Shown here piece by piece: positions 1 through 51,801 of a DNA stretch of 51,801 bases (positions are counted from its first letter, which is position 1; every line of letters starts with the position of its first letter). Both the position numbers and the translations under genes were made by a program. The notes under the pieces are model-generated. The model did no database searches. It had not been told where the DNA came from and worked only from the letters and a program-made list of their open reading frames with translations. The DNA comes from an uncultured Eubacteriales bacterium (lineage in GTDB: Bacteria; Bacillota; Clostridia; Christensenellales; Aristaeellaceae): NCBI GenBank assembly GCA_900318145.1, contig ONJM01000019.1, positions 1-51,801 on the forward strand, written 5' to 3'.

Positions 1-27
1 TCTGTCAACCTTTTTCTGCGATTTTCT

Positions 28-77
28 TAACAAAAAAAGAGACCGGAACCTATTTCAGTTCCAGTTCTCTTTCCGTC
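28..77 (-). terminator. Putative terminator of the toxin-antitoxin operon
   Basis: An imperfect hairpin whose arms read AAAGAGACCGGAAC and GTTCCAGTTCTCTTT. On the minus strand the second arm is followed by a run of T, as in an intrinsic terminator. It lies about 55 bases past the toxin stop codon, so it would end the leftward toxin-antitoxin transcript. The arms hold mismatches, so efficiency is uncertain. Confidence 0.5.
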
Positions 78-131
78 ATCCTTATCTGAATGACATTGCC
101 TTCAAAGCCGCCCTTTTTATTGGATCCCTTC

Positions 132-506
132 TTAATCCACCGGAGGCAGATTTTTGACTACTTTACTTAGTTTTTTATCAAATGTCAGTATTTCCATGCT
201 TTCAGAAAAATGGTATCCGGCAAGAATACAATCTACAAAATCAAGTTTCGTTTCCCCATATAGTTTGCAGGCATATGCGATTGCCGCTTTGTGCGGAACA
301 GATATTTCCAGCAAAAATGCTCCGATTGTATCCGCAATTTCCTGGCGCCCGACATTGTATACACCTTTCAGTACGTAGACCACTTCTGCAAGTACTTCCG
401 CAGTCGTCTGCGCACCTGAAAGAATGATCTCCTTTGCTTTAGGTGACATATCAGGATGATCTCCCAACAAATAGCGCAAGATGATGTTCGCATCAACGAT
501 CGGCAT
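132..506 (-). CDS. PIN-domain toxin (type II toxin-antitoxin)
   Basis: A 124-residue protein with the pattern of a PIN-domain ribonuclease. The likely metal-binding acids are Asp5 (VDAN), Glu37 or Glu41 (AEVLAEVVYVL), Asp89/Asp92 (LDFVDCILA) and Asp110 (LTFDKKL). PIN toxins of type II modules cut tRNA, rRNA or mRNA when their antitoxin is lost; the target here cannot be told. I chose the ATG at 506 because the PIN fold begins there; a longer upstream reading is only the shadow of the antitoxin gene. The start lies 14 bases inside the antitoxin gene, so the two are probably translated together. Family call is firm; the toxin role is inferred from the pairing. Confidence 0.85.
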   Translation of the reverse strand: MPIVDANIILRYLLGDHPDMSPKAKEIILSGAQTTAEVLAEVVYVLKGVYNVGRQEIADTIGAFLLEISVPHKAAIAYACKLYGETKLDFVDCILAGYHFSESMEILTFDKKLSKVVKNLPPVD

Positions 507-762
507 GCTTTTCCACCATCGCTTTCTCAAAAGCAGTATTTTCCTGACTGATCTGTGCCGGATCCGCGTAACGGGAAAGCACTCCGAAAGATTTTCCACG
601 TGATTCAGACGGTGTAAATGGCATTCCCTGTTCACGAATACTCTGCACGGCAAAAATCCGGACAGCTTCGGCAAACGTTGTTCCAAGGCTGCGATATAAT
701 GCCTCTGCCTGATTTTTGATTTCCTCATCCATACGTACCTGATATACCGCTTGTTTTGCCAT
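493..762 (-). CDS. RelB/DinJ-like antitoxin
   Basis: An 89-residue protein whose N-terminus (YQVRMDEEIKNQAE, then a helix around GTTFAEAVRIF) looks like the ribbon-helix-helix DNA-binding part of RelB/DinJ antitoxins. The C-terminal half is charged and would wrap the toxin. Start choice: ATG at 762 has AAGGAGG 8 bases upstream; the GTG at 771 overlaps that ribosome binding site and is unlikely. It is the first gene of the pair and overlaps the PIN gene by 14 bases. RelB/DinJ antitoxins are better known with RelE/YafQ toxins, so this is a mixed pairing. Antitoxins of this type normally repress their own promoter. Confidence 0.83.
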   Translation of the reverse strand: MAKQAVYQVRMDEEIKNQAEALYRSLGTTFAEAVRIFAVQSIREQGMPFTPSESRGKSFGVLSRYADPAQISQENTAFEKAMVEKHADR

Positions 763-785
763 TTTCAGCACCTCCTTGCACTACG

Positions 786-814
786 ATTGTATTGCAATTC
801 AGTATGTTTGTCAA
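786..814 (-). promoter_or_regulatory. Promoter of the toxin-antitoxin operon
   Basis: On the minus strand a perfect TTGACA (809-814) and TACAAT (786-791) are separated by 17 bases. An 8-bp palindrome, ATTGCAAT (791-798), sits at the edge of the -10 box and inside the spacer, a suitable place for the antitoxin operator. Predicted start of transcription is near 779, giving a very short leader. Confidence 0.8.
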
Positions 815-847
815 ACTGTTTGCTGAAATTGGATACTTGGATAATCT

Positions 848-876
848 GTGACAGTCTTTATAGAGAATGTTATATT
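848..876 (+). promoter_or_regulatory. Promoter of candidate RNA-B
   Basis: GTGACA (848-853), a 17-base spacer and TATATT (871-876), each one mismatch from consensus, face right into a region with no credible gene. Transcription would start near 883. Confidence 0.55.
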
Positions 877-882
877 GCCATG

Positions 883-1110
883 CAGTCTTTCTAAAAAAAT
901 CCTTTCCTTTTGTGGATGCTAGTGTACGACGTTCCATTCTCCCTATGCGCCAGACCGGGAGACGCTTCCGGTTCCCTGCTGCCCGGATCCTTACGAAACG
1001 CATACCGATGGCACCTGGCCCTTCGGTGAGTGGGTGAAACCAGGGGAAAAAGCATAAATGCCAGGCATATAAAAAGCCGGAGAATCCTCTTGATGGACGC
1101 TTCCGGCTTT
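883..1110 (+). ncRNA. Candidate structured RNA-B, related to RNA-A at 8918
   Basis: This 359-base gap has no credible gene. From a promoter at 848-876 a transcript would run to the hairpin at 1073-1110. Its core folds as TATGCG (944-949) paired with CGCATA (999-1004), enclosing a stem-loop (955-971, CCGGGAG/CTTCCGG) and a weaker one (about 971-990). An outer helix CCATTC/GAGTGG and a short closing helix ATGCT/AGCAT (916-920/1051-1055) are possible. The segment CGCATACCGATGGCACC (999-1015) recurs with one change at 9024-9040 in RNA-A, in the same structural position. The transcript faces a convergent gene, so it is not the leader of a downstream gene. Family unknown; 6S RNA is one option because many Bacillota carry two copies, but the three-way core does not look typical of it. 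Confidence 0.5.
1073..1110. terminator. Terminator between RNA-B and the leftward secreted-protein gene
   Basis: AAAGCCGGA (1073-1081) pairs perfectly with TCCGGCTTT (1102-1110). On the minus strand it is followed by TTTTTATA, so it clearly serves the leftward gene ending at 1122. On the plus strand the T run is short, so it would be weaker for RNA-B. Confidence 0.75.
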
Positions 1111-1121
1111 CTCTGTTCAGT

Positions 1122-2072
1122 TTACTGCGCTTCCTCGTTGATTACGTTCGTCGCTTCCCCGTATTCCCCGCCGAATTCAGCCCCGAAGGCCGGTTCCGCA
1201 TAGTAAGCCATTTTCGCGCCGTAATCCTGCGGGTCAAACTTCTTCAGCACCGTGCTGCCCCGGCTGGAGATCTCCACCCGGAAGCTGACATCCAGCTGCT
1301 TTACGCCGTCCGCGGAAGTCTCCAGGTTCAGGCTGACACTGCCTTCGGCCAGCAGCAGCTCACCGTTTTCATCCGGTTTCAGTGTAATCTCCGCCTTGCG
1401 GAGCGAAATCCCCTGCATCGTGTATAAAATACCGGTGGTTACGGTGACAAAGCCGTTCATGGACATTTCGCTGTCCGTCCTGTTTCTGTCAAAATCAACC
1501 ATGAAATAGCGTTTTGCCGCGAACCGGGCAATCTGATTCAGCGCCGCGTTCACCAGATCCGGCGCGTCTTCTCCGAGCGCCACACGGTACGATCCGTCTT
1601 CTGTTTTCGTTATCGTGTCCGCACCGAGAATCAGATCCGCCTGCGAAGCCAGTGCCCTGCCCAGCTGGACCAGATGCTTCGATTCCACCGTGCTGCGCAG
1701 GATGGACAATCTTTCCCCGGTGGATCCCCTCCGGCATACGCCCGGCGTAAAGACTTCCATCAGATAAAGATCGTTCTTTTCCGTCACGATCGTATACCCG
1801 TTCTTCCGCTCCGTTCCGTCCTTCCGCGGCGAGCTCAGCAGCAACTGCCGGTATGAACGGTCCCCGTCCTGTTTCCATTCGCCGTCCGCGGTCTTGAACC
1901 GGCTGCCGTCCAGCGAAAATTCAGCGTGCGCCTTCACCGTCACGTTGTCCGTGTTAAACAGCAGTTCCGCCGTCCTGTCATACAGCTCCACCGCCGCGGT
2001 GTTTGCCAGCGCCATCGCGCCGACAGTCAGCGCCGACAGAATCGAGATAAAAATGATACTGAACTTTTTCAT
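1122..2072 (-). CDS. Secreted or lipid-free exported protein of unknown function
   Basis: A 316-residue protein that I do not recognise. Residues 1-25 (MKKFSIIFISILSALTVGAM...) form a signal peptide with a lysine-rich start and hydrophobic core. The rest is a soluble, beta-rich looking protein with no cysteine pairs or catalytic motif that I can name; stretches such as VTVKAHAEFSLDG and SVSLNLETSADGVKQLDVSFRVEI suggest paired beta strands and it may be a lipid- or ligand-binding fold. The ATG at 2072 was chosen because GAAGGAG lies 9-10 bases upstream and the signal peptide begins there; an upstream extension lacks both. It stands alone on the minus strand and ends at a strong terminator. Confidence 0.75.
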   Translation of the reverse strand: MKKFSIIFISILSALTVGAMALANTAAVELYDRTAELLFNTDNVTVKAHAEFSLDGSRFKTADGEWKQDGDRSYRQLLLSSPRKDGTERKNGYTIVTEKNDLYLMEVFTPGVCRRGSTGERLSILRSTVESKHLVQLGRALASQADLILGADTITKTEDGSYRVALGEDAPDLVNAALNQIARFAAKRYFMVDFDRNRTDSEMSMNGFVTVTTGILYTMQGISLRKAEITLKPDENGELLLAEGSVSLNLETSADGVKQLDVSFRVEISSRGSTVLKKFDPQDYGAKMAYYAEPAFGAEFGGEYGEATNVINEEAQ

Positions 2073-2399
2073 ATGCTTCGTCTCCTTCTGTTTATTCCGG
2101 AAGCAGGCACCGGACCGGCCGGAACCCGCCCCGTCTGTTTCCGGATTCATTCTCGCACATGAATCTTACTTTCAGGTGAATTTAACCTTACGTTTTCGAA
2201 AGGATACCGCCGGACAACGCCTCCGGAACCGGATGTTTCCGGCTCCGGATCTTTTTTTGTTCCCCGCGGTATGGTAAAATGGATTATCCGCGGACATATA
2301 CGTGTCCCGCAGGCAAAAGAACTGAAAAATCCGGGAATCTGACGAATCCCGCCGCCGTTTATTCAATGAAAGACAAAACAATTGTTCAGGAGGGGCAAC
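2073..2399. other. Divergent intergenic region, 327 bases
   Basis: No credible gene. It holds the terminator-like hairpin at 2222-2258 and, before the rightward gene, an extended -10 element TGGTAAAAT near 2271-2279 without a recognisable -35 box. Short open frames here lack ribosome binding sites and gene-like composition. Confidence 0.5.
2222..2258 (+). terminator. Terminator-like hairpin with no obvious upstream gene
   Basis: TCCGGAACCGGA (2222-2233) pairs with TCCGGCTCCGGA (2238-2249) with one mismatch, followed by C and seven T (2252-2258). It faces right, yet the nearest upstream gene runs left. It could end a short leader RNA of the gene at 2400 or block antisense reading. Confidence 0.55.
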
Positions 2400-3941
2400 A
2401 TGAAAAGCTGGAAACGGGGAACCGCCATCGTATTATGTATTCTGTGCTGTTTGCTTTTTTCTTCAGCGTTTTCGGCAAACTACGCCACATACGGCGACGC
2501 CAGCGATACCACCGTCTTTTACGTAACCTCGAACGGAAACGCCTCGCTGGAATTCAATCAGAGCGAAGGCCTTTGCTATGTTCTGAGTTACTCCTTTTCT
2601 CCGGACGGGGAATTCTTCGAGGAGGAAGCGTGGGGCAAGTATCATCTTCTGATTACGGCGCCTGACGGAAGGCAGTATTCCGAAGACTGGAACAGGACGT
2701 CGGACGGCGAAAGCTATACCCTGAAGCTGAACTATTCCGGCCTCTACACGGTTCAGGTCGTCCCTTTCACCGAGGATGAAATGTCTTCTTCCTGGAACCG
2801 CGGTGAATTCTATTACTGGATGAACGTCCCGCAGTGGTGGATCAATGCAAAGAAAAACTGTTCCGCGGCGAAATCAATTGAAGCGACCGTCCGGGTCCGG
2901 CAGATTGATATCGACACCCGGGCAGTTCTGGAAGAGCGATCCGTTACCGTCCGGCCCGGCAACAATACCGTATCCGCCGGAAACACGCCGTCCGGCTATA
3001 CGGCCGTTTACGGCACATCCTCAAACGTATATGTCAGCGACCAGGGCATACCGGAAGTCAGCGTTGTCGATTTTTATTACAGAAAAAACGCCCGGCAGGA
3101 AAGCTATGTCAACATTTATTGTTATGATCTGTACGGCAATCTGATCGATAATTACAGGGAAAGCGTCCCGCAGAGCAAATCTGTCAGCCCAAAGAGCATC
3201 AGCGGATACAGAGCCCTCAGCGGCGCGCAGTACGTGTGGCTGTCCGGAGCCGCCTGTTCCCCGGCAAACATCGTCTTCTATTATGAAGGCGGTTACGCTC
3301 CGGTTCCGACGCAGCTTCCCACGCTGATTCCCACCTATACGCCCCGGCCGACCCTCCTGCCAATTATCACTCCGGTTCCGACACCGGTTCCCACGCTGAT
3401 ACCCACCAGCACACCCCGGCCGACCATGCAGCCGGATCCCGGCAGAGGCAATCCGGTAACGCCTTTCAGCTGGGACACACAGTTTAAGCCCGGCACATCC
3501 TCGGCGGGCAAGTATAACGACAAGCGGGTTGAAAGGCTCCCGAACATCGCGGACGACAACTACCGCACATCCTTTGACTGGCTGGTCTGGTCCTCTGAAA
3601 TGACAGATGATATTCCGGAACTGACCGCGTTTTTCAGCGGCGAGACCATCAGCAGCATCGGCATCCGCAACGGCTGCGTAAGAAGCTACTCCGATTATTC
3701 CCAGTTCGCCCGTCCGAAAGGAATCACCGTTGTGGTGCACACTTTAGACGGTCGGAAATATGAAACCTATATGGCCCTGCCGGACAAACATACAACGGAA
3801 TACCAGATCTACAACCTGAACTGTACTGTTACCAATGTAGACTATGTGGATTTCTGGCTGAATTCGTATTTCAGCAACAGCAAAGCAGACCTCGAACACC
3901 AGAACGTGATCCATATCGCGGATATTCAGTTCTACAGATAA
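2400..3941 (+). CDS. Secreted protein with MucBP-like repeats and putative glycan-binding domain
   Basis: A 513-residue exported protein. A signal peptide covers residues 1-26 (MKSWKRGTAIVLCILCC...). A beta-rich N-terminal part follows, then two units of about 65 residues (VRVRQIDIDTRAVLEE... and VNIYCYDLYGNLIDNY...) that resemble MucBP-type repeats, each ending in a (V/I)xFYY strand. A Pro/Thr linker (about residues 305-345) leads to a C-terminal domain with ETISSIGIRNG, RPKGITVVVHTLDG and a closing strand DIQFYR, resembling the discoidin-like, NADase-type glycan-binding domain. The ATG at 2400 follows AGGAGGGG; the TTG start at 2382 is upstream of that site and is rejected. Likely role: attachment to glycans outside the cell, an inference. 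It converges on tdk. Confidence 0.75.
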   Translation: MKSWKRGTAIVLCILCCLLFSSAFSANYATYGDASDTTVFYVTSNGNASLEFNQSEGLCYVLSYSFSPDGEFFEEEAWGKYHLLITAPDGRQYSEDWNRTSDGESYTLKLNYSGLYTVQVVPFTEDEMSSSWNRGEFYYWMNVPQWWINAKKNCSAAKSIEATVRVRQIDIDTRAVLEERSVTVRPGNNTVSAGNTPSGYTAVYGTSSNVYVSDQGIPEVSVVDFYYRKNARQESYVNIYCYDLYGNLIDNYRESVPQSKSVSPKSISGYRALSGAQYVWLSGAACSPANIVFYYEGGYAPVPTQLPTLIPTYTPRPTLLPIITPVPTPVPTLIPTSTPRPTMQPDPGRGNPVTPFSWDTQFKPGTSSAGKYNDKRVERLPNIADDNYRTSFDWLVWSSEMTDDIPELTAFFSGETISSIGIRNGCVRSYSDYSQFARPKGITVVVHTLDGRKYETYMALPDKHTTEYQIYNLNCTVTNVDYVDFWLNSYFSNSKADLEHQNVIHIADIQFYR

Positions 3942-3958
3942 TATGCGGATGCTGCCGT

Positions 3959-4513
3959 TTATTCTCCCGTTCTGCCCTCCGCCCAATGCTTCCGGCACAG
4001 GGCGATATAGCTCTCGTTGCCGCCCAGGAGCACCTGCTCCCCTTCCTTGATCACCCTGCCGCCGGACAGGCGCGCGTTGCAGGTCGCTTTCCTGCCGCAC
4101 CAGCAGACGGTCTTGATCTCTTCGATGGAATCCGCCCAGGCCAGCAGCCAGTGACTGCCCTCGAACAGGTTGCCCCGGAAATCCGCCCGCAGTCCGTAGC
4201 AGATCACCGGTACATTGCCCTTGTCCACAATATCCACCAGCAGCTGCACCTGTTCCTTCGTCAGGAACTGCGCTTCATCCACGATCACGCAGTCATATTT
4301 CTTCGCTTCCTCCAGCGTCATTTCTTCCACAAAGGAACACTCCGCCTGCAGGCCTGAACGGGACGCCACAACGCGGCTTCCGTCCCGGTTGTCCAGCGCC
4401 GGCTTCACCATCAGGGCCTTCTGGCCCCTTTCTTCATAATTGTACTGCACCATGATGGCGTTTGCCGTCTTGGAGGAGCCCATCGCCCCGTACCGGAAAT
4501 AAAGCTTTGCCAT
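3959..4513 (-). CDS. tdk: Thymidine kinase
   Basis: Type II thymidine kinase, 184 residues, which phosphorylates thymidine to dTMP with ATP in the salvage pathway. The P-loop is GAMGSSKT (residues 9-16), the catalytic acid and Walker B-like segment is VIVDEAQFL (77-84), and the zinc lasso is built from Cys137, Cys139 or Cys145 and the cysteine of ALCRKH near the C-terminus. Length and motif order fit the family. The ATG at 4513 follows GAGGAG at good distance. It is the last of a leftward run after asnS and the PEP mutase gene, 41 bases behind the latter, so co-transcription is likely. Confidence 0.95.
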   Translation of the reverse strand: MAKLYFRYGAMGSSKTANAIMVQYNYEERGQKALMVKPALDNRDGSRVVASRSGLQAECSFVEEMTLEEAKKYDCVIVDEAQFLTKEQVQLLVDIVDKGNVPVICYGLRADFRGNLFEGSHWLLAWADSIEEIKTVCWCGRKATCNARLSGGRVIKEGEQVLLGGNESYIALCRKHWAEGRTGE

Positions 4514-4554
4514 GTTTCAGTCTCCTCTGTGCGTCCGCCGGAAAGGCGTACTGA

Positions 4555-5850
4555 TCATTCCTCCGGGATCAGTCGGATGATTTCCTTGAAAGGCATCAGT
4601 TCCGCGTCACATTCCTCGGCGCGGTGATTGGCCAGAATGCTTTCGGCCGCCTTCCGGATCGCCGGAACAGCGGCCCGCATCAGCTGGTTGGCGTAAATCA
4701 CAACGTTGGCGCCGCGTTCTTTCCACTCCTCCTCCTTCACGGAATTGAAGGAAGTAGGCACCAGGACAACGGGCGTCGCGGAATCCTCCGCGCGGAACGC
4801 CGCAAGGAAGTCAAAGATCTCCTGCGGATCCTTCTTCCGGCTGTGAATCATGATGGCGTCCGCGCCAGCTTTGACAAAGGCCCGGGCGCGAAGCAGCGCG
4901 TCCTCCTGCCCCCGCTCCAGAATCAGGGATTCGATCCGCGCGCAGATCATGAATTCCCGCGTACGGCGTGCCTGGCAGCCCGCGCGGATCTTTTCGCAGA
5001 AATGCTCCACCGAATCCTGGGTCTGAACCACTTCGGTACCGAAAAGACTGTTTTTCTTGAGACCGGTTTTATCCTCAATGATCACCATGGATACGCCCAT
5101 GCGTTCCAGGGATCTTACCGTATAGACAAAATGCTCTGTCAGGCCGCCGGTGTCGCCGTCAAAGATAATCGGCTTGGTGGTGACTTCCATGATATCGTCC
5201 ACCGTACGGAACCGGCTGGTCATGTCCACCAGTTCGATGTCCGGCTTGCCCTTCGCGGTGGAATCGCACAGGGAGGAAAGCCAGATCGCGTCATACTGGC
5301 GGGCGCCGCCGTTTTCATGCACCACGGTGTTTTCCACAACGAGGCCGGTCAGTCCATCATGGGCTTCCATGGCGGTAACAAGACCTTTCATCTCCAGCAG
5401 ACGGCGCAGGCGTCCTCTCCGGAAATCCGGCATGGCCAGCTCCGCGCGCTGGCGGCGGTCCAGCTCCTTATATTTTTCATCGGCGCTGTAGGGGAATTCC
5501 ACAAGCTTTCCGCCCCACGCGGAAAGCACCTCGATCACCTCGTCCCGGATGGGCTTCTGGAATCCGTTGACCCAGTTGTCCCCGTGAACGACAAAATCCG
5601 GTTTCAGCTCCTCGAGCACCTCCCGGTAGCTGAGGGTCCGCTGCTCCACCACCCGGGAAACCCCGGCGATATTCTCAAACATGATCCGCCGCTCAGAGGC
5701 GGGAACCAGCGGAAAGCGCTTGTAGCCGGCCACAGCCTCGTCGCTGAGAACGCCTACGGTCAGTTCTCCCAGCTCCTGGGCCCGGCGGATAATGGCAATA
5801 TGCCCACCGTGAATGATGTCGGTGGAAAAGCAAAGATATACTGTGGGCAT
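4555..5850 (-). CDS. aepX: Phosphoenolpyruvate mutase with N-terminal nucleotidyltransferase domain
   Basis: A 431-residue fusion. Residues 1-135 are a cytidylyltransferase-like domain with the HxGH motif HGGH (14-17). Residues 145-431 are of the PEP mutase/isocitrate lyase family: the FDGDTGG metal-binding strand (231-237) and the diagnostic EDKTGLKKNS (260-269), which matches EDK-X5-NS of true PEP mutases. PEP mutase makes phosphonopyruvate, the first step of phosphonate biosynthesis, usually drawn off by a decarboxylase (AepY) and transaminase (AepZ). Neither is present here; the neighbours are asnS and tdk. The nucleotidyltransferase part suggests that a nucleotide-activated phosphonate is made for attachment to lipid or glycan, an inference. 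The ATG at 5850 follows AGGAGGAAG. A ISSTKIR-type second motif of the transferase domain was not seen. Confidence 0.88.
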   Translation of the reverse strand: MPTVYLCFSTDIIHGGHIAIIRRAQELGELTVGVLSDEAVAGYKRFPLVPASERRIMFENIAGVSRVVEQRTLSYREVLEELKPDFVVHGDNWVNGFQKPIRDEVIEVLSAWGGKLVEFPYSADEKYKELDRRQRAELAMPDFRRGRLRRLLEMKGLVTAMEAHDGLTGLVVENTVVHENGGARQYDAIWLSSLCDSTAKGKPDIELVDMTSRFRTVDDIMEVTTKPIIFDGDTGGLTEHFVYTVRSLERMGVSMVIIEDKTGLKKNSLFGTEVVQTQDSVEHFCEKIRAGCQARRTREFMICARIESLILERGQEDALLRARAFVKAGADAIMIHSRKKDPQEIFDFLAAFRAEDSATPVVLVPTSFNSVKEEEWKERGANVVIYANQLMRAAVPAIRKAAESILANHRAEECDAELMPFKEIIRLIPEE

Positions 5851-5889
5851 TGAAATGCTTCCTCCTGTGTTTTTTCGTGATCAGCCGGA

Positions 5890-5919
5890 ATGAGCTGTGA
5901 CTCAGAAGTCACAGCTCAT
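5890..5919. repeat. Perfect inverted repeat across the asnS stop codon
   Basis: ATGAGCTGTGAC (5890-5901), a 6-base loop and GTCACAGCTCAT (5908-5919) form a perfect 12-bp stem. One arm encodes the last residues of asnS and the loop contains its stop codon. No T run follows directly on either strand, so it may stabilise the asnS 3' end or cause partial termination before aepX rather than act as a full terminator. Confidence 0.7.
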
Positions 5920-7281
5920 GGGGGTGCGGGCGTATGGAATGACGTCCCGGATATTCTCAACGCCGGTGAGGTAAATCAGGAGGCGTTCAAATCCCATCCC
6001 GAAACCGGAGTGGGTGCAGCCTCCGAACCTCCGGAGGTTCACGTACCAGTACATTTCCTCTTTGGAAATGTGCAGCTCGTCCATGCGGGCGGTCAGGAGA
6101 TCATAACGGGTTTCACGCTGGCTGCCGCCCATGAGTTCTCCCGATCCGGGCACCAGCAGATCCACCGCCGCCACGGTTTTGCCGTCGTCATTCTGATACA
6201 TATAGAAGGCTTTGATATCCTTCGGCCAGTTATAGACGAACACGGGAGAGTGGAAATATTCCTCCGTAAGGTATTTCTCGTGCTCCTTGGCGGTATCCCC
6301 GCCGTAGGTTGGCTCGAACTTGAATTCCGTTCCGTTCTCCATCGCCTTGCGCAGAATCGTAATGGCTTCCTCATGGGTAACCCGCGCGCAGGAGGAAGTA
6401 AGCAGCGTCCGCAGCTTCTCAATAAGGCCGCCGCCGCTGAACTTGTCCAGGAACTCCAGCTCGTCCGGGCACTTTTCCAGTACGGTCTTCACAATCGCCT
6501 TCAGGAAATCCTCCTCCAGATCCATCAACTGGTCCAGATCGCAGAAGGCAATTTCCGGCTCGATCATCCAGAATTCCGCCGCGTGGGTTTTCGTGTTGCT
6601 GTTCTCCGCCCGGAAGGTAGGCCCGAAGGTGTAAATCTTTGAGAAAGCCATCGCGAAGGTTTCGCCTTCCAGCTGGCCGGTAACCGCCAGGGAAGCGGGC
6701 TTGCCGAAGAAATCTTCCTCATATTTTCCCGCGCGTTCCGGAGGCAGGGTGGTTACGGTAAAGGTGTTTCCGGCACCCTCCGCGTCGTTCCCGGTAATCA
6801 GCGGCGTATGGACATAGACATAACCCCGGTCCTGAAAATAGGTATGGATCGCCATGGCCGCCACGGAGCGGACGCGGAACACCGCCTGGAACAGGCGGGT
6901 ACGGGGCCGCAGATAGGCGATTTCCCGGAGAAACTCGACCGTATGGCGCTTGGGCTGGAGGGGATAATCCTCCGGGCAGTCACCCTCCAGCTGAATGGAA
7001 GACGCCTGGATTTCAGGGGTTTCGGCGTCTTTATAGCTGGGAACCACCTTGCCTGTAACAGTGACGGCACTGCCCACACGCAGCGCCTGAACCGCTTCGA
7101 AACCGGGAATAGCGCTGTCATACACCACCTGAGGATTGCGGAAGCAGGTACCGTCAAAGAAATCGATAAACCCCATGTTCTTCTGTTTCCGATGGTTGCG
7201 GATCCACCCCCGGAGGGTGACCTGCTGCCCCTGCAGCTCCGCCAGCCGTTCTTTCAGTTCCCGGGTCGTAATGGCTTCCAT
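5902..7281 (-). CDS. asnS: Asparaginyl-tRNA synthetase
   Basis: Class IIb synthetase, 459 residues, charging tRNA-Asn with asparagine. The N-terminal OB-fold anticodon domain (residues about 15-110: VTLRGWIRNHRKQKNMGFIDFFDGT) is followed by the catalytic domain with motif 2 (FGPTFRAENSNTKTHAAEFWMIEPE) and motif 3 (GCTHSGFGMGFERLLIYLTG). The FRAENSNT form of motif 2 is that of AsnRS rather than AspRS. The ATG at 7281 has CAGGAGG 7-8 bases upstream and starts just before the OB-fold; a longer in-frame extension overlaps the preceding gene and is rejected. It is followed by aepX and tdk in the same direction. Confidence 0.96.
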   Translation of the reverse strand: MEAITTRELKERLAELQGQQVTLRGWIRNHRKQKNMGFIDFFDGTCFRNPQVVYDSAIPGFEAVQALRVGSAVTVTGKVVPSYKDAETPEIQASSIQLEGDCPEDYPLQPKRHTVEFLREIAYLRPRTRLFQAVFRVRSVAAMAIHTYFQDRGYVYVHTPLITGNDAEGAGNTFTVTTLPPERAGKYEEDFFGKPASLAVTGQLEGETFAMAFSKIYTFGPTFRAENSNTKTHAAEFWMIEPEIAFCDLDQLMDLEEDFLKAIVKTVLEKCPDELEFLDKFSGGGLIEKLRTLLTSSCARVTHEEAITILRKAMENGTEFKFEPTYGGDTAKEHEKYLTEEYFHSPVFVYNWPKDIKAFYMYQNDDGKTVAAVDLLVPGSGELMGGSQRETRYDLLTARMDELHISKEEMYWYVNLRRFGGCTHSGFGMGFERLLIYLTGVENIRDVIPYARTPMSCDF

Positions 7282-7327
7282 AATCAAATCCTCCTGAAGG
7301 ATCCGGCCGGACAATTCTTTCCGCCGG

Positions 7328-8773
7328 TCACTTGCCGCCTGCCGTTCCGTATTCATAATTTCCGTTGCCGCGCCAGGGAACGCTCCAGTATCCTTCCCCG
7401 TTCTTCCGCACCCAGTCCGCCTGCTCGGAATGGCTGTTGCCTTCCGGGTCGGTAAAGGAAACGGTAAGCGGCTCATCCTGCAGAGCTTTGTAGATCCGGA
7501 GAGAAACCTGGTGTTTCGCGGGAACGGCTTTTTCCCCGTCCGCTGTATTCAGGCAGACAGAAGCGTTCACAATCTGGTTTCCGGCGTTTTCGATTTCCGC
7601 GGTAATCGTGCTGCCGGAATCATCTATTTCCTCCCGCAGCTCGTCAGCCTGCAGGGCCAGGGCCGCTTCTCTGCCTTTCGGCCGGAGTACAAGCGTATCC
7701 TTCGCGGCGGAAAGATCCGCGTTGGTGAGCGTGCAGGTATAGCGGTCTTCATCCCCCTCCACCGGTGTCAGCGTCAGGATCGTTTCCTGCTCGGGGACCG
7801 GCGTCCGGACGGTTTTCTTTTGGGGAATCGGTGTTGGATCAGGTTTCTTTTCAGGAATCGGCGTTACATCGGGTTCCGCTTCAGGTTCCGGCGTCTCGTC
7901 GGGTTCTTCCTCGGGTTCCGGTGTCACGTCGGGTTCTTCCTCGGGTTCCGGCGTCACGTCGGGTTCTTCCTCGGGTTCCGGCGTCTCGTCGGGTTCCGCT
8001 TCGGGTTCCGGTGTCTCGTCGGGTTCTTCCTCGGGTTCCGGCGTCTCGTCAGGTTCTTCCTCGGGTTCCGGTGTCACGTCGGGTTCTTCCTTGGGTTCCG
8101 GCGTCTCGTCGGGTTCTTCCTCGGGTTCCGGCGTCTCGTCGGGTTCTTCCTCGGGTTCCGGCGTCTCGTCGGGTTCTTCCTCGGGTTCCGGTGTCACGTC
8201 GGGTTCTTCCTCGGGTTCCGGCGTCTCGTCGGGTTCCTCTTCAGGTTCCGGCGTCTCGTCGGGTTCTTCCTCGGGTTCCGGCGTCTCGTCGGGTTCCTCT
8301 TCAGGTCCCGGCGTCTCGTCGGGTTCTTCCTCGGGTTCCGGCGTCTCGTCGGGTTCCTCTTCAGGTCCCGGCGTCTCGTCGGGTTCTTCCCCGGGTTCCG
8401 GTGTCAAGTCGGGTTCCTCTTCAGGGGTAAGCGTCTGCTCCGGAACCGGGTTCACCCAGCCGCACAGGACACACTGACCTTTGCGGAACACATGGCGGCA
8501 GATCTCCTCCGCGTTGTCCACGTCGCGGACAGACAGCTCCTGCCCGCAGATTTCGCAGACAACCTGCACCACAGCCCGGCCGGAAACACGGTGGTTTTCC
8601 GCGTCCAGGGGTTCATAATAGGGCGCGTCAAAATAATACAGCTCACGGGTCTGTTCATGGGCGCACACCTCGGTTGAGCCGGCGTCCTGCGTTTCTTCCT
8701 CCGCGAACACAGGAAGCGTGAGCAGAAGCAGCGCCAGCAGCATCACCGAAAGCGCCGGAATAATCCGTTTCAT
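7328..8773 (-). CDS. Secreted protein with cysteine-rich head and 10-residue acidic Pro repeats
   Basis: A 481-residue exported protein of unknown function. A signal peptide (residues 1-24) is followed by a head with CAH, CEICG, CRH and CVLCG, which could bind zinc. Then about 20 tandem copies of a 10-residue unit, most often PEPEEEPDET (roughly residues 120-320), give a long, stiff, acidic linker. The C-terminal 140 residues form a separate, soluble-looking domain (YTCTLTNADLSA..., ASVCLNTADGEK..., SVPWRGNGNYEYGTAGGK) with beta-strand patterns. The ATG at 8773 starts the signal peptide. It has its own promoter facing away from RNA-A and rny. The layout (signal, Cys-rich head, long Pro linker) matches the protein at 10774-12354 on the other side of rny, so the two may be functional relatives. 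Likely located at the cell surface. Confidence 0.8.
   Translation of the reverse strand: MKRIIPALSVMLLALLLLTLPVFAEEETQDAGSTEVCAHEQTRELYYFDAPYYEPLDAENHRVSGRAVVQVVCEICGQELSVRDVDNAEEICRHVFRKGQCVLCGWVNPVPEQTLTPEEEPDLTPEPGEEPDETPGPEEEPDETPEPEEEPDETPGPEEEPDETPEPEEEPDETPEPEEEPDETPEPEEEPDVTPEPEEEPDETPEPEEEPDETPEPEEEPDETPEPKEEPDVTPEPEEEPDETPEPEEEPDETPEPEAEPDETPEPEEEPDVTPEPEEEPDVTPEPEEEPDETPEPEAEPDVTPIPEKKPDPTPIPQKKTVRTPVPEQETILTLTPVEGDEDRYTCTLTNADLSAAKDTLVLRPKGREAALALQADELREEIDDSGSTITAEIENAGNQIVNASVCLNTADGEKAVPAKHQVSLRIYKALQDEPLTVSFTDPEGNSHSEQADWVRKNGEGYWSVPWRGNGNYEYGTAGGK
7860..8431 (-). repeat. Tandem 30-bp repeat array inside the secreted-protein gene
   Basis: About 19-20 head-to-tail copies of a 30-bp unit, with variation mainly at codons 4, 9 and 10 of each unit (for example PDET/PDVT, EEE/EAE/KEE, PEPE/PGPE). 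Period is a multiple of three, so copy changes keep the reading frame and would lengthen or shorten the linker. Confidence 0.95.
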
Positions 8774-8825
8774 AATCCTGAATAATTCCCTCCGTATGCT
8801 TTTCCCATTTTGGGAAAGCCTTATT

Positions 8826-8854
8826 ATTTTATTCGTTCCTATTTAAAATGTCAA
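8826..8854 (-). promoter_or_regulatory. Promoter of the secreted repeat-protein gene
   Basis: On the minus strand TTGACA (8849-8854), a 17-base spacer and TAAAAT (8826-8831). The leader that follows has a small hairpin CTTTCCCA/TGGGAAAAG near 8798-8817 and GGAGGG ahead of the start codon. It lies back to back with the RNA-A promoter. Confidence 0.8.
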
Positions 8855-8882
8855 ACTTTCGCTGATCCTGCCCCGTGTCGGC

Positions 8883-8911
8883 TTGACAATTGTTACAAAA
8901 TCATGTAGCAT
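8883..8911 (+). promoter_or_regulatory. Promoter of candidate RNA-A
   Basis: Perfect TTGACA (8883-8888), a 17-base spacer and TAGCAT (8906-8911), with ATAT following. Transcription would start near 8918, at the base of the closing stem of RNA-A. Confidence 0.65.
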
Positions 8912-8917
8912 ATATTT

Positions 8918-9103
8918 GTTCGGCTGCGTGAGCATTCGCGCGCTGTGTCGATAGAGTATTCCCAAATGTACCAACGCGGGGGCTTTCTCCGCGATCTGTT
9001 TTCGGGCGTCCTTCAGGGCGAACCGCATACCGATGACACCGGGATTGCCTCGGTCGAAGCAGCGTACAGCCGTACGAAGCGTTTAGTTTCGTGCGGTTTT
9101 TTG
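8918..9103 (+). ncRNA. Candidate structured RNA-A upstream of rny, related to RNA-B
   Basis: A transcript of about 185 bases between a TTGACA promoter and an intrinsic terminator, with no credible gene inside. GTTCGGCTG (8919-8927) pairs with CAGCCGTAC (9067-9075) as a closing stem with one mismatch. Inside, TCGATAGAG pairs with CTCGGTCGA, then ATGT (8966-8969) with GCAT (9025-9028), enclosing two hairpins: CGCGG/CCGCG (8975-8993) and TTCG/CGAA (9001-9022). CGCATACCGATGACACC (9024-9040) is nearly the same as 999-1015 in RNA-B, and the paired partner changes with it (ATGT here, TATGCG there), which supports real structure. It may be a free RNA (6S RNA is the known family closest in size and gene number) or a leader controlling rny. 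Confidence 0.55.
9070..9102 (+). terminator. Intrinsic terminator after RNA-A, before rny
   Basis: CCGTACGAA (9070-9078) pairs with TTCGTGCGG (9088-9096), followed by six T. The 5' arm shares bases with the 3' strand of the RNA-A closing stem (9067-9075), so the two folds exclude each other. Confidence 0.85.
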
Positions 9104-9155
9104 TGCGCCGGCATATGAATGAAGTTTGAGATTATGAAGGAAAAGGAGGGAACCT

Positions 9156-10718
9156 ATGGATCCGATTGTCGCGATTGTGATTGCCCTGGCAACCCTGTGT
9201 ATCGGGCTGCTGGTGGGCTACACATACCGGAAAAACCAGACGGAACGGAAAATTGACCGTACGGAGGAATACGCAAAACGCCTGTACGACGACGCCGTCC
9301 GTAAGGCGGAAGACTACAAAAAGGAAAAAGTGCTGGAAGCCAAGGAGGAGATCCTGAAGGCCAAAGCCGAAAACGACCGGGAACGTGCGGAGAACGAAAA
9401 GGAAATCCGTGAGCGCCGCAATGAAATCCAGAAAAACGAACGTCGGCTGATTCAGCGGGAAGAAACGCTGGACCGGAAAGCCAACAACCTGGAAACCCGT
9501 GAGGAAGGGCTGAATGAGAGAGTTGCCGCCCTTGCGAAGCAGGAAGAAGAACTGGCTGAGCTGAAAACAAAGCAGCTGTCAGAACTTGAGCGGATCGCGG
9601 GCCTGACGAAGGACGAAGCGAAGCAGCTGGTCATCGACCGGGTGCAGAAGGAAGCGTACCACGACGCGGCCGCGTCCGTACGGGAAATCGAGACCCAGGC
9701 GAAGGAAGAGGGCGAAAAGAAGGCCCGGAACATTATTGCCCTGGCAATTCAGAAATGCGCGGCGGATCACGTCGCCGAAAGCACCGTCAGCGTTATCTCC
9801 CTGCCGAACGACGATATGAAGGGCCGGATCATCGGACGTGAAGGCCGGAACATCCGGGCGCTGGAAACGGCCACGGGCGTGGATCTGATTATCGACGATA
9901 CGCCGGAAGCGGTCATCGTTTCCGCTTTCGACCCGGTACGCCGGGAAGTCGCGCGCCTGGCGGTGGAAAAGCTCATTATGGACGGGCGGATTCATCCGGC
10001 GCGCATCGAGGAAATGGTGGAAAAAGCCCGGAAGGAAGTGGACAATCAGATCCGGGAAGCCGGGGAGAACGCCGTTTTCGAGACCAACCAGCACGGAATC
10101 CATCACGAACTGGTGAAGCTCCTGGGGCGGCTGCGTTTCCGGACGAGCTACGGTCAGAACGTTCTGAAGCATTCCATCGAGGTAAGCCATCTGGCAGGGC
10201 TGATGGCAGCGGAACTGGGCGCGGACGTGCAGCTGGCCAAACGCGCCGGACTGCTGCATGACATCGGAAAAGCCGTGGACCATGAAAGCGAAGGCACCCA
10301 CGTTACTCTCGGCGCTGAGCTGGCGCGGAAATACCACGAAAATAACGATGTGGTGCACTGCATCATGGCGCACCACAACGATGTGGATCCGCAGACGGTG
10401 GAAGCGGTGCTTGTGCAGGCGGCGGACGCGATTTCCGCGGCGCGGCCCGGTGCAAGGCGCGAGAGCCTGGAGAACTATATCAAGCGCCTGGAGAAACTGG
10501 AGGAAATCGCCAACAGCTTCGACGGCGTGGACAAGAGCTACGCGATTCAGTCCGGCCGCGAAGTCCGGATTATGGTGAAGCCGGAGGACGTTTCCGACGA
10601 GGGCATCAAGGTGATGGCCCGGGAAATCGCCAAACGGATCGAGGAACAGATGGAGTACCCCGGACAGATCCGGGTAAATGTCATCCGCGAAACCCGGAGT
10701 ACCGAATACGCGAAATAA
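9156..10718 (+). CDS. rny: Ribonuclease Y
   Basis: Membrane-anchored endoribonuclease that starts decay of many mRNAs in Bacillota, 520 residues as usual for the family. Residues 3-24 form the N-terminal membrane anchor. Residues 30-205 are a long charged coiled coil rich in Glu/Lys/Arg. A KH domain follows ([19 protein letters not shown], about residues 222-240). The HD domain holds HSIEVSHL and the metal-binding pair HDIGK near residues 368-369, with a further histidine pair in MAHHNDV. The ATG at 9156 follows AAAGGAGGG. There is no clear promoter between the RNA-A terminator and rny, so its transcription may come from read-through of RNA-A. It ends at a strong shared terminator. Confidence 0.97.
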
Positions 10719-10733
10719 GCGAAAAAGCCAATG

Positions 10734-10765
10734 CGAAAGCCACGGGCGCAGACCCGTGGCTTTCG
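10734..10765. terminator. Bidirectional terminator between rny and the convergent repeat-protein gene
   Basis: CGAAAGCCACGGG (10734-10746) pairs perfectly with CCCGTGGCTTTCG (10753-10765), a 13-bp stem with a 6-base loop lying between two convergent stop codons. T runs are short on both sides. Confidence 0.85.
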
Positions 10766-10773
10766 TTGTATCC

Positions 10774-12354
10774 CTATTTCCCGAGCATCCGCTGAAGGGG
10801 AGAAGAAGTCTCCGGTTCAGGCCAGATTCTTTCGCCGGGAACCGGTGCCTCCGCGTCGGGACTGCCTTCCAGATTCAGCCGGCGGGAAGGATAAGCCCTT
10901 GAGAAAAAGGGATACTTCTCCACATTGCGGATGACGGATTCACGGTTTTCACCGATTCCGGACGAATCCGCTCCTCCGGCAGCCGGCGCCGGCGTTGCTG
11001 TCGGTGTCCGCGTCGGAACGGATGTCGGGACCTGTGTCGGAGCAGGTGTCGGTACCTGCGTCGGAGCAGCAGTCGCAGGCGGGTTCGTTTCAGGAGGAAC
11101 CGTCGGCGGAAGCGTCTCCGGCGCAGGGGGCTGTGTGATAACCGGCGCTTTTGTCCGCGCCGGCGTCGGCGAAGGCGTAATCACAATTACCGGCGGTTCT
11201 CCGGTTTGACCGGACGGAGGATTTGTTGTGGAATCACCCGAAGGCAGAATCACCGGCAGCTCCGGTGTCGGTTCTGTAACAGGCATTTCCGTCGGCAGAA
11301 CGATCGGAGCTTCTGTCGGCGCGGCTGTCGGACCTTCCGTCGGCAGGGTCACCGGCGCCTCCGTCGGAGCCGCTGTCGGACTTTCCGTCGGCAGGGTCAC
11401 CGGCGCCTCCGTCGGAGCCGCTGTCGGACCTTCCGTCGGCAGGGTCACCGGCGCCTCCGTCGGAGCCGCTGTCGGACCTTCCGTCGGCAGGGTCACCGGC
11501 GCTTCTGTCGGAGCCGCTGTCGGACCTTCCGTCGGCAGGGTCACCGGCGCTTCCGTCGGAGCCGCTGTCGGACTTTCCGTCGGCAAGGTCACCGGCACCT
11601 CCGTCGGAGCCGCTGTCGGACTTTCCGTCGGCGGATTGGTAGGGGTATTCTTTGGTTTCTTTGTCGGCTTTTCCGTGGGCGGATCCGTAGGTGCCTTCGT
11701 CGGGACCTCCGTCGGCGGATTGGTGGGGGTATTCTTCGGTTTCTTTGTCGGCTTTTCCGTGGGCGGATCTGTAGGTGCCTTCGTCGGGACTTCCGTCGGC
11801 GGATTGGTGGGGGTATTCTTCGGTTTCTTTGTCGGCTTTTCCGTGGGCGGATCCGCAGGTGCCTTCGTCGGTGTTTCCGTCGGCGGATTGGTGGGGGTGT
11901 TCTTCGGTTTCTTCGTCGGCTTTTCCGTGGGCGGATCTGTAGGTGCCTTCGTCGGTGGATCCGTAGGCGGGTCTGTCGGCGGATTCGTAGGCGGGTCTGT
12001 GGGTGGGTTTGTCGGCGGATTCGTCGGCGGATCTGTGGGTGGGTTTGTCGGTGGATCCGTAGGCGGGTCTGTCGGGGGATCCGTAGGCGGATTCGTCGGC
12101 GGATCCGGCAGGGATCCTGTCGGGCGCCAGGACTCTGGATACTGAGCGAACTGCTGTCCGCAGCTGCGGCAGAACCAGGCGTATACCTCGCCCGGAATAC
12201 CGTCCCGCTCTTCCTGCCGGAGGACCCTTTCCTCCGGTTCCAGCACCGCATCGCAGGCGTCGCACGGGACCGGATCACTCAAAGATACCGCGGCAACGCA
12301 AAGCAGTGCGGCGCACAGCGCTGCGAAAAAACGGGTTTTTCCCCTGTTTTTCAT
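10774..12354 (-). CDS. Secreted protein with zinc-ribbon-like head and long Pro/Thr repeat region
   Basis: A 526-residue exported protein of unknown function. A signal peptide (1-24) leads to a head with CDAC and CRSC about 35 residues apart, a zinc-ribbon spacing. Then come PPTDPPT/PPTNPPT units, four copies of a 28-residue unit around EKPTKKPKNTPTNPP, and about seven copies of a 16-residue unit around GPTAAPTEAPVTLPTE. A Pro-rich stretch and a short charged tail (ENRESVIRNVEKYPFF...) close it. The second of two ATGs (12354) is chosen because GGAGG lies 7 bases upstream; for the first (12360) the gap is 1 base. It may span the cell wall or be O-glycosylated on its many Thr residues (inference). 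Its layout echoes the protein at 7328-8773. Confidence 0.8.
   Translation of the reverse strand: MKNRGKTRFFAALCAALLCVAAVSLSDPVPCDACDAVLEPEERVLRQEERDGIPGEVYAWFCRSCGQQFAQYPESWRPTGSLPDPPTNPPTDPPTDPPTDPPTNPPTDPPTNPPTNPPTDPPTNPPTDPPTDPPTKAPTDPPTEKPTKKPKNTPTNPPTETPTKAPADPPTEKPTKKPKNTPTNPPTEVPTKAPTDPPTEKPTKKPKNTPTNPPTEVPTKAPTDPPTEKPTKKPKNTPTNPPTESPTAAPTEVPVTLPTESPTAAPTEAPVTLPTEGPTAAPTEAPVTLPTEGPTAAPTEAPVTLPTEGPTAAPTEAPVTLPTESPTAAPTEAPVTLPTEGPTAAPTEAPIVLPTEMPVTEPTPELPVILPSGDSTTNPPSGQTGEPPVIVITPSPTPARTKAPVITQPPAPETLPPTVPPETNPPATAAPTQVPTPAPTQVPTSVPTRTPTATPAPAAGGADSSGIGENRESVIRNVEKYPFFSRAYPSRRLNLEGSPDAEAPVPGERIWPEPETSSPLQRMLGK
11290..12110 (-). repeat. Nested tandem repeats (84-bp, 48-bp and 12/24-bp units)
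   Basis: Three repeat classes lie end to end in the gene: about seven 48-bp units (about 11290-11630), four 84-bp units (about 11630-11960) and shorter PPTDPP units of 12 bp (about 11960-12110). All are in frame. Neighbouring copies are nearly identical at DNA level, pointing to recent slippage or unequal exchange. Confidence 0.92.
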
Positions 12355-12384
12355 GCTCATTCCTCCCCGGAATGGGTTTTCTTC

Positions 12385-12413
12385 ATTTTCCGACAGCGGG
12401 ACCGTATTGTCAA
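12385..12413 (-). promoter_or_regulatory. Promoter of the Pro/Thr repeat-protein gene
   Basis: Minus-strand TTGACA (12408-12413), 17-base spacer, weak -10 GAAAAT (12385-12390). It is back to back with the promoter at 12443-12471. Confidence 0.6.
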
Positions 12414-12442
12414 GCACAAGATATGACGTAAATCCGCTCAAG

Positions 12443-12471
12443 TTGTCACGAAATCGGCGATATGCTATAAT
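12443..12471 (+). promoter_or_regulatory. Promoter of the TPR-like/acyltransferase operon
   Basis: TTGTCA (12443-12448), 17-base spacer and perfect TATAAT (12466-12471). Start of transcription would be near 12478, just before GGAAGGAAGGG, so the leader is very short. Confidence 0.82.
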
Positions 12472-12495
12472 CACGCGGGAAGGAAGGGTGTTCCG

Positions 12496-15117
12496 ATGCT
12501 GATAGATTTAACCTGCCCCGCTGAGGTTTTTCAGACAGCGCTGCCCACGGACGAGATCCCGGCCGTGAGTCTGTCCCTGTATAACCTTAGCGACCGGGTC
12601 ATTGTTTCCGCCGAAGTGACGCTGAAGCTCCTGAGCGGCAGCGGCTCGGAAAAAGAACGGGTTGTCTACCGGGCGCGGGCGCTGAACGGCAGGCCGCATT
12701 CCACTTTCCTGATGAGCGTTCCCTGCTCTCCCAACCCTTCCGTGCGCAGGGCGGACGTAACCATCGACAAGGTCTGGTTCAACGACAACGCCGTATGGCG
12801 GCGGGAAATGAGTGCCAGTACGGAATATACCCCCAACGATCTGCCGGTTTCCCGGGCCCTGACCAACCTCCGCTTTGTGGCGGGGGAAACGGCTGTCGGC
12901 TTTCCCAGCCAGCAGGAAGGGCTGTGGGTTTGCGTATGCGGACGGCCAAACCCGGACAGCGAGGAATACTGCGCGCGGTGCCGGCGGCAGAAGGAAGCCG
13001 TTTTCATCCGTTACAACCGGGAAGCGGTGGATAAACAGGTTGCCCAGCGGGAGCGGCAGCTGGATCTTTCCACCCGGAACGTCCGGGAAGATACCACCCG
13101 GATGCAGCGCATCCGGGAAGAAGAGTACAACCGGAAGCAGAGCCGGAAAGCCCGGCGGAAGCACCTGGCGCTCAGCCTGCCGGTCTGCGCTGCCATCGTG
13201 GCGGTCCTGCTGTTCGCGGGCGTGCCCGCGCTGCGGTTCTGGACCGCTGAACGGGCCATGGCCGGAGAAAGATGGACTGACGCGGCGAAAACGCTGCGGG
13301 ATCTCGGCAGCTTCCCTGGAGCGGAAAAACAGCTTGAGGAATGCGAATGGCAGGCAGCCCGGGAACTGCATGAATCCGCGGTGACCGCGGAAGAGTTTAA
13401 AACCGCGGCGGACGCGCTGCGCGCCGTAACCGGCCATCCTGAAAGCATCGGCATGGCGGAAGAGGACGATCTGGCAAGAGCGCGGATCTCCCTGGACAGC
13501 AGGGATACGGAAGCTGCCTGGGAAGCGCTGGAATCCCTGTCCCCGGAGGATCCTCGCCGGACGGACATGGAAAATGAAATCCTGTTTACGGAAGCAAAAA
13601 TCGAAATGGGCGCCGAAAACTACGCCGCGGCGCGGGAATTGTTCCTGACGCTGACGGACGCATTCCCGGACGCGGCGGATCTGGCCGCGGAATGCGTCTA
13701 TATCCCCGCCTCCCGGATGATTGACGAAGGGCGGTATACCGAGGCTATTTCGGAGATGAACCGGATTCCGGAACATCCCCAGAGCCGGAACGCCATTCTG
13801 GAATGCCATTACCGGATGGGCGAGGATGCCCTGGAAGCGGAAGATCTGGAAACAGCGGCCGCGGAGTTTCTGCTGGCCGGCAGCTACGGAGACGCGGCGG
13901 AACGAAGCCGGGACGCGGTTTTCGCCATGGCTGAAAACGCGTACGCCGCGGGCGATATCGCGGCAGCGCAGGCGCTGTACGCTTCCATTCCCGGATATGA
14001 ACCGGCCGACGCGCGGAATAACGAATGCCTGCTGGCGCTTGCGAAGGAAGCTCTGGAGAATAAGGAATATGAACGCTCCGCGGAGCTGCTCGCCGCGCTT
14101 CCGGAAGGATACCCCGGAGCGGAGGACCTGATTCCCCGGGTAAACTATCTGGCCGGAACGGATGCCCTGCGGAACAGGGATTACGAGCAGGCCGTCCTCC
14201 TTCTGGAGCGCGCCGGGGAATACCGGGACGCCGCGTCCAAACTGGATTCCGCGCTGGACACTCTGATCAAGGAAAAACTGAAAACCGGGGATATTCAGGG
14301 AGCGCAGGAGCTGCTCCCCCGGATTACCCGCAGCAAAAATTATGAAAAATACCGGATGGAAACAGAATACCTGGACGCGGTCGCCCAGACCGTGAAGGAA
14401 AACCGCGATCCGGAAAAACTGGCCGCCCGGTTTGAAGCGCTGGGCAGCTACAGGGAATCGGAAAGCTGGGCCCGGGATATGTATTATGAAGCCGCACGGA
14501 TCCGGGAGGAGCAGGGGGATACCCTGAAAGCCGCCCGGGAATATGCCAAAGCCGGAAACACGGAGGACGCGGCGGAACGGGCCGCCGCTCTGTTTGACAT
14601 GTATTACGGGAAACCGGCCGAATCCGCCCGCGCGGCCATGGAAGCCGGAAACTGGAGTGAGGCGGTAACGCTTCTGGAAGCCCTGGACCGGACCGGGCTG
14701 CCGAAGAAATACGCGGATCTGCCGAAGCTGTACGAAGACGCGTGCGTCAAGGCCGGGGAAGCGCTGTATCAGGCCGGCAGGCCCTACGAGGCTGCCCGGT
14801 TTTTCCGGCTGGTGGAGGATCCGCGGCGCGTGTCCCGGTGGATGTCCGCGGCGTGCTACAGGATTATCGGAAAATGGGCGGACCGGGACGGAAATATCGC
14901 CGCGGAATTCCGGGAGGACAGCACCTGCACCATCGCCGGGGAATCTTTCGTCTTCCTGGTGCAGGACAGCTATACCCTCCGCACGGAAACAGACGGCGAA
15001 ATGGCCGCCAATTTCCGGATTTCCACGCTGACGGATCACCAGCTGACCCTGCGGGACATGCGGGAAGGCCGGGAGCGGAGCTATGAGCTGCGGCGCGTCG
15101 TGGAGGACGAAGAGTGA
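12496..15117 (+). CDS. Membrane protein with zinc ribbon and TPR-like helical repeats
   Basis: An 873-residue protein that I cannot name. Residues 1-130 look like a beta-sandwich (VSLSLYNLSDRVIVSAEVTLKLL). A zinc ribbon follows: CVC at 146-148 and CARC at 159-162 (typical wording CGRPNPDSEEYCARC). A charged helix leads to one membrane segment (223-247). The rest (250-800) is made of alpha-helical repeats of about 35-45 residues with Ala/Leu/Tyr patterns such as AENYAAARELFLTLTDAFPDA, close to TPR/SEL1-like repeats, and the last 70 residues are beta-rich. There is no enzyme motif. One membrane pass puts the repeats outside if the N-terminus is cytoplasmic. It overlaps the acyltransferase gene by one base (TGATG), so the products are probably made together and may interact. 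Confidence 0.75.
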   Translation: MLIDLTCPAEVFQTALPTDEIPAVSLSLYNLSDRVIVSAEVTLKLLSGSGSEKERVVYRARALNGRPHSTFLMSVPCSPNPSVRRADVTIDKVWFNDNAVWRREMSASTEYTPNDLPVSRALTNLRFVAGETAVGFPSQQEGLWVCVCGRPNPDSEEYCARCRRQKEAVFIRYNREAVDKQVAQRERQLDLSTRNVREDTTRMQRIREEEYNRKQSRKARRKHLALSLPVCAAIVAVLLFAGVPALRFWTAERAMAGERWTDAAKTLRDLGSFPGAEKQLEECEWQAARELHESAVTAEEFKTAADALRAVTGHPESIGMAEEDDLARARISLDSRDTEAAWEALESLSPEDPRRTDMENEILFTEAKIEMGAENYAAARELFLTLTDAFPDAADLAAECVYIPASRMIDEGRYTEAISEMNRIPEHPQSRNAILECHYRMGEDALEAEDLETAAAEFLLAGSYGDAAERSRDAVFAMAENAYAAGDIAAAQALYASIPGYEPADARNNECLLALAKEALENKEYERSAELLAALPEGYPGAEDLIPRVNYLAGTDALRNRDYEQAVLLLERAGEYRDAASKLDSALDTLIKEKLKTGDIQGAQELLPRITRSKNYEKYRMETEYLDAVAQTVKENRDPEKLAARFEALGSYRESESWARDMYYEAARIREEQGDTLKAAREYAKAGNTEDAAERAAALFDMYYGKPAESARAAMEAGNWSEAVTLLEALDRTGLPKKYADLPKLYEDACVKAGEALYQAGRPYEAARFFRLVEDPRRVSRWMSAACYRIIGKWADRDGNIAAEFREDSTCTIAGESFVFLVQDSYTLRTETDGEMAANFRISTLTDHQLTLRDMREGRERSYELRRVVEDEE

Positions 15118-16313
15118 TGGAAACGGGAAAAAGGCCGGAAATCCCCGGAAGCGCGGGACGGATTCCCGAGCTGGACGGGCTGCGGGTGCTGATGATCTTT
15201 ATCGTCAGCTGGTTCCATATCTGGCAGCAGAGCTGGCTGGAACCCGCAGTCAGTCTGCCGTTCCTGGACCGCCAGTACTCCCTGGATTTCCTGGTGCGCT
15301 CCGGCTACGTATGGGTGGACGGGACCATTCTGCTGAGCGCTTTCCTGCTGTATCTGCCGCTGGCGCGGCAGGGCCGTCAGCCGCTGCGGAACATCCCTGA
15401 TTTTTACCTGCGGAAAGCCCAGCGGATCCTGCCGTCCTACTGGTTCATCATTCTGGCCTTCTTTTTCGGCATGTGCCTGCCCTGGGGCCTGTATAACGGA
15501 AACGGGCCTTATATGGTAAAGGATCTTTTCACTCACCTGACAATGATTTTCCCCTATTTCCGGGATACATACGCCTACACCCCCATGGGCGCCGCCAGCT
15601 GGACCCTGTCCGTTGTAACCCAGGCGTACCTGGTGTTTCCGCTGCTCGCGAAGGCCATGTCCCGGAAGCCGGCGCTCACACTGTGCCTGATGACCGCGGG
15701 CGCATGGGGGTTCCGGGCCTGGTGCCTGTGGGGCCTGACGGATTACACGATGATCCTGAATACAGCCGCAAACTTCCTGGATGTGTACGCGCTCGGATTC
15801 GGAGCCGCGCTTCTGTACGTGAAAGTGGAAAAAACAGAAGAATCCGGGGAAACAAAAAAACGCCGGATTTTCCGGCAGGCCGCGGCTACGGCGGTATTCA
15901 TCGGATGCCTGATCGGCGTAACCGAACTGCTGAAAGTACAGGCATACCCCCTCGGGAACGAAAGCCTGCAGCGGCAGCAGATGACCTTCCGGCCCCTGTT
16001 CGCCCTGGGATTTGCCGGGTTTGTTCTGTCCGCGCATTTCTGCGTAAAACCGCTGCGTTTTCTGCTGGGCAACCGTGCCATGACGTTCCTGGCCGGCGTT
16101 TCCATGAACTATTACCTGGTACACCAGACCTTCGCGGTGCATATGAAGCGGATCGGCTTCCCGCCCTCCGCGTCGGAAACACCGAACATGGCCGGAGAAC
16201 AGCCCTGGCAGACGCAGTATACCCTGCTGGCCTTCGGAATATCCCTCGCGGTCGCGGTACTTATTACATATCTTGTCGAAAAACCAATTCAGCGCCTGCT
16301 GCGCAGGCGCTGA
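15117..16313 (+). CDS. Membrane acyltransferase, acyltransferase-3 family
   Basis: A 398-residue integral membrane protein. The opening RIPELDGLRVLMIFIVSWFHIW is the typical first segment of acyltransferase-3 (OafA/OatA-like) enzymes, with the conserved acidic/arginine and the histidine of the first helix. About ten hydrophobic segments follow, up to LAFGISLAVAVLITYLVEKPI, the usual end of the family. It lacks the C-terminal SGNH domain of OatA. Such proteins move acetyl or other acyl groups from the cytoplasm to sugars outside; the acceptor here is unknown. The ATG at 15117 overlaps the stop codon of the TPR-like gene (TGATG); a GTG three bases earlier is possible. The pairing suggests a cell-surface modification unit, an inference. 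Confidence 0.87.
   Translation: METGKRPEIPGSAGRIPELDGLRVLMIFIVSWFHIWQQSWLEPAVSLPFLDRQYSLDFLVRSGYVWVDGTILLSAFLLYLPLARQGRQPLRNIPDFYLRKAQRILPSYWFIILAFFFGMCLPWGLYNGNGPYMVKDLFTHLTMIFPYFRDTYAYTPMGAASWTLSVVTQAYLVFPLLAKAMSRKPALTLCLMTAGAWGFRAWCLWGLTDYTMILNTAANFLDVYALGFGAALLYVKVEKTEESGETKKRRIFRQAAATAVFIGCLIGVTELLKVQAYPLGNESLQRQQMTFRPLFALGFAGFVLSAHFCVKPLRFLLGNRAMTFLAGVSMNYYLVHQTFAVHMKRIGFPPSASETPNMAGEQPWQTQYTLLAFGISLAVAVLITYLVEKPIQRLLRRR
16291..16311. terminator. Hairpin at the end of the acyltransferase gene
   Basis: AGCGCCTGC (16291-16299), 3-base loop, GCAGGCGCT (16303-16311): a perfect 9-bp stem overlapping the last codons of the acyltransferase gene, between two convergent genes. No T run follows, so its terminator role is uncertain. 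Confidence 0.45.
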
Positions 16314-16323
16314 CAGCGGCATA

Positions 16324-17229
16324 TTACTTTTTCTTCGGCGTAACCCCGCGGATGGTCGCTGTGGGAACCGACGCCTGTTTCATAAAGGCGCTGGGGCTGA
16401 TGCCCACGATGTGCTTGAACTGCTTGGAAAAGTGGTACGGATCCTGCATGCCCACCTCTGCACCGGCCTGGCGGACGGAACAGTTCTGATCCCGGAGAAG
16501 CTCCTTGGCGCGCTCCATTTTACAGTGAAGCACATAGCTCAGCGGCGGCATTCCCACCTCCGCCACGAAGCGTTTCCGGAAGGTTTCCATCGGCATGCGG
16601 GAAATAGCGGCCATATCCGCCAGGGAGAAATTATCCTTGTACTGGTTTGCCCGGAGGGTGTCCACCACCTTGGCGATCTCATGGGAAAGCATGGCGTCCA
16701 TGGCGACAGGCTGGCCCCAGTGGGAAGCGATCATGCCGTACATCAGGTGCTGCAGCTGATAGGTTGCGTCAGCCTGGCCGCTGTGGCGGACGATGACCTG
16801 CACAATCTGCTCCGCCAGGTAGATCTGGCTCGGCAGCGCCCCCTGCTTCAGGGGCATATGCAGCAGCGCGCCCATCTTGCGGACCACCATGGGGCTGAGC
16901 GGCCCTTCCAGCGCGATCCACAGGCAGCGGCTCTGTTCCTCCGCGTGGATTGACGCGGGCGCGGCGCCTCCGGGAAGGAAGCACGTAAACCCGGCGGAAA
17001 GCTCCAGGTCATGCCCGTTCCAGGTCAGAAGGATGCTTCCGCGTTCCACTGCCAACCAGACCCACTGATCATGGGGATTCAGCGGATAATCACCTTTTTC
17101 CAGCACAAAAGCCCCGGCCGCGTGAATCCACGCGCCGCTGGCCAGCGTAAGGCTTCCGGGTTTGTGCGTACCCTCCACGGCGAGGGCTGCCAGTTTTTCC
17201 GGAATATCCGAAAGCAGATAGGGTTTCAT
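16324..17229 (-). CDS. AraC-family transcriptional regulator
   Basis: A 301-residue regulator. The N-terminal 190 residues include a cupin-like sensor (WIHAAGAFVLEKGDYPLNPHDQWVWLAVERGSILLTWNG). The C-terminal 100 residues carry the two helix-turn-helix motifs of the AraC family: FSLADMAAISRMPMETFRKRF and SVRQAGAEVGMQDPYHFSKQFKHIVGISPSAF. Members of this kind usually sense a sugar or related small molecule. The ATG at 17229 follows GGAGG by 7 bases; the first in-frame start at 17265 has none. It is transcribed away from leuS, and no sugar-utilisation genes lie beside it, so its targets are elsewhere or unknown. Three ATGAC repeats in its leader may be a self-regulation site. Confidence 0.92.
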   Translation of the reverse strand: MKPYLLSDIPEKLAALAVEGTHKPGSLTLASGAWIHAAGAFVLEKGDYPLNPHDQWVWLAVERGSILLTWNGHDLELSAGFTCFLPGGAAPASIHAEEQSRCLWIALEGPLSPMVVRKMGALLHMPLKQGALPSQIYLAEQIVQVIVRHSGQADATYQLQHLMYGMIASHWGQPVAMDAMLSHEIAKVVDTLRANQYKDNFSLADMAAISRMPMETFRKRFVAEVGMPPLSYVLHCKMERAKELLRDQNCSVRQAGAEVGMQDPYHFSKQFKHIVGISPSAFMKQASVPTATIRGVTPKKK

Positions 17230-17276
17230 GGCGCATCCTCCGACAAAAATGACCAAATATGACAAATGACATAAGA

Positions 17277-17305
17277 AGTATAGTATGATTGAATTTGTTT
17301 GTCAA
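17277..17305 (-). promoter_or_regulatory. Promoter of the AraC-family gene
   Basis: Minus-strand TTGACA (17300-17305), 17-base spacer, TATACT (17277-17282). Downstream, at about 17249-17271, three ATGAC-like elements are spaced 9-10 bases on the plus strand between the -10 box and the start codon. Confidence 0.85.
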
Positions 17306-17344
17306 TGCGGTGAAAACACAGGAACAGGAATAAAATTGCAGCTT

Positions 17345-17372
17345 TTGACAAAACCTTTTATTATGCTATAAT
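17345..17372 (+). promoter_or_regulatory. Promoter of leuS
   Basis: TTGACA (17345-17350), 16-base spacer, perfect TATAAT (17367-17372). Transcription would start near 17379. There is no room for a T-box leader, unlike many leuS genes of Bacillota. Confidence 0.85.
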
Positions 17373-17406
17373 TGCTTCATTATTTCTGATGGAACAGGTG
17401 ACGGAA

Positions 17407-19830
17407 ATGGAACACAGCTACGATCCGAAAATCATTGAAAAAAAATGGCAGAAGTACTGGGAGGAGCACGAAACCTTCAGGACGGACGTGCATGACTTCA
17501 GCAAACCGAAGTTCTACGCCCTGGACATGTTCCCGTATCCCAGCGGCGTAGGCCTGCACGCAGGCCATCCGGAAGGCTACACCGCGACGGATATCGTGAG
17601 CCGGATGAAGCGGATGCAGGGATTCAATGTGCTGCATCCCATGGGATACGATTCCTTCGGCCTGCCAGCGGAGCAGTATGCCATCTCCACCGGCAACCAT
17701 CCGGAAGGATTCACAAAGCAGAATATCGAAACCTTCTCCCGCCAGCTCAAGGAGCTGGGCTTCGACTATGACTGGAGCAAGGTCATCGCGACCAGCGATC
17801 CGGAGTTTTACCGGTGGACACAGTGGATTTTCAAGCAGCTGTATCTGGACGGTTACGCCCAGTATATCGATATGCCCGTAAACTGGTGCGAAGAACTCGG
17901 CACCGTGCTGTCCAACGACGAGGTGATCGACGGGAAGAGCGAGCGCGGCGGATATCCTGTCGTACGCCGGAATATGAAGCAGTGGGTTATCAATCAGCCC
18001 GCCTTCGCGGAGAAGCTGCTGGAAGGCCTGGAGGAGATCGACTGGCCGGAAAGCACCAAGGACATGCAGCGCAACTGGATCGGCAAAAGCGAAGGCGTCG
18101 AGGTTCAGTTCAAAATCCAGGGCGGCGGCGAATTCAGCATCTTCACCACCTGTATCGAAACCATCTACGGCGTGACCTTCATGGTCCTGGCGCCGGACGG
18201 GCAGCTGGTGCAGGATCTGATGCCCCGGATCAAAAACCAGGACGAGGTCAAAGCCTATATTGAAGAAACCCGGAAAAAGAACGATATGGACCGGACGGAG
18301 CTGAACAAGGGCAAGACCGGCTGCCGCCTGGAGGGCGTAAAGTGCGTCAATCCCGCCAACGGCAGGGAAGCCGAGCTCTTCATCGGCGATTTCGTGCTGG
18401 CCAGCTACGGCACCGGCGCGGTCATGGCCGTTCCGAGCCACGACCAGCGGGACTTTGAGTATGCTGTCGCCCACAATATCCCCATGATCCAGGTCATCGG
18501 CGGAGCGGACGTAAGCGAGCATGCCTTTGAAAAGGGCGATTACCTGGGCAAAGGCTGCCGGCTTATGAACAGCGAGGAATTTACCGGGCTCACCGTGGAG
18601 GAAGCCAAGGAAGCCATCACCGCCAAGCTGGAAAAGATGGGCGTCGCGAAGCGCACGGTAAACTACCACTTCCGGGAATGGATTTTCGCCCGGCAGCGTT
18701 ACTGGGGCGAGCCTGTGCCGGTGGTGCATACGGAAGACGGGAAAATCTTCCCCCTCCCGGACGACGAGCTGCCGCTGGTGCTGCCCGAACTGGAGGACTA
18801 TAAAGGAAAGAACGGGCAGGCGCCCCTGGAAAACGCCGCCGAATGGAAGCAGTACGACCGCCACGGTGTAAAGGGAAAGCGCGAAACCAGCACCATGCCC
18901 GGGTCCGCGGGCTCCAGCTGGTACTATATGCGGTATATCGATCCCCACAATGACAAAACCTTCGCGGATTACGAACTGCTGAAGCACTGGCTGCCGGTGG
19001 ATCTGTACATCGGCGGACCCGAGCACGCCGTAGGTCACCTGATGTACAGCCGGATCTGGAACCGGTACCTGTACGACAAGGGCCTGAGCCCCGTGAAGGA
19101 ACCGTTCAAAAAGCTGGTGCACCAGGGCATGATCCTGGGTGAAAACGGCATCAAGATGGGGAAGCGGTTCCCGAAATACGTGGTCAATCCCAGCGATATC
19201 GTCAACCAGTACGGCGCGGATACCCTGCGGCTGTACGAAATGTTCATGGGGCCGCTGGAGGTTTCCAAGCCCTGGAGTCCCCAGGGCGTCGAAGGCGCGC
19301 GGAAATTCCTGAACCGGGTATGGACCTTCTTCACCGCCGAAGAGAATCTCACCGCCGAAAACGACGGCACCCTGGACAAGGTATTCCACCAGACGGTGAA
19401 AAAGGTAACCGGCGATTTTGAGAGCCTGGGCTTCAACACCGCCATTTCCCAGATGATGATCTTCGTGAACGCGTGCTATAAGGCGGGAAGCTGCCCGAAG
19501 GCCTACGCGGAAGGTTTCGTCAAAATGCTGAGCTGCATCTGCCCGCACATCGGGGAGGAAATGTGGCAGATCCTGGGCCATGACGGAACGCTGGCCTATG
19601 AACCCTGGCCGGTATGGAATGAAGAAGCTCTGAAGGAGGACACCATTCAGATTCCCGTTCAGGTGAACGGCAAGGTCCGGGCCACCGTGGATGTCGGTGT
19701 CGATGAGGATCAGGCCTCCGTACTCGAAAAAGCCCACGCCATGAAGAACGTGCAGGTATACCTGGACGGCAAAACCATCGTCAAGGAAATCTATGTCAAA
19801 GGCCGGATTGTCAATATTGTTGTGAAGTGA
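17407..19830 (+). CDS. leuS: Leucyl-tRNA synthetase
   Basis: Class Ia synthetase of 807 residues that charges tRNA-Leu. The HIGH motif is LHAGHPEG (about residues 49-53); the CP1 editing domain holds FTTCIETIYG, in place of the usual TRPDT-type threonine-rich loop, and YGTGAVMAVPSHDQRDFEYA. The KMSKS signature is replaced by KMGKR (about 582-586), a variant I recall from some anaerobic Bacillota. The anticodon-binding and C-terminal (VQVNGKVRATVDV) domains are complete. ATG at 17389 is also in frame, but the predicted transcript starts near 17379, leaving no ribosome binding site for it; the ATG at 17407 has a weak AGGTGACGG and keeps the normal N-terminus (YDPKIIEKKWQKYW). Confidence 0.95.
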   Translation: MEHSYDPKIIEKKWQKYWEEHETFRTDVHDFSKPKFYALDMFPYPSGVGLHAGHPEGYTATDIVSRMKRMQGFNVLHPMGYDSFGLPAEQYAISTGNHPEGFTKQNIETFSRQLKELGFDYDWSKVIATSDPEFYRWTQWIFKQLYLDGYAQYIDMPVNWCEELGTVLSNDEVIDGKSERGGYPVVRRNMKQWVINQPAFAEKLLEGLEEIDWPESTKDMQRNWIGKSEGVEVQFKIQGGGEFSIFTTCIETIYGVTFMVLAPDGQLVQDLMPRIKNQDEVKAYIEETRKKNDMDRTELNKGKTGCRLEGVKCVNPANGREAELFIGDFVLASYGTGAVMAVPSHDQRDFEYAVAHNIPMIQVIGGADVSEHAFEKGDYLGKGCRLMNSEEFTGLTVEEAKEAITAKLEKMGVAKRTVNYHFREWIFARQRYWGEPVPVVHTEDGKIFPLPDDELPLVLPELEDYKGKNGQAPLENAAEWKQYDRHGVKGKRETSTMPGSAGSSWYYMRYIDPHNDKTFADYELLKHWLPVDLYIGGPEHAVGHLMYSRIWNRYLYDKGLSPVKEPFKKLVHQGMILGENGIKMGKRFPKYVVNPSDIVNQYGADTLRLYEMFMGPLEVSKPWSPQGVEGARKFLNRVWTFFTAEENLTAENDGTLDKVFHQTVKKVTGDFESLGFNTAISQMMIFVNACYKAGSCPKAYAEGFVKMLSCICPHIGEEMWQILGHDGTLAYEPWPVWNEEALKEDTIQIPVQVNGKVRATVDVGVDEDQASVLEKAHAMKNVQVYLDGKTIVKEIYVKGRIVNIVVK

Positions 19831-19859
19831 TTTTCCCTGTGCCGGCGTTCAGCCGGCAG

Positions 19860-19889
19860 ACCTCCTTTCCGCTTTGGAAGGAGGTTTTT
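19860..19889 (+). terminator. Terminator of leuS
   Basis: ACCTCCTTTCC pairs with GGAAGGAGGT with one bulged base, followed by five T. A smaller GCCGGC hairpin (19841-19857) precedes it. Confidence 0.88.
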
Positions 19890-19927
19890 CTATATGTATT
19901 TATTTGCAGAAAATTCTTGAAAATTTA

Positions 19928-19956
19928 TTGACATCGTAATAATTCCGTAATAGAAT
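19928..19956 (+). promoter_or_regulatory. Promoter of the SH3-repeat protein gene, with palindrome at +1
   Basis: TTGACA (19928-19933), 17-base spacer, TAGAAT (19951-19956). A perfect palindrome GTACAT-CT-ATGTAC (19963-19976) covers the expected start of transcription and may be an operator or a 5' hairpin. Confidence 0.82.
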
Positions 19957-20003
19957 GATTCTGTACATCTATGTACGACATTATTGTGCTGAGGTGAAAC
20001 TCC

Positions 20004-22415
20004 ATGACTAGGAACAGCCGCCGTTTCCTGTGCCTTGCGATGGCCGTACTGATGCTGGCCACGCTGCTTCCGGCTGCCCTTCCCGGCAATTCCGCCCGCG
20101 CGGAGGATACGCTGGGAATAACCATCAAGGACGAGGTCGCTTTCCGCATAAAAGGTTCCATGCGGGGAGACATGCTCTTCCGGGTGAAGATCAATACCGT
20201 CTGCAAAGTGCTTGGTCAATCGGACGCCGAAGGCTATACCTGGTATAAGGTGGAAACGGTCAATCCGGAGTTCAAAAACAGCCCGCTTTACACCGGCTAC
20301 CTGCGGGGGGACTGCTTCCGCCTGCTGACGCCGGAGGAAGCCGCGGCTTACACCGGTACAAATCCGTCCGGCAATACACCGACGGCCACGCCGGATTCCG
20401 GCAGTTCCCCGGCGCCTTCCGGTACAGTCGGCTATGTAACGGCCGGCGGCGTAAACTTCCGCGCCGCTCCCGGCGGCCAGGTGCTCGCCACACTGGACCG
20501 GGGCACGCAGGTGAGAGTTCTGACCATTCCGGGTGAAATCAGCACCAGCGCATGGTATAAAGTGGAATACAACGGCATGGAAGGCTACATTATGTCCACC
20601 TTCCTGCGGGTCGATAATTCCGGGGTCACCCCCGATCCCTCCGCGCCCACGGCGGATCCTTCAGTACCCACGCCGACGCCTTATTCACCTACGGCCGTAC
20701 CTGTCCGGCCCACCGCGACGCCCAATCCGGACGTGCTGGGTTATGTCATGACCATCAAGGGCAGCGTCAATGTCCGCGCTTCCATTGCCGGTACCTCGCT
20801 GACCATGGTCGGTAAATACGAAACCTTCCCCTACCTGCTTCCGCCGGTACGCCGGGGCAGCTACACCTGGTATTTCATCCAGGTCAGCCCCTCCCTGAAA
20901 GGCTACATCCGCGGCGACTGCGTCAAAGTCACCTCCGGCCCCGGTAACGTAACCCCAACACCCGGCGGCGGAACCCCGGTTCCGGTAATCACAGCGACGC
21001 CCGCGCCTCCCACGGATACCCCCACCGGCTTTGTCAAGACCACGATTGACTACGTTAACGTACGCCAGGGCATCTGGGGAGAGCTGGTTACGGTTGTGAA
21101 AAAGGCCGGAACGATCTTCCCCTACTACGGTACACCCACGGAGCGGAACGGAATCAAGTGGTACTATATCTACAGCCTGGATTTCCCCGGCACCGGTTTC
21201 GCGTATATCCACGGCGGATTCGTGAAGGAAACGGATGAAGGCGGTTCCGTCACCACGCCGCCTCCGGCGACCGTGACGCCCACCGGCGGCATTATTACAC
21301 CCACACCCACCGGTTCCGTCATTACGCCGACACCGACCCCCATGAACGATCCCACCGGATATGTCAAGACCACGATTGACTATGTCAACGTGCGCGACGG
21401 CATCTGGGGGGAACTGGTCACCGTCGTGAAAAAAGCCGGAACGATTTTCCCGTATTACGGTACTCCTGCCGTCCGGAACAATATCAAATGGTACTATATC
21501 TACAGCAGGGACTTCCCCGGCAGCGGTTTCGCGTATATCCACGGCGGATTCGTGAAGGAAACGGATGAAGGCGGTTCCGTCATTACACCGACACCGGCAA
21601 CTCCGACGCCCACCGGTTCCATTGTGACACCGACACCCACCGGTCCCGTCATTACGCCGACCGTCTCACCCACCGTGAATCCCTCCACGCCCGGCACCGC
21701 GACGGAAGCGTCCTATGTAACCCTGAAAAACGGATCCACTGGCCAGGCCGTGCAGAACCTGGTGGCGGAGCTGATCAACCAGGGATATTACAAGTACGCG
21801 CTGACCTCCAAGTACAATTCCTCCGTTGAAAACGCGGTACGCGCGTTCCAGAAGGCCAAGGGGCTGGCAGTAGACGGCATCGCCGGATCCATGACCCAGC
21901 ACGCCCTGTTCAATACCGTTCCCATCGGTACGGCGGACCATACAAATCTGGAAATGACCCTGTATCCGGCTGAAAAGATCGACTGGAATACGGGCGGTAT
22001 TCAGGAGCTGTGGCCCCGCGGCGCCAACGTTAAGGTATACGACGTGGAAACCGGCCTCGTCTGGTGGGCGCACCGCTGGTCCGGCGGATTCCACATCGAC
22101 GCGGAGCCGCTGACAGCGGCGGACACCGCGACGATCTGCAGAATGTACGGCGTGACAAGTTCCACTCAGATTTTGGAAAGCACTCACTGGCAGCGCCGGC
22201 CCTGCCTGATCACCATCGGTACGCGGACGTTCGCCTGCTCGCTGTACGGCGTGCCGCACAATCCGGAAGGCAACACAATCAGGGACAACAACTTTAACGG
22301 CCAGCTGTGTATCCACTTCACCAACAGCAAGACCCACAAGGGCAGCAAGGTGGACAGCCTGCACGCTGCGGCCATCGATTACGCCTGGCTGAACGCTCCC
22401 AACGGTCATAAATGA
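20004..22415 (+). CDS. Secreted SH3-repeat protein with peptidoglycan-binding domain
   Basis: An 803-residue exported protein. After a signal peptide (1-33) come five bacterial SH3-like units (about 35-110, 140-195, 245-310, 340-415, 450-525) joined by Pro/Thr linkers. Units four and five are almost identical. A PG_binding_1-type domain follows (LKNGSTGQAVQNLVAEL... VRAFQKAKGLAVDGIAG, about 575-635). The last 150 residues form a domain with VKVYDVETGLVWWAHRWSGG and FNGQLCIHFTNSKTHKG, whose clustered Cys and His are reminiscent of the YkuD L,D-transpeptidase active site, though the usual order is not clear. Likely role: cell-wall binding and perhaps remodelling. The ATG at 20004 follows GAGGTGAAA. 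Confidence 0.82.
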   Translation: MTRNSRRFLCLAMAVLMLATLLPAALPGNSARAEDTLGITIKDEVAFRIKGSMRGDMLFRVKINTVCKVLGQSDAEGYTWYKVETVNPEFKNSPLYTGYLRGDCFRLLTPEEAAAYTGTNPSGNTPTATPDSGSSPAPSGTVGYVTAGGVNFRAAPGGQVLATLDRGTQVRVLTIPGEISTSAWYKVEYNGMEGYIMSTFLRVDNSGVTPDPSAPTADPSVPTPTPYSPTAVPVRPTATPNPDVLGYVMTIKGSVNVRASIAGTSLTMVGKYETFPYLLPPVRRGSYTWYFIQVSPSLKGYIRGDCVKVTSGPGNVTPTPGGGTPVPVITATPAPPTDTPTGFVKTTIDYVNVRQGIWGELVTVVKKAGTIFPYYGTPTERNGIKWYYIYSLDFPGTGFAYIHGGFVKETDEGGSVTTPPPATVTPTGGIITPTPTGSVITPTPTPMNDPTGYVKTTIDYVNVRDGIWGELVTVVKKAGTIFPYYGTPAVRNNIKWYYIYSRDFPGSGFAYIHGGFVKETDEGGSVITPTPATPTPTGSIVTPTPTGPVITPTVSPTVNPSTPGTATEASYVTLKNGSTGQAVQNLVAELINQGYYKYALTSKYNSSVENAVRAFQKAKGLAVDGIAGSMTQHALFNTVPIGTADHTNLEMTLYPAEKIDWNTGGIQELWPRGANVKVYDVETGLVWWAHRWSGGFHIDAEPLTAADTATICRMYGVTSSTQILESTHWQRRPCLITIGTRTFACSLYGVPHNPEGNTIRDNNFNGQLCIHFTNSKTHKGSKVDSLHAAAIDYAWLNAPNGHK
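21021..21580 (+). repeat. Direct repeat of 230 bp (two copies) in the SH3-repeat gene
   Basis: Copies at about 21021-21250 and 21351-21580 encode nearly the same SH3 unit, differing at a handful of residues (RQGIWG/RDGIWG, TERNGIK/AVRNNIK, SLDFPGTG/SRDFPGSG). A recent in-frame duplication is the simplest explanation. Confidence 0.9.
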
Positions 22416-22473
22416 CAATTCGTTCAGCAGCCGGTGATCCGTGAGGTAAACCGGAATATCAGTTCACCTGTAC

Positions 22474-22497
22474 TCGGGCAGGGCATATGCCCTGCCC
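22474..22497 (+). terminator. Perfect palindrome before radA
   Basis: CGGGCAGGGCAT followed directly by ATGCCCTGCCCG, a perfect 24-base palindrome between the SH3-repeat gene and radA. A loose T run (GGGTTTTGG) follows. Probably the terminator of the upstream gene, though without the usual loop and U tract. Confidence 0.6.
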
Positions 22498-22522
22498 GGT
22501 TCGGGTTTTGGAAGGAGCATAT

Positions 22523-23896
22523 ATGGCAAAGATTAAAACCGTATATGTCTGCGGCGCGTGCGGATATGAGGCGCCCCGGTGGGCCGGGCGGTGCCCCGGC
22601 TGCGGCGCGTGGAACACGCTGGAGGAAACAGTGGCTTCCGAGCCGCAGAAATCCTCCGCGGGAAAAATCGCCGCAAACCAGCGGCCGGGTACCGGCGCGG
22701 ACGCCCTGCTGATCCGGGATATTCCGGAGGATACTTCCCTCCGGGCTTCCACGGGCATCAGCGAGCTGGACCGGGTGCTGGGCGGCGGGATCGTGGAAGG
22801 CGGCCTGATGCTCATCGGGGGCGATCCGGGCATCGGCAAAAGCACCCTGCTGCTGCAGGTTTGCGATCAGCTGGCGAAAAGCGGCCAGCGGGTCCTGTAT
22901 GTGTCCGGCGAGGAATCCGCCCGGCAGATCCGTCTGCGCGCGCGGCGGCTGGGCGTTGAAAGCGAAATCTATGTGCTGTCCGAAAACGCGCTGGACGCCA
23001 TCGAGGAAAAAATCCGGACCCTGCAGCCCGATACCGCGGTCATCGACTCCATTCAGACCGTTTACCGGCCGGAAATGGCTTCCGCGCCGGGATCCGTCAG
23101 CCAGATCCGTGAAAGTACCAGCCTCATTATGCGGCTGTGCAAGGAAACCGGCACCAGCATGTTCCTCGTAGGCCATGTAACCAAGGACGGCGCTATCGCG
23201 GGTCCCCGGATGCTGGAGCACATGGTCGACGTGGTGCTGTATTTCGAAGGCGACCGGCAGCAGGATTACCGGCTGCTGCGGGCAGTGAAAAACCGGTTCG
23301 GATCCGTCAACGAGCTGGGCGTCTTCCGGATGACAGGCACCGGTATGCAGGTTGTGGAGAATCCCAGTGAAGAACTGCTGAGTCACCGGGCCAAGGGCGC
23401 CAGCGGCAGCGTGGTCTTCTGCGGAATGGAAGGATCCCGGCCCCTGCTTTGCGACGTGCAGGCCCTCACAAGCCCGACCTTCTACGGTACACCGCGGCGG
23501 GCCGTGAACGGCGCAGACGGCGGGCGGGTTGCCCTGCTGCTGGCAGTGCTGGAGAAACGGGCAAACCAGCGGACGTATAATCAGGACGTCTATATCAACG
23601 TGGCCGGCGGGCTCGAGCTCAGCGAACCGGCGGCGGATCTCGCGCTGTGCGCGGCGGTAGCCTCCAGCCTGAAGGACAAGCCCGTAGGGCCGGAAGTCGC
23701 CATCATGGGTGAAGTCGGCCTGGCCGGAGAGGTGCGCACGGTACCCCAGTGCGAACGGAGAATCAGCGAATGCGCCCGGCTGGGCTTCACAACCCTCGTC
23801 GTACCCCGTACCAACGCCGGAAGAATCCGCGCGCCGGAAGGCGTCCGGATCATCGGGGTGGATACGGTGGCCCAGGCGCTGAGCGTGCTGTTTTAG
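22523..23896 (+). CDS. radA: DNA repair protein RadA
   Basis: A 457-residue RecA-like helicase that helps branch migration in recombination. An N-terminal zinc finger CGAC...CPGC (residues 10-28), Walker A GGDPGIGKST (about 95-104), the RadA-specific KNRFGS motif and a C-terminal Lon-like domain (INVAGGLELSEPAADLALCAA) are all present. The ATG at 22523 has GGAAGGAG upstream and starts the usual MAKIKTVYVCGACGY; the longer reading is rejected. It is followed after 23 bases by the PIN/TRAM gene. In Bacillus, disA lies between radA and yacL; it is missing here. Confidence 0.97.
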   Translation: MAKIKTVYVCGACGYEAPRWAGRCPGCGAWNTLEETVASEPQKSSAGKIAANQRPGTGADALLIRDIPEDTSLRASTGISELDRVLGGGIVEGGLMLIGGDPGIGKSTLLLQVCDQLAKSGQRVLYVSGEESARQIRLRARRLGVESEIYVLSENALDAIEEKIRTLQPDTAVIDSIQTVYRPEMASAPGSVSQIRESTSLIMRLCKETGTSMFLVGHVTKDGAIAGPRMLEHMVDVVLYFEGDRQQDYRLLRAVKNRFGSVNELGVFRMTGTGMQVVENPSEELLSHRAKGASGSVVFCGMEGSRPLLCDVQALTSPTFYGTPRRAVNGADGGRVALLLAVLEKRANQRTYNQDVYINVAGGLELSEPAADLALCAAVASSLKDKPVGPEVAIMGEVGLAGEVRTVPQCERRISECARLGFTTLVVPRTNAGRIRAPEGVRIIGVDTVAQALSVLF

Positions 23897-23919
23897 GAAT
23901 CAGGAAAGAGGTGGTCCCT

Positions 23920-25005
23920 GTGAAATCCAAAGGACTGGAAAGACTGCTCCGGCTTTTGCTGGTGCTGCTGGGCATCGGAATCGGTCTGGCTGTCGCCCAG
24001 CTGGGCCTGCAATGGTACCGGCTCGCGAATGAATCCGCGATGCCCGCCTGGATGCCCGCGGCGGGATACGCCGGTATGGGCGTCCTGGGCGGTATCGTTT
24101 TTCTGCTGCTGAGCGGGCGGATTCTCCGGCGTTTTACACAGCTGTCCGGCGCCATGCAGAAATCTTTCGACAAAATGCCCCTGAACCAGGTGATGAGCGC
24201 GGTCATCGGGATGATCCTCGGCCTGATCGTCGCGGCGCTGCTGCGGTCTATCCTCACCTTCCTGGGCAACAGCATGGCCACGATGATGATGTCCGCCATT
24301 CTGTACCTTACCCTGGGCACGCTGGGATACAATATCGGAAAACGCAGGAGCCGGGAATTCACCCTGATGGTCACCCGGCTCAGCGGCGTCCATGAAAAAC
24401 GGAAAACCGTACGCAGGGGCTACGCGTCCCGGAAATACCTGGACACCAGCGCAATCATCGACGGGCGCGTCAGCGCGCTGCTGAAAACCGGCATTCTGGA
24501 AGGGGAAATCATTCTGCCCCAGTATGTCATTGATGAAGTACAGACGCTGGCGGATTCCTCCGACAGCCAGACCCGGGAAAAAGGACAACGCGGCCTGGAA
24601 ATGCTCCGGCAGCTGCGGACGGAAAACCTGGTAACCGTGGATCCGGCGGACGATGATTCCACCCGGGACGTGGACGTCAAGCTGATGCGGGCGGCCCGTG
24701 ACTGCGGCGGAACCGTGATCACCACGGATACCACCCTGCAGAAGGCCGCGGCGGTCAGCGGCGTAAAATCCGTGAATATTCACGCCCTGGCGGACGCGCT
24801 GCGCCCCGCCGTAACGGAAGGCATGACCGTGGCGCTCCGTGTCGCCCGGGAAGGGAAGGAACCCGGCCAGGGCATCGGCCACCTGCCGGACGGGACGATG
24901 GTTATCGTTGAGGACGGGAAGGAACATATCGGAGAAGAGATCCGGGCCACCGTTACCGCCGTGCGGCAGACCTCCGGCGGGCGGATCGCCTTCGCAAGGC
25001 TGTAG
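23920..25005 (+). CDS. YacL-like membrane protein with PIN and TRAM domains
   Basis: A 361-residue protein. Three to four membrane segments occupy residues 8-140. A PIN domain follows (KYLDTSAIIDGRVSALL with the first Asp, VIDEVQTLAD, STRDVDVKLMRAA, VITTDTTLQK) and a C-terminal TRAM domain (EGKEPGQGIGHLPDGTMVIVEDG...). This matches the YacL family found near radA/disA in Bacillota; its exact role is not settled, but the PIN acids suggest a membrane-bound ribonuclease. The start is the GTG at 23920, preceded by AAAGAGGTGG; upstream in-frame codons belong to a frame-shifted shadow of radA. It ends at a strong terminator. Confidence 0.9.
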   Translation: MKSKGLERLLRLLLVLLGIGIGLAVAQLGLQWYRLANESAMPAWMPAAGYAGMGVLGGIVFLLLSGRILRRFTQLSGAMQKSFDKMPLNQVMSAVIGMILGLIVAALLRSILTFLGNSMATMMMSAILYLTLGTLGYNIGKRRSREFTLMVTRLSGVHEKRKTVRRGYASRKYLDTSAIIDGRVSALLKTGILEGEIILPQYVIDEVQTLADSSDSQTREKGQRGLEMLRQLRTENLVTVDPADDDSTRDVDVKLMRAARDCGGTVITTDTTLQKAAAVSGVKSVNIHALADALRPAVTEGMTVALRVAREGKEPGQGIGHLPDGTMVIVEDGKEHIGEEIRATVTAVRQTSGGRIAFARL

Positions 25006-25015
25006 GCAGGCGCTG

Positions 25016-25051
25016 AAAAAAGCAGGCATCGCGAGAGGATGCCTGCTTTTT
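25016..25051. terminator. Bidirectional terminator
   Basis: AAAAAGCAGGCATC and GATGCCTGCTTTTT form a perfect 14-bp stem with a 7-base loop, with A and T runs on both sides. It serves the PIN/TRAM gene and the convergent ABC transporter genes. Confidence 0.95.
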
Positions 25052-25103
25052 CTGTTTCGGTACGCTTTCCCGGACGGCGTGCTGCCTCCTGATTATTATC
25101 GCG

Positions 25104-26933
25104 TCAGGAAAGCAGCGTGGACGTCGCTTCGTCCTCATACTGCCGGGTGTAGAGGCGGAAATAGTGCCCCTTCTTTTTCAGCAGTTCGGCATGCGTGCCC
25201 TGTTCGACGATCTTTCCGTCACGGACCACAAGGATCAGATCCGCGTTGCGCACCGTGGAAAGCCGATGGGCGATCACCAGGGAGGTCCGGCCCTGGATAA
25301 TCGTATCGATAGCCGACTGGATCTTCTGCTCCGTCAGCGTATCGACGGAGGCGGTCGCTTCGTCCAGCACCAGAATCCGCGGATCGGCAAGGATCGCCCG
25401 TGCGAAGGAAATCAGCTGCTTTTCACCGGTGGACAGCAGGTCTCCGCCTTCGCCCACGTCCGAGTCGATACCCTTTTCCATGCGGGCAACGACTTCGTCC
25501 GCGGATACAAGCTTCAGCGCCCGGTCAATCTGTTCCTGCGTAGCGTTCGGATTGCCGTACAGCAGGTTGTCCCGGATGGTTCCGGAGAACAGGTGCGGCG
25601 TCTGCAGCACATAACCGATCGCGCTGTGCAGCCAGAGCTGACTGCGCTCCCGGGCATCCCGCCCGTCGATCATAACACGCCCGCTGGTGGGTTCAAAAAA
25701 CCGGCATACAAGATTCACCAGCGTGGACTTTCCGGCGCCGGTTTCGCCGACGATCGCGATGTTGGAACCAAAGGGAATCTTAAGGTTGAAGTGTTCCAGC
25801 ACGAACTCGTCTCCGTCCGGATAGCGGAAGGATACATCGTCAAATTCGATATCCCCGCGGATGGGTTCCCAGTTCTCTTTTCTGGGCTGGAACGTATCGC
25901 CGTAAAGGGCGATTACCTCCTCAGAATCGGACACGTCCGACTTCGTGTTGAGCAGGCGTGTCAGGCGCTCGATATTCACCTGCGTCGTGATGAAATCCGA
26001 AATGGCGTCCACAATCCAGCGAACCGGTTCCATCATGCCCTGCGCATAGGACATGAACATGGAGAAGGTACCGACCTCCGAAGCTGCGATATAGCCGCCC
26101 TGCCACAGGACGATCGCCAGGGCCAGGGAGGACGCCAGGTGCATCGTGACGGAGAAGGCGCCGCGCAGCCGCGCGGCCCGGATGGAGGTCCGCTTCATTT
26201 CATCCGTATCCCGGATGAAATCGCCGGCCATCTTTTCCTCAGCCACGAGGGTTTTCACGGTTTTCGCGCCGGTGATGCCTTCGTTGAAGTCGCCCGTGAT
26301 GCGTGAATTCAGTTCGCGGATTTTCCGGTTCGCCGCAATCAGCTTTTTCTGAAAGAGGGAGAACAGGACCACGATCAGGGGCAGGATCAGCATAACCAGC
26401 AGCGCCAGGCGGGCGTTGATGAACAGCATTACCGCCAGGGAGCCGATCAGATAGCTGGTGTGCCATACAGCGTCCATCAGGGACCAGGATACCAGGCTTC
26501 CGATCCTGGAGGTGTCCGACATGACCCGGGAATGAATCCAGCCCACACTGTTCTGGTTAAAGTAGGAAAAGGACAGCGTCTGCAGATGGTCGAAGGCTTC
26601 CTTGCGCAGGTCCCGGTTGACGGAAACTTCCGTGCGCATGGCGCCGTTGCAGGATACGAAGTTTACACAGGAGGCAAACAGGATCGCCGCCACGTAAATT
26701 GCGATGTACCAGGGCAGCGTATCCAGGGTTTTCTCCGCGATAAAGTGGTTGAGCGCGTAGCGCTGCAGGACCGGCATCAGGATATCAACGCCGGTGCCGA
26801 GCAGTCCGCAGATCACCATGAGCGTCAGGGTTTTCCGGTATTTTTTCAGGTAGGGGAAAAGCCGGGGAATGCCGAAAAACGGCAGGGAATACTGATCCTG
26901 CTGTTTTTCCCGGGAATTTATCGCCTGTTCCAT
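25104..26933 (-). CDS. ABC exporter half-transporter, subunit with intact Walker B
   Basis: A 609-residue exporter subunit: six membrane helices (about 30-320) and an ATPase domain with Walker A GETGAGKST (about 395-403), Walker B ILVLDEATASVD with the catalytic Glu, and AHRLSTV as H-loop. The signature motif is altered to LLSTGEKQ in place of LSGGQ. This is the pattern of the BmrC/TM288-like half of heterodimeric exporters, where the altered signature faces the other subunit's inactive site. Its ATG overlaps the stop codon of the upstream subunit by one base (TAATG), with GGAGGAGG inside that gene, so the two are made in step. The cargo is not predictable; drug or lipid export is usual for the group. 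Confidence 0.93.
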   Translation of the reverse strand: MEQAINSREKQQDQYSLPFFGIPRLFPYLKKYRKTLTLMVICGLLGTGVDILMPVLQRYALNHFIAEKTLDTLPWYIAIYVAAILFASCVNFVSCNGAMRTEVSVNRDLRKEAFDHLQTLSFSYFNQNSVGWIHSRVMSDTSRIGSLVSWSLMDAVWHTSYLIGSLAVMLFINARLALLVMLILPLIVVLFSLFQKKLIAANRKIRELNSRITGDFNEGITGAKTVKTLVAEEKMAGDFIRDTDEMKRTSIRAARLRGAFSVTMHLASSLALAIVLWQGGYIAASEVGTFSMFMSYAQGMMEPVRWIVDAISDFITTQVNIERLTRLLNTKSDVSDSEEVIALYGDTFQPRKENWEPIRGDIEFDDVSFRYPDGDEFVLEHFNLKIPFGSNIAIVGETGAGKSTLVNLVCRFFEPTSGRVMIDGRDARERSQLWLHSAIGYVLQTPHLFSGTIRDNLLYGNPNATQEQIDRALKLVSADEVVARMEKGIDSDVGEGGDLLSTGEKQLISFARAILADPRILVLDEATASVDTLTEQKIQSAIDTIIQGRTSLVIAHRLSTVRNADLILVVRDGKIVEQGTHAELLKKKGHYFRLYTRQYEDEATSTLLS

Positions 26934-28831
26934 TACTGATCCTCCTCCTTTCCCGTATTCTTTTCCGCTTTGTTTCCCGGAGCGCCCGGGGATCCGGATG
27001 TTTCCTCTTCTCCGTGGTAGGACTGAATCTCTTCAATCTGTTTATACAGGCCGGGCTGCGCGCTGAGCTCCGCCGGCGTTCCGAACTGGGCCACCGAACC
27101 GTGATCCAGCACCAGCACCTTGTCCGCTTTGGACAGGGTAGTAATCCGGTGGGAGATCAGGATGATCGTGGCGGATCCGAAGCGCTTTTCCAGCGCCGCG
27201 CGGATCTTCGCGTCCGTTTCCGTGTCCACGGCGGACAGGGAGTCGTCAAAAATCATGATGGGCGTGCTGCGGGTCAGCATCCGGGCGATGGCCGCCCGCT
27301 GCTTCTGGCCGCCGGAAAGCGTTACGCCCCGCTCGCCCACAAAGGTATCGTAGCCTTTCGTGAAGCCGTTGATCGTTTCGTCCAGGCAGGCCGCCCGGGA
27401 CGCCTCCCGCATCTCCTCCTCCCCGAGATCCGGAGCGGTCAGAACCAGGTTCTCCCGGATCGTCCGGGAGAAAAGGAAGGGTTCCTGCAGCACAATGCCG
27501 ATGTTCCGGCGGAGATGCTCCAGCCGGATCGTCCGGATATCCGTGCCGCCGATGGTGATGCGGCCGCCTTCCTCCGGCAGGGGATACAGCCGGTCCAGCA
27601 GGTACATCATGGTGGATTTCCCGGAGCCGGTGCCTCCCAGGATTCCCAGGGTGGAGCCCGCGGGAATCGTCAGGTCGATATCATGGAGCATTTCAGGGCA
27701 GCCCTCGTAGGCGAAGGATACATGCTCGAAGCGGATATCCCCGTCCATCGGCGCGTCCTTCGCGCCGGGCTCGTCCTTTTCCTCTTCCGCGTCCATGATA
27801 TAGCCGATACGGTCGATGCCGACGCCGGCCTTGGACATTTCGCTGATCATGCGGCCCAGCTGGCGCACCGGCCAGACGAGCATTCCGTTATAGCTCAGGA
27901 AAGCGATGAATTCACCGGCCGTCATTCCCCGGTTCAGGCAGAAGAGTACGCCGAAGACGACCACCAGCATGATCTGCACGCCGGAAAGGATATCCGCCGA
28001 GCTCCAGAAGAAGGCCATCAGCCTTCCCAGCTTCACCCATAGGTTCGTATAGAAGGTGTTCTGCTTTCCGAAGCGGTCCCGCTCATAGCGCTCCCGGCCG
28101 AAAGCCCGCACCACGCGCACGCCGGTCAGGTTTTCCTGCACCATGGCGGAAAGCCTGCCCTCGTTTTCGTCGCATTCCTGGAAGCCCTTGCGGAACTTGT
28201 GATGGAAGTAGATCGAATACCAGACGATAACCGGCAGCGGCGCCATGGCAATCAGCGTCAGCTCAACGTTCATCCCGATCATGAAAACCACGGACATCAC
28301 CAGCATGATCAGAATCCGGATCAGGCTGGTCAGCTGTTCGGAAATAAAATTCCGGGTCGTGTCGATGTCGCTGGTGCAGCGCTGGATGATATCGCCGGTA
28401 TGGTTCTGCATATGCCACTGGAAGGGAAGCCGCTCAATATGGTTATACAGCGTATCCCGCATATTCTTGACCAGCGTTTCGCCGCCGCGGGCGTTGGTGA
28501 CGCGGAACCCGTACTGGGCCGCGACTTTGACCAGAGCGACCGCCACGACAGCCAGCGCAAGGATCCACAGGCGGCTGCGAAGCGCTTCCGGCCCTCCGAA
28601 GGCGGCGAGTATCCGCTGCACAGCCGGCGCAAGGTTATCCGCAGGCGAGCTGCCCAGGATGTTGTCGACGGTGATCCGGATAATCTGCGGCGTAATCATG
28701 TCCGCCAGAGCCGAAGCCGCCGCGCAGACCATGCAGATAATAAAGAAGGCTTTGCTGCCTTTCAGAAACTGAAGGATCAGCTTCCCCCGGCCGGGCCGGG
28801 GCTGCTTTTCCGGTGTCTTGTTCGTTTCCAT
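26933..28831 (-). CDS. ABC exporter half-transporter, subunit with degenerate Walker B
   Basis: A 632-residue exporter subunit with six membrane helices (about 30-330) and an ATPase domain: Walker A GGTGSGKST (about 398-406), canonical signature LSGGQKQR, and Walker B IMIFDDSLSAVD in which the catalytic Glu is replaced by Asp. That is the mark of the degenerate site in BmrD/TM287-like subunits. Together with the 609-residue partner it forms one active and one inactive ATP site. The last 40 residues are charged and low in structure. The ATG at 28831 has AGGAG 7 bases upstream. It is the first gene of the pair and follows the gapA terminator, so it must have its own promoter, which I could not place with confidence. 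Confidence 0.93.
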   Translation of the reverse strand: METNKTPEKQPRPGRGKLILQFLKGSKAFFIICMVCAAASALADMITPQIIRITVDNILGSSPADNLAPAVQRILAAFGGPEALRSRLWILALAVVAVALVKVAAQYGFRVTNARGGETLVKNMRDTLYNHIERLPFQWHMQNHTGDIIQRCTSDIDTTRNFISEQLTSLIRILIMLVMSVVFMIGMNVELTLIAMAPLPVIVWYSIYFHHKFRKGFQECDENEGRLSAMVQENLTGVRVVRAFGRERYERDRFGKQNTFYTNLWVKLGRLMAFFWSSADILSGVQIMLVVVFGVLFCLNRGMTAGEFIAFLSYNGMLVWPVRQLGRMISEMSKAGVGIDRIGYIMDAEEEKDEPGAKDAPMDGDIRFEHVSFAYEGCPEMLHDIDLTIPAGSTLGILGGTGSGKSTMMYLLDRLYPLPEEGGRITIGGTDIRTIRLEHLRRNIGIVLQEPFLFSRTIRENLVLTAPDLGEEEMREASRAACLDETINGFTKGYDTFVGERGVTLSGGQKQRAAIARMLTRSTPIMIFDDSLSAVDTETDAKIRAALEKRFGSATIILISHRITTLSKADKVLVLDHGSVAQFGTPAELSAQPGLYKQIEEIQSYHGEEETSGSPGAPGNKAEKNTGKEEDQ

Positions 28832-28922
28832 GGGAATCTCCTGTCATATCATATATAAGTAGTAGAAAAGCATCATGCTCTGATTCCCACCGGTCGGGTT
28901 TCCGGCTCAAACGCACATAAAA

Positions 28923-28952
28923 TGCCCGCTTCCGGTTCTCCGAAAGCGGGCA
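28923..28952 (-). terminator. Terminator of gapA
   Basis: TGCCCGCTTCCGG and CCGAAAGCGGGCA pair with one mismatch around a 4-base loop; on the minus strand TTTTATGT follows. It lies 75 bases past the gapA stop codon. Confidence 0.85.
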
Positions 28953-29025
28953 CGATACGCAGCCTTATGGTATTTGCCGCGGTAAGGAAAGCTCTGTCCG
29001 GATCAGAATTCCGGGCGCTTCCGCA

Positions 29026-30057
29026 TTACTTCAGTTCGGCAAAGTACTTGATGGTGCGGACCATCTGGCTGGTGTAGCTGTTCTCGTTGTCATACCAGGA
29101 CACAACCTGCACCTGATAGGTGTCGTCGTCGATCTTGGTAACCATGGTCTGGTTGGCATCGAACAGGGAGCCATAGGTCATGCCGATAATATCGGAGGAA
29201 ACCAGTTTTTCGGTGGTGTAGCCGAAGGATTCGGAGCTCTGCGCTTTCATGGCGGCGTTGATCGCTTCCTTGGTGACATCCTTGCCCTTAACGACGGCTA
29301 CCAGGATGGTGGTGGAACCGGTGGGAACCGGGACGCGCTGGGCGGAGCCGATCAGCTTGCCGTTCAGTTCCGGGATAACCAGGCCGATCGCCTTGGCAGC
29401 GCCGGTGCTGTTGGGCACGATGTTGGCGGCGCCGGCACGGGCACGCTGCAGGTCGCCCTTGCGGTGCGGGCCGTCCAGGATCATCTGGTCGCCGGTGTAG
29501 GCATGAACGGTGGTCATGATGCCGCTCAGGATCGGGAAGTTGTCATTCAGAGCCTTGGTCATGGGGGCCAGGCAGTTGGTGGTGCAGCTGGCAGCGGAGA
29601 TGACCTTGTCTTCAGGCTTCAGGGTGTTGTGGTTGACGTTGTAAACGATGGTGGGCAGATCGTTGCCCGCAGGAGCGGAGATAACGACCTTCTTGGCGCC
29701 GGCTTCGATATGCGCCATGGACTTTTCCTTGGAGGTGTAGAAACCGGTGCACTCGAGCACTACGTCCACACCCAGCTGGCCCCAGGGGCACTCTTTGGCA
29801 TCCTTGATGGCGTAGATGGTGATCTCTTTGCCGTCAACGATGATGGAATTCTCGGTAGCTTCGACAGTGTGCTTGTTCTCGCCGATGACGCCGCAGTAAC
29901 CCTTCTGGGCGGTGTCATACTTCAGCAGATGGGCCAGCATGGCGGGGCTGGTCAGGTCGTTGATGGCGACCACTTCGTATCCGGGAGCGCCGAACATCTG
30001 ACGGAAAGCAAGACGGCCGATCCGTCCGAAACCATTAATTGCAACTTTCACTGCCAT
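29026..30057 (-). CDS. gapA: Glyceraldehyde-3-phosphate dehydrogenase, type I
   Basis: Glycolytic enzyme, 343 residues, oxidising glyceraldehyde 3-phosphate with phosphate and NAD. The Rossmann start is [16 protein letters not shown], the active-site cysteine is in [14 protein letters not shown], and the conserved end is [16 protein letters not shown]. The ATG at 30057 has AAGGAGG upstream and gives the normal MAVKVAING start; the longer reading is rejected. Codon choice is strongly biased toward a few codons (for example CTG, AAG, GGC, ATC), as for a highly expressed gene. It has its own promoter and terminator and is thus a single-gene unit. Confidence 0.98.
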
Positions 30058-30106
30058 GGAAAATAACCTCCTTAAAATCGCTCGCGCGTTATCAGTTCCA
30101 AAGGTT

Positions 30107-30135
30107 ATTCTACCTTTTTTCCCGTTATTTTGCAA
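30107..30135 (-). promoter_or_regulatory. Promoter of gapA
   Basis: Minus-strand TTGCAA (30130-30135), 17-base spacer, TAGAAT (30107-30112). Predicted leader of about 45 bases ending in AAGGAGG. Confidence 0.75.
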
Positions 30136-30222
30136 CCGTTTTTTTTATGTTCTCAGTTTTTGGAAACGGCTGTCTGAATTTGGAAAAATCGGTCGGAATC
30201 CGTCCTGTTTTTCGCATTTTCC

Positions 30223-30251
30223 TTGACTTAAGGAAACAGGAATGATATCCT
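30223..30251 (+). promoter_or_regulatory. Promoter of the L-fucose-isomerase-like gene
   Basis: TTGACT (30223-30228), 17-base spacer, TATCCT (30246-30251). Confidence 0.65.
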
Positions 30252-30305
30252 TATCTTTACAGGCAAGTCCGTACAATTAAGTATTCTTCGAAGGAGGATC
30301 ATTTT

Positions 30306-31790
30306 ATGGAAAACATCCCGGTCATTAAACTCGGTCTGGTTGCGGTATCCCGCGACTGTTTCCCCATCGCGCTGAGCGAGAAGCGCCGCGCCGCCATCGC
30401 GGCGAAGCTGGCGGACAAGAAACTCAACTTTGTTGAGATCAAGACCACGGTGGAAAACGAAAAGGACATGCTGAAGGCCGTTGACGATCTGAAGGCCGCC
30501 GGCTGCAACGCCGCCTGCGTGTTCCTGGGCAACTTCGGCCCGGAAACCCCTGAAACCCTGATCGCCAAATACTTCGACGGCCCCGTGATGTTCATTGCCG
30601 CCGCGGAAGGCGACGGAGACATGATCAACGGCCGCGGCGACGCGTACTGCGGTATGCTGAACTGCAGCTACAACCTGGGCATGCGGCACCTGAAGGGCTA
30701 CATCCCGGAATATCCCATCGGCAACGCTGAAGAGCTGGCGGACAAGATCGCCGAGTTCTTCCCCATCGCGCGGGTAATCGTCGGACTGAAGAACCTGAAA
30801 ATCATCACCTTCGGGCCCCGTCCCCAGGACTTCTTCGCCTGCAACGCCCCCATCAAGGGCCTGTACGAGCTGGGCATCGAAATTGAGGAGAACAGCGAAC
30901 TGGATCTGCTGGTCAGTTACAGGGAGCATGCGGGAGATCCCCGTATCAAGGGCATCTGCGAAGATATGGCCAAAGAAATGGGCGAAGGCAAGTATTATCC
31001 TGAGATGAGCGAGCGCATGGCACAGTTCGAGCTGACCCTGCTGGACTGGGCGGAAGCTCACAAGGGCGCGAAGCAGTATGTGGCCTTCGCTGACAAGTGC
31101 TGGCCCGCTTTCCCGAGCCAGTTCGGGTTTGAACCCTGCTATGTGAACAGCCGCCTGGCCTCCCGCGGCATCCCGGTATCCTGCGAAGTGGATATCTACG
31201 GCGCGCTGAGCGAGTACATCGGCTCCTGCCTGACCGGCGACGCGGTCACCCTGCTGGACATCAACAACAGCGTTCCGGAATATATCTACGACAAGGACAT
31301 CAAGGGCAAGTACGACTACACTCTTACCGACACATTCATGGGCTTCCACTGCGGCAACACCCCCAGCTGCAAGATGTGTGACAGCCGTGCCATCAAGTAC
31401 CAGCTGATTCAGCACCGCCTGCTGGAGCCCGAAGGAAGCGAACCGGACTTCACCCGCGGCACGCTGGAAGGCGACATCGCTGCCAGCCCCATCACCTTCT
31501 ACCGCCTGCAGTGCGACAGTGAAGGCGTTGTACGCGCCTACATCGCGGAAGGCGAAGTGCTGCCCGTCGCGACCCAGTCCTTCGGCGGCATCGGCGTTTT
31601 TGCCATCCAGGAAATGGGCCGTTTCTACCGCCACGTGCTGGTGCAGAAGCGTTATCCGCATCACGGCGCCGTCGCCTTTGCGCACTGCGCGAAGCTGCTG
31701 TTCGAAGTATTCAAGTACCTGGGCGTAAAGGACATCGCCTGGAACCAGCCCAAGAATCTGCCTTATCCCACGGAGAATCCCTGGGCGTAA
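30306..31790 (+). CDS. L-fucose/L-arabinose isomerase-family protein
   Basis: A 494-residue protein of the fucose/arabinose isomerase-like superfamily. The N-terminal half is alpha/beta (VIKLGLVAVSRDCFP..., AACVFLGNFGPETPE). Candidate metal ligands are Glu294 (SCEVDIYG) and Asp318 (VTLLDINN), in the order used by FucI for its manganese site, with a histidine in RYPHHGAVAFAHC near the C-terminus. The substrate is not clear: members act on fucose, arabinose or sulfoquinovose. GAAGGAGG lies ahead of the ATG. Biased codons suggest high expression. No kinase or aldolase lies beside it, so pathway assignment is open; the next gene is separated by a terminator. Confidence 0.8.
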   Translation: MENIPVIKLGLVAVSRDCFPIALSEKRRAAIAAKLADKKLNFVEIKTTVENEKDMLKAVDDLKAAGCNAACVFLGNFGPETPETLIAKYFDGPVMFIAAAEGDGDMINGRGDAYCGMLNCSYNLGMRHLKGYIPEYPIGNAEELADKIAEFFPIARVIVGLKNLKIITFGPRPQDFFACNAPIKGLYELGIEIEENSELDLLVSYREHAGDPRIKGICEDMAKEMGEGKYYPEMSERMAQFELTLLDWAEAHKGAKQYVAFADKCWPAFPSQFGFEPCYVNSRLASRGIPVSCEVDIYGALSEYIGSCLTGDAVTLLDINNSVPEYIYDKDIKGKYDYTLTDTFMGFHCGNTPSCKMCDSRAIKYQLIQHRLLEPEGSEPDFTRGTLEGDIAASPITFYRLQCDSEGVVRAYIAEGEVLPVATQSFGGIGVFAIQEMGRFYRHVLVQKRYPHHGAVAFAHCAKLLFEVFKYLGVKDIAWNQPKNLPYPTENPWA

Positions 31791-31801
31791 TCCATTCCGG
31801 A

Positions 31802-31831
31802 AAGGACTGCCTCCGGGCAGTCCTTTTTTTT
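31802..31831 (+). terminator. Terminator after the isomerase-like gene
   Basis: AAGGACTGCC, 4-base loop, GGCAGTCCTT, then a run of T: a perfect 10-bp stem. It lies only 16 bases before the next start codon, so the downstream gene depends on read-through or a promoter inside the isomerase gene. Confidence 0.95.
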
Positions 31832-31847
31832 GAGGAGAGGTATTCTC

Positions 31848-33071
31848 ATGCGCAAAGCAGTTCTGGTATCCCTGGACGCCTTTTTTGTGAAGGACACGGA
31901 AAACCTTGATCCGGAAGGTTTCCTGGCGCGGATGCTTCGGGAAGGAGCTTTCTGCCGGAGGGTGGAAACCGTTTTTCCCGCCCTGACCTATCCGATCCAT
32001 GTAACCATGGTTACGGGATGCGATCCGGACAGAACCGGCGTCGGTCAGAACCAGCCGCTGCAGCCGGATGTTCCGAAGGACCGGCGGGTCTGGTACTGGG
32101 AACGGAAGCATATCCGGGTACCGACCCTGTTTGACGCCGTAAAGGCGGCGGGAGGGCAGAACTGCTCAATTCTGTGGCCCGTCGGATGCCGGAACCGCGC
32201 GGTAAAGCGCTGTTTCCCGGAGGTGCATCCCCTGCGGGGTGAAAACGCCGTGCTGAAAGTACTCCGCTACGGCAGCCCGCTGTATATTCTGCGGGAGGAA
32301 AAAGCCTTCGGGCATCTCCGGAAAGGCATTCAGGAACCTTTTCTCAGCGATTACGCTTCCGCGGTGGCGGCCGATACAATCCGGCGCCATTGCCCGGACT
32401 TCACCGCGGTCCACCTCATTGACCTGGACGACGCACGGCACCGCCACGGCACCTTCAGCCCGGAAGCAGGGGAGGCCATAGGCCGGAACGACCGGCGGCT
32501 TGCGGATCTGTACCGGGCTGTTGCCGAAACACCCGGCATGCGGGACGCGCTGCTGATCGCTGTCAGCGACCACGGACAGGAGGATATCCGGAAAACCGTG
32601 AATCTGACACGCCTGCTGCGACAGCGCGGCCTGGACCGGCTGCTTGCTGTACAGAGCAACGGCATGAGCGCCTGCTTCTTCCCGGGGCCTGAATATCAGG
32701 AAACCGGTGCCCCGGAAACACTCCTTCCGGAGAGTCTGTGGCAGGAAGCCGGTATTTCCCGCCTGTATTCCCGGAAGGATCTGGACGATCTGCACGCCGT
32801 AGCAGGTCCTCTGTTTGCCGCGGAAGCGGCAGAAGGCGTCGTCTTTTCCGACGCGCTGGATGAGGAAAAGCGGGAAGCCGCCACCCACGGTTTCGGACCC
32901 GGAAGGGACGCGGATCTGTGCCTGTTCGCCGTGTTCGGCAAAGGCGTAAAAGCCGGCACGGAAATACCTTCCATGAGTATGCGTGACGTAGGTCCCACCA
33001 TTGCCGGTCTCATGGGTCTTAAACTTGCGGAAGCGGACGGAACAGACCTGTCCTCCCTGTTTCTGGCATAG
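31848..33071 (+). CDS. Alkaline-phosphatase-superfamily phosphodiesterase (NPP-like)
   Basis: A 407-residue protein of the type I phosphodiesterase/nucleotide pyrophosphatase family. Metal-binding and catalytic residues can be traced: Asp10 (VSLDAF), the nucleophile Thr in FPALTYPIHVTMVTG, LIDLDDARHRHG, AVSDHGQEDI and ATHGFGPG. There is no signal peptide, so it acts in the cytoplasm, on an unknown phosphodiester or pyrophosphate. The ATG at 31848 follows GAGGAGAGG, which itself abuts the T run of the terminator; the upstream in-frame reading would start within that hairpin. It may be read through from the isomerase-like gene. Confidence 0.87.
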   Translation: MRKAVLVSLDAFFVKDTENLDPEGFLARMLREGAFCRRVETVFPALTYPIHVTMVTGCDPDRTGVGQNQPLQPDVPKDRRVWYWERKHIRVPTLFDAVKAAGGQNCSILWPVGCRNRAVKRCFPEVHPLRGENAVLKVLRYGSPLYILREEKAFGHLRKGIQEPFLSDYASAVAADTIRRHCPDFTAVHLIDLDDARHRHGTFSPEAGEAIGRNDRRLADLYRAVAETPGMRDALLIAVSDHGQEDIRKTVNLTRLLRQRGLDRLLAVQSNGMSACFFPGPEYQETGAPETLLPESLWQEAGISRLYSRKDLDDLHAVAGPLFAAEAAEGVVFSDALDEEKREAATHGFGPGRDADLCLFAVFGKGVKAGTEIPSMSMRDVGPTIAGLMGLKLAEADGTDLSSLFLA

Positions 33072-33110
33072 GAAACAGTGTGGGAATGATTGATTGATTA
33101 GTTTGCATAA

Positions 33111-33155
33111 GGAGCTCTGCGGTGGGTTTTGCTGTCCGCGGAGCTTCTGTTTTTT
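33111..33155 (+). terminator. Terminator of the phosphodiesterase gene
   Basis: GGAGCTCTGCGG (33111-33122) pairs with CCGCGGAGCTTC (33136-33147) with G-T wobbles, followed by six T (33150-33155). Confidence 0.85.
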
Positions 33156-33197
33156 GCCTGTAAATGGCGCACAAGTGGGATATCGGTTTCAGTTTTG

Positions 33198-33226
33198 TTG
33201 ACAAATCCGGCTGTGAATGGTACACT
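33198..33226 (+). promoter_or_regulatory. Promoter of the metallo-beta-lactamase-fold gene
   Basis: TTGACA (33198-33203), 17-base spacer, TACACT (33221-33226) with TGG ahead as an extended -10. Confidence 0.8.
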
Positions 33227-33252
33227 GCAGTCAACGGAGGTTGGTGGTTATC

Positions 33253-34173
33253 GTGCTTGATTTTCTTGTTACACATTATTATCACAGCGGGTTTTCCGTT
33301 GCGTGCGAAAGCACCATTCTGATCTTTGACTACTGGCTGGGAGAGGAAGGCGAGCTGACGGAGAACCTGCAGCTGACGCCGGAACGTCTCTCCAGGTATA
33401 AACACATCTACGTCTTTATCAGCCACGATCATATCGATCATATGGATCCCGTGGTTTTCACCTGGAAAGACATTCCTGGAATCCAGTATATCGTTTCTTC
33501 CGATATGTCGGTAGGAACCCGGGGGCGCCGTATGGCTCCGGGCGATACGATCGCGTTTTCGGAAGATGTGAAAGTGACCGCCTTCGACTCCACGGATCCT
33601 GGTGTCAGTTTCCTGGTGGATTTCCGGGGCTTCCGGGTTTTCCACGCCGGGGATCTCAACTTCTGGCACTGGCGGGATGAATCCACCATGCGGGAAATCG
33701 AGGAAGCGGACGCGGAATTCCGAAAAGCCATCGAACCCATCAGCCGCGAGGCGGTGGATCTGGCCCTCTTCCCCCTGGATCCGAGGCAGGGGACCATGTT
33801 TGAAGCCGGCGCCAACTTCTTTATTCTCAGCGTAAAACCCCGGATCCTGATTCCCATGCACTATTTTCACCGGGCGGAAGTGGCCATGGAATACGCGCGC
33901 ACCGCTTCCTGCCGCGGCACGGAAGTCATCGCCCTGCCCGGATACGGCGATACGCTCGGCATCAATATGGAAGATGACGGGTATCTGAATCTGTATTTCC
34001 CACAGCCGGATACGCAGCCGGAAACGGAAGAGGCGGAACCGGAAGAAACAGATTCCCTGCTGGCCGAGGATGATCCCTTCATGGAAAGCGATCTTCCCCT
34101 GTCCCAGCTGGCGGAAAACGATGGGGATAATTCTTCTCCCGCGGAAGGGGAAGAACCTGTCTCCAATCCTTGA
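33253..34173 (+). CDS. Metallo-beta-lactamase-fold hydrolase
   Basis: A 306-residue protein. The zinc-binding motif SHDHIDHMD (about residues 57-65) is the HxHxDH hallmark of the fold, with a later metal histidine in MHYFHRAE and Asp in FHAGDLNFWH. The sequence is close to the L-ascorbate-lactonase/UlaG-like branch by feel only. The last 65 residues are strongly acidic, without clear structure, and end in Pro/Glu/Ser-rich sequence. The start is probably the GTG at 33253; GGAGG is 12 bases upstream and GGTGG 5 bases upstream, so the GTG at 33244 cannot be excluded. It stands alone between two terminators, upstream of a DnaA-box pair. Confidence 0.85.
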   Translation: MLDFLVTHYYHSGFSVACESTILIFDYWLGEEGELTENLQLTPERLSRYKHIYVFISHDHIDHMDPVVFTWKDIPGIQYIVSSDMSVGTRGRRMAPGDTIAFSEDVKVTAFDSTDPGVSFLVDFRGFRVFHAGDLNFWHWRDESTMREIEEADAEFRKAIEPISREAVDLALFPLDPRQGTMFEAGANFFILSVKPRILIPMHYFHRAEVAMEYARTASCRGTEVIALPGYGDTLGINMEDDGYLNLYFPQPDTQPETEEAEPEETDSLLAEDDPFMESDLPLSQLAENDGDNSSPAEGEEPVSNP

Positions 34174-34193
34174 GCTGTATAGGATTTCCATAC

Positions 34194-34213
34194 TTATCCA
34201 CAAGTTATCCACA
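34194..34213 (+). promoter_or_regulatory. Tandem pair of perfect DnaA boxes
   Basis: TTATCCACA at 34194-34202 and again at 34205-34213, same direction, 11 bases apart start to start (one helix turn), with a weaker TTTTCCACG at 34225-34233. It lies between the hydrolase gene and the end of addA, about 6 kb from the main oriC candidate. The spacing suggests cooperative DnaA binding. Confidence 0.85.
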
Positions 34214-34326
34214 TTCTGCGGAGGTTTTCCACGAACGGCTGTGAATTCCGGAAACGCTTGAAAATCAAGGGTATTCCGGAGCGTGTGAAAATCGTCCCTT
34301 AGAAAACAAAGCTTTACAGCCTGTGG

Positions 34327-34366
34327 AAAAAGCCCGTTTCCGTCGGTTCCGGAAACGGGCTTTTTT
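34327..34366. terminator. Terminator of the dnaN-recF-addA operon
   Basis: AAAAGCCCGTTTCC pairs with GGAAACGGGCTTTT around a 9-base loop, with A and T runs on both sides, so it works in both directions. On the minus strand it lies 18 bases beyond the addA stop codon. Confidence 0.93.
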
Positions 34367-34384
34367 CTATGCTTTTTTTCGCCG

Positions 34385-37300
34385 TTATACGTCTGTTCTG
34401 TAAGCTTCCCGGCGGGAAATGGAGTACAGCCAGGTTTCCCGCACCGGCCTGCCGCTGAGCTCCCGCAGTGCTTCTGCATACCACTTCAGCTGCGGCCGGT
34501 AAACGGCGGTAAACGATGCCTCGTCTTCCACCCTGTCTGTCTTGTAATCCACAAGAATCCAGCCGTCTTCCTCCAGAAACACGCAGTCCACCACGCCCTG
34601 CACCAGCAGGTTCCTTTCCGGCCGGAAATAATTGAATCCCCATTCCCGGCGTACCTGTCCGCTGGCCAGCATGCGCCGCCCCAGCGGCGATCCGAAATAC
34701 GCGGCCACGTCCTCCGGACGGATCACCGCGCCTTCCTCCTCCGTAAACACAGCGTCCTCCAGCATCTTCTCCTTTAATTCCCGCAGCGTTTTCAGCAGAT
34801 CGCCGCTGCCGCGGATCCGGTCCAGATCCGCCAGAGACAGGAAACGATGAATAAGTGTTCCCCTCCAGGCGCCCATTTTTTCCGCCGGCGGCCCCATGAA
34901 TTCCGGCAGAACACCCGGATCCGTACGATTTAGCGCCTCTGTAAACCGGACAGGGATCCGCTTGCCTTCCGGCGTTTCCTCCTCCGGCTCTTCCGCGAAT
35001 TCCCGTTCAGCCCGGCGAAGAAGGGAAGTAACCGACCGTTTCTGCATCCTGGAAACATAAGGTTCCGGATGTTCTTCTTTCCACAATCCATCCACAGGAG
35101 ATGCTGAAAGCAAGGTTTCAAGCCATTTGTCAGATTGTGGATTATTTGCGTTGTTTTCCACAGATTTCTGTTGATTAATGCTGAAAACCCTTATTTCCCA
35201 AGGGGTTTCCGGCTGTGCATATTCTGTGGAAAATCCGGACGCATCCATGAGTGCGGGAAAAACCCAGTCCATGTAATTCTTCGCGGAAAGAATCCGGTGT
35301 TCCCCGGCCGGCGTCTGCCAGAGTGTCCTGTCTTCTCCCACTCCGGCCAGAATCATCCGCTCCTGCGCCCGTGTCATGGCCACATACAGCAGCCTGATGC
35401 GCTCCGCCCGCTGCTCCCGTTCCTTCTTCCAGGAGAAAATCAGATGAGCCGCCGTTTCCCGGCTGATCCGGTATTCGGGTTTTTTGTATTTCAGGCATAT
35501 TCCCAGATCCGCGTCCAGCAGGACAGCCGCGTCCTGCCGGTGTTCCACTTCATTTTCCAGTCCCAGGCAGAAAACCACCGGAAACTGGAGGCCTTTGGAT
35601 TTATGCATCGTCATGATCCGGATTACATTGTCTCCGTCTGCCAGCGGCGTCGCCGAGCGCTGATCCCCGCCGCCGGCCTGCTCGGACACATAGGAAAGAA
35701 ACCGCCGCAGGGACCAGACGCCGCTCTTCTCCGCTTCCTCCGCCCTTCGGCAGAACATGTCCATATTCCGCTGACCCGTACGCCCGGTTTTTCCGACGCC
35801 GGCCATTGCGTACTGATGGGAATCATGGCAAAGAAAACGGACAAAATAACTCATCTGCGATACTGCTTCCAGCTTCCTCCAGTTTCCGATCCGTTCATCA
35901 GCCTCCCGGCATCTGTTTCCCAGTTCTCCCTTTTCCTTCAGGCAGGCACGGAACGCTTCCCGGAAGGGAACGTCCTTCTCCGGATTTTTGAGGCGTATCT
36001 GTGCCAGTTCCTCTTCAGTAAAAAAGAAAGGCGCGTTTTTCAGGGTCACCAGCAGCGGTTCATCTGCCGCCGGATTCACAATCAGCGTCAGCAGCTGGCG
36101 GAAAATACTGATTTCCTCCTGCTCATAGAAATCCGTTCCTCCGTCAAAAAAGACAGGAATCTGCCGCTTTTCCAGCAGATCGGCAAGTATTCTTCCGTCC
36201 CGGCTGACCTGCGGCATCAGGATTACCATATCCCGGTATTCAAACTTTTCCTCCCGGAGCTCCTGCGTTTTCACCGCGACAAAATCCGCCAGCGACTCCA
36301 GTTTCGTCCGCTCCGGATCCGGTTCTATGATTTCCGCCGCAACAGGATGTTTTCCTTCGGCGGGCAGGCCTGGAATCAGAGCTTCCCGATCCTTGTAATT
36401 CAGTTCTGCCGTTTCCTCCCGCATGATATCCCGGAAAACCGTATTGGCCGTTTCCAGAATTTCCGGCCGGGAACGGAAATTTGTCTGCAGTTCCAGCAGT
36501 TCCCCGGGGGAATCCGGCCGGTCGTATTCCCTGGCCCGGTTCAGAAACAGTCCCGGATCCGCAAGGCGGAAACGGTAAATACTCTGTTTTACATCTCCCA
36601 CCATGAAAAGATGTCCATCCGGAGAAGAAAGCAGCTGGATAATCTCATCCTGCACCCGGGAAACATCCTGACATTCATCCACAAAAATTTCACTCCAGCG
36701 CCTGCGCACGTCGGCGCGTGCCGGTTCTGATGAAAGAATCCTGAGGGCAAAATGTTCCAGATCATTGAAATCCAGCACACGGAGAGCTGCCTTCTTCGCG
36801 GCGAATGCGTCCGCTGTACGGCGGGTGATCTTCTTCAGTCCCTGCAGGGACATCCGCATATTTCCGAATTCCTTTTCCACAACGGCAGGATCCGGAAGAA
36901 TCAGGGGTTCCGTCTCCTTCATAATTTTCTTCAGCTGATTCCGGAGGTCCTGATATCGTTCCTTCCAGTTCTGCTCCAGGCTGTTCAGTTTTGTCCAGCG
37001 CGGCAGCGGCAGAAATTCCGCCCGCAGCTGTTCTTCCGGCACCTCCTGCCTTTCCGCCCATAATTGTTTCACGTGAAACAATTCACTGTCCGCTTTCCAG
37101 ACAGCTCGATACGCTTCCCCGTGCTCCGGTTCGTCAAACATCAGAAACTGGCGGCGCAGAATGATCCGCGCCTGCAGTATCTTTTCCCGCACAATCTGTG
37201 ACGCTGTTTCAAACCATGGGTGGTCCGGATCCACCTTCAGCGGAATATCGTCGCATGCGTGTTCCAGCCAGCCGGCCGGATCCGGAAGCGACATCATGAA

Positions 37301-37804
37301 AGCGTGTACTTTTCCTGTAATTTCTTCCGTGCTTTTATGATCAAAACACTTTTTCCAGTGAAGATAATCGGGATCCTGTTCCTTCTGCAGCGAGTTGCAG
37401 GCGGACCGGAACGCGGCGGAAAACATTTTTTTTGCCCGGGACGGCTCGCAGACCGCAAAAAAAGGATCCGTTCCCGCTGCCTGGAATTCCTCGCGGATCA
37501 GATCCTGGCAGAAGGAATGAATCGTCGTAATCTCCATGAGGTCGATTTTCTGCAGCGCGTTCCGGAGGTTCGGTTCGCTCCGGCCCTCCCGGAGCCTGGC
37601 CCGGATCTTCTGCTTCATTTCAGAAGCCGCGGCTTTTGTAAAAGTAACGACAAGAAAAGAAGAGGGTGCCGCGCCTTCCCGCAGCATCCGGATAATTCTT
37701 TCAACCATCACTGCGGTTTTTCCGCTGCCGGCCGCCGCGGAGCAGACGATCTTTCGCGACGGTGAACTGATCGCCGCCTGCTGCTGTTCCGTCCACTTCC
37801 TCAT
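34385..37804 (-). CDS. addA: ATP-dependent helicase/nuclease subunit A
   Basis: A 1139-residue UvrD-like helicase with nuclease domain, the AddA half of the RecBCD-type enzyme that processes double-strand breaks. Walker A CSAAAGSGKTAVM (about 18-30), the DExx motif IFVDECQDVSRVQDEI, motif III-IV (VGDVKQSIYRFR), motif VI (RIRLLYVAMTRAQERMIL) and the C-terminal nuclease GVVDCVFLEEDGWILVDYKTD are all present. Family length is 1100-1250. The partner addB is normally just upstream; here recF lies upstream and no addB is in the window. A perfect parS site (37065-37080) is embedded in its coding sequence. The ATG at 37804 follows GAGAGGAA. Confidence 0.96.
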   Translation of the reverse strand: MRKWTEQQQAAISSPSRKIVCSAAAGSGKTAVMVERIIRMLREGAAPSSFLVVTFTKAAASEMKQKIRARLREGRSEPNLRNALQKIDLMEITTIHSFCQDLIREEFQAAGTDPFFAVCEPSRAKKMFSAAFRSACNSLQKEQDPDYLHWKKCFDHKSTEEITGKVHAFMMSLPDPAGWLEHACDDIPLKVDPDHPWFETASQIVREKILQARIILRRQFLMFDEPEHGEAYRAVWKADSELFHVKQLWAERQEVPEEQLRAEFLPLPRWTKLNSLEQNWKERYQDLRNQLKKIMKETEPLILPDPAVVEKEFGNMRMSLQGLKKITRRTADAFAAKKAALRVLDFNDLEHFALRILSSEPARADVRRRWSEIFVDECQDVSRVQDEIIQLLSSPDGHLFMVGDVKQSIYRFRLADPGLFLNRAREYDRPDSPGELLELQTNFRSRPEILETANTVFRDIMREETAELNYKDREALIPGLPAEGKHPVAAEIIEPDPERTKLESLADFVAVKTQELREEKFEYRDMVILMPQVSRDGRILADLLEKRQIPVFFDGGTDFYEQEEISIFRQLLTLIVNPAADEPLLVTLKNAPFFFTEEELAQIRLKNPEKDVPFREAFRACLKEKGELGNRCREADERIGNWRKLEAVSQMSYFVRFLCHDSHQYAMAGVGKTGRTGQRNMDMFCRRAEEAEKSGVWSLRRFLSYVSEQAGGGDQRSATPLADGDNVIRIMTMHKSKGLQFPVVFCLGLENEVEHRQDAAVLLDADLGICLKYKKPEYRISRETAAHLIFSWKKEREQRAERIRLLYVAMTRAQERMILAGVGEDRTLWQTPAGEHRILSAKNYMDWVFPALMDASGFSTEYAQPETPWEIRVFSINQQKSVENNANNPQSDKWLETLLSASPVDGLWKEEHPEPYVSRMQKRSVTSLLRRAEREFAEEPEEETPEGKRIPVRFTEALNRTDPGVLPEFMGPPAEKMGAWRGTLIHRFLSLADLDRIRGSGDLLKTLRELKEKMLEDAVFTEEEGAVIRPEDVAAYFGSPLGRRMLASGQVRREWGFNYFRPERNLLVQGVVDCVFLEEDGWILVDYKTDRVEDEASFTAVYRPQLKWYAEALRELSGRPVRETWLYSISRREAYRTDV
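37065..37080. promoter_or_regulatory. parS site inside addA
   Basis: TGTTTCACGTGAAACA, the exact 16-bp palindrome bound by ParB (Spo0J). It encodes part of AddA (HVKQ on the minus strand), so the protein sequence is compatible with the site. Confidence 0.93.
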
Positions 37805-37846
37805 TGAAGTTCCTCTCTGTTCCTTTTTTTATTGCTTTCCTGTAAA

Positions 37847-37862
37847 TGTTTCACGTGAAACA
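37847..37862. promoter_or_regulatory. parS site between addA and recF
   Basis: TGTTTCACGTGAAACA, a second exact copy of the ParB-binding palindrome, 782 bases from the first. parS sites of Bacillota cluster near oriC, which lies about 2.4 kb away. Confidence 0.95.
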
Positions 37863-37893
37863 ATCCGGTCTGATACTTTCGGTTTTTTTTCGC

Positions 37894-39060
37894 TTATGAA
37901 AAGTCCGGCTCTGTTAATACAAGTTTTTCGGTTTCCTCTCCCCGGTTTGTTTCTTCCAGAACCGCTTTTCCGAACGGCGCGGAAACTCTGTAGGTTCTTT
38001 TGTTTCCTTCCAGTTCAAGGTCCGTTTCATCCGTACAGGTAATAAAGGTCTGATAATCGCTGATTTCCCTCACCAGCCGCATCCGCCTGTCCTTATCCAG
38101 TTCACTCATCACATCGTCCAGCAGCAGCACGGGTGCCTCCCCGCTCATCTGACGCAGAACCTTCATCTGCGCCAGCTTCAGGGAAAGGGCCGCCGTCCGG
38201 ATCTGTCCCTGGCTCGCGAAGGTCTTCATGCTTTTCCGGTTCAGGGACAGATTCAGGTCGTCCCGGTGCGGTCCGGCGGAAGTAACTCCCAGCCGCAGGT
38301 CTTCTTCCCGGTTTTCCTGCTGAAGCCGGATAAAATCTTCCTTTACGTTTTCCGATTCACGAAACGCGGAATGATATATTGCCTGGAATTCTTCCGTGTC
38401 CCGCCCGGATATGCCGCTGTACGTTTCCGCGGCCAGCCCGGACAGCAGCTGAATCGCTTTTTTTCGCGCCTCCACGATCACCGCCGCCGGCGACGCCATC
38501 GCCTGCTCAAATACTTCCAGCAAACCCGCGCTTTCCCGCGGATTCGCCCGCAGATTCTTAAGCAGGGCATTCCGCTGTTCAAGCCCTGACCGGTATTGCT
38601 GCAGGGCAATAAAATATCCCCGGTTCACCTGGCTGATCATCATATCCAGATAGCGCCGGCGCATGGACGGGCCTTCCCTGATCAGCCCGAGATCTTCCGG
38701 AGAAAAAATAACGCACTGCAGGCAGCCCATCATATCAGAAAAACGCCGGATCTGTTTCTGATCCAGCAGAATGACTTTTTTGTTTTCCTCGTTCGGCACC
38801 AGGCGGACGGTGATCTCCCGGCGCACACCGCCTGAAAATACAGTAACGCCGCATACAGCGAAGCTTTCGCCGATGCGTACGGTGCTCTGGTCTCCGGTAA
38901 TCCGGTGGCTTTTTCCCAGCGCGCAGTAATGAATGGCTTCCAGCAGGTTTGTTTTTCCGGAACCGTTCATGCCGAAGAACAGATTGACCCCTTCATGAGG
39001 GGTCAATACGGTTTCCTCGTAATTTCTGAAATTGCGGAGCACCAGTTCCTGAATGATCAT
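37894..39060 (-). CDS. recF: DNA replication and repair protein RecF
   Basis: A 388-residue SMC-like ATPase that helps load RecA at gapped DNA. Walker A is FGMNGSGKTNLLEAI (about 30-44), the signature region is SQGQIRTAALSLKLAQ, and Walker B is VLLLDDVMSELDKDRR (about 300-315). Length fits the family. It starts at ATG 39060, 6 bases after the dnaN stop codon, without a strong ribosome binding site, so translation probably follows from dnaN. In most Bacillota the order is dnaA-dnaN-(yaaA)-recF-gyrB; here recF is followed by a parS site and addA in place of gyrB. Confidence 0.97.
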   Translation of the reverse strand: MIIQELVLRNFRNYEETVLTPHEGVNLFFGMNGSGKTNLLEAIHYCALGKSHRITGDQSTVRIGESFAVCGVTVFSGGVRREITVRLVPNEENKKVILLDQKQIRRFSDMMGCLQCVIFSPEDLGLIREGPSMRRRYLDMMISQVNRGYFIALQQYRSGLEQRNALLKNLRANPRESAGLLEVFEQAMASPAAVIVEARKKAIQLLSGLAAETYSGISGRDTEEFQAIYHSAFRESENVKEDFIRLQQENREEDLRLGVTSAGPHRDDLNLSLNRKSMKTFASQGQIRTAALSLKLAQMKVLRQMSGEAPVLLLDDVMSELDKDRRMRLVREISDYQTFITCTDETDLELEGNKRTYRVSAPFGKAVLEETNRGEETEKLVLTEPDFS

Positions 39061-39066
39061 TTTCTT

Positions 39067-40182
39067 TTACTGGAATACACGGACCGGCAGAATCAGATAG
39101 ATAAAATCCCCGCCGCTTTCCGGCACCACGACACAGGGACTGATGTTTGAGTTGAACTTCATGCACAGGTTTTCATCCGACACATTGCGGATGACGTCTG
39201 TGATATACCGTGCATTGAACGCGATATCAATCGGATCTCCGTGGAGGGACGCGTCCATTTCTTCTTCCACGTCGCCCAGTTCCGCGTTGGAGGTGATCTT
39301 CAGAATATCATCATGGAAACTCATACGGATCAGATTGTTTTTTCCTTCCCGGGCCATCAGGCTTGCGCGGTCAATCGCGTCCTGCACGCTGACGCGGTTT
39401 GCGCGGGCTTCCGTCCTGAAATCCGAGGGGAGGATCCGGCGGTAATCAATATACTCTCCGGCCAGCAGTCCGCTGGTCAGCCGGATATTTCCGAAGGTGC
39501 ATTCCATTCTGTTTTTCTCGATAAGCATATTGCAGAACGCGTCATCATCCGGCAGAATGCGGGACAGTTCATTCAGCACCTTTCCGGGAATGATTGCTTT
39601 CACAACATCCACCCCGTCCGGCAGTTCAAAAGGCTGGAAAAGTTTCTGCATCGCGAGGCGGAATCCGTCCAGCGCCACAAGACGCGCTTCCGTGCGGCTG
39701 ACTTCCAGGAGGCTGCCGGTCAGAATCTGGCGGCTTTCATCCGTCGCGATCGCGAAGCTCACCCGGGAGATCATATCACGAAGCTTGTTCTGCGGAATTT
39801 TCACCACGGAACCGGAACGCAGCGGCTGGAATTCCGGATATTCGTCCGCGTTCATGATTGCCAGGCTGCTGCGGTTTTTCATGCAGCGGATCACCGCGGT
39901 GCGCCTGTCGGCCACCGTAATGCTCACGTCTCCCACCGGCATTTTTCGGATCAGCTCCGCGAAGAGTTTGCCGGGAAGCACCGCCTGTCCTTCCTCTTTA
40001 ATATCCGCTGCGTTTGTATATTCGATGACCAGGGATCCGTCCGAACAGGTAAGTCGTACCCTGTCCTCCGCAGCAGTGATCAGAATTCCTTCCAGAATCT
40101 GTTTCGCGGAGCGGGCGGCCAGCGCCCGGGTAACGGTATTAAGCCCTTCCAGAAGATCCTGAGAGTTCATGGTGAAAATCAT
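39067..40182 (-). CDS. dnaN: DNA polymerase III sliding clamp (beta subunit)
   Basis: A 371-residue clamp that rings DNA and tethers the polymerase. Three clamp folds can be traced: residues 1-120 (MIFTMNSQDLLEGLNTVTRALAAR), 125-250 (MISRVSFAIATDESRQILTGSLLEV) and 255-371 (SVQDAIDRASLMAREGKNNLIRM, then PESGGDFIYLILPVRV at the end). The ATG at 40182 follows GAGG. It is the first gene of a leftward operon with recF and addA, and its upstream region is the oriC candidate. No dnaA precedes it, which is unusual for the phylum. Confidence 0.97.
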   Translation of the reverse strand: MIFTMNSQDLLEGLNTVTRALAARSAKQILEGILITAAEDRVRLTCSDGSLVIEYTNAADIKEEGQAVLPGKLFAELIRKMPVGDVSITVADRRTAVIRCMKNRSSLAIMNADEYPEFQPLRSGSVVKIPQNKLRDMISRVSFAIATDESRQILTGSLLEVSRTEARLVALDGFRLAMQKLFQPFELPDGVDVVKAIIPGKVLNELSRILPDDDAFCNMLIEKNRMECTFGNIRLTSGLLAGEYIDYRRILPSDFRTEARANRVSVQDAIDRASLMAREGKNNLIRMSFHDDILKITSNAELGDVEEEMDASLHGDPIDIAFNARYITDVIRNVSDENLCMKFNSNISPCVVVPESGGDFIYLILPVRVFQ

Positions 40183-40539
40183 GCTGTTCGACCTCGCTTA
40201 AGTAAAGAAGTTACGAATATATATTATTATATTCTTTCGTAGTAGTAGTAAGGGGTGTGGAAACGGTGGAAAAGCCGGCGGAAAGCTTTGCAGGCAAAGG
40301 ATTCCGCTGTGCAAAACATGTGGAAAATCTGAGGATATTTTTGGTCCGTCTGTAGATATTCCATACCGGAAGGAAAAAATCCTTCTTTCCGGAGGGAATG
40401 CCGGAAGGCCGGAGACGGGTTCCGGGAGTAAAACAGGGATGGATTTCCGGAAAAACAGGAAAGGCCGGAAAAAGTTATCCACAAAACGCAAGGAGTTAAC
40501 AGACTGTGGAAAACGGGTTGTTAAAAACCCGGAACTCCT
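40183..40539. other. Candidate chromosomal origin of replication (oriC)
   Basis: A 357-base gap between dnaN and pgsA with no gene. It has an AT-rich tract (40211-40237), then TAG-TAG-TAG-TAA (40240-40251), GGGG (40252-40255) and the DnaA-box-like TGTGGAAAC (40256-40264). Read on the minus strand this is box, GC run, DnaA trios (3'-AAT GAT GAT GAT-5' on the bound strand), AT-rich element: the order of the basic unwinding system described for bacterial origins. Further boxes are TGTGGAAAA (40319-40327 and 40505-40513) and a perfect TTATCCACA (40475-40483). The dnaN-recF operon points away, parS sites lie nearby, and the rRNA operon at the right end points away too. GC skew could not be computed. 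Confidence 0.8.
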
Positions 40540-41073
40540 TTATTTTGTTGCGAAAACCGAACGGTTGCGGACAAAATAATCCACAGCGGACCACAGTGTC
40601 AGGGCAACGGAAACGCCGGTTAGGGCGGCGGTATACCAGGCGGCGAAGCATGCTTTGTTCAGCAGGAGAATGCACACGATCGTCACCATCTGGAAGGTGG
40701 TTTTCCATTTGCCGATTTTTCCGGCGGCAATGACTTTGCCCTGTCCGACGGCGACCATGCGCAGTCCGTCCACTGCCAGCTCCCGGCACAGGATGATCAG
40801 CACAACCCACGCCTCCATCAGTCCGCCGCGGACCAGCATCACCAGCGTTGTGAGCACCAGCAGCTTGTCCGCCACAGGATCGATAAATTTGCCGAAATCC
40901 GTGATCAGATTGTATTTCCGCGCGATATGCCCGTCCAGCAGATCGGTCAGGGAGGCCAGGATAAACAGGATGCCCGCGGCAATCCGGCAGGCGTCGTTAT
41001 CCATGTACAGAAGCAGCGCGATCACCGGGATACACAGGACGCGGATGATACTCAGCTTATTCGGAAGGTTCAA
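40540..41073 (-). CDS. pgsA: CDP-diacylglycerol--glycerol-3-phosphate 3-phosphatidyltransferase
   Basis: A 177-residue membrane enzyme that makes phosphatidylglycerol phosphate for phosphatidylglycerol synthesis. The CDP-alcohol phosphotransferase signature is complete: DG-x2-AR-x8-G-x3-D-x3-D, seen in LLDGHIARKYNLITDFGKFIDPVADK (residues about 44-69). Four or more membrane segments surround it. Its ATG (41073) overlaps the rimO stop codon by 4 bases (ATGA), so it is translated together with rimO. The two genes run toward the origin candidate, head-on to the right-moving fork. The C-terminus ends just before the 3' DnaA box of the origin region. Confidence 0.95.
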   Translation of the reverse strand: MNLPNKLSIIRVLCIPVIALLLYMDNDACRIAAGILFILASLTDLLDGHIARKYNLITDFGKFIDPVADKLLVLTTLVMLVRGGLMEAWVVLIILCRELAVDGLRMVAVGQGKVIAAGKIGKWKTTFQMVTIVCILLLNKACFAAWYTAALTGVSVALTLWSAVDYFVRNRSVFATK

Positions 41074-42386
41074 AGCATTTCCCCCTTCAGGTCATAATCC
41101 CCGGCGCCGGTAATTTTCACCGGAATAAACAGGCCGGGTTCCGGCAGCGTTTTTTCGCACCGGATATAAATTTCCCCGTCGGTTTCCGGCGCTTCCCGGG
41201 AAGAGCGGCCGAGGCAAAGGTTATCATCGCCGGCAGCGGTGACGAGCACCTGTTCCACGGAACCGATCCGGGCTTCATTGCGGCGCCGGGATATTTTCCG
41301 CTGCAGGGACATCAGCCGGTCGAACCGCTCCTGTTTGATTTCCTCCGGAATCTGGTCCGGAAGCTTCGCGGCGGGCGTTCCTTCCTCCGGAGAATAAGTG
41401 AAAGCGCCGAGCCGGTCAAACTCCGTTTCCTCCACAAAGTCCAGAAGCTCCCTGAACTGTTCCTCCGTTTCTCCGGGGAAACCGACGATAATGCTGGTGC
41501 GCAGGGTCAGCCCCCGTTTCCGGGCGCCGCGGACGCTGCGGAGAATATCTTCCCGGGTGCCCCTGCGGTGCATCCGGCGGAGAAGTTCGGCGTTTACATG
41601 CTGGATGGGAATATCCAGGTAGGGACAGACATTCGGATGTTCCGCCAGCACGTCGAGCAGTTCGTCGTTTGTTTCGTCCGGATAGCAGTACAGCACCCGG
41701 AGCCAGTCGACCCCGTCTGTGTCCGCCGCTTTGCGCATCAGATCCGGAAGGGTGGTGTGCGCGTGGTCTTCTGTGCCGTAGCGGGTGGTATCCTGAGCCA
41801 CGAGAATAAATTCCCGGACGCCTCCGGAGGCCAGATCCCGGATTTCCCGGAGAATCTCCTCTTCCCCGCGGCTGCGGTAAGGTCCGCGGATCAACGGAAT
41901 AGCGCAGAAGGTGCACCGGTTGGAACATCCCTCGCCGATGCGGACATACGCGGAATACGCCGGTGTGGTAAGGACTCTGCGGTGCTCGAAATAACCAAGG
42001 TCATCCCGGCAGTCGGAGATCCTTTTTCCTTCCAGGGAACGGCGGATCAGACCGGGAAGCTCCCCGTACCGGTTTACGCCCAGGAGCAGGTCGATTTCCG
42101 GAATTTCCTCCAGAAGGGACTGTTCATACCGCTGGGCAAGGCACCCGGTAACCACCAGCAGGCGGCAGCGGCCGGTTTCCTTGAACTGCGCCATTTCCAG
42201 GATGGTATTGATGGATTCTTCCTTTGCGGAATCGATGAACCCGCAGGTATTGACCATCAGGATGTCCGCCTTTTCCGGATCCGGCGTAAAAACAAAGCCT
42301 TCATCCTGCAGCAGGCCGAGGGCTGTTTCCGTGTCCACCCGGTTTTTGTTGCAGCCAAGGGAAACCACGCCGACGGAATAAGCCAC
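41070..42386 (-). CDS. rimO: Ribosomal protein S12 methylthiotransferase RimO
   Basis: A 438-residue radical-SAM enzyme that adds a methylthio group to an Asp of ribosomal protein S12. The N-terminal UPF0004 domain carries the cluster-binding cysteines in SLGCNKNRVD and VNTCGFIDSA, plus a third in VVTGCLAQR; the radical-SAM motif is GCSNRCTFCAIP (CxxxCxxC); a TRAM domain closes it. The wording YSPEEGTPA and the lack of an extra tRNA-type segment favour RimO over MiaB. The start is the GTG at 42386, 8 bases after AAAGGAG; an in-frame GTG at 42395 overlaps that site. It forms an operon with pgsA. Confidence 0.93.
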   Translation of the reverse strand: MAYSVGVVSLGCNKNRVDTETALGLLQDEGFVFTPDPEKADILMVNTCGFIDSAKEESINTILEMAQFKETGRCRLLVVTGCLAQRYEQSLLEEIPEIDLLLGVNRYGELPGLIRRSLEGKRISDCRDDLGYFEHRRVLTTPAYSAYVRIGEGCSNRCTFCAIPLIRGPYRSRGEEEILREIRDLASGGVREFILVAQDTTRYGTEDHAHTTLPDLMRKAADTDGVDWLRVLYCYPDETNDELLDVLAEHPNVCPYLDIPIQHVNAELLRRMHRRGTREDILRSVRGARKRGLTLRTSIIVGFPGETEEQFRELLDFVEETEFDRLGAFTYSPEEGTPAAKLPDQIPEEIKQERFDRLMSLQRKISRRRNEARIGSVEQVLVTAAGDDNLCLGRSSREAPETDGEIYIRCEKTLPEPGLFIPVKITGAGDYDLKGEML

Positions 42387-42432
42387 GGAAAACACTCCTT
42401 TCCATTGTAAAGCCTGTAGTTGATCGCGGAAA

Positions 42433-42461
42433 AGTATACCATGATTCCGGCGTTTTGAAAA
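42433..42461 (-). promoter_or_regulatory. Promoter of rimO-pgsA
   Basis: Minus-strand TATACT (42433-42438) with TGG directly ahead as an extended -10; the -35 box, TTTTCA, is poor. It lies in the divergent gap between rimO and polA. Confidence 0.6.
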
Positions 42462-42541
42462 GAATGGACTTCCGGATCGGGCGCGAATAGTGTATATTGG
42501 AAGAAAGAGGCGGATTTTTACCGCGGAGGGGATATGGAAGC

Positions 42542-45124
42542 ATGAAGGATATCTTTTTGCTGGTGGACGGCAACAGCCTGATGCACCGGGCGTTTCACGC
42601 CCTGCCGCTGATGGACGCGGACGGTGTGTATACCAACGCGATCTACGGTTTTCTCAGCATGCTGCTGAAGGTGATCCGGGAGGAGCGCGTACACTACCTG
42701 GCGGTATGCTTTGATGAGCACGCTCCCACTTTCCGGCACACGGTATACGCGGAATACAAGGCCGGCCGCAGCGCGACGCCGCCGGAACTGCGGCAGCAGT
42801 TTGACACGATCCGTTCCCTGCTGGACGAAATGGGCATCCGCAGGTATTCCCTGCAGGGCTGGGAAGCTGACGACCTGCTGGGCACCCTTTCCCTGAAAGG
42901 TGAAGCGGCGGGAGTCACGCCCCTGCTGCTGACCGGCGACCGGGACGCGCTGCAGCTGGTGGGCGGCGGAACGGAGCTCATGTTCACCCGCAAGGGTATC
43001 AGCGAGACCATCCGGTTCGACGCTTCAAAAGTCTATGAGGAATACGGTTTCACGCCGGGCCAGGTGACGGACTGGAAAGGCCTGGCGGGCGATTCCAGCG
43101 ACAATATTCCCGGCGTTCCCGGCGTCGGGGACAAGACGGCGGTGAAGCTCCTGCAGGAATACGGCACGCTGGAAAACGTGCTGGAGAACGCCGGAAACGT
43201 AAAGGGAAAACTGGGTGAAAAGCTGGCCGCCTACGCGGATCAGGCGCGCTTCAGCAAGGAGCTGGCGACGATCCGGCGGGATGCGCCGGTGGAGTTCACG
43301 CTGGCGTCCTGTGCTCTGCCGGATCTGAAGCAGTGCGTCCCCGCGCTTCAGAAGCTGAAGCTTTTCAGCTTGATCAAACGCGTCAACGCCGGAGAAGGGG
43401 AGGAAAACGCGGCGGCCGGCACGGAGAATAACAGTAAAATGGAGCCGATTTCTTTCGGTGAAGCGGCGCGGCCGGAAACACCGGAAGAAATCCGCGGATG
43501 GATTGCGTCGCATCCGGCCGGAAACGGCCCTCTCTGCGTGTGGGCGGACGAAACGACGGTCAGCCTGGCGACGGAGGACGGGAGTCTGGCGGTGATCGGC
43601 CTGGGCGGGGATCTGCTGACACCTGGTCCGGACCCGGCGGAGGTTCTGCGGATCCTCGGGGAGGAAATCCGGAAAGGAAACGCTGCCGTGCACGACGGGA
43701 AAGCCTGGCTTCGCCGTCTGGAAAAAGCCGGAGCAGCGCTGCCGGAAAGCTTCCGGTGGGATACGATGCTCGGCGCGTATCTGCTGAACCCGCAGGAAAA
43801 GAGCTACCGGCTCGGCGCCCTGTGCCCGGATCTGCCGGAGGACGCGGGCACCCTGTGTTCCCTCCAGAAATGGCAGCGGAAGCAGGTGGAACAGGACGGA
43901 ATGGCCCGGCTGATGGCGGAAGTGGAGATGCCGCTGAGTTTCGTGCTGTTCCGGATGGAGCAGGCCGGGTTCACGGTGGACACCGCGTTTCTGCGGGAGC
44001 TGGGAGACAAGTACGCCGCGGAGATCGCCGGACGCCGGGCGGAAGTGATCCGCGCCACCGGTGGTACGCCCTTCAACCTGAACAGTCCCCAGCAGCTGGG
44101 GGAAGTGCTCTTTGAGCGGATGAACCTGCCCCATGGAAAGAAGACCAGCAAAGGCTGGTCCACTTCGGCGGAAGTACTGGAAGGCCTGCGGTGGGACGCG
44201 CCGGAAGTGATCGAACCGCTGCTGCGCTACCGGCAGCTGGCAAAACTGAACGGGACGTATGTGGAAGGGCTCCTGCCCCTGGTGGATCGGGAGGGCCGGG
44301 TGCATTCCACCTTTGACCAGACAGCTACAGCGACGGGACGAATCTCTTCCTCAGAGCCGAACCTGCAGAATATTCCCGTGCGGACGGAGGAGGGCCGGGA
44401 AATCCGGCAGGCGTTCCTGCCCCGGGAGGGCTGGATTCTGCTGGACGCGGACTACAGCCAGATCGAACTGCGGCTGATGGCGCATTTCAGCGGGGATCCC
44501 GCGATGCTGGATGCTTTCCGGAAAGGGGAGGATATCCACGCGCGCACCGCGGCGGAAATCTTCGACGTGCCGCAGGAGTTTGTGACGCCGGAACTGCGCA
44601 GCCGGGCCAAGGCGGTGAATTTCGGCCTGATCTACGGCATCAGCGGATTCGGTCTGAGCCGGAATACGGGGGTGAGCCGCCGGGAAGCCGGGGATTTCAT
44701 TGCCAGGTATTTTGAAAAGTATCCCGGCGTAAAGCGGTTCATGGATGAAAGCGCCTCCGAAGGCGTCCGGCTTGGGTATGCCCGGACGATGATGGGCCGG
44801 CGGCGGTACCTGCCGGAGCTGCAGAGCCCGAAGGCGCCCATCCGGGAATTCGGGAAGCGCGCGGCCATGAATACACCGGTGCAGGGCACCGCGGCGGATA
44901 TCATCAAGCTGGCCATGGTGCGGACGGACCGGGCCCTGCGGGAGGCGGGCATGCGGAGCCGCCTGATTCTGCAGGTGCATGACGAGCTGCTGCTGGAATG
45001 CCCGCCGGAGGAAGCGGACCGCGCGGCGGAAATCCTGCGGGAAGCGATGGAAGGCGCGGCGGAGCTGCGCGTTCCCCTGGTGGCGGAGGTACACCGGGGT
45101 AAAAACTGGGCGGAAGCGAAATAA
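42542..45124 (+). CDS. polA: DNA polymerase I
   Basis: An 860-residue repair and Okazaki-fragment polymerase. The 5'-nuclease domain (residues 1-290) has LLVDGNSLMHRAFHA and GLAGDSSDNIPGVPGVGDKTA. The middle domain is the size of a 3'-5' exonuclease but lacks the DxE proofreading motif, as in Bacillus and Thermus enzymes, so proofreading is probably absent. The polymerase domain has motif A DYSQIELRLMAHFS (about 636), motif B RSRAKAVNFGLIYGISGFGLS (about 690) and motif C QVHDELLLE (about 811). The ATG at 42542 follows GGAGGGG by 10-12 bases and begins the usual start; the longer reading is rejected. It runs away from the origin candidate. Confidence 0.97.
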   Translation: MKDIFLLVDGNSLMHRAFHALPLMDADGVYTNAIYGFLSMLLKVIREERVHYLAVCFDEHAPTFRHTVYAEYKAGRSATPPELRQQFDTIRSLLDEMGIRRYSLQGWEADDLLGTLSLKGEAAGVTPLLLTGDRDALQLVGGGTELMFTRKGISETIRFDASKVYEEYGFTPGQVTDWKGLAGDSSDNIPGVPGVGDKTAVKLLQEYGTLENVLENAGNVKGKLGEKLAAYADQARFSKELATIRRDAPVEFTLASCALPDLKQCVPALQKLKLFSLIKRVNAGEGEENAAAGTENNSKMEPISFGEAARPETPEEIRGWIASHPAGNGPLCVWADETTVSLATEDGSLAVIGLGGDLLTPGPDPAEVLRILGEEIRKGNAAVHDGKAWLRRLEKAGAALPESFRWDTMLGAYLLNPQEKSYRLGALCPDLPEDAGTLCSLQKWQRKQVEQDGMARLMAEVEMPLSFVLFRMEQAGFTVDTAFLRELGDKYAAEIAGRRAEVIRATGGTPFNLNSPQQLGEVLFERMNLPHGKKTSKGWSTSAEVLEGLRWDAPEVIEPLLRYRQLAKLNGTYVEGLLPLVDREGRVHSTFDQTATATGRISSSEPNLQNIPVRTEEGREIRQAFLPREGWILLDADYSQIELRLMAHFSGDPAMLDAFRKGEDIHARTAAEIFDVPQEFVTPELRSRAKAVNFGLIYGISGFGLSRNTGVSRREAGDFIARYFEKYPGVKRFMDESASEGVRLGYARTMMGRRRYLPELQSPKAPIREFGKRAAMNTPVQGTAADIIKLAMVRTDRALREAGMRSRLILQVHDELLLECPPEEADRAAEILREAMEGAAELRVPLVAEVHRGKNWAEAK

Positions 45125-45152
45125 TTGACTTTTACTGCGTACATGATAAAAT
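45125..45152 (+). promoter_or_regulatory. Promoter of the small FakA-like gene
   Basis: TTGACT (45125-45130), 16-base spacer, TAAAAT (45147-45152), starting one base after the polA stop codon. Confidence 0.75.
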
Positions 45153-45189
45153 AACCCCGGTTCCCAAGAGACGAGAGGAGCGAGAGAGG

Positions 45190-45441
45190 ATGCTGGAATT
45201 CAAGTTCGATACGCAGCTGCTGATCGAAGGGCACGACCTGGACGAGGATGTCATCAACGATTATATTACGGAGCATTTCAAGGGCGACTGCCTGCTGGCC
45301 GTCGGGGATGATGAACTGATCAAGATTCATTTCCACACCAATGAGCCCTGGCAGGTGCTGGAATACTGCGCGAGCCTGGGCGAGATTTACGACATTGTCG
45401 TGGAAAACATGGAGCGTCAGGAGCAGGGACTGAAGGGCTGA
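45190..45441 (+). CDS. Small protein resembling the FakA C-terminal domain
   Basis: An 83-residue cytoplasmic protein. It starts with FKFDTQLLIEGHDLDEDVINDY and continues DCLLAVGDDELIKIHFHTNEPWQVLEYCASLGEI, which closely follows the pattern of a segment in the C-terminal domain of the fatty acid kinase FakA (DAK-like) family (LxEDxL..., GDxxxVVGDDxLVKVHVHTxxPGxVLxYAxxxGxL). In FakA this part belongs to a protein of about 550 residues; here it stands alone with its own promoter, ribosome binding site (GAGGAGCGAGAGAGG) and terminator, so it is not a fragment left by decay. It may bind a partner kinase or a FakB-like lipid-binding protein; that is inference. Confidence 0.8.
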   Translation: MLEFKFDTQLLIEGHDLDEDVINDYITEHFKGDCLLAVGDDELIKIHFHTNEPWQVLEYCASLGEIYDIVVENMERQEQGLKG

Positions 45442-45461
45442 GCGCAGCCCTTCTTTTTTTT
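45432..45461 (+). terminator. Terminator of the FakA-like gene
   Basis: GAAGGGCTG, 4-base loop, CAGCCCTTC and eight T. The 5' arm overlaps the last codons and stop of the gene. Confidence 0.95.
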
Positions 45462-45497
45462 GCCGCCCGGGCAATCCTTGCTTTTTGCCCGGGCGGC
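45462..45497. repeat. Second inverted repeat directly after the terminator
   Basis: GCCGCCCGGGCAA (45462-45474) and TTGCCCGGGCGGC (45485-45497) pair perfectly over 13 bp. It starts immediately after the T run of the previous hairpin and ends just ahead of the leader of the regulator gene, so it may be a second terminator or an operator. Confidence 0.75.
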
Positions 45498-45541
45498 GGA
45501 TATACTGAATGCACTTGAATCCCGACAGGAGAGATGAAGGA

Positions 45542-46267
45542 ATGAGCAGACTGGGAGACCTGATCCGCACGGAGCGGATCCGGCAGAAGCTGAGCCTGAA
45601 GCAGGTAGCGAAGAAAACCGGCGTCAGCGAGGGATACCTGCAGGCGGTGGAGGCCGGAACCAGGATTATTGCGGATGACCAGGCCAGGCGGATTCTGAAG
45701 GCTATCGGCCTGAAACAGCAGAATGAGGCGGAGTTTACGCTGGACGATATCGCCTCGACGGTGGATCTGGTGCAGGTGCAGCCCCGGATGGCCGCGGCGG
45801 CGAAGAAGCCGGAGCGGAAAGAGGCGGAGGTTGTTGCGTCTTCCCAGGAGGAAGCGGTGGCCGGCAGCGTCTGGCTGGATGCCCTGCAGGCCGTGTTGCG
45901 GCGGGTGCCGGTGATGAACGCCGTGATGAAGCCGGTTTCCTATAAGCTGGTGCCCCTGGAGAACGGGCGCATCGAAGGCGCGAATCCGGACAAGGTGTTC
46001 TTTTACCTGGCGCCGGACGACAGTATGCGCGGCTTTCGGATTCACCGGGGGGATATTGTGCTGACGGTGCCTGCGCAAAGCCCGGTGGACGGGGCGGTGA
46101 TGCTCCTGAACTATAAGGAACACCGGTATCTGCGGAAAATCAAGATACTGGATGACCGGAATGTCTTGCTCCAGTCCTATGACCGGCAGTATGAAGCGGA
46201 AACCGTACCCATCAGTGAGATCGGTTTTCTGTCCCGCTGCGTACAGGTCACCTTCGAGCTGCAATAA
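45542..46267 (+). CDS. XRE-type helix-turn-helix protein with S24/LexA-like domain
   Basis: A 241-residue protein. Residues 1-58 hold an XRE-family helix-turn-helix (IRTERIRQKLSLKQVAKKTGVSEGYLQAVEAG). After a charged linker, the C-terminal part (about 145-241) resembles the S24 peptidase fold of LexA/CI repressors: APDDSMRGFRIHRGDIVLTV with Ser161 as nucleophile. The segment where LexA has its catalytic lysine reads YLRKIKI, so the lysine may be shifted or replaced; self-cleavage is doubtful. The ATG at 45542 follows AGGAGAGATGAAGGA; the upstream reading lacks that site. It could be a chromosomal regulator or a phage-repressor descendant, but no phage genes are near. Confidence 0.85.
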   Translation: MSRLGDLIRTERIRQKLSLKQVAKKTGVSEGYLQAVEAGTRIIADDQARRILKAIGLKQQNEAEFTLDDIASTVDLVQVQPRMAAAAKKPERKEAEVVASSQEEAVAGSVWLDALQAVLRRVPVMNAVMKPVSYKLVPLENGRIEGANPDKVFFYLAPDDSMRGFRIHRGDIVLTVPAQSPVDGAVMLLNYKEHRYLRKIKILDDRNVLLQSYDRQYEAETVPISEIGFLSRCVQVTFELQ

Positions 46268-46270
46268 CAA

Positions 46271-46301
46271 AACCGGGTTTCGGCACTGCCGAAACCCGGT
46301 T
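46271..46301. terminator. Bidirectional terminator
   Basis: AACCGGGTTTCGGC, 3-base loop, GCCGAAACCCGGTT: a perfect 14-bp stem between the convergent regulator and DUF1015 genes. Confidence 0.93.
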
Positions 46302-46303
46302 GT

Positions 46304-47557
46304 TTAAATTTCCTTCACTTCCATGTAGAATCGTTTTTCATCCGCTTCCCCCATCGAAAAAGTCTTTCTCGGCAGCACGCCGAGTTTTTTCACGTCCCGG
46401 AAGAAGCTTCCCTTGTCAATCTCCGGCAGGAGGAAGCCGGCTGCTCCGGGCGCGGAAGCCAGCGCCCGCAGGGACTGCTCCCCATGGATATAATCGATTT
46501 CCGCTTCCGGATGCCGGGACAGGAAATCGTCCAGGTATTTCTGGATCGTTTCGCAGGGAATAGCGCCCTCGGGGCGGCCGACGGTAATTTCCCGGTCCCC
46601 CTGTGCGGAGACCAGGATAAACCGGTGCCCGTTCCGGGCGTCCAGCGTCATGCCCCGGGCCGCGGCATAGGCCTGCCAGTCCGCAAGCAGCGCTTCCGGA
46701 TCCGTACCGGTGACCACCCGGTGAATCGGCTCAAAAAGCAGGGCGTCATCGTGGATATTTACGATTTCGCACAGCGCGAACCGGGCAGGGTGGTTTTCCC
46801 GCTCCTCTTCGCTGAGTCCTTCCTTCAGTTCGTTCCAGTACGCTTTGGCGGTGGCCAGGGAATGGTTTCCGTCGCCTACCGCCAGCAGCAGCGGATCCGC
46901 TCCCAGGGAATCCAGCAGCTGGTTCAGGGCGGCGTCCGTCTGCGCGAGCTCTTCCGCTCCGTCCACGGCCCAGCCCTTCAGGTGCCCGCCGTTCATCATG
47001 AGGTCGAAATCGTACAGCTTCCGCAGGGAATCCTTCTTCGCCTGCAGCGGTTCGAGCACGGTGCGTTCCGGATCGTCGATCAGAATCATGATATGCGTCA
47101 GCTCCACCGGAGCGCCGCGGCGGATCACAAGCCGGGGAGGCAGCCGGGAAGCGATGGTCTGCTCCGTCGGCCGCACGAGCGGCAGGGAACCTTTTTCAAA
47201 GGAATACTGCTCCAGGTCCACCGCGCATACCAGACCCAGCCGGGTGCCGGAGGGGACGGTGCGTTCGCAGAGGATAAAGCCGGGATCCACGGCCGGCGCC
47301 AGCAGGCCTTCCCGCAGATACCGGGCCATGGCAGCATGGATTGCGGGGATCCTTTCTCCGCTGTTTTTCAGGTATACTTCCGGCAGGATCAGCCGGAGGG
47401 CGGAAGGGGCGTCCCCCGCGGCAGCGAAGGCCTTTTCCCAGTATTCGGGCTCGGAAGTGTACTGGTCACAGGCAATGCAGGCCCAGGTTTCACACGGAAC
47501 CGTGGGTGCTGGCAGCAGGATGCGGGCGGGACGGATGCCGACGCGTTCAAAGGACAT
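46304..47557 (-). CDS. DUF1015 family protein
   Basis: A 417-residue soluble protein of the DUF1015 family, whose function is not established. Recognisable stretches are VPCETWACIACDQYTSEPEYWE near the N-terminus and the hallmark VGDGNHSLATAKAYWNELK near residue 225. There is no signal peptide or membrane segment. Length fits the family. The ATG at 47557 follows GGAGGAATCC. It is a single-gene unit, convergent with the XRE/S24 gene and divergent from the PIG-L gene. Confidence 0.88.
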   Translation of the reverse strand: MSFERVGIRPARILLPAPTVPCETWACIACDQYTSEPEYWEKAFAAAGDAPSALRLILPEVYLKNSGERIPAIHAAMARYLREGLLAPAVDPGFILCERTVPSGTRLGLVCAVDLEQYSFEKGSLPLVRPTEQTIASRLPPRLVIRRGAPVELTHIMILIDDPERTVLEPLQAKKDSLRKLYDFDLMMNGGHLKGWAVDGAEELAQTDAALNQLLDSLGADPLLLAVGDGNHSLATAKAYWNELKEGLSEEERENHPARFALCEIVNIHDDALLFEPIHRVVTGTDPEALLADWQAYAAARGMTLDARNGHRFILVSAQGDREITVGRPEGAIPCETIQKYLDDFLSRHPEAEIDYIHGEQSLRALASAPGAAGFLLPEIDKGSFFRDVKKLGVLPRKTFSMGEADEKRFYMEVKEI

Positions 47558-47645
47558 GGGCGGATTCCTCCTTCAGTTGCAGCGTAATTACCGTTTTCAT
47601 CCTACCACAGGCGCGGCGGATGCACAATAAAAACCGGCGGACCGT

Positions 47646-47674
47646 TTGACACGGGATGGAAAGATATGTAAGAT
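47646..47674 (+). promoter_or_regulatory. Promoter of the PIG-L deacetylase gene
   Basis: TTGACA (47646-47651), 17-base spacer, TAAGAT (47669-47674). Confidence 0.8.
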
Positions 47675-47699
47675 TAACGGCGGAGAGGAGCGATGTCCG

Positions 47700-48941
47700 A
47701 TGAAAAAAAGGTTTCCGGGAATACTGCTGATCTGCCTGCTGGCACTGGCGGCGCTGACGGTATCCGCGGCGGCGGAAGAGGCCAGGAACATCGCGTCCGG
47801 GTGTACCTATAAATGGACAAAGAACTCCGCCCTGAACGAGGGGGATCTGTATAACGGCGACTACAGCTATTTCTGGGAGTCCGCCAAGGATCAGACGGTA
47901 TGGCTGGAGGTTACGCTGCCGGAAGGGGAAACCTGCTCCGGGGTGCAGGTCAAATGGGCGGTGAAGTTTCCCGTATGGGGCGTTGAAGTGGAGCAGGACG
48001 GCGAATGGGTTTCCGTCTGGGAAGACGGAACGGATTACCTGACGACCTGGACGCCGCTGGATAACGTAACGAAGTTCCGGATCATCGGAAAAAGCAAGAT
48101 CAAGCGAAGGATGAGCATCAACGAGCTGGAGGTTTATTCCGCCGGAGAGCGTCCTGCTTCCGTGCAGGTGTGGGAGCCTACGCCGGAAAAGGCGGATCTG
48201 CTGGTGGTGGCGGGGCATCCGGATGATGAGTATATTTTCTTCGGCGCGGTGATTCCCTATTACGGTGCGGAGCTGGGGAAGAACGTCGTGGTGTGCTATA
48301 TTACGGAGAGCACGATCACCCGCCGGACGGAGCTGCTGGACGGCCTGTGGACCGCGGGGCTGCGGACGTATCCGCTGATCGGAAGATTCTATGACCGGTA
48401 TACCATGAGTATGGAGACGGCGTACAAAAAGATCGGCAAGAGCAAGGTCCGCAACTATATGATCGAAGTGTTCCGGCATTACAAGCCGGAGGTGGTGGTG
48501 ACCCATGACATCCACGGGGAATACGGTCACGGCGTGCACAAGGTCTGCGCGGATATCGTGATCAATGCCCTGAAAAAAGCGCCGGATGCGAAAGCGCACC
48601 GGGAATCCTCCAGGGCGTACGGCACCTGGGACGTGCCGAAGTGCTATATCCATCTTTACGGAGAAGAAAAGGACCAGGTCCGGTTTGACTGGGAGAATAT
48701 GAAGCTGGAAGCCTTCGGTGGAAAATCCGCCTTCGAGGCCGCGGATGCCGCCTGGCAGTGCCACAAATCCCAGACAGCCACCGGAAAATATCAGGTATAT
48801 ATCGACGGGCCCTACGATTCACAGATTTTCGGCCTGTACCGCACCACCGTGGGAAAGGACAAAGCGCATAACGATTTCTTCGAAAATATTCCGGAGAAGG
48901 AAGAACCTGCGGAAGACGGCGGAGAAGGCGGGGACGTGTAA
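47700..48941 (+). CDS. Secreted PIG-L family deacetylase with discoidin-like domain
   Basis: A 413-residue exported enzyme. After a signal peptide (1-24) a discoidin/F5-8-type domain (about 27-150: NIASGCTYKWTKNSALNEGDLYNGDY..., then SINELEVYS at its end) probably binds carbohydrate. The PIG-L/LmbE catalytic domain has the zinc motif AGHPDDEYIFFGAVI (about residue 171) and the second zinc histidine in THDIHGEYGHGVHKV (about 267-281). Members remove N-acetyl groups from GlcNAc-containing substrates; export suggests an extracellular glycan or cell-wall target. The last residues are acidic. The ATG at 47700 follows GGAGAGGAG and starts the signal peptide; an earlier in-frame start overlaps the promoter. 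Confidence 0.9.
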   Translation: MKKRFPGILLICLLALAALTVSAAAEEARNIASGCTYKWTKNSALNEGDLYNGDYSYFWESAKDQTVWLEVTLPEGETCSGVQVKWAVKFPVWGVEVEQDGEWVSVWEDGTDYLTTWTPLDNVTKFRIIGKSKIKRRMSINELEVYSAGERPASVQVWEPTPEKADLLVVAGHPDDEYIFFGAVIPYYGAELGKNVVVCYITESTITRRTELLDGLWTAGLRTYPLIGRFYDRYTMSMETAYKKIGKSKVRNYMIEVFRHYKPEVVVTHDIHGEYGHGVHKVCADIVINALKKAPDAKAHRESSRAYGTWDVPKCYIHLYGEEKDQVRFDWENMKLEAFGGKSAFEAADAAWQCHKSQTATGKYQVYIDGPYDSQIFGLYRTTVGKDKAHNDFFENIPEKEEPAEDGGEGGDV

Positions 48942-48942
48942 T

Positions 48943-49506
48943 TCAGAATTTGAATACGATACCGACAACGGCTGAAATGGCAATAAAGATCACCGGATGC
49001 CATTTCAGCTTTTTTTGCGCGATGAAAAGCACGACGCCCAGGGCGAGGGCCTTCCAGACAAACAGGTCTCCGATATGATGGGAAGCTTCCCAGGCGGCGA
49101 GATTGATCAGGGATACTTTGGCCACGTTCAGGCCGGCGACGGTGATCATGGCGATGGAGGCGGGGCGCAGGCCGTAGAAGGCGCCTTCCACCAGCCTGTT
49201 GGTGCGGAACTTCTCCAGGAATTTCGCGATGATCAGAATGATGATAATGGAGGGAAGGGCAAGGCCGAAGGTGGCCAGAATGCCGCCGGGAATCCCCGCG
49301 GTTTTGAATCCGGCGTAGGTGGACATATTGATGCCGATGGCGCCGGGAGTGGATTCGCTGATGGCGATCATGTCCGCGACGTCGGCGTGGGAGAACCAGC
49401 CGGTGTTGGTGGACATTTCATAGAGGAAGGGCAGGGTGGCCAGGCCGCCGCCGACGGAGAACAGGCCGGTTTTGGCAAACTCGGCAAAAAGGCGCAGCAG
49501 GATCAT
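48943..49506 (-). CDS. Chromate transporter family protein, second half-size subunit
   Basis: A 187-residue membrane protein of the CHR family. It begins FAEFAKTGLFSVGGGLATLPFL, with the glycine-rich family motif, followed by ISESTPGAIGINMSTYAGF and four to five further hydrophobic segments ending in KWHPVIFIAISAVVGIVFKF. CHR proteins of this length act as pairs in Bacillota and carry chromate or possibly another anion. The start is ATG 49506 after GGAGGGG, overlapping the first subunit's stop codon by 4 bases; a longer in-frame reading up to 50076 only shadows the partner gene. Confidence 0.92.
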   Translation of the reverse strand: MILLRLFAEFAKTGLFSVGGGLATLPFLYEMSTNTGWFSHADVADMIAISESTPGAIGINMSTYAGFKTAGIPGGILATFGLALPSIIIILIIAKFLEKFRTNRLVEGAFYGLRPASIAMITVAGLNVAKVSLINLAAWEASHHIGDLFVWKALALGVVLFIAQKKLKWHPVIFIAISAVVGIVFKF

Positions 49507-50087
49507 GCTTTCTTCCCCTCCTTTCCTTTGCCGTTCTTGCGGTTTTTCAGAATGGAGACGGTCAGACCCGTGACGCCGGCCAGAATGACCAGCACCGCGG
49601 CGGGAATTTTCACCGGCAGCAGGCCGGAGAAAGCGCTCAGTGAAAAGATTACAAGATACAGAACCAGGGTGAAAGGATCCACAACCGAGGTTTTCCACAG
49701 CCGAAGCACCGCCTGCAGGATGAGGACGCAGACGCAGACCCGGATACCGGCGAAAGCGTGCTGCACCACTTCCAGTTCGGCAAAGTTCCGCAGGAAGGCG
49801 GCAATGATCAGAATAATAATGATCGGCCCGGTAAGAAATCCTGCTGCCGCGGTGAAGGCGCCGGCGACGCCTTTGCGTTTCTGCCCGATGAATGTGGATA
49901 CGTTCAGGGCGATGACGCCGGGGGTGCACTGACCGACGGAGAAATAATCCCGCAGCTCCTCCAGCGTGGTCCAGCCCCGCTTGTCCGCCAGCTCCCGTTC
50001 CAGCAGGGGCAGCATGGCGTATCCGCCGCCGAAATTGACGCACCCGATCTTCAGATACGTCCAGTAAAGCTCCCACAGTTCTTTCAT
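49503..50087 (-). CDS. Chromate transporter family protein, first half-size subunit
   Basis: A 194-residue membrane protein of the CHR family with the motif YLKIGCVNFGGGYAMLPLLERE at the N-terminus, then VGQCTPGVIALNVSTFIGQ and several hydrophobic segments (FLTGPIIIILIIAAFL, LVLYLVIFSLSAFSGLLPV). The C-terminus is lysine-rich (KNRKNGKGKEGKKA). It is the first gene of the pair; both halves have the same layout and are expected to sit in opposite directions in the membrane, as known for paired short CHR proteins. The ATG at 50087 follows CGGAGGTACC. A TGATAGAAT near 50119-50127 on the minus strand may be its -10 region. Confidence 0.92.
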   Translation of the reverse strand: MKELWELYWTYLKIGCVNFGGGYAMLPLLERELADKRGWTTLEELRDYFSVGQCTPGVIALNVSTFIGQKRKGVAGAFTAAAGFLTGPIIIILIIAAFLRNFAELEVVQHAFAGIRVCVCVLILQAVLRLWKTSVVDPFTLVLYLVIFSLSAFSGLLPVKIPAAVLVILAGVTGLTVSILKNRKNGKGKEGKKA

Positions 50088-50172
50088 AAAGGTACCTCCG
50101 GTTGTCAGTCAGGTTCTTCGTTTATTCTATCAGAAGCCGGGCCGGAAGAAAACAAGCCGGCGGATTCCGAGG

Positions 50173-51525
50173 TTATTCTTTTCCCGCCGGTTCAAGCAGC
50201 GCCACCGTCTCGATACCGGAAGTCCAGCAGAACATATCCACCGGCTGCGCCCGGACGGTCCGGTAGCCTGCCTCCAGGAACAGTGCCGCGTCCCGGGCCA
50301 GCGTGGCCGGATTGCAGGATACATACACGACCCGGGAAGGATTGGCTTCCGCGACGGCGCGGATAACGGCGGGCTCCAGCCCTTTCCGCGGCGGATCCAC
50401 GAACACCGCGTCGCACCGGAGACCGTCCCGGACCAGCCGGGGCAGGAGGATTTCCGCGGGACCGGCATGGAAAACCGTATTGCGGATACCGTTGCGTTCC
50501 GCGTTTCTGCGGGCGTTTTCCACGGCCGCCGGGACGATTTCAATACCGGCAGCGGAGGCACAGTGTCGCGCCGCGGCCAGGGTGATGGTTCCGGCGCCGC
50601 AGTAAACATCGCATACCGTTTCGTGGGACTGCAGGTTCGCGAACTGCAGGGCGGTATCGTAAAGCTTCTCTGTCTGCGCGGGATTTACCTGAAAAAAGGA
50701 AGCGGGAGAAAGCTCAAACCGGAGTCCGCAGAGAGTGTCCGGAAGTGTTTCCCTTCCATATATAAGATGAAAGTATCCGGAAAGAATCACATTGGTTCGT
50801 TCCTTGTTTTCATTCAGCCACAGGCTCTCAGTGCCCAGACGCTTCAGCGCGGACGCCAGCTCTTCCGCGTGGGGAAGGCGGCTGCCGTTGGCGGCCACGG
50901 TAACCATACTCTTTCCTTCCCGGTTCACGCGGATCACCAGATGGCGGATCAGCCCTGTATGAGTGTCTTCCCGGTACGGTTCCATCCGGAAGGATTTCAT
51001 CCAGTTCAGGAAACAGCGCGCGATTTCCCCGGCGGGGGGCATGGCGTTGGGGCATTGCGCCGCCGGAATAACAGCGTGGGAGCGCGGCGCGTAGAACCCC
51101 AGGACCGGATCGGTGGTGGATCCGCCGCATGGCAGGGAGGTTTTGTTCCGGTAGGACAGAGGATTTTCCATTCCCAGCACCGGCGGGATTTCCAGCCGGA
51201 TTCCCCCGATGCGCTCAAAACAGTCCTGTACCTGCAGGCGTTTTCCCTCAAGCGTGGCTGCATAGTTCATATGGCGGCAGGTACATCCGCCGCAGCGGGG
51301 ATATACGGGACAGCCCGGATCACGGCGTTCGGGAGACGGAACAGCCGGCGGTGCTTCCATCCGACCGAAAGCGTAGCGCTTTTCCGTTTTCACGATGCGG
51401 ACGTCCGCTTCCTCCCCGGGAAGCATGCCCGGAACGAAAACAGGTACGCCGTTCAGGCGGCAGATGCCTTCCATATCCGCGCCCAGTTTTTCCGCAGTGA
51501 GCCGGAAGATTTCGTTTTTCTGCAT
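50173..51525 (-). CDS. rlmD: 23S rRNA (uracil-5-)-methyltransferase, RlmD/RlmCD-like
   Basis: A 450-residue SAM-dependent methyltransferase of the TrmA/RumA family that methylates uridine in 23S rRNA. The N-terminal TRAM domain (1-55) is followed by an iron-sulfur cluster motif (CPVYPRCGGCTCRHM, Cys about 72-81), the SAM-binding VCDVYCGAGTITLAAARH, AVFVDPPRKGLE and the catalytic cysteine of VYVSCNPATLARD. Bacillota enzymes of this type may modify both U747 and U1939, so RlmCD is equally possible; tRNA targets are less likely. The ATG at 51525 follows AAGGAGACGG. It is a single-gene unit whose promoter region is shared with the rRNA leader area. Confidence 0.92.
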   Translation of the reverse strand: MQKNEIFRLTAEKLGADMEGICRLNGVPVFVPGMLPGEEADVRIVKTEKRYAFGRMEAPPAVPSPERRDPGCPVYPRCGGCTCRHMNYAATLEGKRLQVQDCFERIGGIRLEIPPVLGMENPLSYRNKTSLPCGGSTTDPVLGFYAPRSHAVIPAAQCPNAMPPAGEIARCFLNWMKSFRMEPYREDTHTGLIRHLVIRVNREGKSMVTVAANGSRLPHAEELASALKRLGTESLWLNENKERTNVILSGYFHLIYGRETLPDTLCGLRFELSPASFFQVNPAQTEKLYDTALQFANLQSHETVCDVYCGAGTITLAAARHCASAAGIEIVPAAVENARRNAERNGIRNTVFHAGPAEILLPRLVRDGLRCDAVFVDPPRKGLEPAVIRAVAEANPSRVVYVSCNPATLARDAALFLEAGYRTVRAQPVDMFCWTSGIETVALLEPAGKE

Positions 51526-51713
51526 GTTCCGTCTCCTTTTTTTGCGTTTTCAAAATTTCTTTACGCATGATTGTAGCAGAGGCCGGTGGAAAAGTCCACT
51601 AAATATAGAGCATATGAAATGGTATGCAGCGCTACATGTTGGGAGAACGTCGGAAGCCATGAAAAACACGAACATTCGGGCATTTTTCGTCAAAAAATTC
51701 CGCAAAAAAAAGC
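51526..51713. other. Intergenic region upstream of the rRNA promoter
   Basis: No gene seen. The part next to the promoter (about 51690-51712) has A tracts (CAAAAAATT, GCAAAAAAAAGC) typical of an UP element that recruits the RNA polymerase alpha subunit. Confidence 0.55.
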
Positions 51714-51742
51714 TTGACAAAGGGGGGAGGGTTTGGTATATT
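51714..51742 (+). promoter_or_regulatory. Strong promoter, probably of an rRNA operon
   Basis: Perfect TTGACA (51714-51719), 17-base spacer, TATATT (51737-51742) with TGG ahead (extended -10), and an A-rich UP-like element upstream. This is the best promoter in the window. Confidence 0.88.
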
Positions 51743-51748
51743 AGTCAA

Positions 51749-51801
51749 GCTCGCCTGCGGGGGACCGCGGAAGAGCGAAGCGAACCTTGAAAACGATACA
51801 G
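51749..51801 (+). other. Start of an rRNA operon leader (cut by the window end)
   Basis: The sequence after the promoter ends in GAACCTTGAAAACGATACAG, the type of leader found just upstream of 16S rRNA in Bacillota (CTTTGAAAACTGAACA and variants). GCGGGGGACCGC forms a small hairpin. The 16S gene itself would begin past the window edge. Confidence 0.7.

Follow-up and report, generated by a model that had tools for sequence, protein, structure and literature searches.

A structured leader with an intrinsic terminator ahead of the RNase Y gene in a lineage of uncultured Clostridia, and its proposed role in transcription attenuation

Two intergenic stretches in a 51,801-nucleotide piece of DNA from an uncultured Eubacteriales bacterium, referred to here as the window, share a 17-base word (CGCATACCGATGGCACC at 999-1015 and CGCATACCGATGACACC at 9024-9040, the sole exact matches in its own genome), raising the question of whether both encode one RNA and what such an RNA would do. 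A preliminary description had taken the stretches, RNA-B and RNA-A, for two copies of a non-coding RNA of no matched family, and both the word and the promoter-like sites with a 17-base spacer (848-876 ahead of RNA-B, 8883-8911 ahead of RNA-A) are present where it placed them. Our analyses retain half of that proposal: RNA-A, with its promoter, its terminator and no Rfam family, is very probably a real, lineage-specific structured leader of rny, the gene for RNase Y, ending in an intrinsic terminator, whereas RNA-B gains no support as an RNA. In B. subtilis, and probably in many other Bacillota, mRNA decay is initiated by RNase Y, and the leader ahead of its gene is apparently unnamed.

Anatomy and conservation of the leader in the genus

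The elements of the locus, with the evidence for each in brackets, are as follows.

8883..8911, + strand, promoter of the leader and rny, sigma-A type, TTGACA-17-TAGCAT (promoter-site scan)
8918..9102, + strand, RNA-A, structured 5′ leader of rny, ending in a terminator (match of 184 bits to model R1, in which the sequence itself is included; covariation in the genus)
8921..8926, + strand, 5′ strand of the closing helix P0, CGGCTG
8927..8940, + strand, hairpin a, second arm of the three-way junction
8942..8956, + strand, 5′ arm of P1, GCTG..TCGATAGAG, holding a GATAGA that is invariant in the genus
8960..8963, + strand, 5′ arm of P2, TCCC, pairing with 9041-9044
8975..8993, + strand, hairpin b (both sides change in 5 of 6 pairs, 18 genus sequences)
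9003..9025, + strand, hairpin c, whose last bases are the CCG of CCGCATA (both sides change in 6 of 9 pairs)
9024..9040, + strand, the shared word of the preliminary description, in the stretch that holds a variable insert of up to about 150 nt in other species of the genus
9041..9044, + strand, 3′ arm of P2, GGGA
9048..9063, + strand, 3′ arm of P1, CCTCGGTCGAAGCAGC
9067..9072, + strand, 3′ strand of P0, CAGCCG, of which 9068-9072 double as the start of the terminator 5′ arm
9068..9102, + strand, intrinsic terminator with T run (terminator scan, 9068-9098; covariation across genera)
9156..10718, + strand, rny, RNase Y (profile matches to TIGR03319 and to the RNase_Y_N, KH_1 and HD domains)

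We drew the structure by hand, guided by minimum-energy and consensus folds; in it P0 closes a three-way junction with hairpin a and P1, followed by P2, hairpins b and c, and the terminator, whose end lies 53 nt before the rny start codon. The folding energy of RNA-A is unremarkable (z -0.80 against shuffles). A search of Rfam, which the preliminary description had proposed, gave no match at the gathering cut-off of Rfam 15 in the window and nothing credible at E <= 10 around either interval; the three matches around RNA-A at that level are weak and implausible, and no riboswitch is among them.

Using blastn, we found RNA-A in 22 of 36 other genomes of the genus; 24 further genomes from the order gave no match. 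At each of the 23 loci (its own included), rny follows directly. An alignment (A1) and the model R1 were built from 18 of these 23 leaders, the five with the longest inserts being left out. Across the 18 sequences, 90.3% of cells are paired, double changes, affecting both sides, occur in 17 of 50 pairs (in 39 cells), and the covariation score is 0.202; none of 500 shuffles reached the pair, cell, paired-percentage or score values, and two reached the pair-type measure. Versions of the structure slid along the alignment pair in 31-51% of cells, a comparison that favors the original, as it was derived from the same 18 sequences. A subgroup-specific extra segment of ~150 nt was observed between hairpin c and the CCGGGA stretch in five rny leaders (L016, L017, L020, L021 and L022).

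The preliminary description had also proposed a covariance-model search of related genomes, which bore fruit for RNA-A: R1 matches 38 of 45 genomes of the genus (18 of the 38 having built it), and rny lies directly downstream of the match in all 38, each of which was checked, even though the search used no rny information. Additional matches adjoin or overlap the leader in three genomes (G008, G028 and G035), and a fourth genome (G015) has a second match on another contig. Seven genomes of the genus have no R1 match, and six of these show no RNase Y, while the seventh (G030) has only residues 367-520 of the protein. The genomes lacking an RNase Y match are G001, which is 99% complete, and G120, G034, G027, G025 and G020, at 57-87%; some of them may have lost the decay-initiating nuclease or may use another in its place.

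The leader in other genera

Of 60 genomes of the family, 58 have an RNase Y match, and the stretch upstream of rny was read in 51 of the 58, G000 included (unread in G064, G070, G078, G091, G094, G096 and G099, as well as at the second RNase Y place of G109). By inspection, 24 of the 51 have the leader architecture, defined by a promoter, a CGG close to the first base, in most cases GCUGUU..GAUA, and a terminator just before rny that usually starts with CCG; besides G000 and G019, they comprise 22 genomes of 16 other genera, whose link to rny holds by construction, as their leaders were sought upstream of that gene. GCUGUU is present in 22 of the 24 leaders and UCGAUAGA in 8, and the position of hairpin a is taken in other genera by a hairpin of changing sequence (by inspection). 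The 20 genomes nearest by RNase Y all carry the leader (19 of them from other genera), and among the remaining 30 it was seen in three (G079, G082 and G103). We counted as leaders three atypical cases, namely L066, which is cut by a contig end, L106, with no clear GCUGUU, and L052, with no GAUAGA. The RNA is thus seen here in 17 genera, and Rfam 15 gives no match to it in the window.

Fixed rules broadly uphold the reading by eye, which is more generous than the strict rules: a fixed word pattern is present in 21 of the 24 called positive against 1 of the 27 called negative, a strict scan for the CCG terminator gives 16 of 24 against 1 of 27, and both together give 14 of 24 against 0 of 27. 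The model R1 is weak outside the genus: at E <= 0.001 it picks up 7 of the 60 genomes of the family, including two of the genus itself, and its matches in G061 and G064 are not near rny. A scan of the order with R1 found 6 of 200 genomes, three of which belong to the genus; the remaining three, from other families, match as fragments of 41-66 nt. A short model of the joined leader ends (R2) is weak as well, its best match outside its own sequences being L106 (28.7 bits, E 0.008, 90 loci), and it carries no claim here.

RNase Y records of this type bear the names of uncultured Clostridia of ruminant and other gut samples, such as RGIG6673 from sheep rumen. Other rny leaders in the family differ in kind. 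That of G085 (L074), which has none of the conserved words, has a promoter and a GCCGAG..CTCGGC hairpin with a T run near the ribosome site, and is possibly an independent attenuator. In the rny 5′ UTRs of L145 and L148, GTCAAAGTG..GCGTGTGC, located close to the 5′ end, is complementary to GCACACTTTTTGAC by the start codon, and the CACAC there could pair with the AAGGAGTGTG ribosome site as well; L149 is similar, and this type is perhaps a translational version of the same control. The 5′ UTR of L150 has the ribosome site common to this group and little else.

Closing helix, terminator and a model of attenuation

A folded leader that stands between a promoter and its gene and ends in a terminator probably sets the amount of RNase Y. 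As the 3′ strand of P0 overlaps the start of the terminator 5′ arm, the closing helix and the full terminator would compete. Both were examined across genera. CGG pairs with CCG in all 27 hand-anchored sequences, the next pair forms in 25, and the outer two form in 19 and 18, with pair types that include GC, UA, AU and CG. Covariation of P0 is weak to modest (15, 201, 46, 84 and 32 of 500 shuffles reach the five measures), the CGG/CCG pairs being invariant and so uninformative on this point, while that of the terminator is stronger (34 double-change cells; 0, 30, 0, 4 and 0 of 500 shuffles). The across-genera tool alignment (A2) comprises 26 of 34 segments, with L051 and L055 among those left out.

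When cut at the CCG, 31 of 33 leaders have P0 in the minimum-energy fold (L061 and L064 form none), compared with a 5′/3′ helix in 119 of 460 shuffled leaders (26%), a control made from the 23 leaders of up to 260 nt, longer ones being left out. Full-length folds of the same number of leaders, with L027 left out of the fold counts, have at least 5 terminator pairs in 32 of 33 cases. In 13 of 33, three or more P0 pairs persist alongside other pairing at the 3′ end, suggesting that competition between P0 and the terminator may be partial, and only a few bases are common to both.

A promoter-like site scoring at least 9 of 12 stands ahead of the first base at a nearly fixed distance in all 45 leaders, 22 of which had been selected by a pattern demanding a -10-like box but no -35 box. 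The terminator ends 43-93 nt before rny (53 nt in L121, where the promoter scan covered part of this stretch), and a promoter-like site between the two is present in 2 of 45 (L056 and L064). With a promoter ahead of every leader and so rarely another after the terminator, rny seems to be transcribed mostly by read-through of the terminator, and such a dependence would make the leader an attenuator in effect, whatever tunes it. The general layout of attenuator leaders is found here, with a promoter, a structured leader and an intrinsic terminator ahead of one gene on the same strand. A leader peptide looked unlikely, as long open frames lie in different phases among the six closest leaders.

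On balance, we favor a reading in which RNA-A works as a transcription attenuator of rny through P0. In the model that we infer, from its start point to the direction and signal of its switch, transcription would start near 8918 and the nascent RNA would close when its first bases, CGGCUG, pair with CAGCCG ~140 nt further on, so that P0, hairpin a and P1 form the three-way junction, with P1 carrying the variable domain. If P0 is intact as the polymerase arrives at the terminator, the terminator would be shortened and rny transcribed; if P0 is opened, the full terminator would form and a 185-nt RNA would be released. Our best guess for the signal, offered tentatively, is RNase Y itself: surplus enzyme could bind or cut the leader, free CAGCCG and halt its own synthesis. 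Such a self-sensing terminator, a fast-evolving three-way-junction leader through which RNase Y would sense its nascent mRNA and shut off transcription of its own gene, is a speculative proposal; if true, it would be the transcriptional counterpart of autoregulation by mRNA decay. If a conserved RNA meters rny by attenuation, this would reveal how decay capacity is set in these Clostridia, and the locus offers a compact system for testing whether a nuclease can control its own transcription.

Other readings of RNA-A are less well served by the same observations. A small molecule at the junction and P1 core could decide between P0 and the terminator, making RNA-A a metabolite or ion riboswitch, as the conserved internal stretches GCUGUU and UCGAUAGA and the overlap of the closing helix with the terminator would suggest; we regard this as unlikely, as the matches checked in the genus lie at rny and not ahead of transporter or enzyme genes, and no Rfam riboswitch reaches E 10. 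RNA-A could also be a stand-alone small RNA on a shared promoter, with the 185-nt RNA acting in trans (a decoy of RNase Y would be one example) and rny living on leaky termination. The strong terminator, the compact structure and the tolerance of long inserts in the genus agree with this; its presence at rny in 38 of 38 genomes of the genus, its absence where RNase Y is missing, and the overlap of a P0 strand with the terminator make it improbable.

The preliminary description held that 6S RNA must be excluded first, and for RNA-A the searches with RF00013 do so. This model finds none in 16 of 16 genomes of the genus, which leaves some room for a divergent 6S RNA. Elsewhere in the order, 8 of 10 genomes from other families match it (7 of them passing the cut-off), as do 47 of the 60 family genomes (32 passing it). 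A 6S RNA folds as one long hairpin with a central bubble. RNA-A has no RF00013 match and folds as a three-way junction, and in 17 of 22 leader genomes of other genera a 6S match passes the cut-off on a different contig from rny, so that we consider it barely credible that RNA-A is the 6S RNA of its genus. In the genus, the RF00013 results may reflect loss or strong divergence of 6S RNA.

Leaders of the riboswitch, T-box and ribosomal-protein attenuator types have a helix that competes with an intrinsic terminator. RNA-A would resemble them in the proposed competition between its closing helix and the terminator and differs in that it matches no Rfam family and is found, within the genus, at rny only. 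The rne leader of E. coli is similar in being a structured leader on the gene of a decay-initiating endonuclease; its control is post-transcriptional, whereas RNA-A has a terminator that the closing helix overlaps. RNase E autoregulation acts through a stem-loop of the rne 5′ UTR (PMC10989929). In B. subtilis, RNase Y restrains its own mRNA by cutting it, chiefly near the start of the coding region but also within the 164-nt 5′ UTR (PMC10303841). That long, sigma-A-driven 5′ UTR, which helps control the level of RNase Y, is comparable to RNA-A, but control there is by cleavage and mRNA decay, whereas RNA-A has a conserved fold and an intrinsic terminator, and the word "terminator" is absent from the main text of that paper (PMC10303841). 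Titles and the beginnings of abstracts on rny or RNase Y leaders, attenuation and autoregulation do not report this leader. Among three surveys, the words rny, ymdA, RNase and ribonuclease are absent from the main text of PMC2965389, and rny, RNase Y, ribonuclease and ymdA from those of PMC8040213 and PMC6429828.

The shared word, RNA-B and neighboring genes

The stretch that had been paired with RNA-A was examined by model, blastn, fold and terminator scans.

883..1110, + strand, "RNA-B", intergenic stretch, outside the RNA-A family and unsupported as an RNA

In a blastn self-search of the window, from which 7 of 21 matches were dropped, all inside two tandem-repeat genes, RNA-A and RNA-B match over 25 nt at 88% (32.8 bits). 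This is one of five matches in its score class, with nine scoring higher, several of which are repeats, and by this comparison the match is not above chance, equal scores not being special in the window. Compared alone, the two stretches match at E 1.5e-5, a value to be read in light of both having been picked out of the whole window. The shared word is not kept in the orthologues of RNA-A, where mainly CCGCATA or CCGTATA recurs, and R1 gives RNA-B no meaningful score with filters on or off (the best unfiltered match is 3.5 bits over 28 bases, on the opposite strand). That the two form one duplicated family can hardly be maintained on the 25-nt match, given the R1 result, the unexceptional score and the loss of the word in orthologues; RNA-B is not conserved, and RNA-A is a cis leader of rny.

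The helix proposed to join ATGT to GCAT in RNA-A fared no better, being 74.3% paired across the 18 genus sequences and gaining no support from covariation (185, 483, 169, 483 and 141 of 500 shuffles reach the five measures). A hairpin had been described at the end of both stretches, and in RNA-A it is a strong terminator (9068-9098), whereas no terminator was found at RNA-B by the scan criteria; the hairpin at ~1072-1113 may serve the convergent gene. The position of that gene had been used as an argument against a leader, and it is silent on RNA-A, a cis leader with rny downstream in 38 of 38 genomes.

Shuffled sequences fold as well as RNA-B does (z 0.72 and 0.26). Its relatives among 60 other genomes of the genus and order amount, by blastn, to one 27-nt match (G056) that lies inside apparent open reading frames. 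No match to RNA-B was found in plasmid and phage records; in viral contigs, the exact 17-mer occurs in one contig, whose similarity to RNA-B spans 18 nt. The convergent gene has matches in 39 of 45 genomes of the genus. At two of the 12 loci of this gene that were kept, the flanks were read and contain no RNA-B, and for 11 of the 12 in blastn no RNA-B match is among those listed. RNA-B has no support as an RNA and is to be dropped.

Several other genes of the window, all on the minus strand, deserve mention. Long proline-rich tandem-repeat proteins are encoded at 7331-8773, with no Pfam or NCBIfam match, and at 10774-12474. A RelB/DinJ-type antitoxin followed by a PIN-domain protein at 132-762 is likely a toxin-antitoxin pair, and the gene at 4558-5850 encodes a cytidylyltransferase-like domain fused to phosphoenolpyruvate mutase.
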